This document shows, in pieces, positions 1 through 62,337 of a stretch of DNA of 62,337 nucleotides (positions are counted from its first letter, which is position 1; the number at the start of each line of letters is the position of its first letter). The DNA lies in IMG/VR virus record IMGVR_UViG_3300027985_000790, positions 1 to 62,337 of that record; one strand, 5' to 3'. A program made the translations under genes and the position numbers. Below the pieces are notes generated by a model. That model was not told the origin of the DNA, ran no database searches, and worked only from the letters and a program-made list of their open reading frames with translations. The stretch comes from a virus.

Positions 1-25
1 AAAGGCCCCTGATGGGGCCTTTGTT
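1..25 (-). terminator. Intrinsic terminator after phoH-like gene
   Basis: Nine-base-pair inverted repeat AAAGGCCCC / GGGGCCTTT around a TGAT loop, ending in T residues on either strand. It lies directly after the TAA stop of the PhoH-type gene and would end the leftward head operon. Confidence 0.8.
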
Positions 26-778
26 TTAGCGTTGAACGAGACGCCGGCGTTCTTCTCGCTTTGCTTCCTGCTCTTCTTTGTAGCGAGCTTTGAGGGTGCG
101 GAAAGCACGTGCCCATTGCTTGCTGGTTTCTGAGCGGACGTTGTCGTCATCGTCAAAAATGTAAACCTGGCCCAGGTCAACCAAGCCTTCTTCAACGGCA
201 GACAGTACAGCCGCCAAGCCATTGACGGGCCCAAGGTCGCTTTGGTCCAGGTCACCGCAGAGGATTATTTTGGTATCGCTGCCTGCTCGAGTCACGAAGG
301 CTTCCATTTCCTCTACTGTGCTGTTCTGAGCCTCGTCCATAATCATGACTTTATTGTCATGAGTGATGCCGCGGATGTGCTCGAGAGACCCTATCTCTAT
401 TTCTTCTGCTTGGACCAAAGCATCCACCTTGGTCTTGCTAAGAAACTGGATGAAAGCATCCATGCACGGACGAGACCAGGGGGCGGTCTTCCGGCTCAAG
501 TCACCCGGAAGGAATCCTTGAGTCTTGCCTGGGCCTTTGGGAGGGCGAACCACAACAGCGCCGCGGTACTTCTTGTCGAAGATACCTTTTGCAGCGTAAG
601 CGCAGGCAAGAAAAGTCTTGCCGGTACCAGCTGGCCCAACTGCCACTACAGTGGAAATTCCGTCGTCCTCGAGCAACTCGAGGTAGTGACCTTGGGCCTG
701 GTTGAGAGGTGCAATGGAAGAAGGCTTCCAGTTGCGTTCTTCTTGACGCTTCTTCTGCTGCGAGGTTTTAGCAGGCAT
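26..778 (-). CDS. phoH: PhoH-family ATPase
   Basis: A 250-residue PhoH-type P-loop ATPase, a family common in phages and thought to have RNA helicase or stress-related roles. The Walker A motif GPAGTGKT is at about residues 48-55, Walker B with DEAQ is at about 149-152, and a GDLDQSDL motif follows, as in PhoH proteins. The ATG at 778 is chosen because GAGGAG sits just upstream; a longer reading frame upstream has no such site. The C-terminus is a charged helix rich in Glu, Lys and Arg. It is the last gene of the leftward head operon and is followed by a terminator. The cellular target is unknown. Confidence 0.9.
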   Translation of the reverse strand: MPAKTSQQKKRQEERNWKPSSIAPLNQAQGHYLELLEDDGISTVVAVGPAGTGKTFLACAYAAKGIFDKKYRGAVVVRPPKGPGKTQGFLPGDLSRKTAPWSRPCMDAFIQFLSKTKVDALVQAEEIEIGSLEHIRGITHDNKVMIMDEAQNSTVEEMEAFVTRAGSDTKIILCGDLDQSDLGPVNGLAAVLSAVEEGLVDLGQVYIFDDDDNVRSETSKQWARAFRTLKARYKEEQEAKREERRRLVQR

Positions 779-782
779 GGTG

Positions 783-1451
783 TTACTCCTCGTTGGTCGT
801 GGTCTTGAGCGAACCTCCACCGGCCACAGCTCTCCCACGGGTAGTGAACGGGTAGCCAATAGGCCAGCGCATACCATACTCACGCAGACGATTCTTGGCT
901 ATCCGAGCAATGCTCACGGAATCCGATTGGTTACCGCCGAGCACATGGTAATGAGTGGCATCCTCGCCCACGTAGTAGCCTACGTGGCCTTGCCACCCTT
1001 TGGGGTTGCCTCTCCAGAAGATGAGAATGCAGCCAAACATCGGTTCCCTCAGACTTTGCCCAAACGTCAACCAACTAATGCTAGCATGCGGATTGGCTGG
1101 CACGCTCGCATGGGGCAAAGCACGGAGCAGGGACGTTTCCACAGCATCACCGCACCAAGGCGTGTCTGCGGGATTAACCGCCTTGCCGGCCGACTTTAGC
1201 CAAGCGTAGAGTTCTTTGAACTGCCGGCGCTCATGCATACCATGAACTTTGAGCATTTCTTTAACCCAGGGCGGGGTCTGGTAGGATTTACGGTTGGCGG
1301 GCTTCTCAGCCAGGATCTTGTTGATAAGAGCGGTGGTTTTAGGTCCCACGTCACCATCTACTACTAGGCCGTGGTCAAGCTGGAACTCCAGGACTGCCAA
1401 CTCGTACTCGTCGGTGTATCCAAGTTCCTTAAGTTCTTGCTGCATCTTCAT
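783..1451 (-). CDS. Endolysin, peptidoglycan-binding plus CHAP/TIGR02594-like
   Basis: A 222-residue modular lysin. The N-terminal ~45 residues look like a peptidoglycan-binding domain (FQLDHGLVVDGDVGPKT). The remainder resembles the TIGR02594 branch of NlpC/P60-CHAP cysteine hydrolases: the likely nucleophile is Cys100 in TPWCGDAVE, the likely histidine is His156 in GHVGYY, and LGGNQ follows. It should cleave cell-wall peptide at the end of infection. No signal peptide is seen, so it needs a holin to reach the wall. It overlaps the minor head gene by four bases (ATGA). It lies far from the spanin pair at 44.3 kb, so lysis genes are split. Confidence 0.85.
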   Translation of the reverse strand: MKMQQELKELGYTDEYELAVLEFQLDHGLVVDGDVGPKTTALINKILAEKPANRKSYQTPPWVKEMLKVHGMHERRQFKELYAWLKSAGKAVNPADTPWCGDAVETSLLRALPHASVPANPHASISWLTFGQSLREPMFGCILIFWRGNPKGWQGHVGYYVGEDATHYHVLGGNQSDSVSIARIAKNRLREYGMRWPIGYPFTTRGRAVAGGGSLKTTTNEE

Positions 1452-2557
1452 ATACCGGCCTCCTCGAAAGCCTGCGGTAGGCGAGAGCGCAGTTGAGCAA
1501 TGGTGTACTCGTGTCCCTCTGCATTATAGAAACTATCATAAGGCGTGCCATTTTGCCAAAGTTTAAACCGGGTGGGCCCTAGAACGTCTACTTGCATAGA
1601 CTGCTTCTGTGTCGCCAGCCAGTCGTGGTACTTCATGGTAGAAGGTACACGTCCGTCCAAGCTAGAACGAGTGCCAGGTTCCAGCTCGTCCATATCGAAG
1701 CCAAGCTCCTTCCAGGACTTGAGAACAGCCACTGTGGTAGATCGGCAGTTGGGATGAGCGGGAGGGCGTGCCATCAAAGGTGACAGGGCCTTCATGCCTA
1801 CGGGCAGTTTCCAGTCGGGGTCGTTGGCACGAGCAGGGCCCACACGTCCATCGTTAAACCGGCAGATATCGCTGGTCTTACCATCTAGCGTAGAAACCCA
1901 CATGATGCACTTGATTAGGTGCGCGTTCTCTTCCCACAGAGCCTGGCGGCCCACGTTTGCCGCCCCTGTGAGTAAGGTCCTCACCATCATCTTGGCGCCG
2001 TTTCGGGTAACGTTGCGCACGCCGTCTTTGTACCGGAGCTTTTTCGTGCCGACTACCGACTTAACAATTTCGTCTGTAGTAGCACCTTGGGTGATTCCCC
2101 GCTGAACGGCGCGCCAAGTCCTGTCTACGTCGGCATCCCGGAGCTTCTGGAGCCATTCTGTAAGCACCATGCCATCGTAAGCAGTGGAAGTAGCGGCGGC
2201 TTTTACTGCACCCAAGTTGGGAGTAACCACGTCTATGCGCGTAGGTAATACCCGTTTAAACGCAGTAGCTTCCACTTCGCTTGCGTAGGTGGCGGTTTCC
2301 TGCAGTACGCGGGTTACCTGTGGGTTAACCTGCTTCGCGTAGATTTCTTCCACCATGCGCTTGATCTGCGCTTTGATGGCACGGGACCTTGTTTTGCTGA
2401 AAGGAGTTAGCTGTGCATTCTTGAGGTAGTCGGCCAGCTGCTTGTCCACTTCGCCCAGAACTGCCAGTAGCTTTTTCGCCTCCCCATTGGAGAGGCGAAG
2501 CCATCGAACCATCTGAGCTATTTGGAAGGAGTGGAGCCTACTGTTCGCGCTACTCAT
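1448..2557 (-). CDS. Minor head protein (Mu F / SPP1 gp7-like)
   Basis: A 369-residue protein with the signature of phage head morphogenesis proteins. The C-terminal third holds WVSTLDGKTSDICRFNDGRV followed by HPNCRS, the conserved Cys/His region of the Mu F-like family. The N-terminal half is helical. Such proteins sit at the portal vertex inside the capsid and help genome ejection. It follows the portal gene, as expected, but is separated from it by the ribonucleotide reductase. The ATG at 2557 follows GGTGGG and overlaps the upstream small membrane gene. Confidence 0.8.
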   Translation of the reverse strand: MSSANSRLHSFQIAQMVRWLRLSNGEAKKLLAVLGEVDKQLADYLKNAQLTPFSKTRSRAIKAQIKRMVEEIYAKQVNPQVTRVLQETATYASEVEATAFKRVLPTRIDVVTPNLGAVKAAATSTAYDGMVLTEWLQKLRDADVDRTWRAVQRGITQGATTDEIVKSVVGTKKLRYKDGVRNVTRNGAKMMVRTLLTGAANVGRQALWEENAHLIKCIMWVSTLDGKTSDICRFNDGRVGPARANDPDWKLPVGMKALSPLMARPPAHPNCRSTTVAVLKSWKELGFDMDELEPGTRSSLDGRVPSTMKYHDWLATQKQSMQVDVLGPTRFKLWQNGTPYDSFYNAEGHEYTIAQLRSRLPQAFEEAGI

Positions 2558-2732
2558 TCTTGCCCACCGGAGTAGAAGTGATGAAACGGAGCCCTATATT
2601 GACCACGGTCACAATGAGAACGGCCCAGTGCGGATCCACGAAGTCAACCCAGTTTATCCCAGCAGCATAGGACAGGCCTACAGCGAGGCCTCCCAGTGCT
2701 GCATTGATTAGTAGCGTACGCCAACCTTTCAT
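2550..2732 (-). CDS. Small membrane protein, candidate holin
   Basis: A 60-residue protein with two likely membrane segments (about residues 7-25 and 34-54) joined by a short loop, and a charged C-terminal tail ending VGKNE. The ribosome site AGGAGG precedes the ATG. Size, two-segment topology and position two genes before the endolysin fit a class II holin, but there is no sequence hallmark, so this rests on context. A competing candidate is the membrane protein at 59157-59456. Confidence 0.6.
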   Translation of the reverse strand: MKGWRTLLINAALGGLAVGLSYAAGINWVDFVDPHWAVLIVTVVNIGLRFITSTPVGKNE

Positions 2733-2740
2733 AGAACCTC

Positions 2741-4540
2741 CTATTCACAGGTTTTCTTACCCGTGTCGGGGTCAATATAGCACGCCGCGCCTTCCTTTGT
2801 ATCGAGGGAAGTTAGGACCGCAAAGCGTTTACCGGACATCCGGAAAGTTGTGCAGCCCTTGGCTCCGCCTTCCCAGGCAGTCATGTAGACGTTCTTGAAC
2901 TCGTCAAAGGTGACGTTATCTCCTACGTTGCAGGTCTTGCTGATGGCTGAGTCGATGTACTTCTGAGCAGCAATGAGAACCTCCACGTGCTGCTGGACGG
3001 TAAGGTCATCTGCCCGGATGCCTTTGACACCGAACTCCCTGACGCCAAAGTCGCTTATCTCAACCTGCCGGCGAGATACCCCGTCGTCGTTGATGATGAA
3101 CCGTTGCTGGGAGTATGCAAACACAGGCTCTATACCAGAAGAGATATTGTCTGCAGTCAGTGAGATGGTGCCTGTGGGGGCAATGGACAGCAAGTGGGAA
3201 TTTCGGATACCATGCTCCACAATGCCGTCCCGGATATCTTGAGGCAAGGTCTTGATGAACTCAGAGGACAAGTACTCAGCCCACTGGAACAGCGGGAACG
3301 GACCTTTTTCCTCAGCAAGCGCAATGGAGGCGCGGTAGCATTCGTCTCGCAGTACCTCAAGGATCTCACTCTGCTTGTCAATGTAGGCTTGGGTCCCGTA
3401 AGGCAAACCCAGAGCTTCCAGTGCATTGGCAACGCCCGTCACGCCCAGACCCATGCGGCGCTTGTCCTTGGCTTCCTTCTCCTGGGCCGGCAGCGGGTAG
3501 ATGGCGTAGTCGACCACGTTATCCATGGCGCGCACCACGCCCGGGATATCTGACTTGAAGGCTTCCATATCGAAGAAGCGCTGGCCACCATGGGTGCGGA
3601 TGTAGCTGGTCAGGTTGAAGGATCCGAGCAGGCAGGCGCCATGCGGCGGGAGGGGTTGCTCAGCGCAGGGGTTGGTGGCAGCAATCGTCTCGCAGTACCA
3701 GAGGTTGTTGCTTTTGTTGATACGGTCGATGAACAACACTCCAGGTTCCGCCCAATCCCAGGTAGCGCGCATGATTTTGTTCCAAAGGGCTTCCGCATCC
3801 ACTGTCTTGTAGACCTGGCCATCGAATACCAAGTCAAAAGGCTCTTTGGCTTTAACGGCTTCCATGAATTTGTCCGTAACGGCTATTGAGACGTTGAAGG
3901 CCGCCAACCTGTTCTGAATACTTACCTTGGACACGATTTCCATCAACTGAGCTGTGGTAGCGGCATTGAAGCCGGCTTGACTGGCCAAGTACTCAGCTCG
4001 GCTCATGTCCTCGGACAAAGCAACCGTCTTTGCGTCGATGAACTCCTCAATGTCCGGATGGTCAACGCGTAGCACGCCCATCTGGGCACCACGCCGGCCG
4101 CCGGCAGAGCGTACCGTCTTGCAGGTGGCATCGAAGATATGCATGAAAGAAACCGCGCCCGAGGCTTCCGATTGGAACGACTTGATACGCGACCCACGAG
4201 GACGCAGCGTGGAGAAATCGTAGCCGATACCGCCGCCAGTGCGCATGGTCATGAAGGCTTCTTTTGCCATGTCCATGATTGAAGACGAGTCGTCTTCAAT
4301 CGTGCCCGACACGAAGCAGTTGTAGGGCGTAACCCGCAGCGGAGAGCCAACCGCTCGTTGGATGCGACCAGCCGGCATGAAGTTCTGCTGGAGCAAAGTC
4401 ATTCGGAAGTCGCGCCTGTGCTGCTCATTATCACACAAGGCACCGGAAATGCGGTTGCACAGGTCAAGAAATGACTCGCCGGCAAGGCGGTACTTTGAGA
4501 TGTGCTCCTGCTCAGACACTGGATTTGTCGGACCGTACAT
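2741..4540 (-). CDS. nrdJ: Adenosylcobalamin-dependent class II ribonucleotide reductase
   Basis: A 599-residue class II reductase that makes deoxynucleotides using coenzyme B12, without a separate radical subunit. Visible active-site features are Cys75 (YNCFVSG), the GGGIGYDFS loop near 102-110, and the finger loop NPCAEQPLPPHGAC at 290-303, with Asn290, Cys292 (thiyl radical) and Glu294. Cys303 is 11 residues after the radical Cys, as in known NrdJ. The C-terminus carries a Cys pair ten residues apart (CYIDPDTGKKTC), probably for re-reduction. The start follows GGAGG. It is placed between portal and minor head genes, an unusual site for a nucleotide enzyme. Activity depends on B12 availability in the host. 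Confidence 0.93.
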   Translation of the reverse strand: MYGPTNPVSEQEHISKYRLAGESFLDLCNRISGALCDNEQHRRDFRMTLLQQNFMPAGRIQRAVGSPLRVTPYNCFVSGTIEDDSSSIMDMAKEAFMTMRTGGGIGYDFSTLRPRGSRIKSFQSEASGAVSFMHIFDATCKTVRSAGGRRGAQMGVLRVDHPDIEEFIDAKTVALSEDMSRAEYLASQAGFNAATTAQLMEIVSKVSIQNRLAAFNVSIAVTDKFMEAVKAKEPFDLVFDGQVYKTVDAEALWNKIMRATWDWAEPGVLFIDRINKSNNLWYCETIAATNPCAEQPLPPHGACLLGSFNLTSYIRTHGGQRFFDMEAFKSDIPGVVRAMDNVVDYAIYPLPAQEKEAKDKRRMGLGVTGVANALEALGLPYGTQAYIDKQSEILEVLRDECYRASIALAEEKGPFPLFQWAEYLSSEFIKTLPQDIRDGIVEHGIRNSHLLSIAPTGTISLTADNISSGIEPVFAYSQQRFIINDDGVSRRQVEISDFGVREFGVKGIRADDLTVQQHVEVLIAAQKYIDSAISKTCNVGDNVTFDEFKNVYMTAWEGGAKGCTTFRMSGKRFAVLTSLDTKEGAACYIDPDTGKKTCE

Positions 4541-4618
4541 AAAGAAAGCCTCCGTGGGTTAATCACAAGTAATTGTGATACAGCTCAGCGGAGGCCTCAA
4601 GATATGGGATTCGATTTG

Positions 4619-6055
4619 TTAGGTTTCTTCCTCACCCGGCGGTTGTTCCTCGGGTTCTTCCTCGGGAGGAACTGTTTCTTCCGGCGGGGTCTTGTCAAAG
4701 TCGCCAGCCTCTTCCAGGATTTCTTCCACTTCCTCCTCCATCGTGCGACCAGCGCGGACGATTTGGCCCCGCTGCAGGTTCTCGTGGAGGGTAGTGCGGG
4801 AGATGGCTTCGCCTTGCCATGCTTCAACCAGAGCCTTGAGCTCGTCTGAGGTCATTCGGGCTTCAATCCAGTCATGGTTCAGCAAGCAGTCAACTTCGTC
4901 CGGGCTCTCACCGGCCCATACGGCAGCAGCACGCAGCAGCTGGTTAAGCACGGCCTGCGCCATATTGACGACGGAAGTCAGCAGGGACACTTCGGAGCGA
5001 CCGCGCATCCGGGCGGTATCCGTCGTCTCGTTGCGGTTCTTGCCATCGTTTATCATCCGCGCACCGAGAGCAGCCATCCGGTCTTCCTTGTCGTCCATGG
5101 CTTTCTGCTGTGCCGTGATGCCCGCGCCTGTGAACTCGAGCATGCCGCATGTAGCATCCTCCGGCAAGTACCAGATGGTACCTGAACCAATGGACTTAGG
5201 CTTCTTCTGCTCGTCCAAGTTCCCTGCTATCCATGGCGTTGGCTGAGCAGTGAGGTAGAGAGCATGCTCGTAGTCAGCAGAATTCCGGTAGTGTGACAGG
5301 TTCATGTTGACGAGATCCAGCATGGGAGGCTTGCAGGTAGTCGGACGCAGGTCGTAAGCGTTGGCGAAGAAGAAGGGGATGCTAACCTCGTTCTTACCGT
5401 TGACCACCGGCTGGAAGCTACTGACCTCCAGCAACTCCTTGGTCTTGCCGCTGGCGTCGTTCTTCAACTCCCTGACGGTGTAGAGCCCAGCATCATCAAG
5501 GGTGAGCTCCAGATACTCGTGACCGATGTCCCCACCGTTGCTCTCCAAGTCGTCCTTGAGCAGCAAGTAGCACAGCTCCTTCTTGCCTGTCCGCTCGTTG
5601 TAGCGCAGTTTCCAATCCAGGATGTCTTCTGCGAAGTACGTGGTGGCTACAGGAGCCGTCCCCACAGGAGCATTCTTCGGCATATCCAGCAGAATCCCGT
5701 ACCGCCCGAGCGACAAAAGCTCTGAGACGATCTCGTCTACCAGAACTTCCAAAGATGACCCATCTGCCGTGAAGACGTCCCGCACAGCCTCAAGCCGTGG
5801 GGTAAGCTTGAACACAGGGTCAGTGCGCAACACCATGCCTACAAGACCCCGTAGCGTGCGTTCTGCGACGGCGTAGTAAACAGCCCGCATCTTGTATGCG
5901 GCGTACTGTGTGGTGTTCATACCAGAGGGCTTGGGCAAGTACAGCGTGCCTTGCTCTTTCACGCAGTCCTCACCGTCCAATGCGTCTCGGATCTTCCGCC
6001 ACTGTTCGAGACGCAGCGAGTAGCTGGCGTGGCAGAGGGTTGCTATTGCACTCAT
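4619..6055 (-). CDS. Portal protein, DUF4055 family
   Basis: A 478-residue portal candidate. The N-terminal pattern (WRKIRDALDGEDCVK, then YLPKPSG, then RTLRGLVGMVLRTDP) is typical of DUF4055 proteins, which occupy the portal position in many phages. The C-terminal tail, from about residue 445, is a low-complexity run of Glu and Pro. The portal forms the dodecameric DNA channel at the capsid vertex. It lies downstream of the large terminase and overlaps the preceding small gene by four bases. The family assignment is from memory of its pattern, and the role is supported by synteny. Confidence 0.85.
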   Translation of the reverse strand: MSAIATLCHASYSLRLEQWRKIRDALDGEDCVKEQGTLYLPKPSGMNTTQYAAYKMRAVYYAVAERTLRGLVGMVLRTDPVFKLTPRLEAVRDVFTADGSSLEVLVDEIVSELLSLGRYGILLDMPKNAPVGTAPVATTYFAEDILDWKLRYNERTGKKELCYLLLKDDLESNGGDIGHEYLELTLDDAGLYTVRELKNDASGKTKELLEVSSFQPVVNGKNEVSIPFFFANAYDLRPTTCKPPMLDLVNMNLSHYRNSADYEHALYLTAQPTPWIAGNLDEQKKPKSIGSGTIWYLPEDATCGMLEFTGAGITAQQKAMDDKEDRMAALGARMINDGKNRNETTDTARMRGRSEVSLLTSVVNMAQAVLNQLLRAAAVWAGESPDEVDCLLNHDWIEARMTSDELKALVEAWQGEAISRTTLHENLQRGQIVRAGRTMEEEVEEILEEAGDFDKTPPEETVPPEEEPEEQPPGEEET

Positions 6056-6225
6056 TTCTTGCCCTCACGTGCTTGGGAAGCGTGGATGGCAGCCGCCTGA
6101 GCTGCTGCTTGAGCATGTGCCCGCTCGCGGGAACCTGCATCCCCAGGAGTGTAGGTGTAGCAGTGGCCTTCTTGACCATACTTGTAACCGGGTTTGCCCC
6201 CGATGTGGCATTGCTGAATGGGCAT
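6052..6225 (-). CDS. Small conserved phage protein
   Basis: A 57-residue protein. The N-terminal half holds CHIGGKPGYKYGQEGHCYTY, a pattern that recurs in small proteins beside phage terminase and portal genes. The C-terminal half is an Ala-, Gln- and His-rich helix. The ATG at 6225 is preferred because AGGAGA lies at the right distance; an upstream in-frame ATG lacks a ribosome site. Function is unknown; the position between terminase and portal suggests a head-assembly role. Confidence 0.75.
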   Translation of the reverse strand: MPIQQCHIGGKPGYKYGQEGHCYTYTPGDAGSRERAHAQAAAQAAAIHASQAREGKK

Positions 6226-6309
6226 GATGCATCTCCTCTGTCGACTACATGATACTAGCGCAGATTGCAAAGGTTTGTCAGTAGCATCTTTAGGATAGGC
6301 GTTTAAACG

Positions 6310-7653
6310 TTAGTAGAATCCTTCCAAGGTCCCGCTATCAGTGATACCACGGCCCAGCACGCAAGCAGTAGCTGCCCAAACTAGAGCATCCAGGCGGTCG
6401 GGTGATGCGTCGCCTGACAATGGCTCCCATACGCACAGCTGGTCTTCCAACTCGTTGTGAGCACCTACCATGTGGGCCTCGCCCCGTTCCCAGTAAGCCA
6501 CGATAGGCTCCGCACGAGCGGCCTTACCGCGGCGGGCAAAGACAACGAGCACAGGCAGCTTCTGCTTGTGGCTGGACCCATTGAGCGTATTCTCGACCAT
6601 CTCACCGCCCTGGTTACCTTCTGCCACAATGAAATCAGCTTGCCACAAGTAGAAAGCTTCACGCGCCTTGCGTGACCATTGCTCAGGCGTGTAAACGCCG
6701 GAGTAGTCAGCAAGCACATAAAGCTGCTTGTTATTGCCGTAACCCATGACCACAATGCCCGTCTCGTTTGACTTCTTGTTACTGGAGGTGGCAGGGTCTA
6801 CACCTACCACTATCCGGGTGAACCAGAAGTCGGTGCTGTCTGGGATCTCGTTTAAACGCGACTTATCCAGCAACTCACGATTCCACAAAGCACCTTCTGC
6901 TTCTTCCAGCACTATACCTTCCAGCTCCTGCTGACCCAAGCGGGTGCCCTCGTACTTCTTAACCACCATCTCGAAGAACTGAGGAGCCAAGTTGGCACGG
7001 TTTGAAAAGGTGCTGCCGCGGGTGACCACGCAGTGCGGGTGCTTCATCAAGTCGAGAATCAACTTCTTGGGTTTCGGCGTGGTAGAGATAAACGCTTGCG
7101 GGTTCTTGCCCAGACGCAAACCGAACATGGCCAGATCCCATGTCTCTTCATACCGCCATGCGCACAGCTCATCCGCCCAGATAAACTCATGCTGAGGACC
7201 GCGGAGACGTTCCGGCTCGTCGGCAGAGTAAAGAGCGCACTGTGCGCCATTGGCCCAGGTCAGACGCCGCTTAGATGGCTCGTAAATCGGCTTGCCCAGC
7301 AGATTGCCGAACCGGTCGTAGTCGTGGTCCCAGCAGGACGCCAATATTCCGGACTCCCCTTCCACCATTACGTCCCGGACGTCACCGGACGTCGGCGCGA
7401 TAAGACCACCACGAGCTGCCCCATTGAGAATCAGACTCCGCACCCACTCGCCGCCAGTACGGGTCTTACCCGCTCCACGACCTGCGAGATACAGCCAGAA
7501 TGCCCAAGCACCTTCAGGAGGCAACTGCTCATCCCGACCTAGGAATGTCCAGTCGTGCAGCAACGCTTCTGCTTCCAACGGATCCAGAGACGACCAGAAC
7601 TTCTCGGCCATCTCGGGATCTTGTCGCAGCATGTCAATATGGAGTCTATTCAT
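6310..7653 (-). CDS. terL: Terminase large subunit
   Basis: A 447-residue packaging motor. The ATPase domain has Walker A GRGAGKT at 58-64 and a Walker B segment with FIWADELCAW near 150. The C-terminal nuclease domain contains VVGVDPATSS near 270 and the acidic motif DRLDALVWA near 430. It drives DNA into the prohead and cuts the concatemer. It overlaps the preceding gene by eight bases and has a weak ribosome site, so it is probably translated by coupling. Confidence 0.95.
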   Translation of the reverse strand: MNRLHIDMLRQDPEMAEKFWSSLDPLEAEALLHDWTFLGRDEQLPPEGAWAFWLYLAGRGAGKTRTGGEWVRSLILNGAARGGLIAPTSGDVRDVMVEGESGILASCWDHDYDRFGNLLGKPIYEPSKRRLTWANGAQCALYSADEPERLRGPQHEFIWADELCAWRYEETWDLAMFGLRLGKNPQAFISTTPKPKKLILDLMKHPHCVVTRGSTFSNRANLAPQFFEMVVKKYEGTRLGQQELEGIVLEEAEGALWNRELLDKSRLNEIPDSTDFWFTRIVVGVDPATSSNKKSNETGIVVMGYGNNKQLYVLADYSGVYTPEQWSRKAREAFYLWQADFIVAEGNQGGEMVENTLNGSSHKQKLPVLVVFARRGKAARAEPIVAYWERGEAHMVGAHNELEDQLCVWEPLSGDASPDRLDALVWAATACVLGRGITDSGTLEGFY

Positions 7654-8218
7654 CAGCTAGACGCTCTTCATGGGTGTGCAGTTGAGCAAGGCGGACGTGG
7701 ACGTGCATGTCTTCGACAGCGTTGTCCGTGTTGGTCAGCATCAGAAGGTACTGCGTGTTCCGCTTGAGTTTTATGTGGACGTTAGGCGACGCCGCGCCGG
7801 GTGACTTGTTGCCACCTGCGTACTGGACCGGCGACCACAAAGCATTACCCGTGCTGTTAACAGTAGGATCCCGTACCAGTTGCACCAAACCCGGATAGAT
7901 GTTGACGGATGACTGGCGGTTCAGGTTGCCAATGGGTATTGCTGTACCACCTGATACGTCCGCACCTTCGTAGATTATGCCCCGGAAAGAAATGGGAACT
8001 GTTATCGTCAGCGCAGCCAGCAGGTCAACCTCACCTACGGCCAAGCAGATGTACTTGGACTCGCCTGCACCAACAGCTAAGAACTCATAGTTGCCTGTAA
8101 ACATGCGGTTAAGGAGGGTCATACCAATCTCACGGTCGCCCGAATGCATCATCTGGGTTTCAGCGAGAACGGCGGCAGGACCCGCACCGTCAAGACCATA
8201 AATTCGTACTTGGTCCAT
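7646..8218 (-). CDS. Unknown protein between terminase subunits, possible virion protein
   Basis: A 190-residue, mostly beta-strand protein with Gly/Ala/Val-rich stretches and a C-terminal LKRNTQYLLMLTNTD followed by a His-rich tail (HVHVRLAQLHTHEE). Beta-rich proteins with such tail-end 'NT(Q/S)Y..xxxNT' patterns are often phage capsid or tail decoration proteins, but I do not recognise a family. The ATG at 8218 follows AGGAGTGATTCT and is preferred over an upstream ATG without a ribosome site. Its position between the terminase subunits is unusual for a decoration protein. Confidence 0.75.
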   Translation of the reverse strand: MDQVRIYGLDGAGPAAVLAETQMMHSGDREIGMTLLNRMFTGNYEFLAVGAGESKYICLAVGEVDLLAALTITVPISFRGIIYEGADVSGGTAIPIGNLNRQSSVNIYPGLVQLVRDPTVNSTGNALWSPVQYAGGNKSPGAASPNVHIKLKRNTQYLLMLTNTDNAVEDMHVHVRLAQLHTHEERLADE

Positions 8219-8222
8219 AGAA

Positions 8223-8675
8223 TCACTCCTCTTCTTCGATAACTTCTGCTTCAGCCTCAACAGTGAGGCCTATCATGGCGGCGAGACGGGCCTTGGCATC
8301 CACGGTGCTTACTTGGATAGGACCGCCACCTTCACCGGTCAGCTCAAGGGTCTTGAGTTGCTGGCGAACGTAAGGAGCTACTTTAGCAAAGGCACTCAAT
8401 GCGAGATTTACATCTGCAAGCACGATCTGCTTTATCTCGCCGGTATCCGGGTCACGGACCTCCCGGTCTTGCATCGCTTGCATACCGATAAGTGCCATCA
8501 TTACGACGGGGTCGAAGTTGGCAACGCCGAACTTTTCTTCCACTACCTTTTGCATCTGTTCCATGAGTACAGCGGCTTTGTTCTTGGTACCACGGCGATG
8601 AAGGCCGCGCTGGCTGCCATCTTTCGCTACCTGCTTGTCTGAATTGATAATTCTTCCTTCACCTTCGCCAGCCAT
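8223..8675 (-). CDS. terS: Terminase small subunit-like protein
   Basis: A 150-residue protein immediately upstream of the terminase operon. The basic N-terminus (SQRGLHRRGTKNKAA) could bind DNA. The middle is helical, with ALSAFAKVAPYVRQQLKTLE followed by LTGEGGGPI, a pattern common in small terminase or terminase-associated proteins, and the tail is acidic. The small subunit recognises phage DNA to start packaging. No clear helix-turn-helix could be pinned down, so the assignment leans on context. It is the first gene after the 1-kb repeat region. Confidence 0.6.
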   Translation of the reverse strand: MAGEGEGRIINSDKQVAKDGSQRGLHRRGTKNKAAVLMEQMQKVVEEKFGVANFDPVVMMALIGMQAMQDREVRDPDTGEIKQIVLADVNLALSAFAKVAPYVRQQLKTLELTGEGGGPIQVSTVDAKARLAAMIGLTVEAEAEVIEEEE

Positions 8676-8697
8676 AGTACCTTTCTCCTGGTGTGTT

Positions 8698-8725
8698 TTT
8701 ATACAGTTTGATAACCGCTTATAAA
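8698..8725 (-). promoter_or_regulatory. Candidate promoter for packaging and head operon
   Basis: On the minus strand, TTTATA-N16-TATAAA lies about 20 bases before the small terminase start. The 16-base spacer contains the repeated motif ATAACCGCTT (8711-8720), placed like a repressor operator. A TTGACA box (8768-8773) further upstream could mark a second promoter. Confidence 0.4.
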
Positions 8726-8913
8726 GATCTCTTCATTTAGGTTATTCTGAAAGAATAGGTGACTTCGTGTCAACTATAAAGATAGGTGGAAAATGCCTAG
8801 ATTTAGGCGGTTCTAGCGGTGCAAGGTATAAGGATTGGGATAGAATTTTAGCAGCGCCAAAAACGGTATAACCGGGGGCAGGGATAGTGCTAATCCTGGA
8901 GCTCGCCTGGCGC

Positions 8914-8928
8914 TGATAATGATTATCA
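8914..8928. promoter_or_regulatory. Perfect Fur-box-like palindrome
   Basis: The sequence TGATAATGATTATCA is a perfect 7-1-7 inverted repeat and matches the known Fur operator core of enterobacteria and pseudomonads. It stands at the edge of the repeat array, whose units share the half-site ATTATCA. Whether host Fur or a phage protein binds here is not known. Confidence 0.5.
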
Positions 8929-8946
8929 TTTAGGGGTCCCCGAAAC

Positions 8947-9360
8947 GCGACTCATTATCATCCGCACCCGCAACTGCGAATGATTATCAGTACCCGATGC
9001 AACCGCGAATGATTATCACCTCGCCCTTGACTGCGAATCATTATCAGTCGCCCATGCAAACGAGACGCATTCGCAGACGCATCACCTAATGCGAATCATT
9101 ATCAGTCAACCTCGGAACGCGAATCATTATCAGGTGCAATAGGTGACGCGACTCATTATCAGTCAACCTCGGAACGCGAACCGTTCTCATTCGCATTGTG
9201 GCAAAAGGACAACGCGACTAGGTCTCATATGCACGGAAGGTGATATGCGAACAGGTCTCATTTGCGGGTGATAATCGGTCGCATATGAGGTGCAGGTGAT
9301 ATGCGAATGAGTATCAATTGGGTTGTTATGATGGGACAGTGCAAATGCGACTCATAATCA
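8947..9360. repeat. Array of about 12 copies of GCGANTNATTATCA
   Basis: Copies start at 8947, 8976, 9005, 9033, 9091, 9119, 9148, 9176, 9214, 9247, 9303 and 9347. The first eight are spaced 29, 29, 28, 58, 28, 29 and 28 bases apart, so they share a ~29-bp period; a degenerate copy fills the gap at 9062. Early copies are near identical (GCGAATGATTATCA, GCGACTCATTATCA or GCGAATCATTATCA), while later copies diverge. The stretch ATCAGTCAACCTCGG between units also repeats exactly at a 58-bp distance. The regular period suggests cooperative protein binding on one DNA face. Confidence 0.85.
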
Positions 9361-9655
9361 TTTGCAGTTGGAAATCGGGCGCGGGCAGGACGGCAGCAGT
9401 TGTTTTGCGTCTCGTTCGCATTACACATGCATGTGAACGCAATCGCTTTAACCTATTGCATCACGAATAGCGTATCCTGTTTTCCTATCCGTGTATAAAT
9501 AAAAACCGCATCTGCAACCACAAACATTCTGTCGTAACCCATTGTTCTGTAACCTAAAACAACTCCTTGATTATCACCGTTTATGACCATGTGTGGTTTA
9601 TTCTTATATGCCTAAACCAATGAAAACACTAACAAATTCATGATTATATAAATAA

Positions 9656-9719
9656 AAACCACAAAAACCACACCACGTCTTCGTATGCGCACGTGCGCGT
9701 ACACGCGTGCGCGGATGTG
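9656..9719. repeat. 64-bp repeat copy 1 with Z-DNA-prone core
   Basis: Shares flanks and core with 43635-43698. Bases 9682-9713 alternate perfectly between pyrimidine and purine for 32 bases, mostly GC, AC and GT steps, a known Z-DNA-forming pattern. The left flank carries A-runs and repeated CCAC. It sits between the AT-rich block and the terminator of the next operon. Confidence 0.8.
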
Positions 9720-9744
9720 TTTTCTGTGCCTATGCGCCGCCCAA

Positions 9745-9769
9745 CAAAAAGCGCGACCGAAGCCGCGCC
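9745..9769 (-). terminator. Intrinsic terminator
   Basis: On the minus strand, a GCGCGGC stem closes on a TTCG tetraloop and is followed by TTTTTG. It lies just downstream of the two-gene operon 9789-10133. Confidence 0.85.
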
Positions 9770-9788
9770 TTTCTCGAACGTTTAAACA

Positions 9789-9947
9789 TCAGAAACGATA
9801 CACGACCATCTCGTAAATGAACCAACGCCCAACGTCGTCCCGATACACGATGCGCGTCTCACCGTCGATGAACGTCACCTCGCCTTCGTCTACGTCATAA
9901 ACCACGACCACTTCTGTACCGTGCTGACTGACCGCTGTAAATTCCAT
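9789..9947 (-). CDS. Small acidic protein, unknown
   Basis: A 52-residue protein starting MEFTAVSQHGTEVV with an acidic, beta-strand-like pattern (VVVYDVDEGEVTFIDGET, then IVYRDDVGRWFIYEM). The ATG follows GGGGGAATGAATC and starts three bases after the stop of the upstream gene, and a terminator follows the stop, so it looks like a real second gene of an operon. No family is recognised. Its stop lies two bases after a GTTTAAAC site. Confidence 0.7.
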   Translation of the reverse strand: MEFTAVSQHGTEVVVVYDVDEGEVTFIDGETRIVYRDDVGRWFIYEMVVYRF

Positions 9948-9950
9948 GAT

Positions 9951-10133
9951 TCATTCCCCCATCCAAATGGCGACGCTGTCTTCCGCGTCGCACGTCATAC
10001 ATGCGATAATTTCGGCTGCCTGTTCAATGATAGCCGCGTCCGTTGCGTCATCGCCCAACAATTCACGTGCCTCTGCGATGCAGGCAACGACGAAGGCCCG
10101 GTAGGTTTCATGTCTTTCTGTAATTGCGTCCAT
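9951..10133 (-). CDS. Small helical protein, unknown
   Basis: A 60-residue protein rich in Ala, Glu and Asp, predicted helical, with several Cys (VACIAEAREL, then IIACMTCDAED). The ribosome site TTGAGGA precedes the ATG, and a GTACGCAAA-N16-CATAAT promoter lies about 35 bases upstream. It forms a two-gene operon with 9789-9947. Early-expressed host-takeover genes often look like this; no function is claimed. Confidence 0.75.
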   Translation of the reverse strand: MDAITERHETYRAFVVACIAEARELLGDDATDAAIIEQAAEIIACMTCDAEDSVAIWMGE

Positions 10134-10165
10134 GATGCAATCCTCAATTCGTTTATCACATTATT

Positions 10166-10196
10166 ATTATGACGCATAAATCCTTTATTTGCGTAC
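10166..10196 (-). promoter_or_regulatory. Promoter of the GTACGCAAA class (copy 1)
   Basis: On the minus strand: GTACGCAAA, 16 bases, then CATAATAAT. It drives 10133-9789. Two further copies with identical spacing occur at 10807-10837 and 10869-10899, each in front of a gene with a good ribosome site. Confidence 0.65.
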
Positions 10197-10224
10197 CGAT
10201 TGCAAAAATTCTTTTCATTCTTTC

Positions 10225-10250
10225 TGCGACTGATTCTCATTCGCGCACCT
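10225..10250. repeat. 26-bp direct repeat, copy 1
   Basis: Exact 26-base match to 11176-11201, containing GCGACTGATTCTCATTCGC, an imperfect palindrome related to the 8.9-kb array units. The gap 10197-10459 otherwise holds only a terminator and degenerate versions of the same motif (for example around 10386-10403). Confidence 0.8.
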
Positions 10251-10410
10251 CACAGATCACGTCACATTCGCATCCTATGCACCCATCAATGCACTTGCAT
10301 CAACCAGACATGCGACGCAGCAGCGTGCGATTCACGAGGTTTTACGATACCCCCGGGGAGTATTTCACGAATCATGAAAACACGACTGATACTCATTCGC
10401 ATCAAACACG

Positions 10411-10439
10411 CAAAATAAACGCGATTCAGTTGAATCGCG
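10411..10439 (-). terminator. Intrinsic terminator
   Basis: Minus-strand stem CGCGATTC/GAATCGCG with a four-base loop (10420-10439), followed by TTTATTTTG. It ends the operon 10769-10460. Confidence 0.85.
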
Positions 10440-10459
10440 TCGTTTGTTCAATGCGCCTC

Positions 10460-10561
10460 CTACAGCGCTGCTGAGATTGCACTGAGGGCCATGACCAGCG
10501 CGTCAACGAAAGCCCAACCGATGACCGTCACAACGACGACGACAACCAGAACCTTAGACAT
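10460..10561 (-). CDS. 33-residue membrane peptide
   Basis: Reads MSKVLVVVVVVTVIGWAFVD and then ALVMALSAISAAL, a single hydrophobic segment spanning nearly the whole peptide. The ribosome site GGGAGGTGAATC is excellent, it directly follows 10554-10769, and the terminator follows. It is probably an inner-membrane peptide. Function is unknown. Confidence 0.7.
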   Translation of the reverse strand: MSKVLVVVVVVTVIGWAFVDALVMALSAISAAL

Positions 10562-10769
10562 GATTCACCTCCCGAGCGTTGAGGTAAGCAGACAGCGTGC
10601 GTTCAAGGTAAGACAGCTTGATGTCTACGCTTTCGTCATCACCACAAACGCTGCTGAAGAAGTCGTGACCATCATCCAAGTTGCAATGATGCTCACCTTC
10701 TACATATGCATAAGTGAAGGCGAGGCCATTGGCTGCTGCGAGTCTAGTTACACGAGCAAGAACGTCCAT
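10554..10769 (-). CDS. Small protein, unknown
   Basis: A 71-residue, mildly acidic protein (MDVLARVTRLAAANGLAF, later LDDGHDFFSSVCGDDES). The start follows GGGAGGTGTGTC. It is the first gene of a two-gene leftward operon with the membrane peptide 10460-10561, under the promoter at 10807-10837. No family is recognised. Confidence 0.75.
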   Translation of the reverse strand: MDVLARVTRLAAANGLAFTYAYVEGEHHCNLDDGHDFFSSVCGDDESVDIKLSYLERTLSAYLNAREVNHV

Positions 10770-10806
10770 GACACACCTCCCGATAACAAATTAAACCTTC
10801 ATTATC

Positions 10807-10837
10807 ATTATGACGCATAGCTCACCTTTTTGCGTAC
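10807..10837 (-). promoter_or_regulatory. Promoter of the GTACGCAAA class (copy 2)
   Basis: Minus-strand GTACGCAAA-N16-CATAAT upstream of 10769. Its GTACGCAAA box is one arm of a 12-bp perfect inverted repeat (10828-10839 with 10867-10878) whose other arm is the box of the divergent promoter, so one regulator could control both. Confidence 0.65.
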
Positions 10838-10868
10838 TCGAAAATAAAAAATTTATTTTGCATTGTGA

Positions 10869-10899
10869 GTACGCAAAACCTTTAAAGGTGAATCATAAT
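10869..10899 (+). promoter_or_regulatory. Promoter of the GTACGCAAA class (copy 3)
   Basis: Plus-strand GTACGCAAA, 16 bases, CATAAT, upstream of the gene at 10930. It is divergent from copy 2 across a 27-base AT-rich gap. Confidence 0.65.
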
Positions 10900-10929
10900 A
10901 AACATGTAACAACAAACGAGGATAACATC

Positions 10930-11139
10930 ATGAACGCTGCTGAATTCCGTGAAACTGTTTTTGAACTCGGTCAGGTCATCACGACGACCAAAGGTGTACA
11001 GCTGACCATTATCGGCTTTGTGCGTGATATGTTGATCTGCGACTGCTCAGGCGAACTGTTCACCGTGCACCGCAATGGCTATATCAGATACTGCGAGTTG
11101 GCGCTTTCTGCTGAGCAGGCCGTCGGCCGAGCTTTCTAA
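10930..11139 (+). CDS. Small protein, unknown, only plus-strand gene of its region
   Basis: A 69-residue protein (MNAAEFRETVFELGQVITTT), with a beta-strand pattern and two close Cys (LICDCSGELFTVH). The ATG at 10930 follows GAGGAT, and a strong terminator follows the stop, so it is a single-gene unit. Being isolated, divergent and separately promoted, it may be an early or regulatory gene; no DNA-binding motif is seen. Confidence 0.75.
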   Translation: MNAAEFRETVFELGQVITTTKGVQLTIIGFVRDMLICDCSGELFTVHRNGYIRYCELALSAEQAVGRAF

Positions 11140-11150
11140 CCTGCTGCACT

Positions 11151-11176
11151 AGCCGAGCCATTGCGCTCGGCTTTTT
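11151..11176 (+). terminator. Intrinsic terminator
   Basis: AGCCGAGC / GCTCGGCT stem with a six-base loop, followed by TTTTT, directly after the gene 10930-11139. Confidence 0.9.
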
Positions 11177-11201
11177 GCGACTGATTCTCATTCGCGCACC
11201 T
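11176..11201. repeat. 26-bp direct repeat, copy 2
   Basis: Exact match to 10225-10250 and placed right after the terminator. Further degenerate TCATTTACG- and CATTCG-type units follow to about 11270. Confidence 0.8.
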
Positions 11202-11275
11202 TATTGCGTCTAAATCTCATTTACGACCAAGTCGCATTCGTATATGCACCTCCCTGCATGTACGTCTGCGACCGT

Positions 11276-11301
11276 TTTTCAAAAACCCCGAGCGACATTT
11301 T
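11276..11301. repeat. TTTTCAAAA-CCCCGAGCGACATTT repeat, copy 1
   Basis: Near-identical to the tandem pair at 16641-16697. Here it overlaps the 3' end of the gene 11279-11593 and encodes its last residues (NVARGF) and stop. It always lies at the downstream end of a leftward gene. Confidence 0.75.
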
Positions 11302-11593
11302 GCTCAAGCCGCTCAATGGCCCACTCAACGAACTGCATCCTCAGCGGGTTGGCCCAGAAGCCACCTTCCTGGTGTGCATCACGGCAGTAGCCAGCACAGT
11401 GGCCATTGATGAACCAGGAGGGATTGAACACCACACCTCGCTCCTTGCACCACTGCTCGGCCAGTACAAGCATCTCCCACTCGGCCCAGAGGCCTGCCGT
11501 AAACTCCACATTGAAGCAGATTGCTTCATCCGGGAACAGCGGCCCCTCGTTCTTTATCAGCCGTAGCGCCTGTAGCAAACTCATGCAAGCCAT
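11279..11593 (-). CDS. Paralogous 'IKxHGP / LHFAID' family protein A
   Basis: About 104 residues. It has the family's N-terminal motif (ALRLIKNEGPLFPDEAICFNV) and C-terminal motif (FWANPLRMQFVEWAIERL). The ATG at 11593 follows GGAGGG; an alternative ATG at 11584 overlaps the upstream stop. It is the most diverged member and the last gene of the leftward run 13179-11279. The function of the family is unknown; see the separate finding. Confidence 0.75.
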   Translation of the reverse strand: MACMSLLQALRLIKNEGPLFPDEAICFNVEFTAGLWAEWEMLVLAEQWCKERGVVFNPSWFINGHCAGYCRDAHQEGGFWANPLRMQFVEWAIERLEQNVARGF

Positions 11594-11892
11594 GCGAGCA
11601 CCCTCCGGAAGAAGGTTTGTTCACGCAGCAGGCACTTGGCTACATGACGAGCAAGGTCCCGCCGAAGGTCGCCATACTCACCTTCATACAAGGTGAAGTG
11701 TTCCCAGTAAGCGTCTGCCCCACCAGGCACTGGGAAGGTTTTGCTTCCTGAGAAGAACTCCCACGACTGAGAATGCTCCTTCACTTCTTTCTTAGCTCCC
11801 GCATTGCAGCAGATGCCCACAATATCGGAAAACCCGGGAATGTAGCGCTCCCGCCCGTAGGCAATGAGAAGCAGTTTCGTTACCTTGTTCAT
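11581..11892 (-). CDS. Paralogous 'YEGEYGxLRRDLA' family protein G
   Basis: A 103-residue member of the second branch of the paralogous family. Landmarks are GICCNAG, SWEFFSGSKTFPVPGG and LYEGEYGDLRRDLARH. The close spacing of a GIC motif, a W-E-x-x-SG segment and a P-V-P turn is shared with 18921-19235 and both halves of 19235-19858. The start follows GGGGGT. Function is unknown. Confidence 0.8.
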   Translation of the reverse strand: MNKVTKLLLIAYGRERYIPGFSDIVGICCNAGAKKEVKEHSQSWEFFSGSKTFPVPGGADAYWEHFTLYEGEYGDLRRDLARHVAKCLLREQTFFRRVLAWLA

Positions 11893-12224
11893 TCGACCCC
11901 CAAGTCATCTTCGAGCCACGCGATAGCCCAGTGTAGGAAGGACAGCCTTACCGGGTTGCTCCAGAAGGTGCCGCTTGCTTTCTCGTCCTCCCACTCCTTC
12001 CACCCGCCAACCCAGAAGGCAGGGCAGTATTCACGTCCTGTCCTCGTGGCCCACTCCTTAGACAGGTAACGAAGAGCATCCGAAACGGCACGCGCCTCCC
12101 ACGGGTCGTTAACGTGGTTGATGGCACCTAATGCAACGTTGCCACACAGGGCTTGCTTCTTGTTCTCAGGGCCGTGCCGCTTGATACGCAGCAGCACGTC
12201 CAGGAGCTTCCGCTTGCTACTCAT
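11889..12224 (-). CDS. Paralogous 'IKxHGP / LHFAID' family protein B
   Basis: A 111-residue member: VLLRIKRHGPENKKQALCGN at the N-terminus and FWSNPVRLSFLHWAIAWLED at the C-terminus, with a Trp-rich middle. The ribosome site GAGGAGG precedes the ATG, and it overlaps the neighbouring genes by a few bases, so translation is probably coupled. Confidence 0.8.
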   Translation of the reverse strand: MSSKRKLLDVLLRIKRHGPENKKQALCGNVALGAINHVNDPWEARAVSDALRYLSKEWATRTGREYCPAFWVGGWKEWEDEKASGTFWSNPVRLSFLHWAIAWLEDDLGVE

Positions 12225-12414
12225 CGTCGTCCTCCTCGTTGCTCGGCAGGCCGCCGTTTTCCGCGGCGTCGACCAGTTGGTATGCCATGTCCACGAGACG
12301 CATCATGGCTTCCTGTTCTTCGGGTGACAAGCTGCAGCCGTTGTCAATGGCCTGCAGGCAGTCCTGGAAGTCGCGTGCCGTATTCTGAAAGCGGCAGTAG
12401 CTCATGTTACTCAT
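12217..12414 (-). CDS. MSYCRF-type small conserved protein
   Basis: A 65-residue protein beginning MSNMSYCRFQNTARDFQDC and ending in an Asp/Glu run. Short proteins starting MSYCRF(E/Q)NT.xDLxDC recur in phages and proteobacteria, with no known function. The ATG at 12414 follows GAGGAA; the second Met (12405) is possible. It sits inside the paralog operon. Confidence 0.8.
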   Translation of the reverse strand: MSNMSYCRFQNTARDFQDCLQAIDNGCSLSPEEQEAMMRLVDMAYQLVDAAENGGLPSNEEDDDE

Positions 12415-12748
12415 AGCAGTATTCCTCAAGGTAGTCAATAGCAAAGTGCAGGAAGTCGAGGCGGACAGGATTGCTCCAGAAGGTTTCGTCTTCCAGCTCC
12501 TTGTCCCAGGCTTCTTCACCTTCGAGCCAGTAGTAGTGAGTGAACTTCTGCCCGCGGTCGTAGCACCAGACCTCACCAATGCTGCTGAGGAGGTTCTCAA
12601 GGATCTGGCTCTCAAACAGTTCCATCTCCTCCCCACGAAGCACGCGGTTGGCGTGCATCATGTTGGAGCACAAAGCATGGCATGAACGAGTAGGCCCGTG
12701 GCGCTTTATCTCGTTCAGCGCGTTAAGCAGCAGTTGATGTTTAAACAT
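12407..12748 (-). CDS. Paralogous 'IKxHGP / LHFAID' family protein C
   Basis: A 113-residue member: LNEIKRHGPTRSCHALCSN near the start and FWSNPVRLDFLHFAIDYLEE at the end. AGGAGA precedes the ATG, which itself lies inside a GTTTAAACATG junction, so a GTTTAAAC site overlaps the start codon. Confidence 0.8.
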   Translation of the reverse strand: MFKHQLLLNALNEIKRHGPTRSCHALCSNMMHANRVLRGEEMELFESQILENLLSSIGEVWCYDRGQKFTHYYWLEGEEAWDKELEDETFWSNPVRLDFLHFAIDYLEEYCYE

Positions 12749-12758
12749 GATCTTTCTC

Positions 12759-12989
12759 CTATTCTGCCAGCTCAGGCCAGCCTTTGGTGGTCGGATCAAT
12801 GGGCAAGCCAAGCTGCTCCACGAGTTCATCGTAGTCGGGAGAAACTTCCTCCCAGGTATCGGCATCAGCGAACAGTTCACGGCCACTGGCATCCTTACCA
12901 CAGTAGCGGACTAGGTCCCCGTACTGCGGTTGTCCATCAAAGTCCAGTATCATGCAGCAGTACATGCCACCTTTTACGAGCTTATCCAT
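12759..12989 (-). CDS. Small acidic protein, unknown
   Basis: A 76-residue protein (MDKLVKGGMYCCMILDFDGQ, ending PTTKGWPELAE) with a likely beta-barrel-like N-terminal half and acidic residues throughout. GAGGACG precedes the ATG, which overlaps the upstream stop. No family is recognised. Confidence 0.7.
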   Translation of the reverse strand: MDKLVKGGMYCCMILDFDGQPQYGDLVRYCGKDASGRELFADADTWEEVSPDYDELVEQLGLPIDPTTKGWPELAE

Positions 12990-13179
12990 GGTTCACGTCC
13001 TCACCAAAACGTGCTTGGACGGAGAAGAACAGCTCCTCTGCCACTTGGGCTCTCAGACCATCTGTAACATCTTCAAGATCAGATTCGGGTGCTTCCTTCA
13101 TTATCTCGTGAGCACGAAGCATTATCTCATCTGTCAGCATGCTGACGTACTGGCTTACTATCTCGTTGTAGCGGCTCAT
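12982..13179 (-). CDS. Small helical protein, first gene of the 13.2-kb operon
   Basis: A 65-residue protein (MSRYNEIVSQYVSMLTDEIM), helical and acidic in the middle. AGGAGGTGTGCT is an excellent ribosome site, and a TTGCAG-N16-TATAAT promoter lies 40 bases upstream, so this leads an eight-gene leftward operon ending at 11279. Function is unknown. Confidence 0.75.
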   Translation of the reverse strand: MSRYNEIVSQYVSMLTDEIMLRAHEIMKEAPESDLEDVTDGLRAQVAEELFFSVQARFGEDVNHG

Positions 13180-13218
13180 AGCACACCTCCTACTGGTGCA
13201 ATTAATTGGTACAATTTA

Positions 13219-13246
13219 ATTATAATACCTGCCGCCAGCCCTGCAA
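13219..13246 (-). promoter_or_regulatory. Promoter TTGCAG-N16-TATAAT
   Basis: Minus-strand sigma70-like boxes in front of the operon 13179-11279. The same layout, always with a 16-base spacer and a TTG(C/T)A-type -35 box, occurs at 16173, 16449, 21811 and 23802. Confidence 0.7.
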
Positions 13247-13258
13247 CTTTATTTGCGT

Positions 13259-13621
13259 TTAAACGGGAAAATCCAGCTCCTCGGTCAAGGCGTCGATGGC
13301 GAAGTGAAGGAAGTCGAGACGCAGCGGGTTGCTCCAGAAGCGCCTAAAGCACAGCTCTACCTTCCAGGTTGTGTGCCCGTTGATGAAGTAGCCTCGATTG
13401 TACCAAAGCAGGTGCTGCCCTGTGCGCTGCTTGTACCATGCAGCACCCAGCTCCTGGAGCACAGCGCCAACCTCCCTTGACGTAGCCGAGGAACAGAACA
13501 AGCCGCCACCTGCTACCTGAGCAGTATTGGAGCACAGCGCCCACTCCTTGTCGAATGGCCCGTGCTGCTTAATGTGAACCAAACCCTTCAGCACGGCCAG
13601 CTTAACCATGTACTTGTCCAT
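13259..13621 (-). CDS. Paralogous 'IKxHGP / LHFAID' family protein D
   Basis: A 120-residue member: LVHIKQHGPFDKEWALCSN and FWSNPLRLDFLHFAIDALTE. GGAGAG precedes the ATG at 13621. The stop codon lies within a GTTTAAAC site (13257-13264). Upstream is a Fur-like palindrome, so it may be separately controlled. Confidence 0.8.
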   Translation of the reverse strand: MDKYMVKLAVLKGLVHIKQHGPFDKEWALCSNTAQVAGGGLFCSSATSREVGAVLQELGAAWYKQRTGQHLLWYNRGYFINGHTTWKVELCFRRFWSNPLRLDFLHFAIDALTEELDFPV

Positions 13622-13634
13622 CTCGCTCTCCAGT

Positions 13635-13649
13635 TGATAATGATTCTCA
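13635..13649. promoter_or_regulatory. Fur-box-like palindrome TGATAATGATTCTCA
   Basis: Fourteen of 15 positions match the perfect site at 8914. It lies just upstream of gene 13259-13621. The rest of the gap 13650-13789 holds a 9-bp inverted repeat (13686-13694 with 13736-13744) and two copies of CCCCAGTAT 16 bp apart. Confidence 0.4.
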
Positions 13650-13789
13650 TTTGCGCACCGCACAGTTCGCAGCACGCTGACGTTCTAGAACGCCGTCCCC
13701 ACGCTTGTATGCCTTACCCCTGCCCGTCCTTAGCGGGCGTTCTACGCGGTTTGGCTATACCCCACCCCAGTATACAGATACCCCAGTAT

Positions 13790-14038
13790 CTACGACACTC
13801 GGAAGGGGTAGGGGTTCCTGACTTCGCTGACATCAGCCGGCTCAAAAGGCGAACCCCAATCGTCTATCGTCTGAGTGTTGTGCGGGATGGCCAGGGCGTG
13901 AACACAAACCGAACGGGTGAGCAGAATAGGCTTGCCACAGCAAGGTGTAGCCACCCGTGCGGCGTTGCCATAGGTCTCTACGTTCCTCCAAGTATAGGCA
14001 GGCAGCTCAACTTCCTTCTCGCAGTATGGGCACTTCAT
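13790..14038 (-). CDS. Small zinc-ribbon-like protein
   Basis: An 82-residue protein starting MKCPYCEKEVELP with a second Cys pair (TPCCGKPILL) about 30 residues on, consistent with one zinc-binding finger. GGAGAAG precedes the ATG, which overlaps the upstream stop (ATGA). It is the last gene of the run from 16133. Role unknown; possibly nucleic-acid binding. Confidence 0.7.
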   Translation of the reverse strand: MKCPYCEKEVELPAYTWRNVETYGNAARVATPCCGKPILLTRSVCVHALAIPHNTQTIDDWGSPFEPADVSEVRNPYPFRVS

Positions 14039-14475
14039 TGCTTCTTCTCCTCTATCTGGATGCCGCGCTCGATGGACCAGATGGCCTCCTTGAGGTCTTG
14101 GATGAGGTCCTTGTTGTTGTCACCACGGTTGCCCGGCTGCAGCAGCTTCTTGAGCGCGTGCTGAACACCTGGATTCCGGATGTCCCAAGCATCAAGCAGG
14201 TCGTAGACGTCTATCCACACACCAGGTGCTACTTGCCGGTGATACTTGCTCCGCTTCGTGTCGGCTTCGCCTTCCATGAAGAGGTCTAGTTCGTGCTCCC
14301 CGGACGCGCTCCACTTACCATCGACATACCAGCCGAAGGTGCCCTCTTTGCCGGCTACAGTTCCACGTAGTATGGCACTTTTACCAACTTCAGTAGACAG
14401 GATTTTGATGCCTCTCCCGTCTCGCGTCACAACAGGGGCTCCTTTCAAGGCTGCCGCAAGGTCAAAAGGTTTCAT
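14035..14475 (-). CDS. MKPFDL-family paralog 1
   Basis: A 146-residue protein whose first ~25 residues (MKPFDLAAALKGAPVVTRDG) match those of the next two genes upstream. A WYVDGKWSASGEHELDLFM strand region follows, and the C-terminal half is unique and helical. Similar N-terminal modules (FDLExAxxGxPVxTRDGR) are widespread in phage and bacterial small proteins of unknown role. Confidence 0.8.
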   Translation of the reverse strand: MKPFDLAAALKGAPVVTRDGRGIKILSTEVGKSAILRGTVAGKEGTFGWYVDGKWSASGEHELDLFMEGEADTKRSKYHRQVAPGVWIDVYDLLDAWDIRNPGVQHALKKLLQPGNRGDNNKDLIQDLKEAIWSIERGIQIEEKKQ

Positions 14476-14852
14476 CGTCCTATCCCCGCGTGCTTGGCGT
14501 GCTCGAGCAGCGACTCCAGCTGCTCAACCTGTGCCTGGTGAATGATGCTCAGAATCCGGGCAAAGCCAATCTTGCCTTGCATCGGGTGAGCTTTGGCAGC
14601 ATCCGTTATCGCTTTACCCAAAGCCAGCGTCGCTTCGTACAGCGCATCTTCACTGCTACCTACCATGAAGAGCTGCAATTCTGAGCCGCCAGTGCTCCCA
14701 CCTGCCGGGCTCCACTGACGCCCCAAAATGCTCCCTTCCACGTATCCCACTATCATGCCATCTTCTTTAGCAGCTAGGTTGAAGACACGGCGGCCGTCTC
14801 GTGTGACAACGTGTTCCCCAGCCAAGGCTGCCGCAAGGTCGAAGGGCTTCAT
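14472..14852 (-). CDS. MKPFDL-family paralog 2
   Basis: A 126-residue protein: MKPFDLAAALAGEHVVTRDG, then a beta-rich region ending GSELQLFM, then a helical tail. The ATG at 14852 overlaps the previous stop (GTATGA), so coupling is likely. Function is unknown. Confidence 0.8.
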   Translation of the reverse strand: MKPFDLAAALAGEHVVTRDGRRVFNLAAKEDGMIVGYVEGSILGRQWSPAGGSTGGSELQLFMVGSSEDALYEATLALGKAITDAAKAHPMQGKIGFARILSIIHQAQVEQLESLLEHAKHAGIGR

Positions 14853-15196
14853 ACCGCACCCCACGCATTCTGGCGCACCTTGTCACGCACCACGTCCACG
14901 ATCTCGGACGCCAGGCTGTCAGCACCTCGGCAGTCGGCAGCGGCCGTAGCCAGGATCTGCTTGACCAAGCTTTCCACAGCATCGTTCAGCGTGTCCGCCA
15001 TAAAAAGGTTGTACCCTATGGACACTGAGTCGACACCGCCGAAGCTTCCATCCAGGTGCCACCCACTGCGGTGATTATTCTCGCCGATATAGCCGACGAG
15101 CAGCGAGCCTTTTTGCTGCAGGCAGGTCACCTTCCGGCCATCCCGGGTAGTGACAGCGGCCCCAGCCAGGGCCGCCTCGAGGTCAAAAGGTTTCAT
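14849..15196 (-). CDS. MKPFDL-family paralog 3
   Basis: A 115-residue protein: MKPFDLEAALAGAAVTTRDG, then GYIGENNHRSGWHLDGSFGG and YNLFMAD, then a helical tail. GGAGGAGATGTG precedes the ATG at 15196. The three paralogs are tandem and share a strand-rich N-terminal module but not their tails, which suggests duplication followed by tail divergence. Confidence 0.8.
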   Translation of the reverse strand: MKPFDLEAALAGAAVTTRDGRKVTCLQQKGSLLVGYIGENNHRSGWHLDGSFGGVDSVSIGYNLFMADTLNDAVESLVKQILATAAADCRGADSLASEIVDVVRDKVRQNAWGAV

Positions 15197-15384
15197 CACA
15201 TCTCCTCCCGCTTGATCTTGAGAACGTCGGCGTAGATGCACTCTGCCATCACGGCTTGGGATTGAGTTGCATCTGTCTGCATCCGCAGCACCATCTGGTC
15301 ACGGTGCTGCTCGCAGATCATCACCTGGAAGAAGCTGCCACCGAAGGTGAGGTTGTAGACAACCAGAATCACTTGCAGTTCCAT
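15196..15384 (-). CDS. Small protein, unknown
   Basis: A 62-residue protein with a hydrophobic N-terminal half (MELQVILVVYNLTFGGSFFQ) and an amphipathic helical C-terminal half. GGGGAG precedes the ATG. It may associate with the membrane, but the hydrophobic run is short. It overlaps its neighbour by one base. Confidence 0.65.
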   Translation of the reverse strand: MELQVILVVYNLTFGGSFFQVMICEQHRDQMVLRMQTDATQSQAVMAECIYADVLKIKREEM

Positions 15385-15386
15385 GG

Positions 15387-16133
15387 CTACTCCCCCTTGG
15401 TCTTGTGCGGCACAGGAGCGTCCAGGCCTTCCGGCAGGACCAGGTAATACACCGGATAGGTGTACTCGTCGCTGTAGCCATTAGCTATGGCGTAGTCTCG
15501 CAGGACCAGGTGCTGCTCGATGGTGAAGTCGTCCGGGTGCTGGCTACCTACTTCCTCAATCAGGGGGCAGCCTTGGATAGCATCCAGGAAGTCTTGGGCG
15601 GTATCGAACGAGCAGGCAACCCACAGTTCGTAGCCGCACTTCCACTCAGTGCGCACACCGTAGCCCTTCTGGCGCATATCCCAGTAGCAGGCGGAGCGGA
15701 TGGATGCATCGTCCCAGGGCTGGCCGTCCTTCTTGATGCAGACCCGGCGGAGGTCGTCAATGGTTGCACCTGCAAACAGGAAGTCGATGATCTGTGCTTG
15801 CTTGCTGTTGGCACGAGCGGGGTAAGCGCGTTCATCAGCGGGGCAAGAGATGGAGCCTTTGCGGCGACCAGCGGTCTTTTCAGCGGTAGCCGGCTTGGCG
15901 GCCTTCTTAGCCTTACGCATAAAGACGACGGCGTGGTTGGCAACGTGTACTTGGTCGGCTTCGCTCAGCTCACCTTCCACCATGTCCAGGTAGACGACTA
16001 CTTGGAAGCGGTCATCGCCGTCCACCTTTACAGCTTCAATTTCGAAGTGGTCGAAAGCAGTAGCGGCGGACAAGCGGTCGGTATCACGTTCAGCGGCACG
16101 CTTGGCGGACTTGGTGTTGTTGTAAGTGGTCAT
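15387..16133 (-). CDS. Unknown protein with a winged-helix-like segment
   Basis: A 248-residue protein. The N-terminal ~80 residues are strand/helix mixed and acidic; a basic linker (KKAAKPATAEKTAGRRKGS) follows. Residues ~105-160 (KQAQIIDFLFAGATIDDLRR, then RSACYWDMRQKGYGVRTEW) look like a helix-turn-helix or winged helix of the kind found in phage genes. AGGAGACG precedes the ATG, and a promoter lies just upstream, so it leads the run down to 13790. It may be a regulator; this is inference. Confidence 0.7.
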   Translation of the reverse strand: MTTYNNTKSAKRAAERDTDRLSAATAFDHFEIEAVKVDGDDRFQVVVYLDMVEGELSEADQVHVANHAVVFMRKAKKAAKPATAEKTAGRRKGSISCPADERAYPARANSKQAQIIDFLFAGATIDDLRRVCIKKDGQPWDDASIRSACYWDMRQKGYGVRTEWKCGYELWVACSFDTAQDFLDAIQGCPLIEEVGSQHPDDFTIEQHLVLRDYAIANGYSDEYTYPVYYLVLPEGLDAPVPHKTKGE

Positions 16134-16172
16134 GATACGTCTCCTATTGACGTTGTTTGTTGGTACAATTTA

Positions 16173-16200
16173 ATTATGAATGATAACTGCCTTATTACAA
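16173..16200 (-). promoter_or_regulatory. Promoter TTGTAA-N16-CATAAT
   Basis: Minus-strand boxes 40 bases upstream of 16133, with the same 16-base spacing as its sister promoters. Confidence 0.6.
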
Positions 16201-16218
16201 CTTAGATTGCGAAAAATT

Positions 16219-16410
16219 TTAACCTCGCCTTTCGAGGACGTCCAGCAACTCCCATTGCTCCTCCTCCAGGCCGTTTATCTCCTGAGTAAGGTCGTAGAAT
16301 TCCTTGGGCAGGTCGTCAACGTCAAACTTGCGGTTGAACTCAACCTGGCGAGCATACAAGCCGGGCAGGGCTTTAACAATGTCACGAAGACGAGTAGCAT
16401 AGTTGTTCAC
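16219..16410 (-). CDS. Small acidic helical protein (GTG start)
   Basis: A 63-residue protein (NNYATRLRDIVKALPGLYAR, ending WELLDVLERRG), helical and likely coiled. The GTG at 16410 is preferred because AGGAGGTGCACC stands immediately upstream; the upstream in-frame ATG has no such site. A promoter with TTGCAA-N16-AATAAT precedes it. Function is unknown. Confidence 0.7.
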   Translation of the reverse strand: MNNYATRLRDIVKALPGLYARQVEFNRKFDVDDLPKEFYDLTQEINGLEEEQWELLDVLERRG

Positions 16411-16448
16411 GGTGCACCTCCTACTGGCGCGGTTCGTTCTACACATTT

Positions 16449-16476
16449 ATTATTGACGCTGCTAGCCGCCTTGCAA
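16449..16476 (-). promoter_or_regulatory. Promoter TTGCAA-N16-AATAAT
   Basis: Minus-strand boxes upstream of the GTG-start gene at 16410. The ATAACCGCTT motif lies about 95 bases further upstream (16572-16581). Confidence 0.55.
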
Positions 16477-16600
16477 CCTTATTTTGTTGATCTAGGTCAA
16501 AATCCTAATCATTTATAAACCACCTGCTTTGATGCGTTATATTGATAGTGAAGACAAGCGCTGCTCATTTGATAACCGCTTGCATTTGCAGATGATTCTT

Positions 16601-16633
16601 ATTCTCATTTGAGAATGATTCTCATTTGAGAAT
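16601..16633. repeat. Tandem ATTCTCATTTGAGAAT palindromes
   Basis: Two exact 16-bp palindromes in tandem with a one-base gap. Their junction forms a perfect 7-1-7 inverted repeat TGAGAATGATTCTCA (16610-16624), a variant of the Fur-like site at 8914. The layout suggests cooperative binding of dimers. It lies in the gap 16477-16697, which has no gene. Confidence 0.75.
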
Positions 16634-16640
16634 ACGTCTA

Positions 16641-16697
16641 ATTTTCAAAATCCCCGAGCGACATTTCCGTGATTTTCAAAATCCCCGAGCGACATTT
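16641..16697. repeat. Tandem TTTTCAAAA-CCCCGAGCGACATTT repeats, copies 2 and 3
   Basis: Copies at 16641-16666 and 16672-16697, immediately downstream of the stop of gene 16698-17090. A third copy overlaps the end of another leftward gene at 11276. There is no T-run, so this is not a standard terminator; function unknown. Confidence 0.75.
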
Positions 16698-17090
16698 TTA
16701 CAGATCGTAAACCAGACGCTTTATTTCTCGCACCAGATGTGCTTGGCCATAGGTCAGTATTTCGCTGTCGTCGTACTTGCCGCCTAATTTAATTCGCTTA
16801 CCTGCCGCCGCCCAGCCGTCTATTACGGCATGTAAGGCTTCGTGGTAAACCATTTCCTCGTCGTACTCGTCCAGAAGAAACAACACTATTGGGTGGTCAA
16901 ATTCCTCTACCATATCGCAGCCAGTCATCGCACCGCCGTCTGCCAGATGCTTAGAAATGGTGGCACCTGCTGCTTCCAGCTTGGCTAAGTTGCTGCAGGT
17001 GCTTCTGCAGGCCTCCAGAAACATGGGCAGCTCGCTCTCAACCACTACAGGTATCTTAAGGTCCAGCGGTTGCATAGTGATGGTAATCAT
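16698..17090 (-). CDS. HEALH-motif protein, possible zinc metallopeptidase
   Basis: A 130-residue protein with HEALH at about residues 83-87 (EMVYHEALHAVIDGW), the pattern of zincin active sites. No clear third zinc ligand is identified, and the protein is very short, so it may be a minimal or inactive zincin fold. The ATG at 17090 is preferred: it overlaps the upstream stop and follows GGGGGT. Neighbours are unknown proteins. Confidence 0.65.
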   Translation of the reverse strand: MITITMQPLDLKIPVVVESELPMFLEACRSTCSNLAKLEAAGATISKHLADGGAMTGCDMVEEFDHPIVLFLLDEYDEEMVYHEALHAVIDGWAAAGKRIKLGGKYDDSEILTYGQAHLVREIKRLVYDL

Positions 17091-17359
17091 ACTCGTACCC
17101 CCGCGAATGAGTTTACCCACACCTTACCCATCCCCTCAAGCTGTTCTGGACACTGGCAGAACCGCTGAGAGTTGAACTTCTTACCGTTTAAACGGATGTT
17201 AAATTCATGCCCCAAAGGAACTCGTGAGAACGTGGTCAGGGTAACAAGGAACTCAGGCTTGTGCGAGTGGAATCTACCTTCGAGCCAAAGCAGCTCCACG
17301 TCGTCGGGAAGGTCTACCTTAAGGGTGACGCCCGCGAATTTTACCTTATGCGTCCGCAT
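17087..17359 (-). CDS. Small protein, unknown
   Basis: A 90-residue beta-rich protein (MRTHKVKFAGVTLKVDLPDD). AGAGGAG precedes the ATG. A GTTTAAAC site lies in its coding region (17186-17193), encoding part of NIRLNGK. No family is recognised. Confidence 0.7.
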   Translation of the reverse strand: MRTHKVKFAGVTLKVDLPDDVELLWLEGRFHSHKPEFLVTLTTFSRVPLGHEFNIRLNGKKFNSQRFCQCPEQLEGMGKVWVNSFAGVRV

Positions 17360-17687
17360 AGTCCAACTCCTCTGTCAGCTTGTCGATGGCGAAGTGCAGC
17401 AGATCCAGCCGCATGGGGTTCGACCACAACGTCCTGCTGTCCATGGCAGTTTCAAACTCATCTTCACCTTCCACAGGATACCACTCATCGCCCGAGTGGT
17501 GGGGCCAGTCGGAAAACAAAACTCCCAGGTATGAGTAGCAGAGCTTAGCAGTTTCAGAACCTTCAGGTAAGCTGGCTTTGGCGTGGTCGCAGATACCATA
17601 GTAGACAGTATTATCTTTACCGTCTTGGTTCCCGTGCTTCTTTATCCGGATGAGAGCTTCCAGGATTTCGTGCTTAATGCTCAGCAT
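17346..17687 (-). CDS. Paralogous 'IKxHGP / LHFAID' family protein E
   Basis: A 113-residue member: ALIRIKKHGNQDGK, YYGICDHAK, then DWPHHSGDEWYPVEGEDE and LWSNPMRLDLLHFAIDKL. It carries both the LHFAID end and the GIC plus SGxxxYPV centre, so it links the two branches of the paralog family. GAGGAGC precedes the ATG. Confidence 0.8.
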   Translation of the reverse strand: MLSIKHEILEALIRIKKHGNQDGKDNTVYYGICDHAKASLPEGSETAKLCYSYLGVLFSDWPHHSGDEWYPVEGEDEFETAMDSRTLWSNPMRLDLLHFAIDKLTEELDYADA

Positions 17688-17973
17688 AGTCCAGCTCCTC
17701 GGTCAAGGTGTCAATCATGTAGTGGAGCAGATGCAGCCGGTCGCAGCAGCTCCAAGGTTCCAGCTCGTCGCCCTCCACGGGGAAGTAGTCATCACCCGTG
17801 AAGTGCTCCCAGCTGCGGTACAAGTCAACCAGCACCCGCTGGAAGGCATTAAGGCCCTGTCTACGGATGTGTGGTGGCATCAAGTACAGTACATTGTGGC
17901 AGATGCCATCTGCTCTAAGCAGCGGGCCTTCCCGCTTGATGCGGAGCAGGGCTTCTAGCACCAGGCGCTTCAC
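17674..17973 (-). CDS. Paralogous 'IKxHGP / LHFAID' family protein F (GTG start)
   Basis: A 99-residue member: ALLRIKREGPLLRADGICHN, then WEHFTGDDYFPVEGDE and RLHLLHYMIDTLTEELDY. The start is GTG overlapping the upstream stop (GTGA), with only a weak GGGTGG site, so translation is probably coupled. Like protein E it holds features of both branches. Confidence 0.75.
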   Translation of the reverse strand: MKRLVLEALLRIKREGPLLRADGICHNVLYLMPPHIRRQGLNAFQRVLVDLYRSWEHFTGDDYFPVEGDELEPWSCCDRLHLLHYMIDTLTEELDYAEH

Positions 17974-18455
17974 TTTACCACCCGCATAGGCGCAACGTAG
18001 CGGAAGACATCCACTTGCTCGCCAAAATCCACCACGTAAGGGTAGCGGGACTTCATCTCCGTGCCAACATATACGCCTACCTTACCTGTGTTGCCGTCCA
18101 TCCAGCACTGAGAGTCGTCCAGCGGCAACGCAATGACCTTCTCACCCCACCACATCTCCCGCATGGGCAGCACGATTAGTGCATCCTGCTTTTCAAGGTC
18201 TACATGGATCCGCTTGCTGTTGGCTGCCATCACGGCGGGCCCTTCTTTGACTACGCGGTACAGCTCGTGGTCAATAAGAAGTATGTCGCCCAGAGCCAGC
18301 TCCATGCTGTGCAGCGGTATGTAGTAGACGCACTCCCGCTTATAGTCAAGAGTGCCGCCGTACTTCTCAGCCTGCTCCTGCATCTGTGCTTGGACGCCTT
18401 GAGCACGTCCCAGCATGTAAAGAGCGGTGAGTATCTGGCTGGTAATCAGTTGCAT
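17970..18455 (-). CDS. Unknown 161-residue protein
   Basis: Starts MQLITSQILTALYMLGRAQG (helical), followed by a beta-rich centre (YYIPLHSMELALGDILLID) and a C-terminal half with WW and several Met. GAGGAGTAG precedes the ATG. No motif recognised. It sits in a tightly overlapping run with the paralog family genes. Confidence 0.7.
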   Translation of the reverse strand: MQLITSQILTALYMLGRAQGVQAQMQEQAEKYGGTLDYKRECVYYIPLHSMELALGDILLIDHELYRVVKEGPAVMAANSKRIHVDLEKQDALIVLPMREMWWGEKVIALPLDDSQCWMDGNTGKVGVYVGTEMKSRYPYVVDFGEQVDVFRYVAPMRVVK

Positions 18456-18458
18456 GAT

Positions 18459-18713
18459 CTACTCCTCGTATTCCGCGGCAGCAGCAATCTGCGCCATGAA
18501 GTCAACCTTGGCGAACTCCAAGGCACCTACTGCCAGGATAGGCTGGTTGAAGTTGGCCGCACAAGACGAGCAGGTCCTATCCGTGCCCAGAACCACGACC
18601 ACCATGTTAGCAATCAAGCCATCCGCTTCTTGCTGAGCAAGCTGCTCAATCAGTTCCTTAACACCTTCGCCTGATTCCTGCTTGCCGAATTCTACTTGCC
18701 GAATACCCATCAT
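18459..18713 (-). CDS. Small protein with CSSC motif, unknown
   Basis: An 84-residue protein (MMGIRQVEFGKQESGEG). The centre holds MVVVVLGTDRTCSSCAANF, with Cys spaced CxxC. The ATG at 18713 overlaps the upstream stop and follows AGGAGCAGA. The CxxC could bind metal or be redox active; this is not supported further. Confidence 0.65.
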   Translation of the reverse strand: MMGIRQVEFGKQESGEGVKELIEQLAQQEADGLIANMVVVVLGTDRTCSSCAANFNQPILAVGALEFAKVDFMAQIAAAAEYEE

Positions 18714-18928
18714 TCTGCTCCTGTCCACTCGTCCAATTCCTTCACCAGCATCTTAGCCAGTGCTCTCTTGGACAACACTTGAGAGTGCAGCGCGTATCCA
18801 GTCAGCTGCCGCAGCAGCGACGAGCCAAACGGGGCAGCGCTGTCAGCTGCTTCAATTATCCCTACGCCAGAACGGCCTTGTGCTATCTCTTGCACAGCGT
18901 CCCGCACAGCTCGGATTCGCTCATCCAT
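18710..18928 (-). CDS. Small helical protein, unknown
   Basis: A 72-residue protein (MDERIRAVRDAVQEIAQGRS), helical, ending DEWTGAE. GGAGGATGAGCG precedes the ATG. It overlaps both neighbours by a few bases, as expected for a member of a coupled operon. Confidence 0.7.
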   Translation of the reverse strand: MDERIRAVRDAVQEIAQGRSGVGIIEAADSAAPFGSSLLRQLTGYALHSQVLSKRALAKMLVKELDEWTGAE

Positions 18929-19235
18929 CGCTCATCCTCCATTCTTCCATTCGCCGTGCCATGTGTCCTGCCAGCTCTCGGCGCTTCTCACCATACTCTC
19001 CCACGTAGAGGTTAGGCGTGGCCATGTACCAAGCTCCTGGATGTCCGCCGTCCGGAGACGGAATGGGAAACTGGTTGTCACCTGAGAAGTGCTCCCAGGT
19101 CTCCCACAAGTACGGACCGGTCCTTACACCGAATCCACTGAGGTAGTAACACAATCCAAAACCTGGGTGAGCAGGCGTCACCCCAGCAGCCACGTCCTTA
19201 AGGAAGGTGATGGCCCCTATTATGTTGCGAGACAT
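18921..19235 (-). CDS. Paralogous 'YEGEYGxLRRDLA' family protein H
   Basis: A 104-residue member: GFGLCYYLSG, WEHFSGDNQFPIPSPDGG, then LYVGEYGEKRRELAGH. The ATG at 19235 is chosen because CGGGAGGA is seven bases upstream; a nearer ATG at 19241 abuts the ribosome site. It directly follows the double-domain protein 19235-19858. Confidence 0.8.
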   Translation of the reverse strand: MSRNIIGAITFLKDVAAGVTPAHPGFGLCYYLSGFGVRTGPYLWETWEHFSGDNQFPIPSPDGGHPGAWYMATPNLYVGEYGEKRRELAGHMARRMEEWRMSDG

Positions 19236-19858
19236 TACCATTCCTCCCGATGCTTGAGCAAGTGGAAAGCCAGGTCCCGGCGCAGCATGCCATACTTGCC
19301 TTCGTAGAAAGTCTTGCTCTGCCACGCGGCGTTCCAGCGTTCACCCGGACTTCCGCCTTCCGGATCGGGTATCGGGTAGGCCCAATTCCCCGTGAAGAAT
19401 TCCCAGCTTCTAGCGACATCAAACAGATCCACGTACTTACCGCACAGTTCCAGCGCGTAGCAGAGGGCGTTCCGAGGCGTCCTGATGCCCAGAGCAATGT
19501 CCAGCAGCAGCTCCAGCTGGTCCCGCTTTACGCCGGAGAAGCCTTCCAGTACGAAGGAATATTGCTCCTTGAGCTCTTCCTGGCGCAGCTTCTTGTAGAG
19601 GAAGTAGGCCAGGTCTCGGCGAAGCATACCGTACTTGCCTTCGTAGAGGTTGTTCAAGACCTGGTAGATAATGTTAGGTCCGCCGCCCTCCGGGTCCGGC
19701 ACGGGATAGTGAGTACTACCGGAATAGAACTCCCACTCACGAAACCAGCGTCTAAGCGACAGTTTCTTAATGCCACTTCTATTGACGTGGAAGCAGAGGC
19801 CTGCATTAGCCCGCTGCGGCACGAAACCCCTGGCGATACGATAGAGGATGTTAGTCAT
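19235..19858 (-). CDS. Paralogous family protein I with two tandem domains
   Basis: A 207-residue protein that carries the ~100-residue unit twice. Copy 1 has WEFYSGSTHYPVPDPEGGGP and LYEGKYGMLRRDLAYFL; copy 2 has WEFFTGNWAYPIPDPEGGSP and FYEGKYGMLRRDLAFHLL. Such an internal duplication fits a recent tandem fusion of two family genes. AGGAG precedes the ATG. No enzyme motif is visible; the conserved W, SG and PxPDPEGG segments suggest a small structured domain. Confidence 0.85.
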   Translation of the reverse strand: MTNILYRIARGFVPQRANAGLCFHVNRSGIKKLSLRRWFREWEFYSGSTHYPVPDPEGGGPNIIYQVLNNLYEGKYGMLRRDLAYFLYKKLRQEELKEQYSFVLEGFSGVKRDQLELLLDIALGIRTPRNALCYALELCGKYVDLFDVARSWEFFTGNWAYPIPDPEGGSPGERWNAAWQSKTFYEGKYGMLRRDLAFHLLKHREEW

Positions 19859-20072
19859 TCATCAGCTCCTGGATCTGGTTGAAGAGGGCGGAAACCTGCT
19901 CGTCGCTGAGGTCAGGATCTTGGAGCTTCTTACGCAGCTCGGCGACCTCGTGAGCGTTGGCTATCTTCTCCGCTACGTTGGTGCCTTGCCCCATGTAGTG
20001 CTCGCAAGTGGAAAGGTGCATTGCCATACCGAAAGAGGCGATAGCAGTGCAGGTCAGCAGAATCTTAAGCAC
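19851..20072 (-). CDS. Small protein with N-terminal membrane segment (GTG start)
   Basis: A 73-residue protein: a hydrophobic N-terminus (LKILLTCTAIASFGMAMHLS), then a helical, charged C-terminal half (VAELRKKLQDPDLSDEQVS). It may be a membrane-anchored or exported peptide; a Cys at residue 8 is not in a clear lipobox. Start GTG after CGGAGATAAATC. A TATAAT box lies about 30 bases upstream. Confidence 0.65.
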   Translation of the reverse strand: MLKILLTCTAIASFGMAMHLSTCEHYMGQGTNVAEKIANAHEVAELRKKLQDPDLSDEQVSALFNQIQELMND

Positions 20073-20132
20073 GATTTATCTCCGTTATTGGTGATAACTT
20101 AATTATACACGCCACAAGCGAGCACGACGAAC

Positions 20133-20741
20133 TTACTTGGGTGTCGGCAGCTTGAGCAGGCGGTTCAGGTCTGCCACGTTGAGGGCGGGCAGCTGCTTCT
20201 TGACTTCTTCCTTGGGCAGCAGCTCGGCAGCTTCCGGCCATTCTTTGAGCAGGCGCTCAACCGTGGTGAAGGAAGAGGTGCTGGCCATTACCGTATCGTA
20301 GACGTCCCGCTGCTGAGCCTTGAGCTCCTGAATCTTGTTGATACTTGCTTCCCAGATGCTGAACAAAGGAGAGCCCACATCCACCGGAAGATAGTGGTCG
20401 CAGAACAAGCGGACATCATCGTCCGACGAAGGAACACGGCGGACATCGTCCCACCCAATATCGCCGGTAGTGAGGTGGACGTAATGGTAGTTACCTTGGA
20501 TCTTCAGCTGGACGTAGCGGTTCGGCTGGGGGAACGAAACCATCATACTACCAGGGAGCTTCTTGTTAAGAGCACTCATGGTTTTGTGGATGCCCATGAG
20601 TTCGTCGTAGTTGGCTACTTTGTAAGTGCTTACAACGCACTCAGCCAGCTGCTTCTTGATGGCTACAATGGTGTCTCCCAGCTTGAGGTTCCGTACCGCC
20701 TGGGCGGCCATGTGCTCACGGGTTCTTTTCAGCAGTTTCAT
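20133..20741 (-). CDS. Nmad5-like protein (nucleotide modification associated), tentative
   Basis: A 202-residue protein starting MKLLKRTREHMAAQAVRN, with an all-helical N-terminal half and ending TTVERLLKEWPEAAELLP. This overall layout and the closing WPEaaeLLP pattern resemble phage Nmad5 proteins (nucleotide modification associated domain 5), which co-occur with modified phage DNA. If correct, it fits the 7-deazaguanine system 10 kb away, but no biochemical role is known. AGGAGACG precedes the ATG at 20741. Confidence 0.4.
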   Translation of the reverse strand: MKLLKRTREHMAAQAVRNLKLGDTIVAIKKQLAECVVSTYKVANYDELMGIHKTMSALNKKLPGSMMVSFPQPNRYVQLKIQGNYHYVHLTTGDIGWDDVRRVPSSDDDVRLFCDHYLPVDVGSPLFSIWEASINKIQELKAQQRDVYDTVMASTSSFTTVERLLKEWPEAAELLPKEEVKKQLPALNVADLNRLLKLPTPK

Positions 20742-21169
20742 TCTGCGTCTCCTAAGATTTTGGAGTTTCCAGGTATGCGGTACTCGAATACAAAGCACTC
20801 GAGATCGTCCGCAGTGTAGAAGCGTTTGCCTTCGTTGCCATTCTGCGGGTCATAGAGAATTGGGTTTCCCACCCGGCGGTAGTCAAACAGAACGTAGTGC
20901 AGGTACCGCTCCAGGTTCAGAGACGGAACAGCGCCCAGGTAGACATTGCCCCATTCTGCATACTGGTCCTTGACGCCCAAGCAGAAGAAGTCCTTGCCTT
21001 CTTCAAAGCCCGAGACTTCCAGGTAATCGTGCACTTCCACCTTGTGGGCGAAGTAAAGGTTGTGGAACTCGTCTATCACCTCCTGAACCGGACGGCCCAG
21101 GAGCATGGCCAGACTGGTGCTCACACAGGTATCCTGAGTGGGCTGCTGCTGCTGAATGAAGGTTCTCAT
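20738..21169 (-). CDS. Putative C39-like papain-fold peptidase
   Basis: A 143-residue protein whose start QQQPTQDTCVSTSLAMLLG matches the Q-x2-C motif of C39-type peptidases (Cys15, Gln12). A matching histidine is His91 in YLHYVLFDY, and the third residue is likely Asp107 in ILYDPQNG. A short C39-like fold in a phage could act as a protease or protease-derived domain; no partner is visible. It overlaps 20133-20741 and 21166-21393 by a few bases. Confidence 0.65.
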   Translation of the reverse strand: MRTFIQQQQPTQDTCVSTSLAMLLGRPVQEVIDEFHNLYFAHKVEVHDYLEVSGFEEGKDFFCLGVKDQYAEWGNVYLGAVPSLNLERYLHYVLFDYRRVGNPILYDPQNGNEGKRFYTADDLECFVFEYRIPGNSKILGDAE

Positions 21170-21393
21170 TCGATGTTCTCCAGGTTTTGCAGGGAGTCTT
21201 CCAGCGAGCAGATGGCTTCATCCAGGTAGGAGACGTTCTGCTCCATGGAGCAGCCACGCTCTGCCGCTTGCAAGCCTTCCGGCAAATTGTCGTAGGCTTC
21301 CTGCTCGTCGTCCATGGCAGTACTGAGAAGTTCCTGAGCCTGCCCAATAAGGTTCCGGGCTTCTTCTATCACCTTCCGGCGTTGCTGGTTCAT
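21166..21393 (-). CDS. Small conserved helical phage protein
   Basis: A 75-residue, fully helical, acidic protein: MNQQRRKVIEEARNLIGQAQ, EEQEAYDNLP-like centre, and a C-terminal LDEAICSLEDSLQNLE. Such 'EQEAYDNLPE' small proteins recur in phages. GAGGAG-like AGGAGAACGCAA precedes the ATG at 21393. A GTTTAAAC site (21408-21415) lies in its leader. Confidence 0.75.
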   Translation of the reverse strand: MNQQRRKVIEEARNLIGQAQELLSTAMDDEQEAYDNLPEGLQAAERGCSMEQNVSYLDEAICSLEDSLQNLENIE

Positions 21394-21430
21394 TTGCGTT
21401 CTCCTGTGTTTAAACGCTACCACAAAGAGA

Positions 21431-21532
21431 GCCGCCCTGCTCGGAGTCGAACCGAGGACCTTCCCTACCAGTCTGCCATTGCTCGAGATAGCAAGTCGGT
21501 CTGGCTGATCTCACCACTGATCTACAGGGCGG
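21431..21532 (-). tRNA. tRNA-like element with enlarged anticodon arm
   Basis: On the minus strand the acceptor (CGCCCTG/CAGGGCG), D arm (TA GATC AGTGGTGA GATC A) and T arm (CTCGG TTCGACT CCGAG) are all canonical. The central part between D and T arms is ~50 nt instead of ~23. It forms an outer GCCAG/CTGGT stem and an inner TTGC/GCAA hairpin with loop TATCTCGA, with no normal 7-nt anticodon loop. No CCA is encoded. It may be a tRNA with an insertion, a pseudo-tRNA or a tRNA mimic. It is unlike any standard isotype, so no amino acid is assigned. Confidence 0.45.
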
Positions 21533-21599
21533 TTGTCTTTGTGTCCTGGCCTTTTTCCTCGCCAGGGCGGAGGGTTGAGGTTGCTTTCTAGATCATCTA

Positions 21600-21755
21600 T
21601 TAGGAATTAAGGTTTACCCAGGGCCCATAACCCTGTGCCGTGACGGCGGGCGAACCAGTCCAGATTGTAACGAAGCTGGGTCTGAGGGCTTCGTTACGGT
21701 ACGTGCTGTCCACTCCCGTTATGAGGATGAGCAGCCAGAAAAGTAGTAGAATCAC
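21600..21755 (-). CDS. Small secreted or membrane protein (GTG start)
   Basis: A 51-residue protein (MILLLFWLLILITGVDSTYR...) with an N-terminal hydrophobic segment like a signal or membrane anchor, and a Gly/Pro-rich C-terminus. The GTG at 21755 follows AGGAGG; the nearby ATG is in frame with an immediate stop. It is led by the TTGCAG-N16-TATATT promoter. Confidence 0.5.
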   Translation of the reverse strand: MILLLFWLLILITGVDSTYRNEALRPSFVTIWTGSPAVTAQGYGPWVNLNS

Positions 21756-21810
21756 ATACTGCCTCCTATGTCCTGTTGACTGTTTAATAAATCACTTATC
21801 GTGCTATTTA

Positions 21811-21838
21811 AATATAACACAGTTATAAGCTGCTGCAA
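21811..21838 (-). promoter_or_regulatory. Promoter TTGCAG-N16-TATATT
   Basis: Minus-strand boxes placed inside the 3' end of the nuclease gene 21823-22275 and its downstream gap. It would drive the small gene at 21755 and the tRNA-like element. Confidence 0.6.
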
Positions 21839-22275
21839 CGACACTCAAGGAGAAGTCCTTTAACGTGCGCTACCAGATCTTTGGCAGATGCAAAGGACAG
21901 ACACTTCAGTAAGGACTCCTTGCTCATCCCATTGTAGAGGAAGTCAAAGTTGGGACCTACCCACAGGAACCAACGGCCATCACGGACGCGGCACCAGAGG
22001 AAGGTTTGCCCACCTGCCAGCTGGCGCTTCTCAAGCCAGCGAGCTTGGTATACCAGGCGCTCGTCGTCCTTGGGTCCAAAGCGCACTATTGAAGACGCTC
22101 GGACAGGAAGATCCTTGATGAACTTACCTTCCATCCAGAACTCGACGCCTGACCAGCAGGCATTGAGGTCCGGTATACCTGAGGTGAGCTTGTCTTCAAT
22201 CCGCTGCATATCAATGCCCGGCATCAGAAGCTTGAGGTTCTTCCGCATTGTTGCGGTTGCGCTGTTCTCAGCCAT
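21823..22275 (-). CDS. PD-(D/E)XK / VRR-NUC-like nuclease
   Basis: A 150-residue protein with the active-site layout of VRR-type nucleases: Glu27 in MQRIEDKL, Asp36 in GIPDL, then Glu49 and Lys51 in WMEGK, followed by YQARWLEKRQLAGG. The GIPDL plus ExK pattern is a good match for this superfamily, which includes Holliday-junction resolvases. It may process phage DNA during replication or recombination. GGAGGCAC precedes the ATG. Confidence 0.75.
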   Translation of the reverse strand: MAENSATATMRKNLKLLMPGIDMQRIEDKLTSGIPDLNACWSGVEFWMEGKFIKDLPVRASSIVRFGPKDDERLVYQARWLEKRQLAGGQTFLWCRVRDGRWFLWVGPNFDFLYNGMSKESLLKCLSFASAKDLVAHVKGLLLECRCSSL

Positions 22276-22544
22276 TAGAAGTGCCTCCAGTTACAGGCGC
22301 TGCTAGTCGCGCTCATGTGAGCCTGCAGCTCCGAATCTACTACCTTGACACCATCGTCTGAGAAGACTCGGGATCCCACCGGTGGAATGTAGTGAGGCAA
22401 CTTAGTGGTTACTCCTGTCCAGCAAAGGATATCTTTACCTTCCTTCGAGTAGATGGACATGGGTGGTTCATCAATCCCGCTCCAGATCCACTCTACGTTG
22501 GTGTCGTCTTTGTTCGCAAACTTCATGAGGCAACCGTACAGCAT
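22275..22544 (-). CDS. Unknown protein, small
   Basis: An 89-residue protein with several Trp and Cys (VEWIWSGIDEPPMSIYSKEG), predicted beta-rich, ending in NWRHF. AGGAGCAAGGCC precedes the ATG. The first ~74 bases overlap a different-frame gene (22471-22644), unusual even for this dense genome. Confidence 0.6.
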   Translation of the reverse strand: MLYGCLMKFANKDDTNVEWIWSGIDEPPMSIYSKEGKDILCWTGVTTKLPHYIPPVGSRVFSDDGVKVVDSELQAHMSATSSACNWRHF

Positions 22545-22644
22545 GGCCTTGCTCCTGGTAGAGTTTAAGCATTTGTGGCGACGGCGGAGCGCTCCACAGG
22601 TTTATGGGGCCAAACTTGAAATCTGGCCATTCTATCTTGGGCAT
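22471..22644 (-). CDS. Small protein with DFKFGPINLWS motif
   Basis: A 57-residue frame starting MPKIEWPDFKFGPINLWSAP; short phage proteins with a 'KFGP(I/V)NLW' core recur near replication genes. It starts in a TAATG overlap with the upstream gene and overlaps the next gene (22275-22544) by 74 bases in another frame. Only the N-terminal ~33 residues look protein-like; the rest may be read-through. Confidence 0.45.
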   Translation of the reverse strand: MPKIEWPDFKFGPINLWSAPPSPQMLKLYQEQGHAVRLPHEVCEQRRHQRRVDLERD

Positions 22645-22802
22645 TATTTACCCCACTTCAAAGCAGCATTCCAGATAGACCACATGTCTTCTACCCAGGT
22701 GAGCATATATTCACCCGAAGAGTATCTCGAGAGAACGAAGTCCCTTGGTAGACCTTGGGCTGCTGCAGTGCGCATGACTTCTACTTCAAAAGCGGTTCTC
22801 AT
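22644..22802 (-). CDS. Small protein, unknown
   Basis: A 52-residue protein (MRTAFEVEVMRTAAAQGLPR, ending WSIWNAALKWGK). The ATG overlaps the upstream stop (ATGA), giving a clean coupling site. Helical and amphipathic; no family recognised. It is too short to find by a simple length threshold but has clean boundaries. Confidence 0.6.
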   Translation of the reverse strand: MRTAFEVEVMRTAAAQGLPRDFVLSRYSSGEYMLTWVEDMWSIWNAALKWGK

Positions 22803-23203
22803 TTGGACACCTTCTCGAGTACTTCCTCAAGAACGGTAGCAACGTTCTGCAACCCCCTAGCCAGGTCCCCATTTATGGCATCAACCAGATCCTTGCGACC
22901 GAAGCCATGCGCGATGCTGATAACGCTCTCCGTCTCGTCACGAAGGCGAAGAGCAGCTTCCATCTGCTCACAGACCATGCGCCGGATGTCCCCCGCACCA
23001 ACGGAGGGCCCTGCAGTAGTGGCTATGAACAGCAGCGCGCTTATTGACGCAGCGGGCAGGAAAGCTTGGGGGTGCTTGCTGTCATAGTCGTACTCGGAGA
23101 TAAGAAGCGACCACATCTTGGGCGCCAGCTTCTTGACCCAGTACGCCATGGCGGGATCTGGGATTATCTCGTCCATCTCCCTCTCAAACTGTTCCTTATT
23201 CAT
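22799..23203 (-). CDS. Unknown helical protein
   Basis: A 134-residue protein starting MNKEQFEREMDEIIPDPAMA, with helices rich in Glu, Arg and Leu (EQMEAALRLRDETESVISIA). The ATG at 23203 is in an ATGAATAA overlap with the upstream stop. It follows the SprT-like gene in the same run. Function is unknown. Confidence 0.7.
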   Translation of the reverse strand: MNKEQFEREMDEIIPDPAMAYWVKKLAPKMWSLLISEYDYDSKHPQAFLPAASISALLFIATTAGPSVGAGDIRRMVCEQMEAALRLRDETESVISIAHGFGRKDLVDAINGDLARGLQNVATVLEEVLEKVSK

Positions 23204-23774
23204 GGACAACCACCTTGCCTTCGCATTCAGGGTTAGGGCAGCGCAGCTCCTGGCCTTCGCAGACCCACTTACCAGCGGCACGGAAGATGAAACCACACTC
23301 GGGGCATTCGCACTTGAGCATGCGGGTCCCCTGCTTGGGCTTGGCGCTTGACTGTCCGCTCAACTTGGCGCCGGGCATGGGACCCAGCTCATCCAGGATG
23401 GGTTGGGCCCACTCACGCCACTTATCACCGGCAGTGGTAGCCGTCATCTTGCCTTCCAGGCCGAGGGCGATAGCCACTCGCCGGAAGTTACCGCCGTGCT
23501 TCTGGTCGAGTCCCACAGCAGCGTGGATCAGTTCATGGGTGAGGGTGGCAGCGATATCTTCAACCGTTTCCAAGCCGGGAACCACGAAGATCTCAAACGT
23601 GCCATCTTCTGAGCAAGTGCAGTTCCAGCACTCACCGATGGCTTTGGAGCGTTGCCCACGAGAGGTAAAACCAACAGACATCCGCACCTTGGCGGGGATC
23701 TCGACTTCCGCCAGGGCCTTGAAGTGGCGGCGGGATTTTTCAGTGAAGGCCATAAGCCAATCTTCGCGGTTCAT
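23196..23774 (-). CDS. SprT-like zinc metalloprotease
   Basis: A 192-residue protein. Zinc motif HELIH at residues 80-84 (ATLTHELIHAA) with a third His at 93 in DQKHGGNFR; a C-terminal four-Cys ribbon (CECPECGF then CPNPEC) is typical of SprT/Spartan-like proteases. In cells these degrade DNA-crosslinked proteins; a phage version may assist replication. The ATG at 23774 follows GAGGAGAAC and has its own promoter at 23802. Confidence 0.85.
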   Translation of the reverse strand: MNREDWLMAFTEKSRRHFKALAEVEIPAKVRMSVGFTSRGQRSKAIGECWNCTCSEDGTFEIFVVPGLETVEDIAATLTHELIHAAVGLDQKHGGNFRRVAIALGLEGKMTATTAGDKWREWAQPILDELGPMPGAKLSGQSSAKPKQGTRMLKCECPECGFIFRAAGKWVCEGQELRCPNPECEGKVVVHE

Positions 23775-23801
23775 ATTCCGTTCTCCTCGTTGCTTTATTT
23801 G

Positions 23802-23829
23802 AGTATGACATATCACTCAGTTATTGCAA
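23802..23829 (-). promoter_or_regulatory. Promoter TTGCAA-N16-CATACT
   Basis: Minus-strand boxes in front of the SprT-like gene, with the shared 16-base spacer. They overlap the 3' end of 23821-24054. Confidence 0.6.
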
Positions 23830-24054
23830 CTTACCGGTGTAGCCACCCGTTGGGTTTTCGAGGATCTCACGGTTGCCCGCGCTCATGGTGAAGGTGTCGT
23901 AGTCGACTATCTCAAAATCCAGCTTCTTGTTAGCATTGATTCGAGTCACGAACTGTGCTGCTTCTTCAACGGAAGGAACTTCCACGAAGTCCACCTCTAC
24001 TATCCCGTTCTTGGGACTCAGGTGGTTGTACTGTTTAACTATTCTGATTTGCAT
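23821..24054 (-). CDS. Small protein, unknown
   Basis: A 77-residue, strand-rich acidic protein (MQIRIVKQYNHLSPKNGIVE). GAGGTGATCT precedes the ATG. It is downstream of and overlaps the dCMP deaminase gene. No motif recognised. Confidence 0.7.
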   Translation of the reverse strand: MQIRIVKQYNHLSPKNGIVEVDFVEVPSVEEAAQFVTRINANKKLDFEIVDYDTFTMSAGNREILENPTGGYTGKLQ

Positions 24055-24466
24055 AGATCACCTCTACTCCTGCTTCATCAAACATGGTGGCAGCAATGGC
24101 GAACTCGTCCACACCCATGCCTACGCACTGACCGTCACCCACAAACACTCGCTGAATGCCCGCCTGGATAATCAGCTTGGCACAGCCGGCGCAAGGGTGG
24201 TGAGTAACGTACAAGTCAGCATCTTTCGTGCTGTAGCCGAGAAAAGCTGCCTGAGCAATGGCGTTCACTTCTGCGTGGGCGGTGAAAAGATACTTGATAG
24301 GCCTTTCATGTCTTTCCGGCAGGTCAATTACCTGGTTGGGCAAGTTGTTGCAAGCGGCTATGTCGTAACCTGGTGCAGCCAGCACAGCTCCCACTTTTGT
24401 CGTGTCAAGGCTTTCTTTAGCGGCTTCTGCCGCCATGGCCATATAGAAAGCTACCTCTGGTTTCAT
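24035..24466 (-). CDS. dCMP deaminase-like zinc enzyme
   Basis: A 143-residue cytidine/dCMP deaminase. The zinc-binding HAE is at residues 64-66 (THAHAEVNA-type) with PCAGC at 91-95, spaced as in dCMP deaminases; it converts dCMP to dUMP and would supply dTMP synthesis. No thymidylate synthase gene is visible in the window. It overlaps the clamp-loader gene upstream by four bases. Confidence 0.9.
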   Translation of the reverse strand: MKPEVAFYMAMAAEAAKESLDTTKVGAVLAAPGYDIAACNNLPNQVIDLPERHERPIKYLFTAHAEVNAIAQAAFLGYSTKDADLYVTHHPCAGCAKLIIQAGIQRVFVGDGQCVGMGVDEFAIAATMFDEAGVEVIYANQNS

Positions 24467-25377
24467 TTCCGGTTTCTCCTGTAGTCGAGACGAGCCACAC
24501 GGAGCAGTATATCGCCCAAGTAGTTCTGCTCCACAGCGGGTTTCTCGAACTCACCCAAAACTGTGAAAGCCCACACTTGTCTGCTGCTCAAAGCCACGGC
24601 TTGGAGGTACTGGAACACCACAATGCGAACGGACTCCGGATTCTCACCTTTGAGGCCTTGCAGCATTTTACAAGCCTCGTCAAAGCTGAAAGTGCTTTTG
24701 CTGAGCAGGCGAGCCAGGTCAATGGCTTCTGGAGCAGCGGGAGCCAGATTCAGAAGTTCCCGAGCAACCTCGAGCGATTCAGCCCCTTGGATGGTGGCCA
24801 GGTTAACCAGTGCTTGCCGGCAAGATCCTTTCGCCATGTTGGCACACAGGTCGTGGTACTCCTTAGGGCAGGAGAGGCCTTCTTCCCAAGCGACGTTGGC
24901 TACCAAGCCTTTGAGCAGCTGGACGCTCACTTCCTTGAGCTGAAGGATAGCACAGCGGGTGCGGATGGTGGCGGGTACCTTGTCAGGCTCTGTGGTACAG
25001 AAGAACCAGAAGGTATCGCCCATGGGTTCTTCTACACTCTTGAGCGATGCATCCCAAGCCTGCTTGGACAACCGGTGAGCCTCGTCAATGACGATGGCAC
25101 GGCCACCCCCAAGAACGGAGCGAGTGGCTGTGGCGGAGATGATCTCACGCATGGCGTCCACGCCGGTATGGCTGGCAGCATCAATCTCTATCAGCTCACA
25201 ATCCAGCTTAGACGCAGCGATTCGGGCCAGCGTCGTTTTCCCTGTGCCGGATGGGCCCGTCAGTATCACCGCTTGGCAGCGTTTCTCTCTGACGATTTCG
25301 CTAAGGGCTGCGACGGTGGCCTTCTGTCCGATTACTTGGTCCCAATCAGTCGGGCGGTATTTGGTGTGATAGGTCAT
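24463..25377 (-). CDS. Clamp-loader subunit (DnaX-like)
   Basis: A 304-residue AAA+ protein. Walker A GPSGTGKTT is at residues 41-49 and Walker B DEAH at 98-101 (AIVIDEAHRLS); a sensor-1 segment CTTEPDKVPATIRTRC follows. This is the gamma/tau pattern of sliding-clamp loaders. It is the only subunit seen, so it may act with host or as a homomer. It overlaps polA upstream by four bases, and the clamp-like protein lies close by. Confidence 0.85.
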   Translation of the reverse strand: MTYHTKYRPTDWDQVIGQKATVAALSEIVREKRCQAVILTGPSGTGKTTLARIAASKLDCELIEIDAASHTGVDAMREIISATATRSVLGGGRAIVIDEAHRLSKQAWDASLKSVEEPMGDTFWFFCTTEPDKVPATIRTRCAILQLKEVSVQLLKGLVANVAWEEGLSCPKEYHDLCANMAKGSCRQALVNLATIQGAESLEVARELLNLAPAAPEAIDLARLLSKSTFSFDEACKMLQGLKGENPESVRIVVFQYLQAVALSSRQVWAFTVLGEFEKPAVEQNYLGDILLRVARLDYRRNRK

Positions 25378-27359
25378 TTTGCTTCGTCCCAGTTGGCTCC
25401 GGTGTTGCTAGATGCAAGCACAGGTACTTCAAGTTTCATGGTAGTTTCCATGGCGTGCACCATCTCTTTGAACGCTTCGCGTCCTTCGGGATTGCGCGGT
25501 ATAGATACGTTCATTTCGTCATGGACGGTGAGGTGCGGAACCAGGACGTTAAAGAGCCCGTCCTCCCACATGTTCACCATGGCCAGTTTCATCAGGTCAG
25601 CAGCAGACCCTTGGAGCAGCGAGTTCAGCGCCTTGTGAGTGAAAGCACGACGAGGACGCCGGCAACGAGGATTGCGGTGGTAGTACTCAATAGCTGCTTG
25701 CTCGTTGTGGAAGATCTTGCCATCACATTCCCATTGCTCAAAGCGCCGACGACGTCCGAGTATGGTGCGGATGATGCCTGTCATGCTCGCACGAGATGAG
25801 GCGGCGTCCAGCATACCTTTGAGGAAAGGCGCCTTGTCGTGGAAGCGGTGTAGGATGACTTCTGCTTCTTGCAGAGATACGCCCAAGTGTCCCGCGAGTG
25901 TAGCTACGCCCATTCCGTACACCACGCCAAAGTTGATGCTTTTGGCGTGCTTCCGCTCCAGGCCGGTCATCTTGGCGGCTGCGTCGTGAGCGTCGGTACT
26001 CGGGTCCCGCAAGTACATCTGCACTACGTCGTTGGCATCTATGCCTCGGGTTATGTGAGCGTAGTGGATGAGGAAGCGGTATTCTATCTGTGACCAGTCA
26101 GCACAGCCCCAATCCATGCCTTCTTCCGGGATGAATATCGACCGGCAAAGAGGGCCCAGCACGGGGTGGCGTGCAGGGATGTTCTGCAGGTTAGGGTTAG
26201 ACGAGGAGAACCGCCCCGACACTGCGCCGCTGTCGTCTGACTTGAGTTGGTTGAACTGGCAGAACAGCCGCCCGTCTACGTGGGAATCCAGAATGTAGGA
26301 CTTGAGGAAGGTTCCGCCTATCTTGTCATACTCCCGAGCACGCACTATCTCTTTAGCCAGTGGGTGTGGGTGAGCTGCCAGCCATTCCTTCTTGAAGGAA
26401 GGCGAGCCTTTGGCCGTTGTGGGATAAGGCAAGTCAAGACGTTTAAACGCTTGGGCGATTGAACCCGCTGTCCACACTTCAACAGCTATACCACACAGCT
26501 CCTTGATTTTCGCCTTGCTGTCTCTGAACTCGTCCAAGGTTCGCTGGTAAGCTATCTCAGCTGCTTCCAGGTTGACTCGGACACCGTAGTGGCGCATCTC
26601 AAGCAGCAGCGGCATGAGGCGGCTTTCCACGTCAAAAACCTGCATGAGGCCCTGCTGGTGGATGATGGGCATCTGCTTGTCCAGGATCTGCCAGGCCAGC
26701 GTGCAGTCCTTCTCGCAGTACTCAGCTGCCCAGCCGGGATCTACGAGATCCATGTGGGAGATGTAGTCCTTGCCGTAAAGTGAGGACAAGCCGTCTGTGT
26801 ATTTGCCTTCTCCCAAATAGTCGAGCGACAGAGCGCCCAGCTTGTAGGTCATGCGGTTCTCGTCAATGAGAGGCTCCGCTATCTGGACGTCTCGGATCTT
26901 GGCGTGGGGGAAGGTCACGTTATGCCGCGTCCGCAACCAGTCGAGGTCATAGATCAGGTTGGCACCTGTTATCTCACCGTGGAAGCGCTGTGCTTCTTCC
27001 CGCAACCAGTCGTAGAAGCGCCCAGGTGATGGTATACACCGGCTGGTATCCGCATGAGCAAGCGGGTAGTATATCGCTCTCGTTGAAGAATACGCGATGC
27101 CCACGCCAACTACTTTACCATCTTTGCGGTGTGCTCCTGGACCTTTTGTTTTGATGTCCGGATCCACGCCTTCGATGTCCAAAGCGATACGTGGAAGCGA
27201 TGCAAACGGCTCAAAGTGGTCAGGAATCTGGTATCCAGGTTTCTTGGGCGCGTTCGAGTTGAAGGCTTCCGTCTTACCACGGCTGCTGGTATCAATGATA
27301 GGAGCAGACGGAGCGGTGATACCCAGCAGGCCGTCTGAGTTGGCCGTAAGGAAAGGCAT
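25374..27359 (-). CDS. polA: DNA polymerase I (family A)
   Basis: A 661-residue replicative polymerase. The N-terminal half holds a 3'-5' exonuclease (IALDIEGVDPD, later ANLIYDLDWLR). The polymerase half shows motif A with CADWSQIEYRF, motif B RKHAKSINFGVVYGMG and motif C VHDEMNVSIP. There is no 5' nuclease domain. It sits between queE and the clamp loader, and overlaps the latter by four bases. A GTTTAAAC site is within its coding region. Confidence 0.95.
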   Translation of the reverse strand: MPFLTANSDGLLGITAPSAPIIDTSSRGKTEAFNSNAPKKPGYQIPDHFEPFASLPRIALDIEGVDPDIKTKGPGAHRKDGKVVGVGIAYSSTRAIYYPLAHADTSRCIPSPGRFYDWLREEAQRFHGEITGANLIYDLDWLRTRHNVTFPHAKIRDVQIAEPLIDENRMTYKLGALSLDYLGEGKYTDGLSSLYGKDYISHMDLVDPGWAAEYCEKDCTLAWQILDKQMPIIHQQGLMQVFDVESRLMPLLLEMRHYGVRVNLEAAEIAYQRTLDEFRDSKAKIKELCGIAVEVWTAGSIAQAFKRLDLPYPTTAKGSPSFKKEWLAAHPHPLAKEIVRAREYDKIGGTFLKSYILDSHVDGRLFCQFNQLKSDDSGAVSGRFSSSNPNLQNIPARHPVLGPLCRSIFIPEEGMDWGCADWSQIEYRFLIHYAHITRGIDANDVVQMYLRDPSTDAHDAAAKMTGLERKHAKSINFGVVYGMGVATLAGHLGVSLQEAEVILHRFHDKAPFLKGMLDAASSRASMTGIIRTILGRRRRFEQWECDGKIFHNEQAAIEYYHRNPRCRRPRRAFTHKALNSLLQGSAADLMKLAMVNMWEDGLFNVLVPHLTVHDEMNVSIPRNPEGREAFKEMVHAMETTMKLEVPVLASSNTGANWDEAK

Positions 27360-28081
27360 TACTCAACCCCCAGGTACTTGTGCAATTGGATGCAAGCGCG
27401 GTAGTTGTGCCTCATGGCAAGATCCTTGACTTGCTCCCGGTTGAGTTTGTTCTTCTCCTCGTCCTGCTCGTCGCAGGGCTGGAGGTACACAGGGCGACCT
27501 CTGGGAGGTCTGGCCGGTCGGCCGCCGCGGAGCTTTGCAGCATCTCGGCCTTCATAGTACTGCATGGGTTGGGTGGGTAAACCATCCCGGACGTCGTAGT
27601 CACCTGCCTTGATAACGTACTTCCAGTGGGTGTCCAAGCCGTCCTGGTAGAAGTTATTATGCACTACTTTACTCTTGGGCGAGATTACAGTGGTTACGCC
27701 TTCTTCTTTGCAGATGTCCTGCCAGTAAGTACCTGCCGTCTCTATCTGAATTTGTGAGAACCCAAAATGCTTGAGCCAGCGCACCAGTTCGGTGAGATCT
27801 TGCCGCAGCGGCTCGCCCCCTGTTATTACCGCCAGTTTGCAGCCGTCTACAGATTCCATCCGGGCCTTAAAAGCTATATCGTAAGGAGCAACGTAGGAGT
27901 CCCCTTTGTCGTCCCAGACGGTATCACAGAACCAGCAACCCAGATTGCAGCCGGTCAAGCGAATGAAAGCCGCGGGCATTCCTGAGAAAGGGCCCTCACC
28001 TTGGAGGGTGAAGAAAACTTCCCGTACTTGGAGCTTGCCTGTGTAAAGCTCCGTACCACGACGAACGTTCTTTCCAAACAT
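27359..28081 (-). CDS. queE: QueE, 7-carboxy-7-deazaguanine synthase
   Basis: A 240-residue radical SAM enzyme. The CX3CX2C cluster is Cys45, Cys49, Cys52 (LTGCNLGCWFCDT), preceded by FFTLQGEGPFSG and followed by VITGGEPL and a VYLQPCDEQ segment typical of QueE. It converts CPH4 to CDG, the third step to preQ0. It overlaps polA by one base and is separated from the other que genes by 4-5 kb of replication genes. GGAGGTCCC precedes the ATG. Confidence 0.93.
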   Translation of the reverse strand: MFGKNVRRGTELYTGKLQVREVFFTLQGEGPFSGMPAAFIRLTGCNLGCWFCDTVWDDKGDSYVAPYDIAFKARMESVDGCKLAVITGGEPLRQDLTELVRWLKHFGFSQIQIETAGTYWQDICKEEGVTTVISPKSKVVHNNFYQDGLDTHWKYVIKAGDYDVRDGLPTQPMQYYEGRDAAKLRGGRPARPPRGRPVYLQPCDEQDEEKNKLNREQVKDLAMRHNYRACIQLHKYLGVE

Positions 28082-28089
28082 GGGACCTC

Positions 28090-29034
28090 CTACTTGGCTC
28101 TGCTGGCCATGATGCCTACTATCTTGGTGCTCTTGAAAGGCACGGGTTTCGGGTAGGCATCAAAGTCGATATGGGTTGCTATACTGACGGCCGAGATAAA
28201 ATGCTTGGCCGTAAAGCAAGCATCTTCAACGTTCAGTTTAATGGACGCTGACACTTCTCGCGTACTCATAACCGCCCCTATTGAGGAGTTCGTGAGGTGG
28301 ATAGCATCTTCGACTCTCTGGGCCGTCTGTAGCAGCGTGTCCCGCACTTCTGCAGAAGTGATTGCCCAGGAAGGTTCTTTGTAAAGCTGCTGGAACGCTT
28401 GGACGACCTTAAGAGGCATCTGGTTTTCCAGGCCGGGAGCACGTACCCACCCGCCGTTCTTTGTCCAAGCAAAGAAGCCCCTTTCATCAATTCCCACAGA
28501 TCCGATTTCATCGGCGAACCGAGCGAGATATTGAGCGAAGCCGTGAGGGAGCGAAACGCTTCCCCAAGGGAGAGAACAGCTTTCTTTAGACCGCACAAGT
28601 ACAGCGTCATTCGTGGCATAGAAGTAACCTTCGTGGTAGAGGACGGACATAGTCCAAGGACGTGCTATCTCGCTTCCGGTGAACTCAAGCATCTCCTTGA
28701 GCGTCCAGCCCACTTCGGGCGTTACAGCAACGCCTTTTGATGCGGGAGGAGTAAACGGCTTGAACTCGGTTGCACGAGCCAGACGCTCGCTGATAGATCC
28801 ATTCTTTACAGATACCTGCTTGGGTGTAACCTTCACTTGAGATCCGGCGGCCAGTATCTTGGAGAAGTCGGGCCCGTTGACAGCGAAGTCCTCAACCTTG
28901 CATGGCTGAGAAGCTTCCAGCGTGGTGCTGCGGGTGCTGAGGAAACCCCCATCAGCCACCACCAGGCATTCATCCTTGAACACCGGACCTGTTTCAATGG
29001 CTGGTTTGATGCGCGTCAGTGCGTCGAAGATCAT
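28090..29034 (-). CDS. DnaN/sliding-clamp-like protein
   Basis: A 314-residue protein of beta-rich pattern (MIFDALTRIKPAIETG, later FYATNDAVLVRS and a closing FKSTKIVGIMASRAK). The repeating three-domain character and position beside polymerase and clamp loader suggest a sliding clamp. There is no strong motif, and the identity rests on the pattern and context. GGAGGACATAGC precedes the ATG. Confidence 0.5.
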   Translation of the reverse strand: MIFDALTRIKPAIETGPVFKDECLVVADGGFLSTRSTTLEASQPCKVEDFAVNGPDFSKILAAGSQVKVTPKQVSVKNGSISERLARATEFKPFTPPASKGVAVTPEVGWTLKEMLEFTGSEIARPWTMSVLYHEGYFYATNDAVLVRSKESCSLPWGSVSLPHGFAQYLARFADEIGSVGIDERGFFAWTKNGGWVRAPGLENQMPLKVVQAFQQLYKEPSWAITSAEVRDTLLQTAQRVEDAIHLTNSSIGAVMSTREVSASIKLNVEDACFTAKHFISAVSIATHIDFDAYPKPVPFKSTKIVGIMASRAK

Positions 29035-29249
29035 GCTATGTCCTCCACCATCTTCCAGACAGCATTGTAGATGGGCCAGTCATTTTCCACGACCACGGAT
29101 TCCAGCGGTTTCTTACCTGCAGCTTGCCGGTACCATGATACTGCGTAGATTAAACTGCTCAGTTGCCCTTGCTGCTCAGGAGTCAGCGCGTTCTTGACGT
29201 CGCTTATCTTGAGCACAATGTATCGTGGTTCTCGTTTAAATTCGGGCAT
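29031..29249 (-). CDS. Small conserved phage protein
   Basis: A 72-residue helical protein starting MPEFKREPRYIVLKISDVKN, ending PIYNAVWKMVED. Proteins with a KLKDIEKALTPEQ-type core and an 'ECVVVE-DWP' centre are frequent in phages. GGAGCAGTAAC precedes the ATG. Function unknown. Confidence 0.75.
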   Translation of the reverse strand: MPEFKREPRYIVLKISDVKNALTPEQQGQLSSLIYAVSWYRQAAGKKPLESVVVENDWPIYNAVWKMVEDIA

Positions 29250-29250
29250 G

Positions 29251-29853
29251 TTACTGCTCCTTCATCTGCCACAGGTTGACACCACGGTCCTCGGCTGCCC
29301 AGAGGACTTCAGCACATGCCATAACGTCCACCATAGCATCATGCGCGCCGGTGAAACCTTCGGGATTGACCAAAGCTCTGTAGGACTCGTCCAGCGAAGG
29401 CCACTTGTACTGCTTGCCGAACCGACCAGGGATCTTGAGTTCATCTACCAAAGACATCATGGTGCAGAACTTGGGCACCTTGTCAAAGACATCAGTGGGC
29501 GAGCCGGACCGAATGTAAGCTTCCCGAGTAATGGGGTTGTCAAAACCGATGTTATGAGCCACCAGGCGGTCGGTGTGCCGCAGAAGGTTATTGAACATGC
29601 CCAGAGCCACGCGGTATGGGACACCAACAGAGTCCACAATTTCGTCCGTGATACCTGACTCAAGGAAGAACTTCTCCTTGGGAATCTCAGCTCGGATGCC
29701 ATTGTGCTCCGGTATGCAGAAGCAGGACAGGTGCCCAACAGGACGGCGACCTTCAAACAAGATGCCTGCCAGCTGGACCAGGTAAGGCTTAGGCATCCCC
29801 TTCTTAATCACACCGTCGGTTTCGGTATCAAACACCAAGGTTCTTACGGGCAT
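29251..29853 (-). CDS. DnaQ-like 3'-5' exonuclease
   Basis: A 200-residue protein with ExoI DTET (Asp9, Glu11 in VFDTETDGV), ExoII HNIGFDNP and ExoIII HDAMVDVMAC: the DEDDh set. It may proofread or process DNA. It follows the helicase region and overlaps the membrane peptide gene by ten bases. GGGAGGCTCAT precedes the ATG. Confidence 0.9.
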   Translation of the reverse strand: MPVRTLVFDTETDGVIKKGMPKPYLVQLAGILFEGRRPVGHLSCFCIPEHNGIRAEIPKEKFFLESGITDEIVDSVGVPYRVALGMFNNLLRHTDRLVAHNIGFDNPITREAYIRSGSPTDVFDKVPKFCTMMSLVDELKIPGRFGKQYKWPSLDESYRALVNPEGFTGAHDAMVDVMACAEVLWAAEDRGVNLWQMKEQ

Positions 29854-29957
29854 ATGAGCCTCCCAATATAGTAGCAGAAGCTTCCCAAAGCCGCTCCACT
29901 AAGGAGTATGGCTACTGCTATGGAAGCATGGAGAAAAATGCATTTTACTCGTTTCAT
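29844..29957 (-). CDS. 37-residue membrane peptide
   Basis: MKRVKCIFLHASIAVAILLS and then GAALGSFCYYIGRLICP: a basic start and one hydrophobic segment. AGGCGG precedes the ATG, and it lies in the 100-base gap between helicase and exonuclease. Three Cys in a short peptide are notable. Possibly a holin-like or small regulatory peptide; unsupported. Confidence 0.5.
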   Translation of the reverse strand: MKRVKCIFLHASIAVAILLSGAALGSFCYYIGRLICP

Positions 29958-29965
29958 ACAACCGC

Positions 29966-31174
29966 CTACACGAACATGACCAGGTTCTTGGCAGCGCGGG
30001 TCACTACTGTGTAGAGCCATTTGCGCCGGAAGTCGTAGTCGTTGACCATCATCTTGTCGTCACATACTGCAACGGAGTCCCACTGGGAGCCTTGAGATTT
30101 GTGACCGGTTATGGCATAGCCGTAGTCAAAGCCTTCCACTGCGTCACGAGGCGGGAACGACTCACGCTTACCGTAGGTTTCCTCAAAAGGACCCGGGTCA
30201 ACGTAGACAGTTTTGTTCTCGTCTTCATAATTAACTAATAAGTCAAGCATAGCGCCTACCACTTTGGAATTGCCAGCAGCAGTGCAGGTTACACCATTGA
30301 GCAAACCTTCATCGTGGTTATTCTTGGTGCAGATCAACTTGTCCCCTTTGAGAGGGTACAAAGCATCCAGGTTCTTTATGGCTCGCATCCGCTTGTTTAT
30401 CTTCCGGCGAGTGTCATTCAAGCCGCAAAGAACCTGGTCAGCCAGCAGCAAGTCGTTCCAGTCAAAATCTTCTTTCTTTAGGATGCGCACTTGGCCATCT
30501 CCGAAGGTTCCGAACTGGCTTTTCTTGCCTTTCCGGATCTGCGTGGCCAGCCACAGAACAGGCGAGTCAGCCGCCTGCCGGTGTACCTCTTCCAGCATGG
30601 CATCCGGATGTCCTTTGAGATGCGGGACGCCTCCAACAGGCGGTAGTTGCCCTGGGTCACCCAGCCACAGAATTGGCTTATTGAAGGACTCGAGGTCCCG
30701 GCCCATGTAGGAGCTTATCATGGAGCACTCATCCACAATAATGAGGTCTGACCGCATTATCTCGGATTCCTGCTTGACTTCCCACGTGGGGCTGTCTTGC
30801 GTGTCAAGCTCCTTTAGTTCACGCTCCCACGTTGCCAGCTTCTTTTGGTCAGGTGTCGTATTCTTGCGCTCGTTTTCCACCAGATCCTGGAGCTCTTTTA
30901 TGCGCTTAGCCAGCGAGGACCCTTTGGGCTTGTAGATGAGTGAGTGGATGGTAGTGGCATTGGGGCAGCCTTTGGCACGAAGCACAGAAGCTGCTTTGCC
31001 TGTGAAAGCAGCAAACGTAACGTGGCCATCCACAAGCTCCGCAAATCTGCGGGCGAGTGTTGTTTTCCCCGTACCAGCGTACCCGGCCAAGTAGAAGCGT
31101 TTAGCTCCGTGCGGTTTTACCGCCTGCTTGTACCATTTGGCTACTGCATCAAGGGCTGCTGCTTGCTCATCCAT
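29966..31174 (-). CDS. RecD-like SF1 helicase
   Basis: A 402-residue helicase. Walker A GYAGTGKTT at residues 31-39, Walker B with IIVDECSMIS, then WLGDPGQLPPV, and a C-terminal YGYAITGHKSQGSQWDSV typical of RecD2/Dda-type helicases (UvrD_C_2). It may act in replication or recombination. The ATG at 31174 is preferred because GGGAG stands before it; the longer start at 31207 lacks a site. It lies among the que genes. Confidence 0.9.
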   Translation of the reverse strand: MDEQAAALDAVAKWYKQAVKPHGAKRFYLAGYAGTGKTTLARRFAELVDGHVTFAAFTGKAASVLRAKGCPNATTIHSLIYKPKGSSLAKRIKELQDLVENERKNTTPDQKKLATWERELKELDTQDSPTWEVKQESEIMRSDLIIVDECSMISSYMGRDLESFNKPILWLGDPGQLPPVGGVPHLKGHPDAMLEEVHRQAADSPVLWLATQIRKGKKSQFGTFGDGQVRILKKEDFDWNDLLLADQVLCGLNDTRRKINKRMRAIKNLDALYPLKGDKLICTKNNHDEGLLNGVTCTAAGNSKVVGAMLDLLVNYEDENKTVYVDPGPFEETYGKRESFPPRDAVEGFDYGYAITGHKSQGSQWDSVAVCDDKMMVNDYDFRRKWLYTVVTRAAKNLVMFV

Positions 31175-31178
31175 CGGT

Positions 31179-31361
31179 TTACTCCCATTCCACGTAGGCA
31201 CAGCCATCGTCTGTCATGATTTTGCCCCACTTGCCACACACCGGGCAAGCTACGTCATCCCCATCGTAGAGCAGCGATTCATTGCCCAATGTCTTAACGG
31301 TGACTTCTTCGCTACCGCAATGAGGGCAGGTGCCCAGCCAGGTGATAGTCAACTTTTCCAT
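31179..31361 (-). CDS. Small zinc-ribbon protein
   Basis: A 60-residue protein with two Cys pairs (GTCPHCGSEEV and VACPVCGKWG) spaced as a zinc ribbon. It stands between the helicase and dpdA and may assist one of them. Function unknown. Confidence 0.75.
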   Translation of the reverse strand: MEKLTITWLGTCPHCGSEEVTVKTLGNESLLYDGDDVACPVCGKWGKIMTDDGCAYVEWE

Positions 31362-31364
31362 AGG

Positions 31365-32564
31365 TCACTCCAGGTTGTCAAAGCCGCCGAAAAGGCTGGC
31401 CGGGGGTCTAACTTCTGCCACGCTGGCTTTCGCCCAGTCGGCGTACTTCTGCAGTTCGCCCATGCACACCAGGTTCCTGATACGAGAATCCCACTGCGCT
31501 GCGGCGAAGTTGAAGCCGTAGCCCTGAATGACTTTCACAATGTACCGCTGGACGTCCTCAGAGCACTTGTCTATGAACTTGTGCGCGGCTTCTGCCTTAC
31601 CACGGATCAGTTCGTTGAAGTTGTTGGTGTCGAGCTCCATCTGATCTATTGAGATGAAGTAGTTGGTGTAGTGACCTTCTTTCCGCTTGCCGGACATACC
31701 CGGCGGGATGAAAATGTCCACCATACCATAGCCACCATGCTGGACCCAAGCAGCGGAGTCACCTGAGTACCACGGAACGGTGCGGATCATCTTGTTACCT
31801 GTGGTGGCCAAACCATGCGTCCGCATGAGTGAGCTTCTTTCACCAATCTGCTTGTGGCACTTGGCTGACCAGTCTACACGCAGGCCTTCTGCAACGTCGT
31901 TCCGAGGTGAAACGCAGATGTAGTTTGAGCCATGCTTCACTTGGTCCATGACCTCGTAAAGACGAGAGGTTGCTTCACCTTGGTGGAATACAGGCAGCAC
32001 GTGGTTACCAAATTCCTTGACCAGGATCTCGAAGTTCCTGTCCGACACTTCAACGGCTTCCTTGAGTTCGGCCAGCGTGGGGTCGCGGCCCCGCTCACCA
32101 GGAATCTTGTCCAAGTTAATCATCCAGATTTCATCAAACAAGGAGCCAGCGCCTTCAATGAAGCGGGAGTACTTGCCCAACACTTCGTCCACGCTGACCT
32201 CGTCACCTTTGTTCCAGGCGGTAAATGCGCCAGAGTCCAGAAGGATGCAGCGAGGATAGGGGTTTCCTGTCAACGAGTCGCAAACCTTTTCCAGCATGTG
32301 TAGCGTGTTCCAGTCGCGCTCGTCTTTGATGCGGACCTGCTTTGCACGGCGCGCAACGTCACGACGGACCAACCCATCTAGTTGCTCAGGATACTTCTTG
32401 AGGAAATCAGCGGAAGTAAAGACGCCATCCTTGACGTCTTCTAACCACCGGAGAACAGCACGCTCGTAGTCGCCGTGCATTGAGAACAGCCGGTGAGTAC
32501 ACAAGCGGTTCTCTACTGTCTGGTACGCATCGTTCCGCGGCGTACCTGATTGGTAGAGGTGCAT
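31365..32564 (-). CDS. dpdA: DpdA, 7-deazaguanine DNA transglycosylase
   Basis: A 399-residue TGT-like enzyme that should exchange guanine in DNA for a 7-deazaguanine base. The conserved CILLDSGAFTAW (Asp110) is the family hallmark, followed by a second aspartate in WMINLDKIPGE and a VLPVFHQGE strand. The C-terminal zinc site of tRNA-TGT (CxCxxC...H) is absent, as is usual for DNA-type enzymes. It is followed downstream by the zinc-ribbon and helicase genes and preceded by queF. Confidence 0.93.
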   Translation of the reverse strand: MHLYQSGTPRNDAYQTVENRLCTHRLFSMHGDYERAVLRWLEDVKDGVFTSADFLKKYPEQLDGLVRRDVARRAKQVRIKDERDWNTLHMLEKVCDSLTGNPYPRCILLDSGAFTAWNKGDEVSVDEVLGKYSRFIEGAGSLFDEIWMINLDKIPGERGRDPTLAELKEAVEVSDRNFEILVKEFGNHVLPVFHQGEATSRLYEVMDQVKHGSNYICVSPRNDVAEGLRVDWSAKCHKQIGERSSLMRTHGLATTGNKMIRTVPWYSGDSAAWVQHGGYGMVDIFIPPGMSGKRKEGHYTNYFISIDQMELDTNNFNELIRGKAEAAHKFIDKCSEDVQRYIVKVIQGYGFNFAAAQWDSRIRNLVCMGELQKYADWAKASVAEVRPPASLFGGFDNLE

Positions 32565-32573
32565 AGTTTGCCC

Positions 32574-33233
32574 CTAGTGCAGAGTGTGGTCAACCAGCGT
32601 GCTGAAGGATGAGACGTCTCGGTAGTCCACTACCATCGTCTCGCCCGTCTCAACGTCCGTCCAAGCGTAGCCGACCACCTCGCCGTTGTACTGGACCAGC
32701 AGTTCGCCATCTTCGGCGGCTTCGTTCATCAGCGTGATCTGCATACCTTCTTTCTGCTCGGGCGAGAAGCCCAGCGGGGGTTCGCTTTCCAGCTCAAAGC
32801 GGAACTGAGGCCGCTCGTACTCGATTTCCGGCCAGAACGGGATGCCGCCACGAGGAGTGAACTGCCCTTCGACCTTCAGCTCCCACGGATCCAGCAGCAC
32901 CAGCAGCGCATTGGTGATGCGGCGGACACAGGACTCGTGGAACTCGCCTACCTGGCGGAAGCTGTTCAGAAACAGTTTGAGCGACTTGGACTCCACGCAC
33001 CAGTTCTTCGGCAAGTACTTGATGACAATGGTGGCGTAGTCAGGCTGGCCAGTCTTCGGGCACAGGCTGGTGAACTCAGGGCACACAATGTGGAGGCGGC
33101 CCACACCTGCTCCGGCGTTCATCGGGTTGGGGATACGCTCCAGCAAGCTGGGATCCGCACCTTCGTAGTGGTAGGTGGTGTTCTGGTTGCCCAGACTCTT
33201 GAGGTGGTCGGATTTGGAAAGTTTCTTGGTCAT
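32574..33233 (-). CDS. queF: QueF, preQ0 reductase with C-terminal extension
   Basis: A 219-residue NADPH-dependent nitrile reductase. The unimodal QueF core has PEFTSLCPKTGQPD (catalytic Cys58, Asp65), the NADPH-motif VESKSLKLFLNSF and EFHESC, then a QFTPRGGI segment. This core ends near residue 150; usual unimodal QueF stops there, but this one continues ~68 residues with no known domain. With the NADPH motif intact it should make preQ1 rather than act as a QueF-L amidinotransferase. The ATG at 33233 follows GAGG; a GTG in frame is possible. Confidence 0.9.
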   Translation of the reverse strand: MTKKLSKSDHLKSLGNQNTTYHYEGADPSLLERIPNPMNAGAGVGRLHIVCPEFTSLCPKTGQPDYATIVIKYLPKNWCVESKSLKLFLNSFRQVGEFHESCVRRITNALLVLLDPWELKVEGQFTPRGGIPFWPEIEYERPQFRFELESEPPLGFSPEQKEGMQITLMNEAAEDGELLVQYNGEVVGYAWTDVETGETMVVDYRDVSSFSTLVDHTLH

Positions 33234-33241
33234 GGTCTGCC

Positions 33242-34132
33242 TCACAGTATTGAGTTGCCATTGGATTTTGCGAGCGACAGAAACTCAGCCCGCGTCTCCG
33301 GTTCATCTTTGAACACCCCGCGCAAGGCGCTGGTGGTCGTGCGGGTACCGGGTGACTTAACGCCACGGGATTCCATGCAGAGGTGGCGACACTGCAAGGT
33401 TACGCCTACGCCCTTACACTGCAGGTGCTCCATGAGCGCATCAGCAATGGACGTGGTGAGGCGCTCTTGGATCTGCAACCGCCGGGCGAAGATATCCACG
33501 AGGCGTACCAGCTTGCTGAGGCCCAGCACCTTGCCGTCGGGTATGTAGGAGATATGGGCCACGCCGAAGAAGGGCGCAACGTGATGCTCACAGTGGGAGT
33601 AGACGGGGATGTCGGTAACGAGCACCATCTCATCTGACTTCTCTGCACCGTCAGCAAAAACCTTCATCACTTCTTCGGGATCCTGCTTGTAGCCACCGAA
33701 CCAGGTTTCCCAGGCACGTACCACTCGGTCAGGTGTGTCCCGGAGACCTTCACGGTTGGGATCTTCGCCGATCTTGACGAGGAACTCTCGCACCAGGTCA
33801 TGCTTGGTCATGGGCTTGCGCTCCCACGGCAGAAGCTCAGGTGTCACCATGCCCACGTTCGAGCGGTGGTGGCTCTTGGTGCTTACCAGACCCAAGCAAC
33901 CACGACTGTACTCCATGGGCAAGTCCAGGCGGTCGTAGATCCGAACTACTCCAGGGTAGTCGCTGCTGTGGGTTATTACCAAGTTTGGGTCCATAGCTTT
34001 GAGTAGCCAGCACACTTGCATGGAGTTGGGCCCTACAGGCAACATCTCCACCATGCCACAAGTAGTGCGCTGCTTTACCAGTTCCAGCAGCTGCTTAGCA
34101 GCTGCTTGGATGTTGAGTTTAGAAAGGTACAT
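33242..34132 (-). CDS. folE: FolE, GTP cyclohydrolase I with N-terminal extension
   Basis: A 296-residue protein. Residues ~108-274 are a full FolE (zinc ligands Cys181, His184 in SHCEHHV, and Cys252 in CRHLCM), which converts GTP to dihydroneopterin triphosphate, the first step of the pathway. The first ~107 residues (MYLSKLNIQAAAKQLLELVK...) are in frame and start after a strong AAGGAG, but do not resemble FolE; an internal ATG with a weak GGGAG could give a short form. It overlaps the QueC and QueF genes closely. Confidence 0.9.
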   Translation of the reverse strand: MYLSKLNIQAAAKQLLELVKQRTTCGMVEMLPVGPNSMQVCWLLKAMDPNLVITHSSDYPGVVRIYDRLDLPMEYSRGCLGLVSTKSHHRSNVGMVTPELLPWERKPMTKHDLVREFLVKIGEDPNREGLRDTPDRVVRAWETWFGGYKQDPEEVMKVFADGAEKSDEMVLVTDIPVYSHCEHHVAPFFGVAHISYIPDGKVLGLSKLVRLVDIFARRLQIQERLTTSIADALMEHLQCKGVGVTLQCRHLCMESRGVKSPGTRTTTSALRGVFKDEPETRAEFLSLAKSNGNSIL

Positions 34133-34134
34133 AG

Positions 34135-34956
34135 CTACTCCTTATAAATGCAGGCAGCTTGCAGAACTTGCCCAAGGCTCTTGCGCTTGAGCGCGTCAGC
34201 ATTGCTGCAGCTGTCGAGAACCTGATAGTTGGGCGTGGCGGGCAGTTCCATGAGGCCTTCCAGCCACGCACGGACGACCAGCGGGTCGGGCACTCCGGCT
34301 TGTGCGAAGCCCTTGGCTCGCAGCAGAGTAGCATGGTCATGACCCGTGGGCGGATAGTTGCCATCGTAGGAGGTGTGAGTGTGGGCCAGCATCTCGTAGC
34401 AGCCGGGCAGTTCCATGGCCAGATTTACGGATTCGGCCTTGGTCAGGTTCATCAGCGGGGTGTGAATGGTGAGACCGTTCAGCGCGCCGTCTTGACCGGT
34501 GAACGTGCCCAGGCAGCAGGCTAGCTGCAAGGCGTCGATGAACACTTGGCGGCAGTCGGGATAGCCACCGAAGTCTTCTTGGCACACACCGGTGACCAGG
34601 TTCTGGCAACCCATGGTATAAGCATGGTTTGCGGCGATGGTGAGGAACAGTTGGTTACGCATCGGAACGAAGGTTTTTTCCAGGCCGCCGGGCAGTACGT
34701 TGAAGTTGTCATACTGCTCCAGTTCATTGCCGCTCACCAAAGGCGAAGCGCCTTTGAGGACGGGGCCCAGCTTGACCACTTCATGCGACTTGGCACCGGC
34801 CCGCTGAGCAATGCGCTTAGCGCATTCCAGCTCCCGGGAGTGCTTCTGGTTGTAATTGAAGGAAATAGCGTGGACCTCGTCAAACTTGTTGAGGGCCCAG
34901 TACAGGCAGGTGGTGGAATCTTGTCCACCGGAAAGGACAACTAGGGCTTTGTTCAT
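34135..34956 (-). CDS. queC: QueC, preQ0 synthase without zinc cysteines
   Basis: A 273-residue PP-loop enzyme (SGGQDST, residues 9-15) that makes preQ0 from CDG. The core matches QueC (TGVCQEDFGGYPDC). At the usual zinc site, where QueC has Cys and then CGxCxxC, this protein has TSYDG and TGHDHAT: all four cysteines are replaced. The C-terminus (LPATPNYQVLDS) is also longer than standard. AGGAGACT precedes the ATG. Confidence 0.92.
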   Translation of the reverse strand: MNKALVVLSGGQDSTTCLYWALNKFDEVHAISFNYNQKHSRELECAKRIAQRAGAKSHEVVKLGPVLKGASPLVSGNELEQYDNFNVLPGGLEKTFVPMRNQLFLTIAANHAYTMGCQNLVTGVCQEDFGGYPDCRQVFIDALQLACCLGTFTGQDGALNGLTIHTPLMNLTKAESVNLAMELPGCYEMLAHTHTSYDGNYPPTGHDHATLLRAKGFAQAGVPDPLVVRAWLEGLMELPATPNYQVLDSCSNADALKRKSLGQVLQAACIYKE

Positions 34957-35034
34957 GGTTTTAGTCTCCTGGTTAAACCATCACAGGTTGCCATTTAACA
35001 ATAATACCAAGTCGGTGATATAACAACCACGCGA

Positions 35035-35520
35035 CTAGGCGGTGTACTCCGCAACTGAGGTTGGTGTCTCCCAGACGCGGATAGTCTTCAATAAAGCCAG
35101 TCCGTGGCTTCTTTTAACCACCTCAGGCGCCAGCTTGTCATGCCAGTGGCGAGCGAGATTCTCAGCAGTGGGCACAAAAGGTACCACGTAGAGTTTCATG
35201 CCGTACTTGTTGGTGCAAGCTTGGGCTTGAGCTTGCGGAATCTCCACGTCCACATGTGGCTCGAACATCTCTACCATCTGAGCATCATTGCACCAGATGC
35301 AGAACCCATGGTCGCAAGGGTCATGGATGAGCTCCATCATGGCTTCCTTGAGGAAACCGAAGTCAAGCACCATGCCTTCTTGCTCGCCGGCAAGATGCAG
35401 GTCTCCTTCACAGACGGCTTCCACTTCATAGCGGTGGCCATGAGGGTTGCGGCATTTGGATCCATGGTGGGTAACGCGGTGGCCCATATCCAACCCAATT
35501 CGCTTGCTGATAATATTCAT
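35035..35520 (-). CDS. queD: QueD, 6-carboxytetrahydropterin synthase
   Basis: A 161-residue enzyme with the zinc histidines (MGHRV, and HGHRY), the catalytic Cys23 and an Asp-His pair in HDPCDHG. PTAENLARHWH and a terminal RVWETPTS complete the family pattern. It makes CPH4 from the FolE product. It overlaps the UvrD-type helicase upstream by four bases. Confidence 0.92.
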   Translation of the reverse strand: MNIISKRIGLDMGHRVTHHGSKCRNPHGHRYEVEAVCEGDLHLAGEQEGMVLDFGFLKEAMMELIHDPCDHGFCIWCNDAQMVEMFEPHVDVEIPQAQAQACTNKYGMKLYVVPFVPTAENLARHWHDKLAPEVVKRSHGLALLKTIRVWETPTSVAEYTA

Positions 35521-37031
35521 GAGATAGCTCCATTAACATCGTAGTAAAATGAGGACTGTGGGTCCATCAAGTACAGGTTTCTTTTTGCTCGAGACGCTGC
35601 CACGAAAAAGACACGCGACTCAGTGGACGGGTTGTTATGGTAGGACAGAACGCTTGACTTGGCAACGTCCAGTTTGAGGACTACGTTCTCGGCTTCACCG
35701 CCCTTTACACCGTGGATAGTTGATACTGTGATTCTAGGCCGATTAACGAGGGATTCTCCGCGTTCTCTAGCCATCCGTATATGGTGACGCACTGACGGGG
35801 GCAACGTCAGCGCTTCCAGCCAGCTTGCGTCTGTGCGCAAGCCAAAGGCACGTTGCAGCTCTTCCATGCTGTAGTTCTCAGCATCCACGAACTCTGCCCC
35901 ACGAAAAGCCTTCTCAACCTTGGTGCCCAAGTAGCCATAGAGCTTAGTTACTGCGCCGCCTTGCAGCATGCCGCCCTTGCGTAAATGCTCCCAAGCCAGC
36001 ACGGCTTTTACCTCGTCACGGTCGGTAGATGCTTTGTACTCACCATCCACCCGGGAAAAGAAAGGTATGCCCAGATCCCATAAGTAGCCACGCCATGGCC
36101 AAAGCAGGTACTCATTACGAGCAAGGAGCATCCACTCGCCTTCATGCAAAGGAAGGTCTCTCAGGTCTTGGAAGTATTCCACTTTGCCGCCTTCCTCAAG
36201 GTACTGCTGCTCTTTGGGATAGCGAGGATTCACGGCAGACACTATGTGCTGGCACAGGTCAAAGACGCTTTTGCGCAAGCGGTACGACTTCTTGAGAACA
36301 ATCTTTTCCCCGTCGATGTTGAGGAAGTAGTTAAGGTCAGCTCCTGCCCACTCGTAGATTGCTTGGTCATCGTCACCAGCAAAGTACACGTTGGGAACAC
36401 CTTCTGCCAGCTTCTCAACCATCTCCCACTGCAGGCGGGACAGGTCTTGTGCTTCGTCCACAATCAGCAGCTCAAAACGTGGGCAGGTACCGAACTGGAC
36501 AAACTGCTCAATCATGTCGGTGTAGTCGACCACGCCTTGGTCACGTTTAAACAGCTTTATTTCTTGTGCCATGCGCTCGGCTCGGTCAGGGCAGGCATCC
36601 ATGTCTTGCGCAACGTCACGCAGTGGCTTCCGCATGAGACGGGCGTAGTGAACCGCTGATAGGGCTTTATCATCATCGGTGAGCATGGGCGGGCCGTCTT
36701 CGCTGTTGTGCCCAGCTGACAGGTCGAACCCTTCAATCTTGGCGAAGCGAGCGAAGCGCTTGTCATCTAGCACCTGGTCTGGGTTAACACCCATCTGCTT
36801 GAATGCTAAGGAGTGCAAGGTGCAGAAGAAGGGAATATCCTCCCGTAAGATGTTGAACTTCTCAGCCATCCGGTCGCGGGCTTCCATGGCTGCCTTGCGC
36901 GTGAAAGCCACGTAGCCAATGGCAATGGGATGCACTCCGCTTTCGAGAGCCTCTTCTACCACGCCAAGGAGGTACGTGGTTTTTCCACAACCAGGCCCTC
37001 CCAGAACCACTCTAGGCTTCTTCATTGTCAT
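35517..37031 (-). CDS. UvrD/PcrA-like SF1 helicase
   Basis: A ~504-residue helicase with Walker A GGPGCGKTT (residues 11-19), LLIVDEAQDLS as Walker B, YFAGDDDQAIYEWAG as motif III, and a C-terminal STIHGVKGGEAENV segment. It unwinds DNA in replication or repair. Start either ATG at 37031 or 37025; both overlap the primase gene. Contains a GTTTAAAC site. Confidence 0.9.
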   Translation of the reverse strand: MTMKKPRVVLGGPGCGKTTYLLGVVEEALESGVHPIAIGYVAFTRKAAMEARDRMAEKFNILREDIPFFCTLHSLAFKQMGVNPDQVLDDKRFARFAKIEGFDLSAGHNSEDGPPMLTDDDKALSAVHYARLMRKPLRDVAQDMDACPDRAERMAQEIKLFKRDQGVVDYTDMIEQFVQFGTCPRFELLIVDEAQDLSRLQWEMVEKLAEGVPNVYFAGDDDQAIYEWAGADLNYFLNIDGEKIVLKKSYRLRKSVFDLCQHIVSAVNPRYPKEQQYLEEGGKVEYFQDLRDLPLHEGEWMLLARNEYLLWPWRGYLWDLGIPFFSRVDGEYKASTDRDEVKAVLAWEHLRKGGMLQGGAVTKLYGYLGTKVEKAFRGAEFVDAENYSMEELQRAFGLRTDASWLEALTLPPSVRHHIRMARERGESLVNRPRITVSTIHGVKGGEAENVVLKLDVAKSSVLSYHNNPSTESRVFFVAASRAKRNLYLMDPQSSFYYDVNGAIS

Positions 37032-38670
37032 ACCGCTTCTCGTCCTTCTCCAGCTCTTTGGGGAACGCAATCCATGGACGGCAGGACTTGCCGGCTACGG
37101 TGGTGCCATTCTGCTTGTAGGAGCAGCCAAGGTCCTGAAGAACTCCAATAAGAATTCGACGCTCATAGTGCAAAGAGTCACGCTTGAGGAACTTATCAAA
37201 AGCCCGGATATCGAACCACGCTTCTGTGCCTTCCTCCTTCATGATAACGCGCCCATTATGGAAGGGCTCGTCACTTGCGGAAGTGTTCATCTTCTCATGA
37301 ATGAAAGTCAGAAGCGCTCGCTTAATCATTGACCGCCGGTCAGAATCTGGCGGGCCCTCTACTTCAGTCATATGAGTCATCCAAGCAGCCAGCATCTCCT
37401 TGAATTTGGCCTCTTGAAGCGTTGGCCAGACTTTGGATGATGCATCTAGCACAGCAGACGCAAACTTGCGCTGGTTGAGGATCTCGTCTGAGGTCATGCG
37501 CATCCGGACACCGTCGATGTTGAAGGCGTAGATGGGCGGGTCCGTCATGATCTTGGTGAAGCCTGAGACCTCCACGCCAATATCTGTGGCGCGGCTGCCA
37601 ATACCATATTCCCGGCGGCGGCACAAAGGTCGGTTGCACTGGCACTTCATAGGCTCCCGGTTGCACTGGTAAGCGTAGTCCCGCTTGCCTTGCTTGACCA
37701 CCAGGTCAATCTCATTGAGCGGCAAACCTAGGTTGCCTTTTACATTCGCCTCGTTTAGGGCCTCTCGTACCTTACCGTCTGCTGCGTCGCCGTACTTACG
37801 GAACAAGTACTGAGCTGCATTGAAGAAAGCAATGTTGCGGCCACCTTCTGCCAGTTGGGGACGGCATTCAGCATCCAGCATTTTTTCCAGCTGCTCTGCT
37901 GTTAGCTCGCCTTTGTCAAACTTGGCACGGAGCTTCTTCTCCCTCACTGTATCACCGACGAACAATTTCTGAATGCAAGGAGGACCGTCGTACCAGTCTT
38001 CTGTCTTGTCAGCATCGGCACGCTCAGTTTTGAGCTCCCGGTTGAAGTCGGCCAGCCAGACATCGGTCACTTGCTTGGCCACTTCTCCTGCCAGGAGCAG
38101 GAAGGTGTCTAAATCGTCAGGACCTGGATGGAATAAACCATGGTCATCTGCTACAACGGAAACAACGCGGCGGGATTCGCCGAAGTAAGGTAGGTTTATC
38201 CAGTTGCCTGTATCATCTTTGCTTGCGCGAGACGTCTGCTTAGGGAAGATCTCGGATCCTGAGTAACCTAACTGAGAACAAACGTTCTGCATGAACTCAA
38301 CTGCTAACTTGGCATTAACGCCTTCGTCTGAGAACATCCAAAGGTGCATACCGTTGGATTTTGAGCGTGTCATAACCAGAGGAAGATTACGGATCCGGAT
38401 GGCAATTTCCATGTGCCAGGTCTCAGCCATACCGTACTTGTCCACGTCTATCGCTGCGAAGTGAACCTTGTTGTCTTCTGTCAGAGGTATAACACCGATA
38501 CCATACTCACCTGCCAAGTGAGCAGCGTAGTCGTCCTGGGCGATGCTGCCATCTATGGTTTCTGCCTTACCTGTCATCTTTCCGGAGTCTTCCTGGGAGT
38601 GAATGCTGTACCTTCCGTACCGCAACTCGAACCCCCGGAAAAGCCTAGCGAACTGTACTATTTTGTCCAC
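37012..38670 (-). CDS. AEP-type primase (TOTE-like)
   Basis: A 552-residue protein with the archaeo-eukaryotic primase signature: FAAIDVDKY (DxD, Asp75 and Asp77) and SNGMHLWMF (SxH, His109). A four-Cys cluster (QCNREPMKCQC then CRRR) at about residue 350 may bind zinc, and the C-terminal domain is helical. It would prime DNA replication. The start is GTG at 38670 after AGGAG. A hairpin (38689-38711) separates it from the SSB gene. Confidence 0.85.
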   Translation of the reverse strand: MDKIVQFARLFRGFELRYGRYSIHSQEDSGKMTGKAETIDGSIAQDDYAAHLAGEYGIGVIPLTEDNKVHFAAIDVDKYGMAETWHMEIAIRIRNLPLVMTRSKSNGMHLWMFSDEGVNAKLAVEFMQNVCSQLGYSGSEIFPKQTSRASKDDTGNWINLPYFGESRRVVSVVADDHGLFHPGPDDLDTFLLLAGEVAKQVTDVWLADFNRELKTERADADKTEDWYDGPPCIQKLFVGDTVREKKLRAKFDKGELTAEQLEKMLDAECRPQLAEGGRNIAFFNAAQYLFRKYGDAADGKVREALNEANVKGNLGLPLNEIDLVVKQGKRDYAYQCNREPMKCQCNRPLCRRREYGIGSRATDIGVEVSGFTKIMTDPPIYAFNIDGVRMRMTSDEILNQRKFASAVLDASSKVWPTLQEAKFKEMLAAWMTHMTEVEGPPDSDRRSMIKRALLTFIHEKMNTSASDEPFHNGRVIMKEEGTEAWFDIRAFDKFLKRDSLHYERRILIGVLQDLGCSYKQNGTTVAGKSCRPWIAFPKELEKDEKRYDNEEA

Positions 38671-38688
38671 TTGTCCACTCCTTAAGAT

Positions 38689-38711
38689 GCGCCGGCCGGG
38701 ATGGCCGGCGC
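38689..38711. other. GC-rich hairpin between SSB and primase genes
   Basis: GCGCCGGCC / GGCCGGCGC around a five-base loop. There is no T-run on either side, so it is not a standard terminator; it may stabilise or process mRNA between the two genes. Confidence 0.5.
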
Positions 38712-38726
38712 TTACTGCTTACTACC

Positions 38727-39587
38727 TTAGAACGGAATATCGTCGTCCCCTTCCGGGTCACCACCCCCGGAAGGCGTGGCCGGATTTTCCTTGGTGTAGT
38801 CAGCAGTGTGCTCACCGGCCTGGATACCATCAACGAAGGCCTTGCAGTCGTTGAGGATCTGGCGGGCGTTGGGCAGCGCAGTGATGTCCGAGCCCTTGCT
38901 GATTTCCCACACGTACCAGGAGCCTTGGTCGTTGGAGCGGCGGCGAGTGGAAACATTCCAGACACCGAAGAACCGCGGAGCCTTGGCTCCGTTCGGCAGA
39001 CGCAGGTTCATGATAAGGGCATTCCAGTCCTTGCTGGGCTTGACCTGAGTGGACGTCATGGTCAGGACAGCAGGTTCCAGCGAGCCGTCGTCGCCGACGA
39101 TGAACACGAAGTGGGTGTGGGTGTAGGACAGCTGGTTGCCAGGGGTGCCCAGACCGGCGCCGTCGGAGATGATGTCTTGGTTGTTCTCGTTCCGGTGGGT
39201 CGGGATGCCCGCACCTTCGCCAACGTCGTATTCAGCTACGAAGCCACCGCCCTTGCTACGCGGAACCCACTCAATGTAGGACGCCTTGTAGGCCAGGGAG
39301 ATGATGCGCATACCGACCAGCTGGTTACCGTCGTCGTCCTGGGTGGCTCGGAGCTCCTTGGTGACGGTGTTGTAGAGCATGGACGGCTCGGAACCTTTGA
39401 TAAATTCCGGTTCGCCTTTCGTGCACTGCGGTGACAGGGATTGCAGGATCTGGATAAACGGGATGGACATATCGTCCTTGCCCATCGCTTCCACGTACTG
39501 CTCAGCCGCCTGGCCCAGGTCTGCCAACAGGTCAGCATCTACGGGGAGTTGCTTTTCCGGTTGCTTCGCGGGTACTTTAGGTGCCAT
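38727..39587 (-). CDS. Single-stranded DNA-binding protein
   Basis: A 286-residue protein. The C-terminus ends GDPEGDDDIPF, the acidic tip by which bacterial SSB recruits partner proteins. The middle is strand-rich with many aromatic residues, as in OB-fold binders. The sequence is much longer than bacterial SSB, so it is a phage-specific type. It stands in front of the primase and helicase genes. Confidence 0.75.
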   Translation of the reverse strand: MAPKVPAKQPEKQLPVDADLLADLGQAAEQYVEAMGKDDMSIPFIQILQSLSPQCTKGEPEFIKGSEPSMLYNTVTKELRATQDDDGNQLVGMRIISLAYKASYIEWVPRSKGGGFVAEYDVGEGAGIPTHRNENNQDIISDGAGLGTPGNQLSYTHTHFVFIVGDDGSLEPAVLTMTSTQVKPSKDWNALIMNLRLPNGAKAPRFFGVWNVSTRRRSNDQGSWYVWEISKGSDITALPNARQILNDCKAFVDGIQAGEHTADYTKENPATPSGGGDPEGDDDIPF

Positions 39588-39599
39588 AGGTCTTACTCC

Positions 39600-40142
39600 T
39601 TACTTGATGGTGGTCTTGGTGACCACGAAAGCACCGAAGAAAGACAAGTCGTCATTTACGCCTTCCTTCCGACGGTCATTAAGCAGCTTCTTGAGAGAAG
39701 CTGAGTTCACTGTCTCGCTGCGTATTGCCTCGAGACCTTGCTCTGTGGCGAACTTCATGGTTTTGTCCGCCTGGTCATCAGCGCCTTTGTCGAAGTTTAT
39801 GCTGATGCTGTTGGCTACGAGATAAGCCAGGTCCATGGAGCGCAGCTTGCCGATTATCTCCGCCTTGCGCTTGGCCGGAACAGAAATGGTCATCTCTTCT
39901 TTGAGATTGACAGTTTTGCCGCTGGTGAGCACGAGGGACTTGAGCCCTACAGATTGCATAGCAGCCGGAAGCCTGTCAAGCATGACCACATTGAGTTCCT
40001 TCTTCTTTGCGGCGAGTTGCTGCTCCAGGCGGTCAATGTCGCCTTCCAGCTGCAACTGCTTGTCCGCCAAAGCGGTTATCTCACCCAGGTCAACTTTCTG
40101 TTCTTCACCTGCCTGCTGCAGGTCAGCAAAAATGTCCGTCAT
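39600..40142 (-). CDS. Coiled-coil protein, unknown
   Basis: A 180-residue protein with a strong coiled coil at residues ~25-55 (KQLQLEGDIDRLEQQLAAKK) and a C-terminal globular part. Located just upstream of the SSB gene, it might be a recombination or replication accessory protein; no motif is recognised. Confidence 0.75.
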   Translation of the reverse strand: MTDIFADLQQAGEEQKVDLGEITALADKQLQLEGDIDRLEQQLAAKKKELNVVMLDRLPAAMQSVGLKSLVLTSGKTVNLKEEMTISVPAKRKAEIIGKLRSMDLAYLVANSISINFDKGADDQADKTMKFATEQGLEAIRSETVNSASLKKLLNDRRKEGVNDDLSFFGAFVVTKTTIK

Positions 40143-40151
40143 CTTCTTCTC

Positions 40152-40511
40152 CTAAATCTTAACGGTGAGGGGTATGTAGTGCCCACCTACTACACGACCG
40201 CTAAGGTCGCGTTCTTTTTCCCACTTAAGGTACTTGACACTATTATGCCAAGCTCCCAAGTGGGCGCTTACCAGAAGCATACCCAGCGGGTCGCCGCCTG
40301 CCCAGACAATGAAGTCGTCGTCCGGGTCAAAGTTTTCAAGCGTAGAAAGAATGTGCTGTCGCGCTGCTGAAGGATTCTCGCTGGGTTCGGGCCGCTGCGT
40401 TGAGTCAAACAAAAAGACCACTTCACCAAACTCCTGAGCGGGAGAAACGTCATAAGTAAAAGAACTGCTGTTCTTAGTAACTGGACGGTTCACAATGAAT
40501 ACTTTAGCCAT
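40152..40511 (-). CDS. Conserved phage protein, unknown
   Basis: A 119-residue protein (MAKVFIVNRPVTKNSSSFTY, ending GHYIPLTVKI) with a WAGGDPLGMLLVSAHLG centre. The pattern resembles a small alpha/beta fold. AGGAGCATAATC precedes the ATG, and it leads the SSB operon. Function unknown. Confidence 0.75.
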   Translation of the reverse strand: MAKVFIVNRPVTKNSSSFTYDVSPAQEFGEVVFLFDSTQRPEPSENPSAARQHILSTLENFDPDDDFIVWAGGDPLGMLLVSAHLGAWHNSVKYLKWEKERDLSGRVVGGHYIPLTVKI

Positions 40512-40550
40512 GATTATGCTCCTGTTCTGTTATTATAATTTTATATCACT

Positions 40551-42293
40551 TTACTTGACTGATAGCCAAGAACGAAGGTCATCACCCGTAAGTTGTGAAG
40601 CAATGTCAAACTTGGTAAGCAAGGCCTTCAAGATCTCGCGGTCGATGGTTCCCAGGGCTTCCAGGTCTGTATAGGTAACAGGGAACTTCTGCCCTATACG
40701 GTGAGCACGGTCTTCTGATTGCAACCGCAAAGCCAGGTTGTAGGAGTTGCTGTAGTAGATTACATCTCGGGCAGCGGTCAACGTGATGCCTGTGCCTGCA
40801 GCTTGCTGTGATGCAATGGCCCAGCGGATTTTGTCATCTGTCTGGAAAGCCTGCACGTTATCCATGCGCTGGCTTTTGGGCGTCTCGCCTGTCAGCATGA
40901 CAAAGGAGTCCTCACCGTAGTCCTTGGCTATGCGGGCTGCAATCTCACGCTGGGAGTAACGGAAGTTTGCCCAGATGATAGCTTTGTACTGAACTTCCTC
41001 AAGCACCGTCATGAGGGCTTCCAGACGAGGATTGGTTTTGGCAAGAGGTGAGCCCAGGATGTCTTCTGACAAGGTCATATCATCGGGAACCACGTACCCA
41101 CAGACGATTTGCTGGAGGCGTATCAGCTTGGCAAGGGCTATCTGGGCGGTCATGCGTTCACCTGTTTCCAGTAGCACCAGGAGGTTGTCCTTCATGCTCA
41201 TGTAAGCTTTGCGCATCTCGTCGGACATGGTGAACGACCGCAGGCGGTAAATTTTCTCAGGCAGATCCAGAACGTCGTCTTTGAGAAGGCGGGTCCGGAA
41301 AGGATCTAGCTTCTGCTTCAACTCTTCCAGGTTCTGGTAACCCACAACCACCTCAACAGGTTTGTCCACTTGGACAGCTTTACCTGTGGCAGGGTCTTTT
41401 ACCCATGCTTTATAGGTTATTGAGCTGAGTTCCTGCATCACAGCGTAACGCTGCTTGAATTGTCCAAAGGTCATGTTGCCAAGTATGGCTGGATTTAAAA
41501 AGGTGTACTGCGACCACAAGTCAAGAGGCCCTTGGGTGACAGGGGTGCCTGTCAGTATGTACCGGCGTTCTGCCATCTTGCCCAGCTTTATGAGGGCCTT
41601 GGTGCGTTCAGCGGATGGCGTCTTGATGTTGTGGGATTCGTCAACCACGATGATGGCATTCCGCTGGGACAGGAATCGCTTACAGAAACCCATGCCACGC
41701 TTTCGGTGGACGGAGTCAAAGTTGATGGTGGCGATGGCGAACTTGTCTGTTTCCACAATCCCGCGCATGCCGCCTTCTACGCGGTTGCCATTCCAAGCAG
41801 CGGCCATGTAGTTGGAGAGCGGGAAGTGCGTGGGGATCTCGTTCCGGACCCAGTTTATGTGGACGTCATTGAGCGTCACCACGAGTAGGCCGTCTATCTT
41901 GTACTTCTTGGCCGCCCAAGCTACCACGTCCAATATCACCTTACTCTTGCCTAAGCCCATCTCCCACTCCACACCAAACTCCCGGCGGTCCTTTATCTTC
42001 GACCACCAGAACTGTTGATGTTTAAACGGATTGGTCTTCCACTCCCATTCGATGGTCGGGTCGGCTTCCTCTTCCTTCTGGCGATAGAGGTATTTCCAGG
42101 CGGGACGGCATTCGGGGGCAAACTCAAACTGCTTGCTGAAAGCCAGATAGTCGAGGACCTCACGAGTAGGCGTGAACTTAAGGCGGTCGCCTACCGTCCG
42201 GGTTATCGTGTTTAAACGTTCCTGGAGCTGTTGCCGGAGCTCGTAGGAGGCTCCTTCAATTACGCCCCAGTTGTCCTCTACTACTATTCTCAT
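40551..42293 (-). CDS. SNF2/SF2-type helicase
   Basis: A 580-residue SF2 helicase: Walker A segment EMGLGKSK, Walker B IIVVDESHNIK, TGTPVTQGP, and a C-terminal helicase domain with AHRIGQK, as in SNF2 family ATPases. It may remodel protein-DNA complexes during replication. The ATG at 42293 overlaps the upstream stop. It contains two GTTTAAAC sites. Confidence 0.9.
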   Translation of the reverse strand: MRIVVEDNWGVIEGASYELRQQLQERLNTITRTVGDRLKFTPTREVLDYLAFSKQFEFAPECRPAWKYLYRQKEEEADPTIEWEWKTNPFKHQQFWWSKIKDRREFGVEWEMGLGKSKVILDVVAWAAKKYKIDGLLVVTLNDVHINWVRNEIPTHFPLSNYMAAAWNGNRVEGGMRGIVETDKFAIATINFDSVHRKRGMGFCKRFLSQRNAIIVVDESHNIKTPSAERTKALIKLGKMAERRYILTGTPVTQGPLDLWSQYTFLNPAILGNMTFGQFKQRYAVMQELSSITYKAWVKDPATGKAVQVDKPVEVVVGYQNLEELKQKLDPFRTRLLKDDVLDLPEKIYRLRSFTMSDEMRKAYMSMKDNLLVLLETGERMTAQIALAKLIRLQQIVCGYVVPDDMTLSEDILGSPLAKTNPRLEALMTVLEEVQYKAIIWANFRYSQREIAARIAKDYGEDSFVMLTGETPKSQRMDNVQAFQTDDKIRWAIASQQAAGTGITLTAARDVIYYSNSYNLALRLQSEDRAHRIGQKFPVTYTDLEALGTIDREILKALLTKFDIASQLTGDDLRSWLSVK

Positions 42294-42550
42294 TCGATAC
42301 CCCTTGCCAGCTTCCAACCTTCCCAACAATGCTGTACTTCACTGTTAGCATAAGTGCCATCGCTCAGACGAGAAAGGACCCACTTCCGCTCTCTACGGTA
42401 CCCTTTTCCTCTAAGCTCAAGAAACTTTTCTTCAAACTCGGAGCGAGGATCTTCCACACATGCAGGAGCATCCGGGTCGTTAACGTCCCAAGTCAAGCCA
42501 CACTTGGCACAGTGCATTTGGTCGCTATACTGGCGCGCTTGGCAGCTCAT
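42290..42550 (-). CDS. Small zinc-ribbon-like protein
   Basis: An 86-residue protein with CAKCGLTWD and a later PAC, typical of small phage zinc-ribbon proteins (CxxCxxxWDxND). A C-terminal helical half follows. It overlaps both neighbours by four bases. Confidence 0.75.
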   Translation of the reverse strand: MSCQARQYSDQMHCAKCGLTWDVNDPDAPACVEDPRSEFEEKFLELRGKGYRRERKWVLSRLSDGTYANSEVQHCWEGWKLARGIE

Positions 42551-42849
42551 CTGTAGGACCCCTTCAAGAAGGACTTCACGAGAGAATCGTGGTCAACGGT
42601 GCTTACTGCTCTGGCTTCTCCCACACCACAAAGCTGGTTGACCAGCTGACTCACTATGGACAGGCTGCAGGTGGGGTGCCCTCGTGTATAAGCAAATGCT
42701 GTTACCAGCAGCTTGTCCGCCTTTTCACACTGAGAAGGGTTAAAGCCATACATAAGTGAGAAGAAGCGCTTCTTCATTTCCTTCCGCTCTTCTCTGTTTG
42801 CTGCAAGCATTGCGGCGCGGAAATGCTTGATTAGAGCTTGGTCAGTCAT
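42547..42849 (-). CDS. Unknown helical protein
   Basis: A 100-residue protein (MTDQALIKHFRAAMLAANRE), helical and basic. GAGGAGAACGACC precedes the ATG at 42849. It is one of a run of short unknown genes before the SNF2 helicase. Confidence 0.7.
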   Translation of the reverse strand: MTDQALIKHFRAAMLAANREERKEMKKRFFSLMYGFNPSQCEKADKLLVTAFAYTRGHPTCSLSIVSQLVNQLCGVGEARAVSTVDHDSLVKSFLKGSYR

Positions 42850-43060
42850 GGTCGTTCTCCTCATTAGGTAAACCGTGACACTTCCAGTAGTCTGTCTCAT
42901 GCCCAAATTCTTCATGGAACCCTTCAAAGTCAACTACTACTGAACGGACGCAGGGGAAACCTACAGGTATGATTCTGCCGCAATTCCAGCAAACTCGTTC
43001 TTTTCGGGAGGCTTTGATGAAGCGAATACTCAAAGTCCTCAGCATGCTAAAATTGTGCAT
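42842..43060 (-). CDS. Small zinc-binding protein
   Basis: A 72-residue protein (MHNFSMLRTLSIRFIKASRK) with CWNCGRI followed later by C and WKCH; four Cys or His could bind zinc. GGGGG precedes the ATG at 43060. Function unknown. Confidence 0.65.
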   Translation of the reverse strand: MHNFSMLRTLSIRFIKASRKERVCWNCGRIIPVGFPCVRSVVVDFEGFHEEFGHETDYWKCHGLPNEENDHD

Positions 43061-43061
43061 C

Positions 43062-43514
43062 TCAGAACCCCCAATTGAAGAGGTCAACAGCGGGAACGTA
43101 CCCGCACTCTATGTGGCCAGTTTCTTCGCTAACGGTGAGGTCGCCGCCTGCTTCGAGAACCTCCAAGACTTTCTTGGCTACTTCCAGCTCAGCTTGTGCA
43201 AAGACTACGTGGCGGCGCTTGCGGAACTTGAGGCTCTCAATGGCGGCTTCCACTGTAGGATGGTAGCGCCCACCGCCTTTGTTAACACGGTGCTTTCTTT
43301 TCTGGATAAGGTCCCGTGCCCATTTGTCCTTGGTGTAGTTGAGCAAGTACATCTGGCTCTTGTGCAGGATCCAGTAGCAGCACGGGGTCTCTTTAAAAGC
43401 GTAGTACTCCTGGATGTCGATTTCAGCTCCTCTCTCGCTGAATACCGCATTACAGCGGAAGTAGACAGGCATGCCATTGGGCTGGATAGTTGCGGGAGCG
43501 TTAAGCACTTTCAT
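43062..43514 (-). CDS. Unknown 150-residue protein
   Basis: A protein with a strand-rich N-terminal half (YFRCNAVFSERGAEIDIQEY) and a helical C-terminal half. CAGGAGAACGACC precedes the ATG. It is the first gene of the leftward run to 40551, beyond which a divergent regulatory region begins. Confidence 0.7.
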   Translation of the reverse strand: MKVLNAPATIQPNGMPVYFRCNAVFSERGAEIDIQEYYAFKETPCCYWILHKSQMYLLNYTKDKWARDLIQKRKHRVNKGGGRYHPTVEAAIESLKFRKRRHVVFAQAELEVAKKVLEVLEAGGDLTVSEETGHIECGYVPAVDLFNWGF

Positions 43515-43634
43515 GGTCGTTCTCCTGTATTGGATAGTTGAAGCCTACAAACCAGACGGCTGAGTTGCAAGATGGCTCCAGGTATTGTGCGCATGGAGAA
43601 TGAGGATAAGTGCTTTATGTCACGAATAGCGCAG

Positions 43635-43698
43635 AAACCACAAAAACCACACCACGTCTTCGTATGCGCACGCGTGTACACACGTGTGCGCGGATGTG
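43635..43698. repeat. 64-bp repeat copy 2 with Z-DNA-prone core
   Basis: Match to 9656-9719. The core 43661-43692 again alternates perfectly between pyrimidine and purine for 32 bases; it differs from copy 1 at about seven sites, all transitions that keep the alternation. It lies in the divergent promoter gap between the leftward gene at 43514 and the rightward regulator operon. Confidence 0.8.
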
Positions 43699-43747
43699 GT
43701 ATCCGCGGTTCATGAAATCACCGCTTTATTTCAATACGGCGCACGCG

Positions 43748-43753
43748 TATAAT
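43748..43753 (+). promoter_or_regulatory. Candidate -10 box of regulator operon
   Basis: TATAAT 49 bases upstream of the gene at 43797; the -35 region is weak and overlaps an ATCACCGCTT motif (43717-43726), which could be an operator. Confidence 0.5.
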
Positions 43754-43796
43754 TCGGTTATCTGGTAGTGTCAACTAATTAAGTAAGGAGAAAATC

Positions 43797-44033
43797 TTGA
43801 AAGTAGAAGACCTGTTAAAGATGGAGTGGGGTAGCGCGGTTGAATGGATGATAGAGCACCAAGACCACGCAATTGTGGACAGCAGGAAGCAAGCCGAACT
43901 ACAGGAAGCTGTTGAGGTAATGGTGAGCGACCTTGTTGCTGTAAAAGCAGGAAGCGATGAAACTTCTCACAGCTGTGCTCAACGCATACTGAGCAACTGG
44001 GACCGGAATCGCGGTTCTGCATGGTTTGAATAA
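43797..44033 (+). CDS. Small acidic protein (TTG start), regulator operon
   Basis: A 78-residue acidic helical protein (MKVEDLLKMEWGSAVEWMIE). TTG is the start, with AAGGAG six bases before it. It lies upstream of the HTH gene in a two-gene rightward operon. No domain recognised. Confidence 0.6.
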   Translation: MKVEDLLKMEWGSAVEWMIEHQDHAIVDSRKQAELQEAVEVMVSDLVAVKAGSDETSHSCAQRILSNWDRNRGSAWFE

Positions 44034-44043
44034 GGAGAATGGT

Positions 44044-44226
44044 ATGACCAAAGAACAATTTATTGACGCCCAAGACGAGTTGGGATTGAACAACGCTCAA
44101 CTGGGTGCCAAGCTGTTTAAATGTGCCCAAAGTGTGTCGAACTACCGTACTGGCCGGCAGAAAGTTCCACGCTCGGTGGAAGCAGCCATCAAGCTGCTGG
44201 TAGCGCAGAAGCGTGACAAGAAGTAA
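44044..44226 (+). CDS. HTH DNA-binding protein (Cro/CI-like)
   Basis: A 60-residue protein with a clear helix-turn-helix: AQLGAKLFKCAQSVSNYRTG aligns with the Q-S-V-S-N-Y recognition helix of Cro/HTH_3-type regulators. A basic tail (KLLVAQKRDKK) follows. AGGAG precedes the ATG. As the only clear HTH regulator in the window and with its own promoter, it may bind one of the repeated motifs (for example ATAACCGCTT). The terminator follows the stop. Confidence 0.8.
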   Translation: MTKEQFIDAQDELGLNNAQLGAKLFKCAQSVSNYRTGRQKVPRSVEAAIKLLVAQKRDKK

Positions 44227-44231
44227 GCAAA

Positions 44232-44260
44232 TAGCCCCTACGCTCGTAGGGGCTAGTTTT
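44232..44260. terminator. Bidirectional intrinsic terminator
   Basis: AGCCCCTAC / GTAGGGGCT stem with a GCTC loop. T-run AGTTTT on the plus strand ends the regulator operon; on the other strand ATTTGC follows, so it may also end the converging tail operon. Confidence 0.85.
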
Positions 44261-44261
44261 A

Positions 44262-44630
44262 CTATTCAGCAGCGGGCGATTCGCTAAGGGATTCACGGTA
44301 GTAATCCAGCTGCGCCATGGCTTCACTAATCCACCTCTGCAGCTCAGCCATGTTGCGACTTAGGTTCTCATACTGCTGGGCGTCCAAAGTAAGCACCTGC
44401 TTTTCTCCTGACTTAGTTGTGCCGAATTCCACCGGCAGCAAGTTCAACGGGTCAGGTTTAGGGACTACCTGAACTTGGGGAAGGCTGGGCAGGTCCTCCA
44501 CCGCAGTCACCACCTGAGGCGCACTCGAGCATCCGAAGAGTGGAACGAGTGCCGCTATTGACAGAATCAGTAACCATCCCCGGATGTGCTTCAAGGAGTG
44601 CTTCAAGGTTGTGCTTTGCAAAGACATCAT
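44262..44630 (-). CDS. Outer-membrane spanin (Rz1-like lipoprotein)
   Basis: A 122-residue lipoprotein: a hydrophobic signal (residues ~18-32) ends in the lipobox LFGC, followed by an SSAPQ and a Pro-rich stretch, then a coiled C-terminal half. Rz1-like proteins with the inner-membrane partner fuse the outer membrane in lysis. The first ~57 codons overlap the i-spanin gene in another frame, as expected for Rz/Rz1. Confidence 0.85.
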   Translation of the reverse strand: MMSLQSTTLKHSLKHIRGWLLILSIAALVPLFGCSSAPQVVTAVEDLPSLPQVQVVPKPDPLNLLPVEFGTTKSGEKQVLTLDAQQYENLSRNMAELQRWISEAMAQLDYYRESLSESPAAE

Positions 44631-44907
44631 CTATTCTCCTCAGTTGCTGCGAGGCTTTGCGCTGCTGCTCAAGCAAACTTGTTAGTTTCTCGCTGTTCTC
44701 TTGCACTCGCTGCGTTACCGCATCAATGTGCTCCATTGCTTTGCGCGTGGCTTCCTGAGATTCGTCCAACATTGCCACATAGCGTCCTTTTTCAGTAAGC
44801 AGATCATCCCGCTCACTCTTTAGGCCGTAGACGTAGAAACCTGCTACAGCTACCAGCACCGCCAAGATAGTGCCGCCAATCAGCTTGGCGTAGGGAATTA
44901 CATTCAT
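44458..44907 (-). CDS. Inner-membrane spanin (Rz-like)
   Basis: A 149-residue protein with an N-terminal membrane anchor (KLIGGTILAVLVAVAGFYVY) and a long periplasmic coiled coil (residues ~45-100). The C-terminus is a Gly/Ser/Pro-rich tail. It pairs with the o-spanin overlapping its 3' end. It stands next to the tail genes, 44 kb from the endolysin in this window. Confidence 0.85.
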   Translation of the reverse strand: MNVIPYAKLIGGTILAVLVAVAGFYVYGLKSERDDLLTEKGRYVAMLDESQEATRKAMEHIDAVTQRVQENSEKLTSLLEQQRKASQQLRRIDDVFAKHNLEALLEAHPGMVTDSVNSGTRSTLRMLECASGGDCGGGPAQPSPSSGSP

Positions 44908-45422
44908 GAAGTACCCTCCACATTTATTGAAGCAGCATCCATACTTGTGGACGCCGCGCTAGAATTGACAATCAGTTTTACCCAGATTGCCTGTGCTTCA
45001 CCTGCGTCTAAGTTACCTATGGATAGCCCCGTTCCAGGTGTTGAAGGGGCTGAAAACGTCACGCCCGAGGGAGCTGTAGTGTCGTTGGCTACCGTGGTAG
45101 CTACACCTGTAGTCATGCCATCCCCTATACCTGCAGGATCCAAACCTATCTCTAAGCTGGTGTCAGCAGACGTCGTCTGGTTCCCTATGTAGACAACAGC
45201 AGACGACAGCGTGTCTGTGTCGTTGGTGTTGGCAATGTAGATGCACCGGTACTTGGTAACACCTGCAGACGCCTCAGCTGCTGTGATGCTAGCGAACAAA
45301 TTCTCTAGCGTGGCACCCACAGGCTCTGCGTAACTAATGACACCCCCAAGCGCCAAGTTAGGGGCAGTGTTTATCGCTCCGCCAGTCAAGCGGAACTCCA
45401 TGTCAGCTTCTACTACTGCCAT
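44904..45422 (-). CDS. Virion structural protein, tail region
   Basis: A 172-residue, strand-rich, Ala/Thr/Ser-rich protein (MEFRLTGGAINTAPNLALGG, then GDGMTTGVATT). The 'LTGGAxNTxPNxxLGG' start and YRCIYIANTND segment recur in phage tail-associated proteins. It overlaps the i-spanin gene by four bases. Confidence 0.7.
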   Translation of the reverse strand: MAVVEADMEFRLTGGAINTAPNLALGGVISYAEPVGATLENLFASITAAEASAGVTKYRCIYIANTNDTDTLSSAVVYIGNQTTSADTSLEIGLDPAGIGDGMTTGVATTVANDTTAPSGVTFSAPSTPGTGLSIGNLDAGEAQAIWVKLIVNSSAASTSMDAASINVEGTS

Positions 45423-45430
45423 AAACCCTC

Positions 45431-47850
45431 CTACGGGATGTTAATTGCAAACTCGCGGAATGCCTTAGTGAAGCTGGTGAAGCTACCGCGAACGCTTTCT
45501 ATTTCCACCTTACCTGTGCCAGACATTCCGGAAGGAAGCGTTAGCGTGGCAGAAGGTGAGCTAAGATTCAACTGAGTATAGCTGCCTTGCAGTACGCCGT
45601 CTAAGTAGAACCGCATGTTGTAAAGAACGCCTGCTTCTTCTGTGTGAGCAGAATCATTCTCCCAGGCAATAGTAGTGACCAAGCGGCTTCTAGGAAGCCA
45701 GGCAATGGCATGAGCACCTGCCGTCGTTACAGTAGCGGGGCTGGCGGACCCGTCTACTGTAATATAATCAGGAGGCAGAGGTGCATCATACCGCCACGCG
45801 GGGTTAACTGAGAACTCAGCTGCATCAGCTGCCAGGATTTCATCGTTGTAGGTGTACGACTGCAGATAAGCAGTCACTTGACCTATATAAGAGAAAGAAC
45901 CTTCGCACAAAGCATCAGCTGTCAGGAAGTAGATAGTAGCACCTGATACGTGAGCAGCCACTACCGAATCAAGTAGAGCTCTCTTTACAGTATGCAAGGT
46001 GTAGCTTCCGCCGCCATTATCGGTGAAGGTAAGGAACGTGAACAGCTCCCCGTCTATTACGAAGAGGTTCTTGCCTGCATGAGCTTCGGTAGAGGTGGCT
46101 GCTTCAAGCGTGAAAGTGGAAGGAAGAAGACCTGCTACATCCAGGTCAGTAATAGACCCTGTGGGCATACCGTCCGTTATGAGTATATCCTCAGCCAGCT
46201 GAGCAGTGTTGGTGTATGCTGTGTCTGTAATGTCGGCTTGTAGTGCGGTGGAAGGCTGAGACAGCCAGCCTTTGTAGCCCTGCTGGTAGGCATTAGGCTG
46301 CTTGGCCATGGACATGATGGCCGTCTCACCCGTGGACGTGGAAAACGCCAAGTCAATCTGTGCTTGCTGAACCAGCCAGTAAGGCGCTTCCATCACCTTG
46401 GCGGCTGTGATATCCACGGCGGTTACGTCTATAGGCGTGTGCCCTGATGGCTCAGGAGCTGCAAACACAGTGAGATCTGTGGCGAACTTGTCTTGGACGC
46501 ACTCGATGACTACACGGCCATCCAGAAGGTCGCCTAGGTTGAAGCGCTGAACGCGCATCACTATTTGTTCCAGGTTGTACTCTGACCAGGTCATGAGGAA
46601 CGGGTCACCTGGGCGCAAAGAAGCAGCATTCCGCTTGAGTTCCAAAGTAGCTTTGAACAAAGGCACGGAGTACTGAGCCAACTCCCGTGTGGCTAATGCT
46701 ACAGCCAAGTCCCCTGTGCTGCATCCTGGGAAGCTAACATTGCTAGAGCGTAGGCGCTGCTGCGAATTTATGTTAGCCATGTCTTGAACCATAGCAGAAC
46801 CGTTCTCATACTTGTTGCTGGCATTGGTATACGTTACCCGGAATTGGTTTATGGTATCGTCCCAGGAGTTGCTGGTGAAATCGCGTAAGGAAGCTATGTT
46901 GCTCTCGTCAAAGACATCAAGGTCTTCTACTGCATAGTCAGCTCGGATGAGCTTAAGCTCTATGGTACCTGTACTAGGGTCCTGGTACAAAATACCGTCT
47001 ATCTGCCTGAGTATCTCCTCAGCAATGTCCTTACCGCTGTTGGCTTTGGTTATGAGCAAGCTGATTCCGTTACCTTCGTCAGCTAAAGTAGAAGCTGCTG
47101 AAACGAAACTGGCAGTACCAATGTCGCTAGGATCCACGTCTAAGCCACCCCACTCAGATATCAAGACCTGGTAGAGCGCTTCAGCAGGGTTTAAGTCGTC
47201 GCCTACTCTGTTAACCAACGAAGTCAAACCCAAGCTGTTCGGGTACCGATACAATTCAAAACTGCAGGTATGTAAAGTGGGGCTGTTGCCTATGTAAGCT
47301 TTCTGGAAAACAACGTGGCTTAGTCCGTTGTAAGCGGGTACTGTGTCCAGGGCATCGACGTAAGAATTTACCGACTGGGTAAAGCTTCCGCCGTAGAAGT
47401 CAATACTGTCGCACACGAAGCCGCCGGAACCCGTACTGCCCCCGAACAAAGAAGGTTCTTGTATTGCTATGGTAGCTTCTCCAGATATGTCGCCTGACCA
47501 GACCTCGTCATTTTCTATCCAGATTTTAGTAAGATGAACAGCTTCTCCCAAGCACAACCCTAAGTCGAAGCCAAGGTAGTACTTGTAGCCAATTATCACT
47601 CTCTTAGATGAGAAGAACCCCGTCTTTACCTTCTGCGTTATGGGTACAGCTTCAAAGTCGGAATACCAAAGGGTGTTAGGGGCACGGAGTCTGCGTTTAC
47701 CCAGCAGCACAGCTATAGGTGTGCCTTCGTCTGCTTGAGGTACTGTTAGATCATCCAAGCCCCCTGGACGTGCATCTTCTAAGCGAGGTTTAGGCGTAAG
47801 CAGGGCAGTGACTATAAAAGACACTACCCACATGGCTATTGAGACCCATA

Positions 47851-47854
<4 letters not shown>
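45431..47854 (-). CDS. Tail tip protein (phage tail PF13550-like)
   Basis: An 807-residue tail-tip protein. The N-terminus has a hydrophobic segment (IWVSIAMWVVSFIVTALLTP), then GTPIAVLLGKRRL, the pattern of PF13550-type proteins that form the central tip of siphovirus tails. The middle and C-terminal parts are strand-rich and variable. It probably anchors receptor-binding proteins. It overlaps the upstream tail gene by four bases. Confidence 0.8.
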
Positions 47855-51480
<3,626 letters not shown>

Positions 51481-51481
51481 G

Positions 51482-52417
51482 TTAATTCTCCTCTACTGCA
51501 AAAAAGTCGCGCCCCGTTGTGCGGGAGACGTTCTGGAAAAGTCTAAAGGTTCTAGTGCTATAAGTAACTGTTTGCTCTGAGGTTCTGTTAAAAGCAGGTA
51601 TGGCAAAGACGCCATCTAAAGCTCCTGCCATGTCTCGTAATGCGGAATCGAGTATATGCACCTGGAACAAAGGTACTTCCCCATTTACGTTAGGCCGCCA
51701 GTTGTAGAAGTTGCCTAACCAGCTCCATTGCGTAGTAGTCGTGTACCAGGAAGCAGGTACCTTAAAAGGCCAGGTCATGGCATAGCCGGTTGACCTTGAC
51801 TTGGATGGAGAATACGCTACAGAAGTGTCATTTTCCTGGTTACCTACGGGCACCCAAGTTCCTGCCCTCCGCAGAATGAAAGCGGCGTTATCGCCCGGAT
51901 CCGCGAAGGACCGGAAACCTGAGCTTGTGTAGTTATACGCTTTTGGTATGTAGTAGGTTGCTCCCACGTACAAAGGGAAGGGGTGCTCACTGGGCAAAGC
52001 GAAAGGCAAGAAGAATCCAGCATACATGCTCAGATAACTTGTACCTATTTTTGCTATAACAATAAACCGCCGGTCGTTAGCGTAGAACCAGTAGTCAATA
52101 GAATTCTGCCACAAGCAGAAGTAGATGGACGGATTCTTGCTTTGTAGAGCGAAAGATAAGCCTGAGTCAAAGTTAGTGGATCCTGCTACGTCCCAGCAAT
52201 AGTAGCCATTGGCGGCATCGGCGTAGCTCTGAAGACCCACAAACACCTGGCGGTCTGTGCCCGCTCCTGGGCCACGAACCCACAACTCAGCGGTATCCGT
52301 GATAGACGCAGGAGCCGTCCATCTTAGTTGCGTCCAGCCAACAGTACCAGTTAGCCACAAGCGCAGTTTGTCCATCAAGTCATGGTAATCAGTGGCAGTG
52401 CCAGTCGTGTAGGCCAT
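51482..52417 (-). CDS. Tail protein, paralog of previous gene
   Basis: A 311-residue strand-rich protein with several FYANDRRF, YNYTSSGFR and WYTTTTQWSW segments. It begins one base from the tape measure stop. Possible role in tail tip structure or receptor recognition. Confidence 0.7.
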   Translation of the reverse strand: MAYTTGTATDYHDLMDKLRLWLTGTVGWTQLRWTAPASITDTAELWVRGPGAGTDRQVFVGLQSYADAANGYYCWDVAGSTNFDSGLSFALQSKNPSIYFCLWQNSIDYWFYANDRRFIVIAKIGTSYLSMYAGFFLPFALPSEHPFPLYVGATYYIPKAYNYTSSGFRSFADPGDNAAFILRRAGTWVPVGNQENDTSVAYSPSKSRSTGYAMTWPFKVPASWYTTTTQWSWLGNFYNWRPNVNGEVPLFQVHILDSALRDMAGALDGVFAIPAFNRTSEQTVTYSTRTFRLFQNVSRTTGRDFFAVEEN

Positions 52418-55400
52418 TACGATACTCCTAACAGTTTGCGAACCACGTAGGGGTTGCGTTCGATTGTATTCATAATCAGCTGCTCACCCTCAGCAGTATT
52501 TAAGGCGGACAATGCTTCACGCGGGTCCAGTACGTTGACAACTTTAACCTGGGCGGGTTTTACTTCTTGCTGCGTGTTGAAAGCTGCTTTGCCACCCTTA
52601 AGCGTGCTGTCTGAGCTAAGAGGAACCACGGGCTGTGCTACAGGTGTAACGTAGCCACCTTCTGCGTACATGTTAAGGTTCCCCGCATTGATAGCATCCA
52701 GTATATCCCGGTACCTGGCAGTCTGCTCTGCATTGACGACGTACTCGCCATTAGACAAGCGAGCCGCGATTGAATCAGACGTACCCGTGCCCGGACCTTG
52801 GATGTAGCCACCCGTTGCTGCTGCCACAGAACCGCTGTTACCAAAGAAAGAACCTGCCGCGCTTATCAGTGACCCCCACATACCGCCACCTGAGGACTGC
52901 ATGCTAGATTGTACTGCCTTAAGGAGAAGGAACTTGGTGGTGAGCATCAAAATATCAGAAGCTACGGAACGGGCAAAGTCCTTAAAGTTCAGCTTGCCCG
53001 TCTCTGCGAAGTCAACGATAGCAGATGCCATGTTGTCAAAGACGGAGTTGAAAGCCCCCTCCGTTACGTCAGCTTCTGACTTGTACGTCTCAGCGAGGCC
53101 TGCTACTGCTCGTTCAATACCGGAACGCCAGTCAGTCGCATTCTCAAGGTCAGCATCTCTCGCATCTTTTAGGCGCTTCTTAAAGAGCTCGTCCAGTTGC
53201 GTTGCAAAATCTTCATAAACTAGGCCTGCTGCTATGAGGATTTTCTTCTGCTCTTCATACCAGCGGTAAGTTTCTTGGACGTTAGCGTCCTGAGACTCAG
53301 TTACTCGTAGCCATTCCTCTCTGATAGAACCTACCACGTCCTTCTGAACTTGAGTAAGGCCCTTTGCCCATTCCTGCGTGTTCTTTATGTCGTCAACCCG
53401 AGCCTGCTGGATCCGGTTGGTGTAGACGTCTTCCAGTTGGTCAGCAAACTGGGTGGTGGCCAAACCCACAGCAGAAAGGATCTCAACTTCGGTGGTGTGC
53501 CACTTCTCAACTTGTGCTTCTGCACCACCACGAGCAGCTTGCAGCTCCTCAAAAGACTCAGCCATATCTTCAATGGCAGTCTTCTGAGCACGAGTCAAAC
53601 CTGCTGACCAAGCATTTGCCGACTGGATGTCCTGAGTACGTGCGGTCATCAGCTTGTCTTTATAGATTGCTTGAACCATGTCTGCATACTTGCTGTGCTC
53701 AAGACCTAACTTGGTGAGCTGCAGAGTTTGCTGAGCGTACCAAGCTTCCACGCCAACTGTGGCGTTGCCTTGCTCTTCCTGGAGTTTGGCGTAGGCTTTT
53801 ACAACTTGATCTATGAAGCGTGAAGCACCTTTGATAGCATTACCTGCGCCGCCAGCAGAACCAGCCAGTGAGGAATACTTGTTGTTAAGGAGCTCTGCAT
53901 TGGCAGCAGCTTCCTTGTCCGTAGCTATCACGTCTTTCAGGTTGGCCAGGTACTGAGTCTTGAGTACCCCTACAGTACCTTCTACAGTCTTACCGAAACC
54001 GTCCAGGAAGTCAGTATTGAGGTTCTTTTCCCAAGCATCAGAAATAGCTGCACCCAGTCCACCAAAGGCTTTCTTGGCTTTCTCGTCAACGTTTAAACGC
54101 TCAAAGCTAACGCTTAAGGCTTTCTCGATGGCGTCCCCAGTACCTTCAACATGAGGAACTATATCTTCCAGCTTGCGGAAGGTATCAGCAACCAAGTTAA
54201 CTACACCGTTGGTAGCTGTCTCAGCCCCATCTATTACAGCATTTGCAGCGGCAGCTTGTATGCCGCGGAAGACATCGGGAAGCTGCTCCCATACCTTGAC
54301 TATTACGTCGTAAGCGGTTACCCACACAGCGATAATGGTGTTGGCGCTGGTCTTGAAAAGGTTCTGAACGAACTCGAGGGCAGTTGAGAGACTAACGCCC
54401 CACTTCGCCAGCATGGCTTCATTTTCAGTCACCCAGGTTACCGCTGCATCGCGTACTTCACCGTACCAGGTTTTGACTTGGTCGAGAGAGGCGCCAATGT
54501 TCTGGCTAGCTGTCGCAACAGCAGCACGAATACCTTGCCACACGGTAACCGTCTCGCCGCCCACGGATACCATCTCGTCACCGAATGCGCCGAGCGCTAA
54601 GCCCAGGGTGCCCAAAGCCACTGTAAATGCACCAATGGGCGTAGCAGCGAAGCCTACAGCCATGGTAGCGAAGGCCACAGCCAAGCGTCCAGCTATTACA
54701 GTGGATATGGCTACGACTGCGCCAGCAAGAACTTCAAAGTTGTCCGCCAGCAGCAAGATACCTTGTGCAAGAATGGTATTCAGACCCGTAGTACGGTTAG
54801 TTTCTCGAGCGAAGTTGAGCATATGGTTCTGCAGCACCGTGAAGGCGTTCTCGATGGTGGGTGCCACCTTTGCAAACTCCTCAGCCAGCTGAGGTGCTGC
54901 CTCAGCCATCGCGTCTACAATAACTTTGGTGGTCAGCTTACCTTCGGATGCTAGCTTCTTCAACTCGCCACGAGTCACGCCTAAGCTGTCGGCTATGGCT
55001 TTCATCACACGAGGCAAGTTCTCATTGACTGAGACGAACTCATCCTGCTTCAACGTATTGGTGCCCAGGGCTTGGCCCAACTGGCGCAGACCGGCGATTG
55101 CTTCACTAGTAGCCGTACCAGAGATAATCATTGCTTGGTTCAGCTGCTCTGTGAGGTTCAACTGGTCTTGGTAGCTGAGGCCCATCCGGTCAGTGGCTAT
55201 AGACAGGCGGCGGAACAGTTCCGCATTGTCAGCAAGAGGGGTTCTCGTCTTGTTAGAGATGTCATACAGTTCTTGGTAGACTGCGTTCAGCTCACCCGTA
55301 GTGTTGGTTACCAGCTTGAGGCTGTTATCCACACGGGTAGCGCTGTCGATTATGTCTGAAAAAGTAGTGGTGAGAAGACCTAAGGAGGCAAAGCGTAGTA

Positions 55401-55560
55401 TGTCTCCAAAATGGTCAATGCCCAAGGTTAGGTTGTAAAACTGACGCTCAGTTTTAAGGGCTTGGTTACCCATGGTATCCAAGCCACTCGTGGTTCTTTT
55501 GATAGATCTATCGGCGTCCTGGGAGTCTACTCCCACCCTTAGGCTTGACTGTTGGTCCAT
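52417..55560 (-). CDS. Tape measure protein
   Basis: A 1047-residue tape measure. The N-terminal part has TapeMeas_nterm character (LGIDHFGDILRFASLGL, and LGTNTLKQDEFVSVNE), the middle holds hydrophobic helices (~residues 270-330), and residues ~560-860 contain three ~72-residue repeats with W...GL...QK-type spacing. The C-terminus has the AARLSNGEYVVNAEQTARYR segment typical of lambda-type tape measures. Length would give a tail of roughly 150 nm by the usual rule of thumb. It overlaps the chaperone frame 55508-55849. Confidence 0.9.
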   Translation of the reverse strand: MDQQSSLRVGVDSQDADRSIKRTTSGLDTMGNQALKTERQFYNLTLGIDHFGDILRFASLGLLTTTFSDIIDSATRVDNSLKLVTNTTGELNAVYQELYDISNKTRTPLADNAELFRRLSIATDRMGLSYQDQLNLTEQLNQAMIISGTATSEAIAGLRQLGQALGTNTLKQDEFVSVNENLPRVMKAIADSLGVTRGELKKLASEGKLTTKVIVDAMAEAAPQLAEEFAKVAPTIENAFTVLQNHMLNFARETNRTTGLNTILAQGILLLADNFEVLAGAVVAISTVIAGRLAVAFATMAVGFAATPIGAFTVALGTLGLALGAFGDEMVSVGGETVTVWQGIRAAVATASQNIGASLDQVKTWYGEVRDAAVTWVTENEAMLAKWGVSLSTALEFVQNLFKTSANTIIAVWVTAYDVIVKVWEQLPDVFRGIQAAAANAVIDGAETATNGVVNLVADTFRKLEDIVPHVEGTGDAIEKALSVSFERLNVDEKAKKAFGGLGAAISDAWEKNLNTDFLDGFGKTVEGTVGVLKTQYLANLKDVIATDKEAAANAELLNNKYSSLAGSAGGAGNAIKGASRFIDQVVKAYAKLQEEQGNATVGVEAWYAQQTLQLTKLGLEHSKYADMVQAIYKDKLMTARTQDIQSANAWSAGLTRAQKTAIEDMAESFEELQAARGGAEAQVEKWHTTEVEILSAVGLATTQFADQLEDVYTNRIQQARVDDIKNTQEWAKGLTQVQKDVVGSIREEWLRVTESQDANVQETYRWYEEQKKILIAAGLVYEDFATQLDELFKKRLKDARDADLENATDWRSGIERAVAGLAETYKSEADVTEGAFNSVFDNMASAIVDFAETGKLNFKDFARSVASDILMLTTKFLLLKAVQSSMQSSGGGMWGSLISAAGSFFGNSGSVAAATGGYIQGPGTGTSDSIAARLSNGEYVVNAEQTARYRDILDAINAGNLNMYAEGGYVTPVAQPVVPLSSDSTLKGGKAAFNTQQEVKPAQVKVVNVLDPREALSALNTAEGEQLIMNTIERNPYVVRKLLGVS

Positions 55561-55849
55561 CTTTCTTCACCTTATGCTTTAACCAGGTTCTATCGCAAGC
55601 AGTGACGAATCGGAGTAGGTCTGCTCGCTCATCTAGCGAGTCGATACCCATCAGAAGCGCATAGCTGAGAATTTCTGAAATGGGAATAGGGCCACTTCCC
55701 ATTATACGGGAACCGTGTAGCAGCATAAAGGCAGAGTAGTACATTTCCGCGCCCGGAATAAGGTGTGGCTTAGAGAGTAAGGCCGGAGGGGCCTTACCCA
55801 TTTCTGCCATCTTTTTTAGGATTTCTTCCCGTTCACCATATTCCGCCAT
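55508..55849 (-). CDS. Tail assembly chaperone, T part (via -1 frameshift)
   Basis: A 113-residue frame (MAEYGEREEILKKMAEMGKA), the C-terminal part of a GT-type fusion. It has its own ATG, but that lies downstream of an open stretch KLVDLVRW in the same frame reaching back into the upstream G gene, so it is most likely made by ribosomal slippage rather than independent initiation. It overlaps the tape measure start. Confidence 0.75.
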   Translation of the reverse strand: MAEYGEREEILKKMAEMGKAPPALLSKPHLIPGAEMYYSAFMLLHGSRIMGSGPIPISEILSYALLMGIDSLDERADLLRFVTACDRTWLKHKVKKDGPTVKPKGGSRLPGRR

Positions 55850-55863
55850 CCACCGGACGAGGT

Positions 55864-56268
55864 CTACGAGTTTCCCTCAATGGCCTTGGATTGCTCCACG
55901 CGGAAGTTGGCTTGGTTCTTGGCTTCATTAATGACCGTAGTCAGCAGCCAGTCAATTTCGGTGAGGAAGCGCACAGCATTGGTATAGCTGTATGGCAGTT
56001 CTTCTTCGCCGTCGTAGAAGCCTTTCCAGTCGACCAGAATGTGCTTGGCCAGGCAGTTGACCATAATGGTCTTCTGCTCTTCTACCGGCACTTCACGCCC
56101 AATCTTGGTGTAAGCCTTGGTGGCGTTGACGAGATCCAAGGCGAACTCCTTGGTATCGAAGGAAGCTACGCAGATAGATGCGCCGCTACCCAAGTCAATC
56201 CAGACGCCTTTCTTCTTCTGGTCATCGGTGCGCATTGAGTTGATGTCAAACTTAGCCATAATGGTCAT
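55864..56268 (-). CDS. Tail assembly chaperone, G part
   Basis: A 134-residue protein (MTIMAKFDINSMRTDDQKKK), similar in size and location to lambda gpG-type chaperones, placed between tail tube and tape measure. It should bind the tape measure with its GT fusion during tail assembly. The first Met or MAKFD is the start. Confidence 0.75.
   Translation of the reverse strand: MTIMAKFDINSMRTDDQKKKGVWIDLGSGASICVASFDTKEFALDLVNATKAYTKIGREVPVEEQKTIMVNCLAKHILVDWKGFYDGEEELPYSYTNAVRFLTEIDWLLTTVINEAKNQANFRVEQSKAIEGNS
55870..55876 (-). promoter_or_regulatory. Slippery site GGGAAAC for -1 frameshift
   Basis: On the minus strand the heptamer G GGA AAC matches the X XXY YYZ pattern. It lies two codons before the G-gene stop; after slippage to GGG AAA C the frame continues K-L-V-D-L-V-R-W into the T frame. 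This is the usual GT frameshift arrangement of siphovirus tail chaperones. Confidence 0.8.
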
Positions 56269-56271
56269 CCT

Positions 56272-56294
56272 AAAGAAAGGGGCCTTCCGGCCCC
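56272..56294 (-). terminator. Intrinsic terminator after tail tube gene
   Basis: Minus-strand GGGGCC GGAA GGCCCC stem-loop followed by TTTCTTT. Lies just after the tail tube gene, so it would limit tail tube mRNA read-through to lower levels into the chaperone and tape measure genes. Confidence 0.75.
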
Positions 56295-56303
56295 TAGTTC
56301 GTA

Positions 56304-57509
56304 TTAAGCAGCAGCAAGGCGGCTCACTTGGAACTGGTAAGTACCAGCAGTGTTAATTATTGCAGTGAACTCAGAAGACGCAAAGATGTCTTGGTCGAGA
56401 CCACCTGCAACAATTTCCATATTTGAGAACTTGACACGAGGCAAGGTCACAATATAGAGGTTGCCAGCGGCATCTGCTACCATGAAGGACAAGGAGAACG
56501 CAGTGGTCGCCCGGAAACGGTCGAACAGGTCAGAGTTCTCGAAGTACAGCTCCATGGACCCAGTGAGGTCAATCCTGCTACCTTCTACGCCGATAAAGCC
56601 CAAGGTACCAATTGCTTCTTGGCCGCGCAAGCGGTTGTCCAGATTAAAGCTCATGGAAGTGAAGTAGTACTGGGAACCCGCCGGGTCACCATCGAAGGAA
56701 ATTGCTGCTACGTTGTTCACCGCATTGAGAACGGTGGTCGTAGTGGCCGGTACGAAAGTAGCACCCGCGAACTGCGTTTCCGTCATAGCAGAATCTTTCG
56801 CCAGAATCGGGAAGGTTACGCCCAGGATGGACCCGGTAGACATATCGGCTTGGAAACCACCGATACGAGCACCCGGGAAGTTCTGGTACTCAGGAGTGTC
56901 CAGGTCCGTAAAAGCCTTCTGGATGGTGAAGGACCGCTTGGTCACACCGTTGCGGACGAACTCAAGAGCCACGATGTCTACACTATCGCCAGCGGCTATG
57001 GTAGCCACATCTGCCAGAGGAGCAATGGCAACTGAGTTGGCTGTAGGAGTGCCCACGATCTCGGCGTAGATGGTGTTAACACCCGTGAACCCGGAAACGG
57101 CAATGAACTGCCCCACCGTCCAGCTCTGAGCGGACAAGTCCGTAGTAGAGGAGGTCAGCGCCCAAGTGTTGGGAGTGCCAGCTGTCTTGGTGATACCAAT
57201 ATCAGAGGCGGCGGAAATGTCGCTTCCGGTAGTCACCCAATCGCTAAAGCACGCAGCGGCGATAAAGTCATCGTAGGTGCCGTAGGACCACTCACCGTTA
57301 ATGTCACCGCCAGAAGACGCGGAAACTTGAACGGTGTCCGGAGTCATGCGGTCAGACCGGATTTCTTCGGAGGTGGTGAAGTCAGCATTGTAGTTCAGGG
57401 ATTCGCTGGTAAACCGAATGGCTTCCAGCGCCGGAGTTGCAGGCGTAGTCCCCCAGGTTGATTCCTCAACCATGCGAAGGGCTACTCGATTTGAAGTACC
57501 AAAGCTCAT
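56304..57509 (-). CDS. Major tail tube protein
   Basis: A 401-residue strand-rich protein. The N-terminal RVALRMVEESTWGTTPATPA and EIRSDRMTPD are hallmarks of phage tail tube proteins; a C-terminal Ig-like segment may be present. It precedes the chaperone genes, as expected. Confidence 0.85.
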   Translation of the reverse strand: MSFGTSNRVALRMVEESTWGTTPATPALEAIRFTSESLNYNADFTTSEEIRSDRMTPDTVQVSASSGGDINGEWSYGTYDDFIAAACFSDWVTTGSDISAASDIGITKTAGTPNTWALTSSTTDLSAQSWTVGQFIAVSGFTGVNTIYAEIVGTPTANSVAIAPLADVATIAAGDSVDIVALEFVRNGVTKRSFTIQKAFTDLDTPEYQNFPGARIGGFQADMSTGSILGVTFPILAKDSAMTETQFAGATFVPATTTTVLNAVNNVAAISFDGDPAGSQYYFTSMSFNLDNRLRGQEAIGTLGFIGVEGSRIDLTGSMELYFENSDLFDRFRATTAFSLSFMVADAAGNLYIVTLPRVKFSNMEIVAGGLDQDIFASSEFTAIINTAGTYQFQVSRLAAA

Positions 57510-57519
57510 TTAGGGCCTC

Positions 57520-57927
57520 CTAAAAGAAATCGTCCCTTCTGAAAGGACATATTACATTGAGTCGATACCACGCGGTATCATCACTCTCTACCAGTCGAAC
57601 GTAAGGAGCAAGGTGGCAGGTTATGCCGCCTGACTGCCAGTTGCGAAAGACGGCACAGGCTTGGTCAGCAAGCTCTAAGGCCAGTTTATCACCTTCATCC
57701 GTAGGACAATAAATGCTAATGATTATCATTCCAGGATGTCTGAAGACATTGTTACCTGGGTCTCCAAAACTTGCTGGATACGCCTCAGCTCCTGCAATCG
57801 TCAGCTTGACCCAGGAGGTGCCAACCACAGGTTTGTATTCGTCATTAGGATACGACACAGGCGTAGTGGAGCCCCAAAGCGTATTGAAGCGAGACCTTAT
57901 AGCAGAATTCTGAGAAGCATAGCTCAT
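57520..57927 (-). CDS. Tail terminator-like protein
   Basis: A 135-residue protein (MSYASQNSAIRSRFNTLWGS) with a GMIIISIYCPTDEGDKLA core and FRRDDFF end; resembles DUF4128/tail terminator proteins in phage connector regions. A Fur-like palindrome (57715-57729) lies inside its coding sequence, at the IIIS codons. Confidence 0.75.
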   Translation of the reverse strand: MSYASQNSAIRSRFNTLWGSTTPVSYPNDEYKPVVGTSWVKLTIAGAEAYPASFGDPGNNVFRHPGMIIISIYCPTDEGDKLALELADQACAVFRNWQSGGITCHLAPYVRLVESDDTAWYRLNVICPFRRDDFF

Positions 57928-58337
57928 CTTGTAATCCTCCCGCCGTATTTCATCTGGATGGCCACTACGTTGATGTCCACCATACCTTGAGGTGCTTTAC
58001 TAGAGTAGCCGTTCTCTAGCGGTACTATATAAGGCAGATTGTTGGTCAGCCAGATTGTTTGCCCCAGCTTGGCGGACAAAGCATTGGCTTTGACAGCTAC
58101 CATGGTTTGTGTGCCACCAGGGTCTCGTGCCAGAAAGTCTACCTCATTTGAAGGAAGCCCTATGGTAGGAAACCAGTTGCCTCGGGCTCTGCCTGTCAGT
58201 ACGGGGGTGTCCATAACTACTCGCTCGTCTAGCTCCAATGCTATCTTGATGAAGATAGCCCGGGCCCTGTCCCGGGTTACTTCACCGAATTTCTTTAGAT
58301 CTACGGCAAATAGCCGAGCAGGCTTACCTTTAGCCAT
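57924..58337 (-). CDS. HK97 gp10-like tail completion protein
   Basis: A 137-residue protein with DTPVLTGRARGNWFPTIG, the classic gp10-family motif. It lies at the head-tail junction operon and would help join head and tail. It overlaps both neighbours. Confidence 0.85.
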   Translation of the reverse strand: MAKGKPARLFAVDLKKFGEVTRDRARAIFIKIALELDERVVMDTPVLTGRARGNWFPTIGLPSNEVDFLARDPGGTQTMVAVKANALSAKLGQTIWLTNNLPYIVPLENGYSSKAPQGMVDINVVAIQMKYGGRITR

Positions 58338-58710
58338 TGGTCAAGCCCACCTTATAAATGATGGCTATGCCCGATGGTGCAACGGCTGCTAAGCCAGCTA
58401 TGAAGAAGGTTTCAGAACCTACTGTTATTTTATCTCCGGCTTTAGGCTTGACGCTCGCGGCGTTTAAATCGTTCGCGGCAAGTAGCATCATTTGAGAGAA
58501 ACCGGCTACTTGCTCCTTGGTGAACTCAACCCAGCGTTTCTCACTCTTGGGGAGAAGAACGCCGTAAGTAGGAACACTCGTAGACGTCTTGGTTTTAGCG
58601 CCTGCTGCTGCGTTGTATGAAGATCCCGTGGAAATCACTACTGTTACGGGGCATCCAGCTTCCTTGATGTCTTCGCCGGCATCCACTGCGTCTGCTGCGT
58701 AGTCAGCCAT
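58330..58710 (-). CDS. Head-tail connector (stopper-like) protein
   Basis: A 126-residue protein with an early helical part and strand-rich middle (GVLLPKSEKRWVEFTKEQVA), placed between the adaptor and gp10 genes. No exact family assigned; position suggests a connector. Confidence 0.65.
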   Translation of the reverse strand: MADYAADAVDAGEDIKEAGCPVTVVISTGSSYNAAAGAKTKTSTSVPTYGVLLPKSEKRWVEFTKEQVAGFSQMMLLAANDLNAASVKPKAGDKITVGSETFFIAGLAAVAPSGIAIIYKVGLTNG

Positions 58711-58711
58711 A

Positions 58712-59185
58712 CTAGCTCCTCAGCAGCTGAGAGCTGCCAGTCAAAGAGGACAGTAGTTGGTAGACATGCGTAGGCACTGAACCTGTGACAGCTTTTTCTG
58801 AGAAATACTCTGTTTCGAGGACGTCCACCTTCTTACGCTTGATACCGGATTTGCTGGTCACAATGCCTTCCATATCGTAGACACCAGAGCGGAACATGTC
58901 CGCTACCAACGCGCAAGCTTCTTTTACCTGCCACGGGGCGTCCGTTTCTCCTACTACAAAACCGTCTTCGTCCTCAGCAAACAACCGCGGCCATTTGAGG
59001 CGCTGCGTTTCTGAGGCCTTAACTCCTCCGAAAGAGAAGTTCCTGTCAATCCAGTCAGTGGCTTTTACGATGTTGACTTCTTTCTGAGTATCAGAAAGGG
59101 CCGTCCAGGTTGTGTTGCCCCGGGCGGCCCAATAAGCATCAACATTTGCCACGGAATCATAAGCGTCCGTAAGAAGCGTTAACAT
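58712..59185 (-). CDS. Head-tail adaptor (DnaT-like)
   Basis: A 157-residue protein with SVANVDAYWAARGNTTWTAL and then ATDWIDRNFSFGGVKASETQ, a pattern annotated in phages as DnaT-like or head-tail adaptor. The role in virion assembly follows from position just after the coat gene module. Confidence 0.75.
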   Translation of the reverse strand: MLTLLTDAYDSVANVDAYWAARGNTTWTALSDTQKEVNIVKATDWIDRNFSFGGVKASETQRLKWPRLFAEDEDGFVVGETDAPWQVKEACALVADMFRSGVYDMEGIVTSKSGIKRKKVDVLETEYFSEKAVTGSVPTHVYQLLSSLTGSSQLLRS

Positions 59186-59456
59186 GGCGCGTTTCCTCCA
59201 GCTTCTCGATACGCTGCTGTAGGTAGCGCATCTGCTCTCTTAAAGCAGCGACCTCTGCAGTTGCCACATAGCGGTCGCGGGAGTTCGCTTCAATCCGTTC
59301 CACTTGAACCTGCATCCCTGCCACACGTTCGGTAAGTGTTGCTACGTCAAGGGAGGTGGTGTGGACAGTGCCACCTACCCAAATGCAGATGGCTACTACT
59401 ACAACCTGGAGACCTGTCTGGATGTGCTGACCCAGAGATTTAGTTGCTTCCGCCAT
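59157..59456 (-). CDS. Membrane protein with coiled coil, possible holin or lysis accessory
   Basis: A 99-residue protein: one membrane segment (residues ~15-32, LQVVVVAICIWVGGTV) followed by a coiled coil (AALREQMRYLQQRIEKLEE). This one-segment, long-coil layout is common in phage membrane proteins near structural genes. Holin function is not shown. It overlaps the adaptor gene by 29 bases. Confidence 0.6.
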   Translation of the reverse strand: MAEATKSLGQHIQTGLQVVVVAICIWVGGTVHTTSLDVATLTERVAGMQVQVERIEANSRDRYVATAEVAALREQMRYLQQRIEKLEETRHVNASYGRL

Positions 59457-59467
59457 CTTGCACCTCC

Positions 59468-59698
59468 TTACTTGCTGCCGGCTTGCGGACCTTTGCGCAC
59501 TGCGGAAGGTGACGCGCCGTTACCCGGTTCCTCGGGCTTCTTCTCGGGCTTCTTCTCGGGCTTCTTCTCAGCGGCGGCCTTAGCCTCGCTGGCAGCTTGA
59601 GCAGCAATCAGCTTCTGGAGCTGGGGGCACTTGGCCACTTGCTCAGCGGTGGTATAGCCAAGGAGCTTACCGTTCTTCATAACCTTGATTTGAGACAT
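59468..59698 (-). CDS. Small protein with EKKP repeats
   Basis: A 76-residue protein; starts MSQIKVMKNGKLLGYTTAEQ, then an Ala-rich helix and PEKKP repeated three times. Probably a flexible linker or decoration protein. GAGGATACCACC precedes the ATG at 59698. Follows the coat gene. Confidence 0.7.
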   Translation of the reverse strand: MSQIKVMKNGKLLGYTTAEQVAKCPQLQKLIAAQAASEAKAAAEKKPEKKPEKKPEEPGNGASPSAVRKGPQAGSK

Positions 59699-59708
59699 GG
59701 TGGTATCC

Positions 59709-59738
59709 TCAGAAAGGAGAGGGGCCCGAAGGCCCCTC
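59709..59738 (-). terminator. Hairpin terminator after coat protein gene
   Basis: Minus-strand GAGGGGCC TTCG GGCCCCTC followed by TCCTTTCT. The stable TTCG loop suggests real function; the T-run is weak, so it may only partly terminate. Confidence 0.65.
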
Positions 59739-59743
59739 AACTA

Positions 59744-60964
59744 TTACACGGGAGCGATGGTGGTAGCACGCAGGCAGCGAACCGCCAGCATGGGATCCAG
59801 AACTTGCATGCCATACAGCGCATCCAGGGCCACGAAGTTCTTGGCGGTGTCGCCATCGTACCACATGCGAGCACGCAGGGACAGACCAGTCACCGGGTCG
59901 GTGATAGTGTCAATCATTGCGCCTCGGCCGTCACCGGTCATCGGCAGCGGAGCAAATGCCAGAGCAAATGCATTGCGGTGGAACATCAGGTTCCGGATGT
60001 GAGCTGCTTCCTGGGTTGCGGTCAGCAGGTCAAAGGTCACCACGGCATTCTCGGCTACGTTGGTACGCAGCTTGGGATAGATGCTGGCGGTAATCGCGTT
60101 GCTGGCCACGGTAGCATCCGCGGTGAGGATATAGGTGGTCGGGTCACCCGCGATGGTGAAGGTATCGCCGGCCTTGAAGGTTTGGGCATCGGTCAAGCCG
60201 TCGATGGCCAAGGTGGTGGAGTTGGCTGCAGTAGCAGCAACAGCAGCACCCACAACATCACCGGTACCGGCGGAGGCCGTAGCGGTAGAGGTCATGGCAG
60301 CGACGTCCACGTCCGCGTTCTGAGTAGCGAACACTTCCACGCCGAAGCGTTGGCCCAGCGAACCGCGCATCAGCGCTTCTTCGTTGTTGCCTTGGCCGGT
60401 GATTTGGGCTTGGTGGAAGATGCCCAGATCCAGGAAGGACGCTTCCATACCGCCATCAATCAGGTAGTGGATGTCACGTTCCAGCGGAACATGGTTGCCA
60501 CGCAGAACCTTACGGGGCTGGGTGATGAAGTTGGACCCGACGGTGCCGGTCAAGGTGTACTTGGGACCAACGGTGGAACCCAGAGCGTGCAGATCCCGGT
60601 CAATCTTGTCCGCCAAAGCGTAGGCAGCAGGAGCAATATGCTCGCTGATGATACGCTCGGAGGTGTAGGCCAGTTCCCGGTCGGTCAAGCCAAACTTGAC
60701 TTCCTGGTGGTTGGTCAGGGTGATCTGGACGTTCTGCCCAACTACGTCCTGGGCGGTGGTACCCGTACCAGCAACGTGTTCTTGAGCAGTGAAGTGGGAC
60801 GGACGGCGCAGGTTGATGGTATCACCCAGTTCCCGGCCAGTGGAGTTCCGTTCTTCCTCCGCGCCGCGGTGGACGCGACCAGCGAAGCCCAGCGCCTTGT
60901 AAAGAACAATAAGCGCCTCGTTTGCGAAGAACGTAGGATTGTAGTTACCCAGAACGTTAGACAT
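59744..60964 (-). CDS. Major capsid protein, P22-coat-like
   Basis: A 406-residue coat protein. N-terminus (MSNVLGNYNPTFFANEALIV) and GDTINLRRPSHFTAQEHV match the P22 coat (gene 5) family; an insertion region (residues ~215-300) is Ala/Thr-rich. An ATG with GGAGAC precedes it, and a paired hairpin lies in the leader. The scaffold gene lies directly upstream. Confidence 0.9.
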   Translation of the reverse strand: MSNVLGNYNPTFFANEALIVLYKALGFAGRVHRGAEEERNSTGRELGDTINLRRPSHFTAQEHVAGTGTTAQDVVGQNVQITLTNHQEVKFGLTDRELAYTSERIISEHIAPAAYALADKIDRDLHALGSTVGPKYTLTGTVGSNFITQPRKVLRGNHVPLERDIHYLIDGGMEASFLDLGIFHQAQITGQGNNEEALMRGSLGQRFGVEVFATQNADVDVAAMTSTATASAGTGDVVGAAVAATAANSTTLAIDGLTDAQTFKAGDTFTIAGDPTTYILTADATVASNAITASIYPKLRTNVAENAVVTFDLLTATQEAAHIRNLMFHRNAFALAFAPLPMTGDGRGAMIDTITDPVTGLSLRARMWYDGDTAKNFVALDALYGMQVLDPMLAVRCLRATTIAPV

Positions 60965-60981
60965 GGCTTTGTCTCCTAAAT

Positions 60982-61019
60982 GCGCTTAGCGCGTTTCATT
61001 AAATCCGCGCTAAGCGCGG
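60982..61019 (-). promoter_or_regulatory. Twin hairpins in the coat gene leader
   Basis: Two GC-rich self-complementary units (GCGCTTAGCGC at 60982-60992 and CCGCGCTAAGCGCGG at 61005-61019). Each can fold alone, or the two can pair with each other over 12 bp, so the coat mRNA leader has two mutually exclusive folds, just upstream of AGGAG. The first, with ATTTAAT after it, could act as a weak terminator. Confidence 0.6.
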
Positions 61020-61024
61020 CTCTG

Positions 61025-61813
61025 TCAGTCAACGATGACCAGGTTCTTGCCCAGCTTAGCCGCTTGCTCCTTGGCAGCGCGGTAAGTAGCCGGGTCACGG
61101 GCTTGGTCACGAGTGATAGTCACGGTAGTACCCCGCTGGCCACCCTTTTCGCTACCGCCAGCGCCGATGCCAGAAGAACCTGGGAACCAGTGAGGTGCCT
61201 TGTCCTTCATGCTCTCGAGCCATTCAGCAGGGGTGAGCGGGTTCTTACCATCTTTGCCCAGTCGGACAGACCCATCAGGATCTTTAGCTACCAGAGTGTC
61301 GCCCTCACCCAGTGAGAACAAGCCCTTGCCCCGATACATGGCATCTTCAATAGCGCTGGGCAGCAAACCGTGCTCGGCGGCTGCGGTGCGCAAGGAACCT
61401 TCAATCAAAAGGTTCTTGACGCGCTCGAGCAGCTTACCATTCTCGCCCTTGAGGCTGTTCTCACGTTCTTCCGCGGCAGTGAGCCGCTTAGTGAAATCGC
61501 CTTTGAGCGCGTCAGTACGCCGCTGGAAGACCTCGTCCATCTTGCCTTCGGCAATCAGCTTGGCCTCTTCGCTCTCGTTCAGGTTCTTCATCAGACTGCG
61601 AACCTGTTCCGGATCCAGGCCATCCCACTGCTTCTTGAACTCAGCAAACTGCTGGTCCAACTGGCGCTTTTCCTGCAGGATGGTATCACGGTTGGCTTCC
61701 AACTGCTGGTTGGCGGCCTTGACGATAGCAACCACTCGCGGGTCATTGGGGTCGAGGGCATCGCCTTCGCCGTCACCCGGACGAGTAGCATAAATACGGT
61801 TGAGTTTGTTCAT
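61025..61813 (-). CDS. Scaffolding protein
   Basis: A 262-residue helical, highly charged protein (MNKLNRIYATRPGDGEGDAL), mostly coiled coil to about residue 150 (EANRDTILQEKRQLDQQFAE), typical of phage scaffolds. It stands directly before the coat gene. The ATG at 61813 follows AGGAGATTTTACC. Confidence 0.8.
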   Translation of the reverse strand: MNKLNRIYATRPGDGEGDALDPNDPRVVAIVKAANQQLEANRDTILQEKRQLDQQFAEFKKQWDGLDPEQVRSLMKNLNESEEAKLIAEGKMDEVFQRRTDALKGDFTKRLTAAEERENSLKGENGKLLERVKNLLIEGSLRTAAAEHGLLPSAIEDAMYRGKGLFSLGEGDTLVAKDPDGSVRLGKDGKNPLTPAEWLESMKDKAPHWFPGSSGIGAGGSEKGGQRGTTVTITRDQARDPATYRAAKEQAAKLGKNLVIVD

Positions 61814-61883
61814 GGTAAAATCTCCTGATTTTTCGGCGCTGCCTAGACGATAAACTGGGGCACCCAATTTGTGCGTCTTGAGT

Positions 61884-61912
61884 ATTCTATGCGTATAAGT
61901 CAGTGAGTTCAA
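61884..61912 (-). promoter_or_regulatory. Promoter of the scaffold and structural operon
   Basis: Minus-strand TTGAAC-N17-TAGAAT about 70 bases upstream of the scaffold gene. It would drive the structural run down to the tail genes, subject to the terminators noted. Confidence 0.55.
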
Positions 61913-61949
61913 TTGTGGGTAATAAAGCGGTTATTTGTAGATTAAGGTC

Positions 61950-61977
61950 TTGAGAATACTACCAGTTGTTTTATACT
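61950..61977 (+). promoter_or_regulatory. Divergent promoter TTGAGA-N16-TATACT
   Basis: Plus-strand boxes 27 bases before the gene at 62004, with the 16-base spacer seen elsewhere. The ATAACCGCTT motif lies on the other strand at 61925-61934, close upstream, where it could regulate both divergent operons. Confidence 0.6.
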
Positions 61978-62003
61978 TAGATTGTCAATAGAGGAGACAT
62001 GCT

Positions 62004-62249
62004 ATGTCCATTTTCTTGCTCAAGCACCGCGCCAGCCAGCGGTTCGCTACTGTAAATGAAACTACGCAGTGCTTTGAACTGGTCCCTGCTCCCACCCATG
62101 TAAAAACTGTGTGGATAGCGCCCAGCAGACAGCACGCTGAGCACATAGACGCTTTTGGGCATCTGCTTGCAGGGGAGAACTACGACTTCCCGCATAACCC
62201 GCGTCCAGGCGAGTATGACGTAGTGGAGTTTGAGCAAATTCCGTTCTAG
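62004..62249 (+). CDS. Small protein, unknown
   Basis: An 81-residue protein (MSIFLLKHRASQRFATVNET, ending EYDVVEFEQIPF), strand-rich. AGAGGAGACATGCT precedes the ATG. It leads a rightward early-type operon. The start of the next gene is similar (MNIFILRNS), so the two may be paralogs. Confidence 0.75.
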   Translation: MSIFLLKHRASQRFATVNETTQCFELVPAPTHVKTVWIAPSRQHAEHIDAFGHLLAGENYDFPHNPRPGEYDVVEFEQIPF

Positions 62250-62257
62250 GGGGATTC

Positions 62258-62337
62258 ATGAATATTTTTATTCTACGCAACTCACTGAATGGCGCCTTGG
62301 GTGCCTTGGAAGCCACTTGGAACAAGGTAGAAGGAAC
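62258..62337 (+). CDS. Partial gene cut by the window end
   Basis: Starts MNIFILRNSLNGALGALEAT after AGGGGGATTC, eight bases after the previous stop. Only 26 residues are visible; the 3' end is beyond the window. The start resembles the previous gene's MSIFLLKH. Confidence 0.65.
   Translation, partial: MNIFILRNSLNGALGALEATWNKVEG

Follow-up and report, generated by a model that had tools for sequence, protein, structure and literature searches.

What property of the DNA is being kept in a phage repeat whose two copies alternate pyrimidine and purine without a break, and differ in sequence only within the alternating part? We asked this of a window of 62,337 bases, a whole IMG/VR record that carries two direct repeats of 64 bases with 91% identity (Table 1). 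The original prediction gave their coordinates and common strand correctly, and the alternation of both 32-base cores is indeed without exception. Shared flanks had also been claimed; the 38 bases from position 9656 and the right-hand 13 bases, GTGCGCGGATGTG, agree fully between the copies. The core differences had been put at about seven, all transitions; in an ungapped comparison there are six, all of them transitions and all within the core. This ungapped comparison is not forced, and the same differences can be written, by eye, as two 2-base indels plus two transitions.

The two cores are the longest alternating runs in the window, followed by runs of 14 and 13 bases. The maximum run did not exceed 23 in 200 first-order Markov simulations of the window, and a run of 32 was reached in none of 400 dinucleotide shuffles of gap A and none of 400 of gap B, the intergenic control gaps in which the copies lie. 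As the copies are related to each other, they do not count as independent events.

Table 1. Positions of the repeats, their alternating tracts and neighboring elements in the window
Feature	Positions	Strand	Remarks
Repeat copy 1	9656..9719	+	In control gap A
Repeat copy 2	43635..43698	+	In control gap B
Unbroken pyrimidine-purine tract of copy 1, 32 bases	9682..9713		ZSeeker-type score 128.5, rank 1 of 47 in the window
Unbroken pyrimidine-purine tract of copy 2, 32 bases	43661..43692		Segment 43661-43707 scores 112, rank 2 of 47
TGTGGTTT repeat pair, 9 bases apart	9656..9672	-	Adjoins tract of copy 1
TGTGGTTT repeat pair, 9 bases apart	43635..43651	-	Adjoins tract of copy 2
Control gap A	8676..9786	-	Lies upstream of the P95 homologue, the terminase and the structural half; a small reverse-strand ORF, chosen by eye, marks its right end
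Control gap B	43515..43796	-	Upstream of replication half; divergent from small + strand genes
Second, shorter CG-rich near-alternating tract, TATACGCGTGCGCCGTAT	43734..43751	-	In gap B; resembles the relatives' first tract
ATAATTCGGTTAT	43749..43761		Partner of the relatives' operator-like palindrome ATAACTCGCTTAT
GCGA(A/C)T(C/G)ATTATC-type repeat array	8944..9350		
Small HTH-like gene, homologue of Pan1_39	44044..44226	+	Bounds gap B

The window is a Nanhaivirus-like siphophage; its genes include those for portal, terminase, major head protein, tape measure, polymerase and primase, together with queuosine-type genes. The nearest isolates found were Dinoroseobacter phages R5C and R26L and Pseudanabaena phage Pan1, all filed as Nanhaivirus in their records, with capsid identity to the window of about 69% and terminase identity of 50-56%. 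The portion of PMC10436341 that we consulted applies the same genus name to a T4-like cyanophage. PhoH opens the record and the capsid gene lies near its end, following the gene order of Pan1, so the window is probably a near-complete, circularly permuted genome. An archaeo-eukaryotic-type primase, matching AEP-TOTE, is encoded at 37012-38670. In addition, genes of 7-deazaguanine metabolism (queuine tRNA-ribosyltransferase-like, GTP cyclohydrolase, QueC and QueD) are found at 31365-35520; they suggest that guanines of the phage DNA are modified, and such modification would be relevant to any claim about Z-DNA.

Nearly all large genes of the window are on the minus strand, and the two gaps, about half a genome apart, each precede one giant transcription unit. 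Gaps A and B are both present in relatives, and in all five records that contain both, taken as circular, the distance between them is 0.455-0.492 of the record length. As predicted, copy 2 sits in a divergent regulatory gap beside an HTH gene: gap B adjoins a small HTH-like gene and is divergent from the + strand genes. The Pan1 homologue of this gene matches HTH_19 below that family's cutoff, and the window's own protein had no Pfam match.

We gathered relatives by a capsid-alignment scan (31 loci) and a helicase-alignment scan (12 loci), whose records partly overlap, and fetched the larger records. Gap limits were set by us from tblastn matches and ORFs; those of gap A in G013 and G016 were drawn after the runs had been seen. 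Of 18 family records in which a gap could be scored, the window among them, 14 have their longest alternating run in gap A or B (G001, G005, G008, G010, G013, G015, G016, L015, L017, L018, L022, the window, Pan1 and R26L), against 0.26 records expected by length. In each of these 14 records the best gap run was matched by only 0 to 22 of 400 dinucleotide shuffles of its own gap. The four records without a leading tract are G002, L020, R5C and G012, the last scored for gap A only. Two records were omitted from the count for their B gaps (L014, the same as L015, and L087, like L017), and three more (G014, G017 and G018) had no recognized A or B gap. The relatives' tracts in these two gaps are alternating and CG-rich, with CG making up 108 of the 207 pyrimidine-purine steps in 24 tracts.

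Outside this set, no long alternating run was present in the TerL-based relatives L003 and L004. Among 80 loci kept from a TerL alignment scan, only L090 (the G012 record) and L094 contained this family's capsid gene, and no gap A was recognized in L094. A scan with the hub protein alone gave no match, a scan of genome contigs returned only 8 distant helicases, and a final viral scan found no further close family member. At the nucleotide level, a 24-base piece of the repeat had no exact match among viral contigs, blastn of 9500-9800 against phages in distant mode gave three chance-level matches, and blastn of 40000-62337 in near mode gave none.

The original prediction proposed asking whether substitutions in related cores are transitions that keep alternation. 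We examined six well-aligned B gaps (G005, G008, G010, L017, L018 and L022; helicase identity 76-88%), taking as tract columns those within consensus-alternating runs of at least 10. Tract columns comprised 10 that were invariant, 14 with transitions only and 3 with transversions; outside the tracts the corresponding numbers were 62, 39 and 155. The difference between 14:3 and 39:155 is significant by Fisher's test (p = 3.5e-7), with the qualification that columns are not independent evolutionary observations and that tract and flank have a common history. In three wider alignments, which are poor and partly misaligned, the transition excess had the same direction (odds 2.1-2.5) and was not significant (p 0.11-0.15); a fourth yielded no consensus tract. 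The transition-biased constraint is therefore firm for the close group and only tentative for the family as a whole.

Decay of CpG usually yields transitions. The tracts could be a residue of CpG decay, of dinucleotide slippage or of a recent duplication, with no function at all. The 38 bases identical between the copies do indicate that one was copied or converted not long ago. Decay is nevertheless rejected as the cause in the close set: among CpG columns only, transitions and transversions stood at 11:1 in tracts and 6:18 in flanks (p = 0.0002), and fourfold codon sites of the helicase in CpG context gave 13:35. At that divergence, then, neither base composition nor CpG decay is the source of the pattern. 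The tracts of the six relatives also align without a single indel, and tract position is kept in 14 of 18 records; we regard an absence of function as highly improbable.

The alternation does have exceptions. In the tract closest to the replication operon, which reads TTGCGCGAGCGC or a close variant, an A after G breaks the alternation in five of the six close relatives, and the tracts of R26L and G001 are broken elsewhere (by eye). These breaks bring the rule nearer to keeping purine/pyrimidine order than to alternating at any cost. The predicted selection for a structural property gains from the recurrent placement of the tracts and from their transition bias in the six close relatives, and loses its strictest form.

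As examples of such a property, a hairpin and left-handed DNA had been proposed. The first of these did not hold up. Over 24 tracts, hairpin energies had mean ranks of 0.43 and 0.42 among alternation-keeping shuffles (0.5 expected), and selection on hairpin formation was rejected on these grounds. A related idea is that the repeat works as a terminator, leader or antiterminator by forming a hairpin in RNA or in a single strand. It draws on copy 2, whose DNA folds so well on the + strand that only 1 of 200 dinucleotide shuffles was as good, and on a terminator-like call at copy 1, on the + strand only and within the shuffle range. Against it, folding of copy 1 is unremarkable (25 of 200 shuffles equally good), copy 2 received no terminator call, and the main transcription units do not run in the + strand direction. 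An intrinsic terminator (GC hairpin plus U run ending a unit) was not found at both copies, promoter and terminator tools returned nothing above shuffles, and there was no Rfam match and no tRNA. We consider such a hairpin very unlikely.

As for left-handed DNA, the tracts have the sequence character of Z-DNA, being long alternations rich in CG steps. We scored them with our own re-implementation of the weights published with ZSeeker (PMC12123511, consulted in part), at a threshold of 50. Left-handed DNA is possible at the window's copies, which score 128.5 and 112 on these weights. Over the 18 records, 46 segments scoring at least 50 lie in the gaps against about 24.5 expected (hand sum); the best segment of a record lies within a gap in only 5 of 18, other segments scoring higher elsewhere. 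Because this scoring merges long GC-rich coding stretches, ranks in GC-rich records are weak evidence in either direction.

Several elements keep company with the tracts. In 9 of 15 B gaps, the tract forms the -35 and the 17-18-base spacer of a TTGC...TA promoter-like pair, the spacer being CG-alternating; the window's pair of this type falls outside the repeat. The distance from a preceding GATC to the tract is 25-28 bases in the three units of G001, in G008 and L015, in both gaps of Pan1 and in gap A of R26L. Pan1 and G001 have the tract and its GATC spacing in gap A without recognizable promoter hexamers (by eye); a promoter role therefore cannot be the whole reason for the tract. The operator-like palindrome ATAACTCGCTTAT, which occurs up to about a dozen times per genome (Pan1, R26L) and also beside the small HTH gene, is likely to be the operator of the small HTH regulator.

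These arrangements raise the alternative that proteins bind the tracts in the ordinary way, through a degenerate motif, approximately TT-R-CGCG-N-R-Y-GCGCG, whose purines and pyrimidines are read indirectly without any unusual structure; those tracts that lie over the replication promoter would be operators. Invariant TTACGCG and TTGCG do flank the variable positions, the spacing to GATC and to the -10-like hexamer is nearly fixed, and the conserved break in the second tracts of the close relatives suits a degenerate motif equally well. However, about ten successive positions are free within R or within Y, which would be unusual if a protein read the bases directly. The gap A tracts of Pan1 and G001 have no promoter hexamers beside them, and the tracts of G015, G013, G016 and the window differ strongly in sequence while alternation stays. 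A plain binding site is thus a serious contender that we nonetheless judge rather unlikely.

Both gaps also carry direct repeats. Phage-peculiar words are shared by A and B in all five genomes with both gaps; the longest such words are 38 nt in the window, 23 in Pan1, 17 in R26L and 19 in R5C, while in G001 TCAGTTGA is found only in the gaps, with two copies in A and two in B. Other words are concentrated in the control gaps: TGCAGGGT (7 of 13 copies in Pan1 and 4 of 6 in R26L) and GCAGGGAA in G005 (5 of 6). Clustered short direct repeats are clear in gap A of the window and in Pan1, R26L, G001, G005, G008 and R5C; an 8-mer with at least three copies in the gap or gaps was absent from G002, G010, G013, G015, L018 and L020. 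In the window, all seven exact matches to GCGAMTSATTATC, of the GCGA(A/C)T(C/G)ATTATC type, fall within 8676-11278 and none in gap B. TGTGGTT is likewise paired at a 9-base step in gap A of G016, as TGTGGTTT is in the window, and one of the G016 pairs adjoins that phage's own tract.

The repeats differ between close relatives. By eye, those in the B gaps of G005, G008, G010, L017, L018 and L022 have a common TGCA or GCA start followed by GGG, TGC or TCA, and the differing ends hint at fast-changing specificity of a putative binding protein. We also observed that GCGA(A/C)T(C/G)ATTATC-type repeats and inverted relatives extend over 2.2 kb of the window (8944-9350, 10220-10250, 10371-10402 and 11171-11201), and that the 31-base pieces at 10220 and at 11171 share 97% identity. 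In gap A of G001 (4425-4874), a unit of about 71 bases that includes TGATCAGTTGA and TGCACGCGCACGCGTG stands twice in tandem, and gap B has a matching one.

Our preferred explanation, to which we give a probability of about 0.5, is that the pair of repeats in this phage represents a single, duplicated cis-acting control or origin module with a shape-constrained tract. In such a module, one phage protein would bind the phage-specific short direct repeats at both gaps, and the neighboring alternating tract would owe its conservation to the ease with which negative supercoiling untwists or otherwise deforms it. Deformation would aid the opening of DNA for the start of replication, tune the adjacent promoter, or both; in gap B of most relatives, one tract would serve as the -35 and spacer part of a likely promoter. 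In its strongest structural form, which we put forward only tentatively, the selected property would be pyrimidine-purine alternation itself, acting in both master control gaps as a supercoil-sensitive switch (B-to-Z or easily melted) beside phage-variable repeats.

The most specific form of the duplicated module, overlapping with it, is that A and B would be two replication origins with one common initiator, by analogy with oriL and oriR of SPP1, which provide the precedent (PMC3485210, PMC6316719). Phage-specific direct repeats common to two gaps almost opposite on the map would fit such a pair, as would the GCGAMTSATTATC repeats of the window's gap A and, by eye, an AT-rich stretch beside copy 1. 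These repeats are, however, missing from gap B, copy 2 has no adjoining AT-rich stretch (by eye), and no initiator gene or binding protein was recognized. Gap A had been called origin-like in the original prediction, and only its direct repeats bear this out: no DnaA boxes (exact TTWTNCACA) were found in A or B of five genomes, and fourfold sites in six genomes showed no skew change, with near-equal skews in both halves. Over the whole sequence, the detrended purine skew of the window, Pan1, R26L and R5C does turn close to both gaps, within about 2 kb of B and about 1-5 kb of A. We set this turn aside as evidence for replication, given that synonymous sites are unchanged between the halves; gene content could account for it. 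Two origins therefore seem to us doubtful in this specific form.

Whichever form the duplicated module takes, it points to two places in the genomes of this phage group as likely master control sites or origins. It also supplies a natural set of alleles, at fixed positions, whose bases drift while the order of purines and pyrimidines stays; some of the phages concerned (R26L, Pan1) have been isolated. With such a set, whether alternating DNA is selected for its shape in bacterial or phage control regions becomes directly testable.

Among the papers listed by our literature searches, none joined Z-DNA, phage and origin, five mentioned Z-DNA alongside phage genomes, and none dealt with R26L under that name; in the parts of the R5C paper (PMC5454422) and the Pan1 paper (PMC9837993) that were available, no account of promoters, intergenic regions or a replication origin came up. 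In comparison with potential Z-DNA-forming sequences as treated in the accessible part of the ZSeeker paper (PMC12123511), the window's copies are alike in being alternating, dominated by CG steps and above the threshold; they differ in being known from sequence alone, and coding stretches of GC-rich relatives score higher. Within Nanhaivirus, R26L and Pan1 have homologous gaps with tracts, repeats and GATC spacing, whereas the homologous gaps of R5C lack long tracts and share other words. Iteron-type origins of plasmids and phages carry short direct repeats. The gaps described here resemble them in that such repeats are concentrated in the control gaps and, in several phages, common to both; they differ in having no DnaA boxes, no consistent AT-rich opening element and no recognized initiator gene. 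The nearest described arrangement, judging from the portions consulted (PMC3485210, PMC6316719), is that of SPP1, a lytic siphophage with two separated sites, oriL and oriR, whose common direct repeats are bound by one initiator, gp38 (G38P); as in SPP1, one of the two sites lies in a long intergenic region. The SPP1 sites are 12-13 kb apart, whereas A and B are separated by about half a genome, and, unlike those of SPP1, the repeats shared by A and B vary between close relatives, have no consistent AT-rich element and adjoin CG-rich alternating tracts.

Follow-up and report, generated by a model that had tools for sequence, protein, structure and literature searches.

The 62,337-nt window analysed here, which is the whole of an IMG/VR virus record of 62,337 bp, contains three elements (P1, P2 and P3) that are very probably promoters of one class, with the 9-mer GTACGCAAA in front of a CATAAT -10 hexamer. 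Most likely they arose by duplication and serve one small regulon. To the reading in which the box acts positively, in a regulon of paralogous promoters where a factor on GTACGCAAA would replace the -35 element, we assign a probability of about 0.45. The promoters, and the inverted repeat that joins two of them, are the following.

10166-10196, minus strand: P1, with GTACGCAAA at 10196-10188, a 16-nt spacer and CATAAT at 10171-10166
10807-10837, minus strand: P2, with GTACGCAAA at 10837-10829, a 16-nt spacer and CATAAT at 10812-10807
10869-10899, plus strand: P3, with GTACGCAAA at 10869-10877, a 16-nt spacer and CATAAT at 10894-10899
10828-10878, no strand assigned: P2/P3 inverted repeat, two 12-bp arms over both boxes, from the sequence and the alignment of the flanks

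The window contains exactly three instances of the pattern GTACGCAAA-N16-CATAAT, against an expectation of 0.00 from 100 dinucleotide shuffles. The scan tolerated gaps of 14-18 nt and all three matches had 16, so the original prediction of three promoters sharing both boxes at exactly this distance describes the sequence correctly. When all words composed of a 9-mer, a gap of 13-20 and a 6-mer were considered over the whole window, two recurred three times: the promoter word and one located in paralogous coding genes. The promoter word recurs in two registers, because a T precedes CATAAT in all three promoters. No word of this type recurred three times in 10 genomes simulated with an order-2 Markov model. 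Scored at a spacing of 16, P1-P3 each reach 15/15 and the runner-up anywhere in the window, a site within a CDS, reaches 12/15. Three perfect members followed by this gap make the class discrete, and within the window the proposal of a distinct promoter class is borne out. The 9-mer alone, with one mismatch allowed, is not enriched (13 in the window versus 11.6 by chance); the signal is therefore the box/-10 pair and not the box by itself. The second control region (43.5-43.85 kb) holds no GTACGCAAA pair.

The core common to the three promoters is longer, GTACGCAAA-N11-TG-NN-TCATAAT. Its -10 hexamer agrees with TATAAT at five of six positions in every case, and the TG is displaced upstream by two positions relative to a standard extended -10 (TG-NN-T-CATAAT), leaving the promoters without a TGn. 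The anticipated mismatch to the standard -35 box is real: the best match to TTGACA is 3/6 at 18-nt spacing and 2/6 at 16-17 nt, which falls short of a sigma70 -35. TTGACA-like boxes are present at other promoters of the same phage (8773, minus strand, and further upstream regions), and the lack of a -35 is therefore not general there. The 25 bp 5' of the box are 72, 84 and 84% AT, compared with a window mean of 47%, a richness that, by composition alone, is that of an UP element. P2 and P3 are indeed divergent, as had been noticed, and the arms of the 12-bp inverted repeat over their boxes are TTTTGCGTACTC (10828-10839) and GAGTACGCAAAA (10867-10878), with 27 bp in between; the AT-rich centre, common to both promoters, is a possible UP element. 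At all three promoters an ATG with an RBS follows 30-37 nt past the -10.

Comparison of the three copies bears on their origin. Box and -10 are identical (15/15) in every pair, and spacers, flanks and leaders have diverged. P1 and P2 are copies in direct orientation (82% over 38 bp); P2 and P3 form an imperfect inverted duplication, in which 26/40 positions of the upstream DNA are identical through the inverted symmetry. Spacer identity between copies is 10, 4 and 6 of 16. The spacers had been described as different, and their sequences do differ, but they are not independent: P1 and P2 agree at 10/16 and both contain TATGCGT. The related spacers and the P2/P3 flanks thus make the copies paralogous rather than three independent origins. 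An AAGG lies 2 nt further along in P1 than in P2 with the box/-10 distance unchanged. Similarly, AAAGGTGA starts within the end of the box in P2 and, relative to the start of the box, is displaced by a further 7 nt in P3, and both keep the 16-nt gap; that this sequence is common to P2 and P3 could be chance. A 16-nt distance that stays constant despite the shifted spacer sequence fits parts that are read as a rigid unit. This suggests that the distance is under selection, a constraint that, with only three copies, one genome and all of them duplicates, is not fully separable from recent ancestry.

The window phage is a siphovirus, Nanhaivirus-like but diverged. The nearest terminase and DNA polymerase are those of Pseudanabaena phage Pan1 and Dinoroseobacter phages R5C and R26L (Nanhaivirus), with identities of 50-56% for the terminase and 54-59% for the polymerase; the best terminase relative in IMG/VR, G001 (L057), is 64% identical. 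The three operons sit in a mostly non-coding stretch before gene 8223-8675. This gene is homologous to R5C 5380-5823 (50%) and G001 2310-2753 (48%), which likewise precede the large terminase. The original prediction of small operons with terminators stands, with two, two and one genes and with hairpins and T-runs confirmed by folding.

9951-10133, minus strand: P1 operon gene 1, a 60-aa ORFan whose ATG lies 32 nt past the -10
9789-9947, minus strand: P1 operon gene 2, a 52-aa ORFan
9746-9775, minus strand: P1 operon terminator, a hairpin followed by a T-run, by folding
10554-10769, minus strand: P2 operon gene 1, a 71-aa ORFan whose ATG lies 37 nt past the -10
10460-10561, minus strand: P2 operon gene 2, a 33-aa hydrophobic peptide with a single span and a GGGAGG RBS of its own
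10418-10441, minus strand: P2 operon terminator, a hairpin, by folding
10930-11139, plus strand: P3 gene, a 69-aa ORFan whose ATG lies 30 nt past the -10
11151-11176, plus strand: P3 operon terminator, GCCGAGC-loop-GCTCGGC-TTTTT, by folding

In the P2 operon the 71-aa ORF overlaps that of the hydrophobic peptide, and in a simple gene model the P3 gene is the only one on the plus strand in the first 43.8 kb. Homologues were found neither for the five genes in Pfam, nor for four of them in PHROGs, nor for the P3 gene and P1 gene 1 in IMG/VR and phage records. The products, ORFans of 52-71 aa and a 33-aa hydrophobic peptide, give no indication of function, and the early timing and host-takeover role offered for these operons in the original prediction are guesses. 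Pan1 (69046-69183) and R5C (4687-4800) have similar hydrophobic peptides at the equivalent position, a correspondence of position and character and not proven homology.

In the mechanism that we propose, P1 and P2 would have spread by direct duplication and P2 and P3 by inverted duplication, and the three small terminated operons, in the control region that directly precedes the terminase genes, would constitute a single regulon. A host sigma70-type holoenzyme would bind TG-NN-TCATAAT together with the AT-rich UP-like DNA. A sequence-specific factor, phage- or host-encoded, would occupy GTACGCAAA (about -37 to -29), the position at which sigma region 4 ordinarily meets a -35, and would turn on all three promoters together. 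P2 and P3, back to back with their boxes 31 bp apart and with one AT-rich upstream stretch, may compete or be co-activated. A small HTH-like protein (44044-44226, plus strand) was the one candidate found for the regulator; it has a weak match to phrog_14076 (E 0.007), a model of three helices (pLDDT 78) and no match in Pfam or by fold, and with nothing beyond the weak PHROG match it was set aside in this role.

The main rival is a serious one, although we hold it to be unlikely: GTACGCAAA could be an operator, in which case the promoters would fire alone on entry, from the UP element and the -10, and a repressor over the -35 region would later silence all three. The box overlaps the -35 position in each promoter, the P2 and P3 boxes make the 12-bp inverted repeat, the AT-rich upstream region could support a promoter that lacks a good -35, and the phage does have the small HTH-like gene at 44044-44226 (plus strand). 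However, a repressor site does not require a fixed 16 nt between itself and the -10. The box by itself is not a full dyad, P1 is without a partner arm, and CATAAT with no TGn directly before it would be weak if alone. Improbable in turn is the view that host sigma70 reads these promoters through a -35 that is weak and atypical (TACGCA at 18 nt or CGCAAA at 16 nt), and that they are alike through recent duplication only. The 82% identity of P1 and P2 over 38 bp and the location of P2 and P3 within an inverted duplication agree with it, as does the 3/6 match of TACGCA to TTGACA; but 3/6 at 18-nt spacing is poor, and the 9-mer is unchanged in all copies while spacers and flanks have diverged.

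Very improbable is that GTACGCAAA-N16-CATAAT represents the -35 and -10 of an alternative sigma factor, from host or phage. Two boxes at a rigid spacing have the geometry of a sigma promoter, but the -10 is the standard sigma70-like CATAAT and the box is not known to resemble any alternative-sigma -35. Moreover, the window proteins scanned include no sigma-like gene product, and the 22-base P1/P2 core is absent from all 84,980 bacterial and archaeal genomes searched. Fur-type iron control through Fur-box-like -10 regions is hardly tenable: TCATTATCATTATGA at 10799 (P2, 11/14), ACATTATTATTATGA at 10158 (P1, 10/14), the palindromes around the operons at 10225, 10381-10401 and 11176 and the array at 8913-9430 speak for it, but P3 has no such match, TATAAT itself imposes part of the likeness at the -10, the surrounding palindromes carry a different GC-bearing half (TGCGAAT), and GTACGCAAA is left unexplained. 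By eye, no LexA, CRP, FNR, PhoB or Zur site was matched.

The positively acting box that we prefer has parallels in known systems. At the lambda promoters pRE, pI and paQ, CII reads TTGC-N6-TTGC flanking the -35. An activator site over a poor -35 in a small co-regulated set would be the common feature, with the activator in our phage supposed by analogy; unlike the CII promoters, P1-P3 have a single 9-mer, and TTGC-N6-TTGC is absent from their alignment. T4 early promoters combine UP, -35, TGn and -10 elements with excellent -35 and TGn matches (PMC2988021). The window promoters share with them an AT-rich UP-like region and, in the proposed mechanism, the use of host polymerase on phage genes, but not the excellent -35 or TGn. 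In T4 middle promoters the MotA box, centred at -30 and 13 bp from the -10, replaces the -35 (sigma appropriation; PMC2988021). Here too, several promoters have a conserved phage-specific box of ~9 bp before a sigma70-type -10, a box that would replace the -35 if a factor binds it. In contrast to T4, the box is centred near -33 and 16 bp from the -10, it is unchanged in three copies whereas the T4 box tolerates changes, and the sequences are unrelated by eye. No MotA or AsiA homologues were seen among the proteins scanned, which are a part of those of the window. The best reading is that the window promoters may work like T4 middle promoters and are not members of that class, as position and sequence differ. 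What is new here is the sequence; the kind is already known, and this is a lineage-specific example.

A search of relatives, suggested with the original prediction as a check on the class, found the boxes in none of them: the promoter word is absent from Pan1, R5C, R26L, the closest relative G001 and 80 terminase loci. A conserved class in other viruses was also considered and rejected, as an exact scan of IMG/VR gave 40 contigs with one match each, mostly inside reading frames; two coding families recur among these contigs. The TATAAT version gave single matches in IMG/VR, with 29, 23 and 28 at spacings of 15, 16 and 17 among the matches listed, an even distribution that indicates no spacing preference among them. 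A literature search on the 9-mer returned unrelated work only, among the matches listed.

The relatives carry repeated motifs of their own. R5C has three copies of GTCTATGATCTATA and G001 four of GATCACACGTTATAG (one with two mismatches), largely as outward-facing pairs, in the gap before the terminase and at a junction close to the gene for thymidylate synthase. The palindrome TATAASTCGCTTATA occurs in 8-13 copies each in Pan1, R5C, R26L and G001 (two mismatches allowed; L051-L056, L137-L141), many of them immediately 5' of genes and some after TTGACA-like hexamers, and is probably a promoter or operator motif of this lineage; the window has zero copies at up to two mismatches. Like the GTACGCAAA pair it is a repeated promoter-like motif 5' of genes, including a site close to the Pan1 gene for the hydrophobic peptide, but it differs in being palindromic, in its copy number per genome and in sequence. 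The control regions are the same and their repeated motifs differ from phage to phage, which fits a fast turnover of regulator and sites. The boldest form of the preferred reading, in which a new phage factor unrelated to MotA and CII would take over host RNA polymerase by recognising GTACGCAAA, at a rigid distance of 16 nt, instead of a -35 while relatives use the palindromic motif, so that promoter specificity would have been replaced wholesale, is distinctly unlikely. If a phage factor does read the box, the promoters would offer a compact, testable case of host RNA polymerase redirected through a new recognition sequence, would show the speed at which promoter specificity turns over among related phages, and could supply tight co-regulated parts for laboratory use; a merely duplicated host-type promoter would be ordinary annotation.

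Other repeats were recorded in these genomes. A 69-bp direct repeat (9656-9724 and 43635-43703, 88% identical), which contains a GC-rich alternating CACGTGCGCGTACACGCGTGCGC stretch, connects the two control regions that in R5C and in G001 hold the phage's own repeated motif. GTTTAAAC, often as CGTTTAAACG, is strongly enriched across this group of phages: it occurs 15 times in the window versus 0.33 expected, and 16, 17, 20 and 25 times in Pan1, R5C, R26L and G001, in coding and non-coding DNA alike. The Fur-box-like array at 8913-9430 comprises about 16 palindromes (TGCGAATSATTATCAGTCGC) in non-coding DNA before the terminase genes, 0.7 kb from the promoters. A perfect 7-1-7 dyad forms its first core, TGATAATGATTATCA, and eight steps have a mean period of 28.6 bp. 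Further such palindromes lie at 10225, 10381, 11176, 13635, 16593-16630 and 57714, and sites scoring at least 11/14 against TGATAATnATTATCA number 16 in the window versus 0-1 in shuffles. The array may be a Fur decoy, a packaging site or an origin. The same box, GCGAMTSATTATCA, forms close pairs or arrays in five other IMG/VR viral contigs (L046-L050), one of which (L049) has four exact 28-bp repeats at the end of its 61 kb; scans for pairs with gaps of 8-25 nt and 8-20 nt found a comparable pattern in 0 of 84,980 bacterial and archaeal genomes.

A second look-alike promoter set is found at 13165-13223, at 16119-16177 and upstream of 20072; it carries YATAATTAARTT, preceded in two of the set by TTGCAG/TTGTAA-like hexamers. 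At 21400-21600 (minus strand) a tRNA-like stretch (CCGCCCTG ... GGTTCGACTCC ... CAGGGCGG), which neither ARAGORN nor Rfam called, lies in a 429-bp gap. Finally, the 26-bp ATTTTCAAAATCCCCGAGCGACATTT is present three times (11275-11300, 16641-16666 and 16672-16697; 92-100% identical) and is terminator-like at 11275-11300.

Follow-up and report, generated by a model that had tools for sequence, protein, structure and literature searches.

The closest parallel to the gene arrays described here, in way of working and not by any shown relationship, is found in the AcrID1 families of rudiviruses, in which a single virus carries many diverged paralogs that are expressed early and have a common upstream regulatory sequence, an anti-defence role having been demonstrated for some of them (PMC11065993). 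The AcrID1 families differ in that they belong to archaeal viruses and no sequence relation to the present family was found; AcrID1 was also absent among the PDB sequence and fold matches of the family. A second point of reference is the early region of T4-type phages, where early promoters stand ahead of novel ORFs (PMC1524935). The stretch from rII to motA in T4 is the same genomic slot that the large Thanatos and PspYZU05 arrays occupy, although T4 itself has no member. PHROG entries contain pieces of the family but file them separately, with the shared domain and the arrays unannotated. No Pfam or NCBIfam model matches the members, our literature search found no paper describing the family, and the Thanatos publications that we searched leave the paralogs unmentioned.

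The window, that is, the whole 62,337-base virus record, comes from a Nanhaivirus-like siphovirus. Its portal, terminase, ribonucleotide reductase and head-morphogenesis genes match those of Nanhaivirus phages, portal identity to Pseudanabaena Pan1 and Dinoroseobacter R5C is 51–52%, and gene order is similar; the family genes lie in a small-gene region beside the terminase and replication genes. The initial annotation had proposed nine paralogous genes between 11279 and 19858 with ten copies of one domain. All nine ORFs were found, on the minus strand, most of them preceded by an AGGAG-like ribosome site, and when the entire record was searched by profile, exactly ten domains of about 100 aa were recovered (Table 1). 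The proposed duplication within gene I is real, since its halves are 48% identical over 90 residues. Pan1 and R5C, the nearest named relatives, have no family member. Members are likewise missing from two metagenomic relatives whose terminases are 49% identical, both of them partial records. Because the relatives examined have none, the family looks like a gain in the window lineage.

Table 1. Family genes of the window; the higher coordinate is the likely start of each gene (for gene I, that of I1), and HMM values refer to the external HMM.
Gene	Coordinates	Strand	Branch	Length and start	Overlaps	Sequence features and matches
A	11279..11593	-	1	104 aa	B	ICFN...FWANPLRMQFVEWAIE; HMM 1.5e-4
B	11581..11892	-	2	103 aa	A, C	GICCN...SWEFFSGSKTFPV...LYEGEYGDLRRDLA; phrog_8153 2.6e-9; HMM 5e-15
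C	11889..12224	-	1	111 aa	B	phrog_6323 2.7e-4; HMM 0.0021; BLASTP to D 3e-18
D	12407..12748	-	1	113 aa from ATG, preferred over upstream GTG (longer ORF to 12901)		BLASTP to C and E; HMM 1.4e-5
E	13259..13621	-	1	120 aa from ATG		phrog_2176 6.8e-4; HMM only 0.025
F	17346..17687	-	bridge to both	113 aa	G	HSGDEWYPVEG and LWSNPMRLDLLHFAID
G	17674..17973	-	bridge to both	99 aa from GTG	F	HMM 5e-11; BLASTP to F 3e-15, H 1.5e-4, I2 8e-4, B 1e-3
H	18921..19235	-	2	104 aa from ATG	I	phrog_8153 2e-11; HMM 8e-17
I2 (C-terminal unit of I)	19235..19543	-			H	two HMM domains in one ORF
I1 (N-terminal unit of I)	19544..19858	-				BLASTP to I2 1e-15

All copies share a common ancestry, and the two branches are homologous. 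All-against-all BLASTP grouped A, C, D, E, F and G (pairwise E-values mostly 1e-6 to 1e-18) and, separately, B, H, I1 and I2 (1e-9 to 1e-16), the second cluster being joined to the first by G. An external HMM, built from 69 members with none from the window, was run against 443 ORFs; its top nine hits were exactly the nine genes (2e-30 to 0.025, E being the weakest), the next-best ORF scored 0.46, and the best score among shuffled members (500 shuffles each) was 6.4 bits. An HMM from Thanatos and PspYZU05 alone placed I, H, F, B, G and D below 1e-3 and gave C, E and A no significant score, so the case for these three depends on how clearly they resemble D and F. The homology of the branches, which the initial annotation had asserted, is thus supported by the BLASTP bridge through G and by the external HMM's match to all nine ORFs, and the expansion that it described is supported as well. 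That annotation would have yielded to an HMM showing unrelated branches or to a known function in another family; one HMM matches both branches, and all eight PHROGs matched are function-less.

Some details of the initial annotation needed revision. Of the two proteins proposed as intermediates, F is one and E is not; G takes its place, and Acinetobacter phage ZZ1 and one metagenomic phage supply further links. The metagenomic copies read MWNPEHPYGALRLELLDFMIE, which falls between FWSNPxRLxFLHFAID and LYEGEYGxLRRDLA, and judged by their letters the two end motifs are variants of one. The central SG-x3-(F/Y)PV motif, ascribed to the whole family, is present in B, F, G, H, I1 and I2; A, C, D and E show it in degenerate form. 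A quick tree set the window branches apart, with the split starred, which suggests separate origins from two incoming lineages; the AU test did not reject a single window clade (p 0.445), so separate origins are not required and the ten copies may instead have arisen by local expansion.

The family extends well beyond the window. One Thanatos member used as a tblastn query returned 60 phage records, and iterated profiles connected Straboviridae, Autographiviridae, Acinetobacter Saclayvirus, Kafunavirus, Menderavirus, Shewanella phage KASIA and uncultivated phages. Counts per whole record were 31 copies in Thanatos-1, 26 in PspYZU05, 23 in Thanatos-2, 10 in the window, 8 in Milchi, 4 in a 47-kb metagenomic phage and 1 to 3 in others. 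Window members and their relatives match eight PHROGs (8153, 28830, 13228, 12785, 6323, 2176, 9486 and 38172) at 1e-20 to 1e-3, and these eight are apparently parts of a single superfamily. Profiles detected no member in T4, T7, T5, LUZ19 or phiKMV, IMG/VR scans with single proteins and branch 1 found no relative, and a plasmid search gave a single weak match, in Sphingobium. Two scans with narrow patterns returned no member from 84,980 bacterial and archaeal genomes; given that narrowness, prophage copies may still exist there. Separately, an uncultivated 49-kb phage (L025, 3798–9775) has one member beside RNA-ligase-like and rIIA-like genes, as identified by eye.

In Thanatos-1 and -2 (TH1_130-165) and in PspYZU05 (188-206), genes with the same domain stand in tandem, head to tail. 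These arrays differ from the window island in their longer proteins, variable N-terminal parts, far higher copy number and T4-type early promoters. The main Thanatos array starts immediately behind rIIB and extends to motA, and that of PspYZU05 stretches from an adenine methyltransferase (rIIA/dam side) to motA/asiA, with additional copies near the record ends. Autographiviridae single copies lie at the left genome end, before the primase, and the KASIA copy lies within a T5-like 6.9-kb terminal repeat; the left end and the terminal repeat are where early genes sit in T7-like and T5-like phages. The VmeM-32 copy adjoins neck genes, which is not a typical early region.

The promoters of the two large arrays follow the same pattern. 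The T4 early promoter element is GTTTAC at -36 to -31 (PMC1524935). When gaps of 50 nt or more were scored for TTTAC-N15-20-TANNNT, the pattern occurred in 12 of 14 gaps in Thanatos-1 (0.30 expected) and in 7 of 7 in PspYZU05 (0.14 expected), and several array promoters were near-identical between cassettes. As a further observation, the early promoters of both arrays are embedded in palindromes (AAGGCATCGTATTTTGATATGATGCCTTTG; L010 15486–36485 for Thanatos-1, L012 6753–18400 for PspYZU05), and therefore one element may serve both as promoter and as hairpin or terminator.

Comparison of the sister phages demonstrated turnover of individual cassettes. Most cassettes and neighbours are common to Thanatos-1 and -2 at 95–100% identity; Thanatos-2 lacks orthologs of six cassettes (TH1_143, 146, 151, 152, 153 and 155), and others are replaced in it by alleles of 47–72% identity, among them TH1_150, 158, 159 and 160 at 47–69%. 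Identical promoter spacers at cassette borders would act as the recombination sites.

In the relatives, the early location of the genes, the early promoters ahead of them and the turnover of cassettes fit a role in host takeover or counter-defence. This is the likeliest role, and we give about even credence to the proposal that the family is an early-made repertoire of this kind in many unrelated lytic phages. Proteins directed at variable host targets would be expected to be expressed early, to exist as many diverged copies and to be gained and lost quickly. Direct protein binding is the likeliest and simplest mechanism, put forward tentatively: the copies would share a scaffold held by the conserved GIC, W, SG, YPV and R positions, and their variable surfaces would attach to distinct host or defence proteins and block them as infection begins. 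Copy number would therefore follow the number of targets or of target variants. A more specific proposal, which we hold with some reserve, is that of a recombining cassette array under early promoters, an exchangeable repertoire in which each cassette would encode a different counter-defence or takeover protein and one phage could carry up to about 30 inhibitors. The superfamily behind it would extend across phages, would have gone unrecognised until now and would possess a small helical fold of its own. Anti-host factors, as the initial annotation suggested, are a candidate role that fits the same features of the relatives; its suggestion of defence-evading decoys received no specific support. 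DNA mimicry was considered and dropped, as the net charges of Thanatos members span -15 to +11.

Conserved residues and fold bear on a different explanation, that the proteins are ligand-binding sponges or small enzymes. The conserved positions of the superfamily are GIC, W, SG, (Y/F)PV and R. Neither C nor R varies in an alignment of 33 sequences with a mean column identity of about 20%, and W and G are kept in at least 90% of them; in H these residues are C29, R85, W47 and G52. Because Cys and Arg never vary, the copies could share a catalytic Cys/Arg site or take up a single type of small molecule, such as a nucleotide used in defence signalling, each copy taking a different variant; the near-invariant C, R, W and G, which could mark such a common ligand or active site, weaken the view of a bare scaffold. 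These residues may, however, merely pack the core, and no enzyme or sponge family was matched by sequence or fold; we regard this explanation as unlikely. Structure prediction, proposed in the initial annotation as a check, gave confident all-helical AlphaFold models for H (33 sequences; pLDDT 95.2, pTM 0.87) and F (29 sequences; pLDDT 89.6, pTM 0.84). The named BFVD matches of both models were uncharacterised phage proteins, many of them members by sequence, including those of PspYZU05, ZZ1 and Aeromonas 65.2. A PDB sequence search had no significant hit, its best being a dynein assembly factor at E 0.09, a Foldseek search of PDB folds gave no match (best E 7), and a VIA fold search reached Z 3.2 for H and 4.3 for F, within the range of common helical arrangements, the top matches being lentiviral capsid and Cmr5. 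The predicted fold is therefore confident and without a solved relative among these searches, which does not by itself prove a new fold. None of the 33 members matched a PADLOC anti-phage defence profile.

The presence and absence of cassettes between sister phages, together with the early position close to the rII genes, would also suit superinfection exclusion or inter-phage competition, in which each copy would block a different rival phage and not a host defence; known exclusion domains were unmatched, and we consider this improbable. Mostly non-adaptive proliferation, in which a recombination-prone gene duplicates and diverges with little benefit, would be favoured by the near-identical intergenic promoter cassettes, which would promote unequal recombination. 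Against it, dN/dS of the aligned Thanatos orthologs is below 1 wherever defined, indicating that the array genes are maintained; reading frames stay open even in extremely divergent copies, and the family is spread across many phage groups. In the copies common to Thanatos-1 and -2, pN/pS is 0.37, compared with 0.16 in flanking genes, and their average dN/dS shows constraint, not positive selection. Proliferation of this kind is thus decidedly doubtful. That the proteins are virion or internal head proteins injected along with the DNA is very improbable: mass spectrometry of purified Thanatos virions and lysates yielded many hypothetical proteins (PMC7530303), among which array members may lie, but the arrays are preceded by T4-type early and not late promoters.

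If the arrays are counter-defence repertoires, as in the preferred reading, one profile opens dozens of candidate anti-defence proteins in cultured phages (Thanatos, PspYZU05), and the pair Thanatos-1 and -2 becomes a natural experiment on which cassettes matter, by host. Eight phage families without assigned function would also be united in a single family whose fold is predicted.

For the window itself, early expression of the copies may be expected by analogy with the relatives. GTTTAC promoters are absent from the island, where sigma-70-like sites are no more frequent than chance predicts; the T4-type early gene class is not claimed for the window phage, which does not belong to the T4-like phages. 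At least a dozen Fur-box-like palindromes (GATAATGATTATCATT, GAGAATGATTCTCATT, GCGACTGATTCTCATTCGCGCACC) were noted, with sites at 8915–9366, 10226, 10382, 11177, 13636–13651, 16611 and 57715, and one form gave 11 matches against 0.15 expected. They cluster densely upstream of the terminase operon and recur at several intergenic sites of the island, that at 13636–13651 directly upstream of gene E. Candidate readings are iron-box mimics, a phage operator or origin repeats.

Three tandem paralogs of a different small family, with the motif MKPFDLxAALxGxxVVTRDGR, occupy 14035–15241 on the minus strand; at least the second matches phrog_9552, and the same family occurs in locus L011 alongside one member of the main family. 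Adjoining the island on the same strand, 20133–20798 encodes a Nucleotide modification associated domain 5 (PF18757, 5.6e-18). The protein of the minus-strand gene at 20738–21169, which starts QPTQDTCVSTSLAML and matches the function-less phrog_4049, resembles by eye a C39-type cysteine peptidase.
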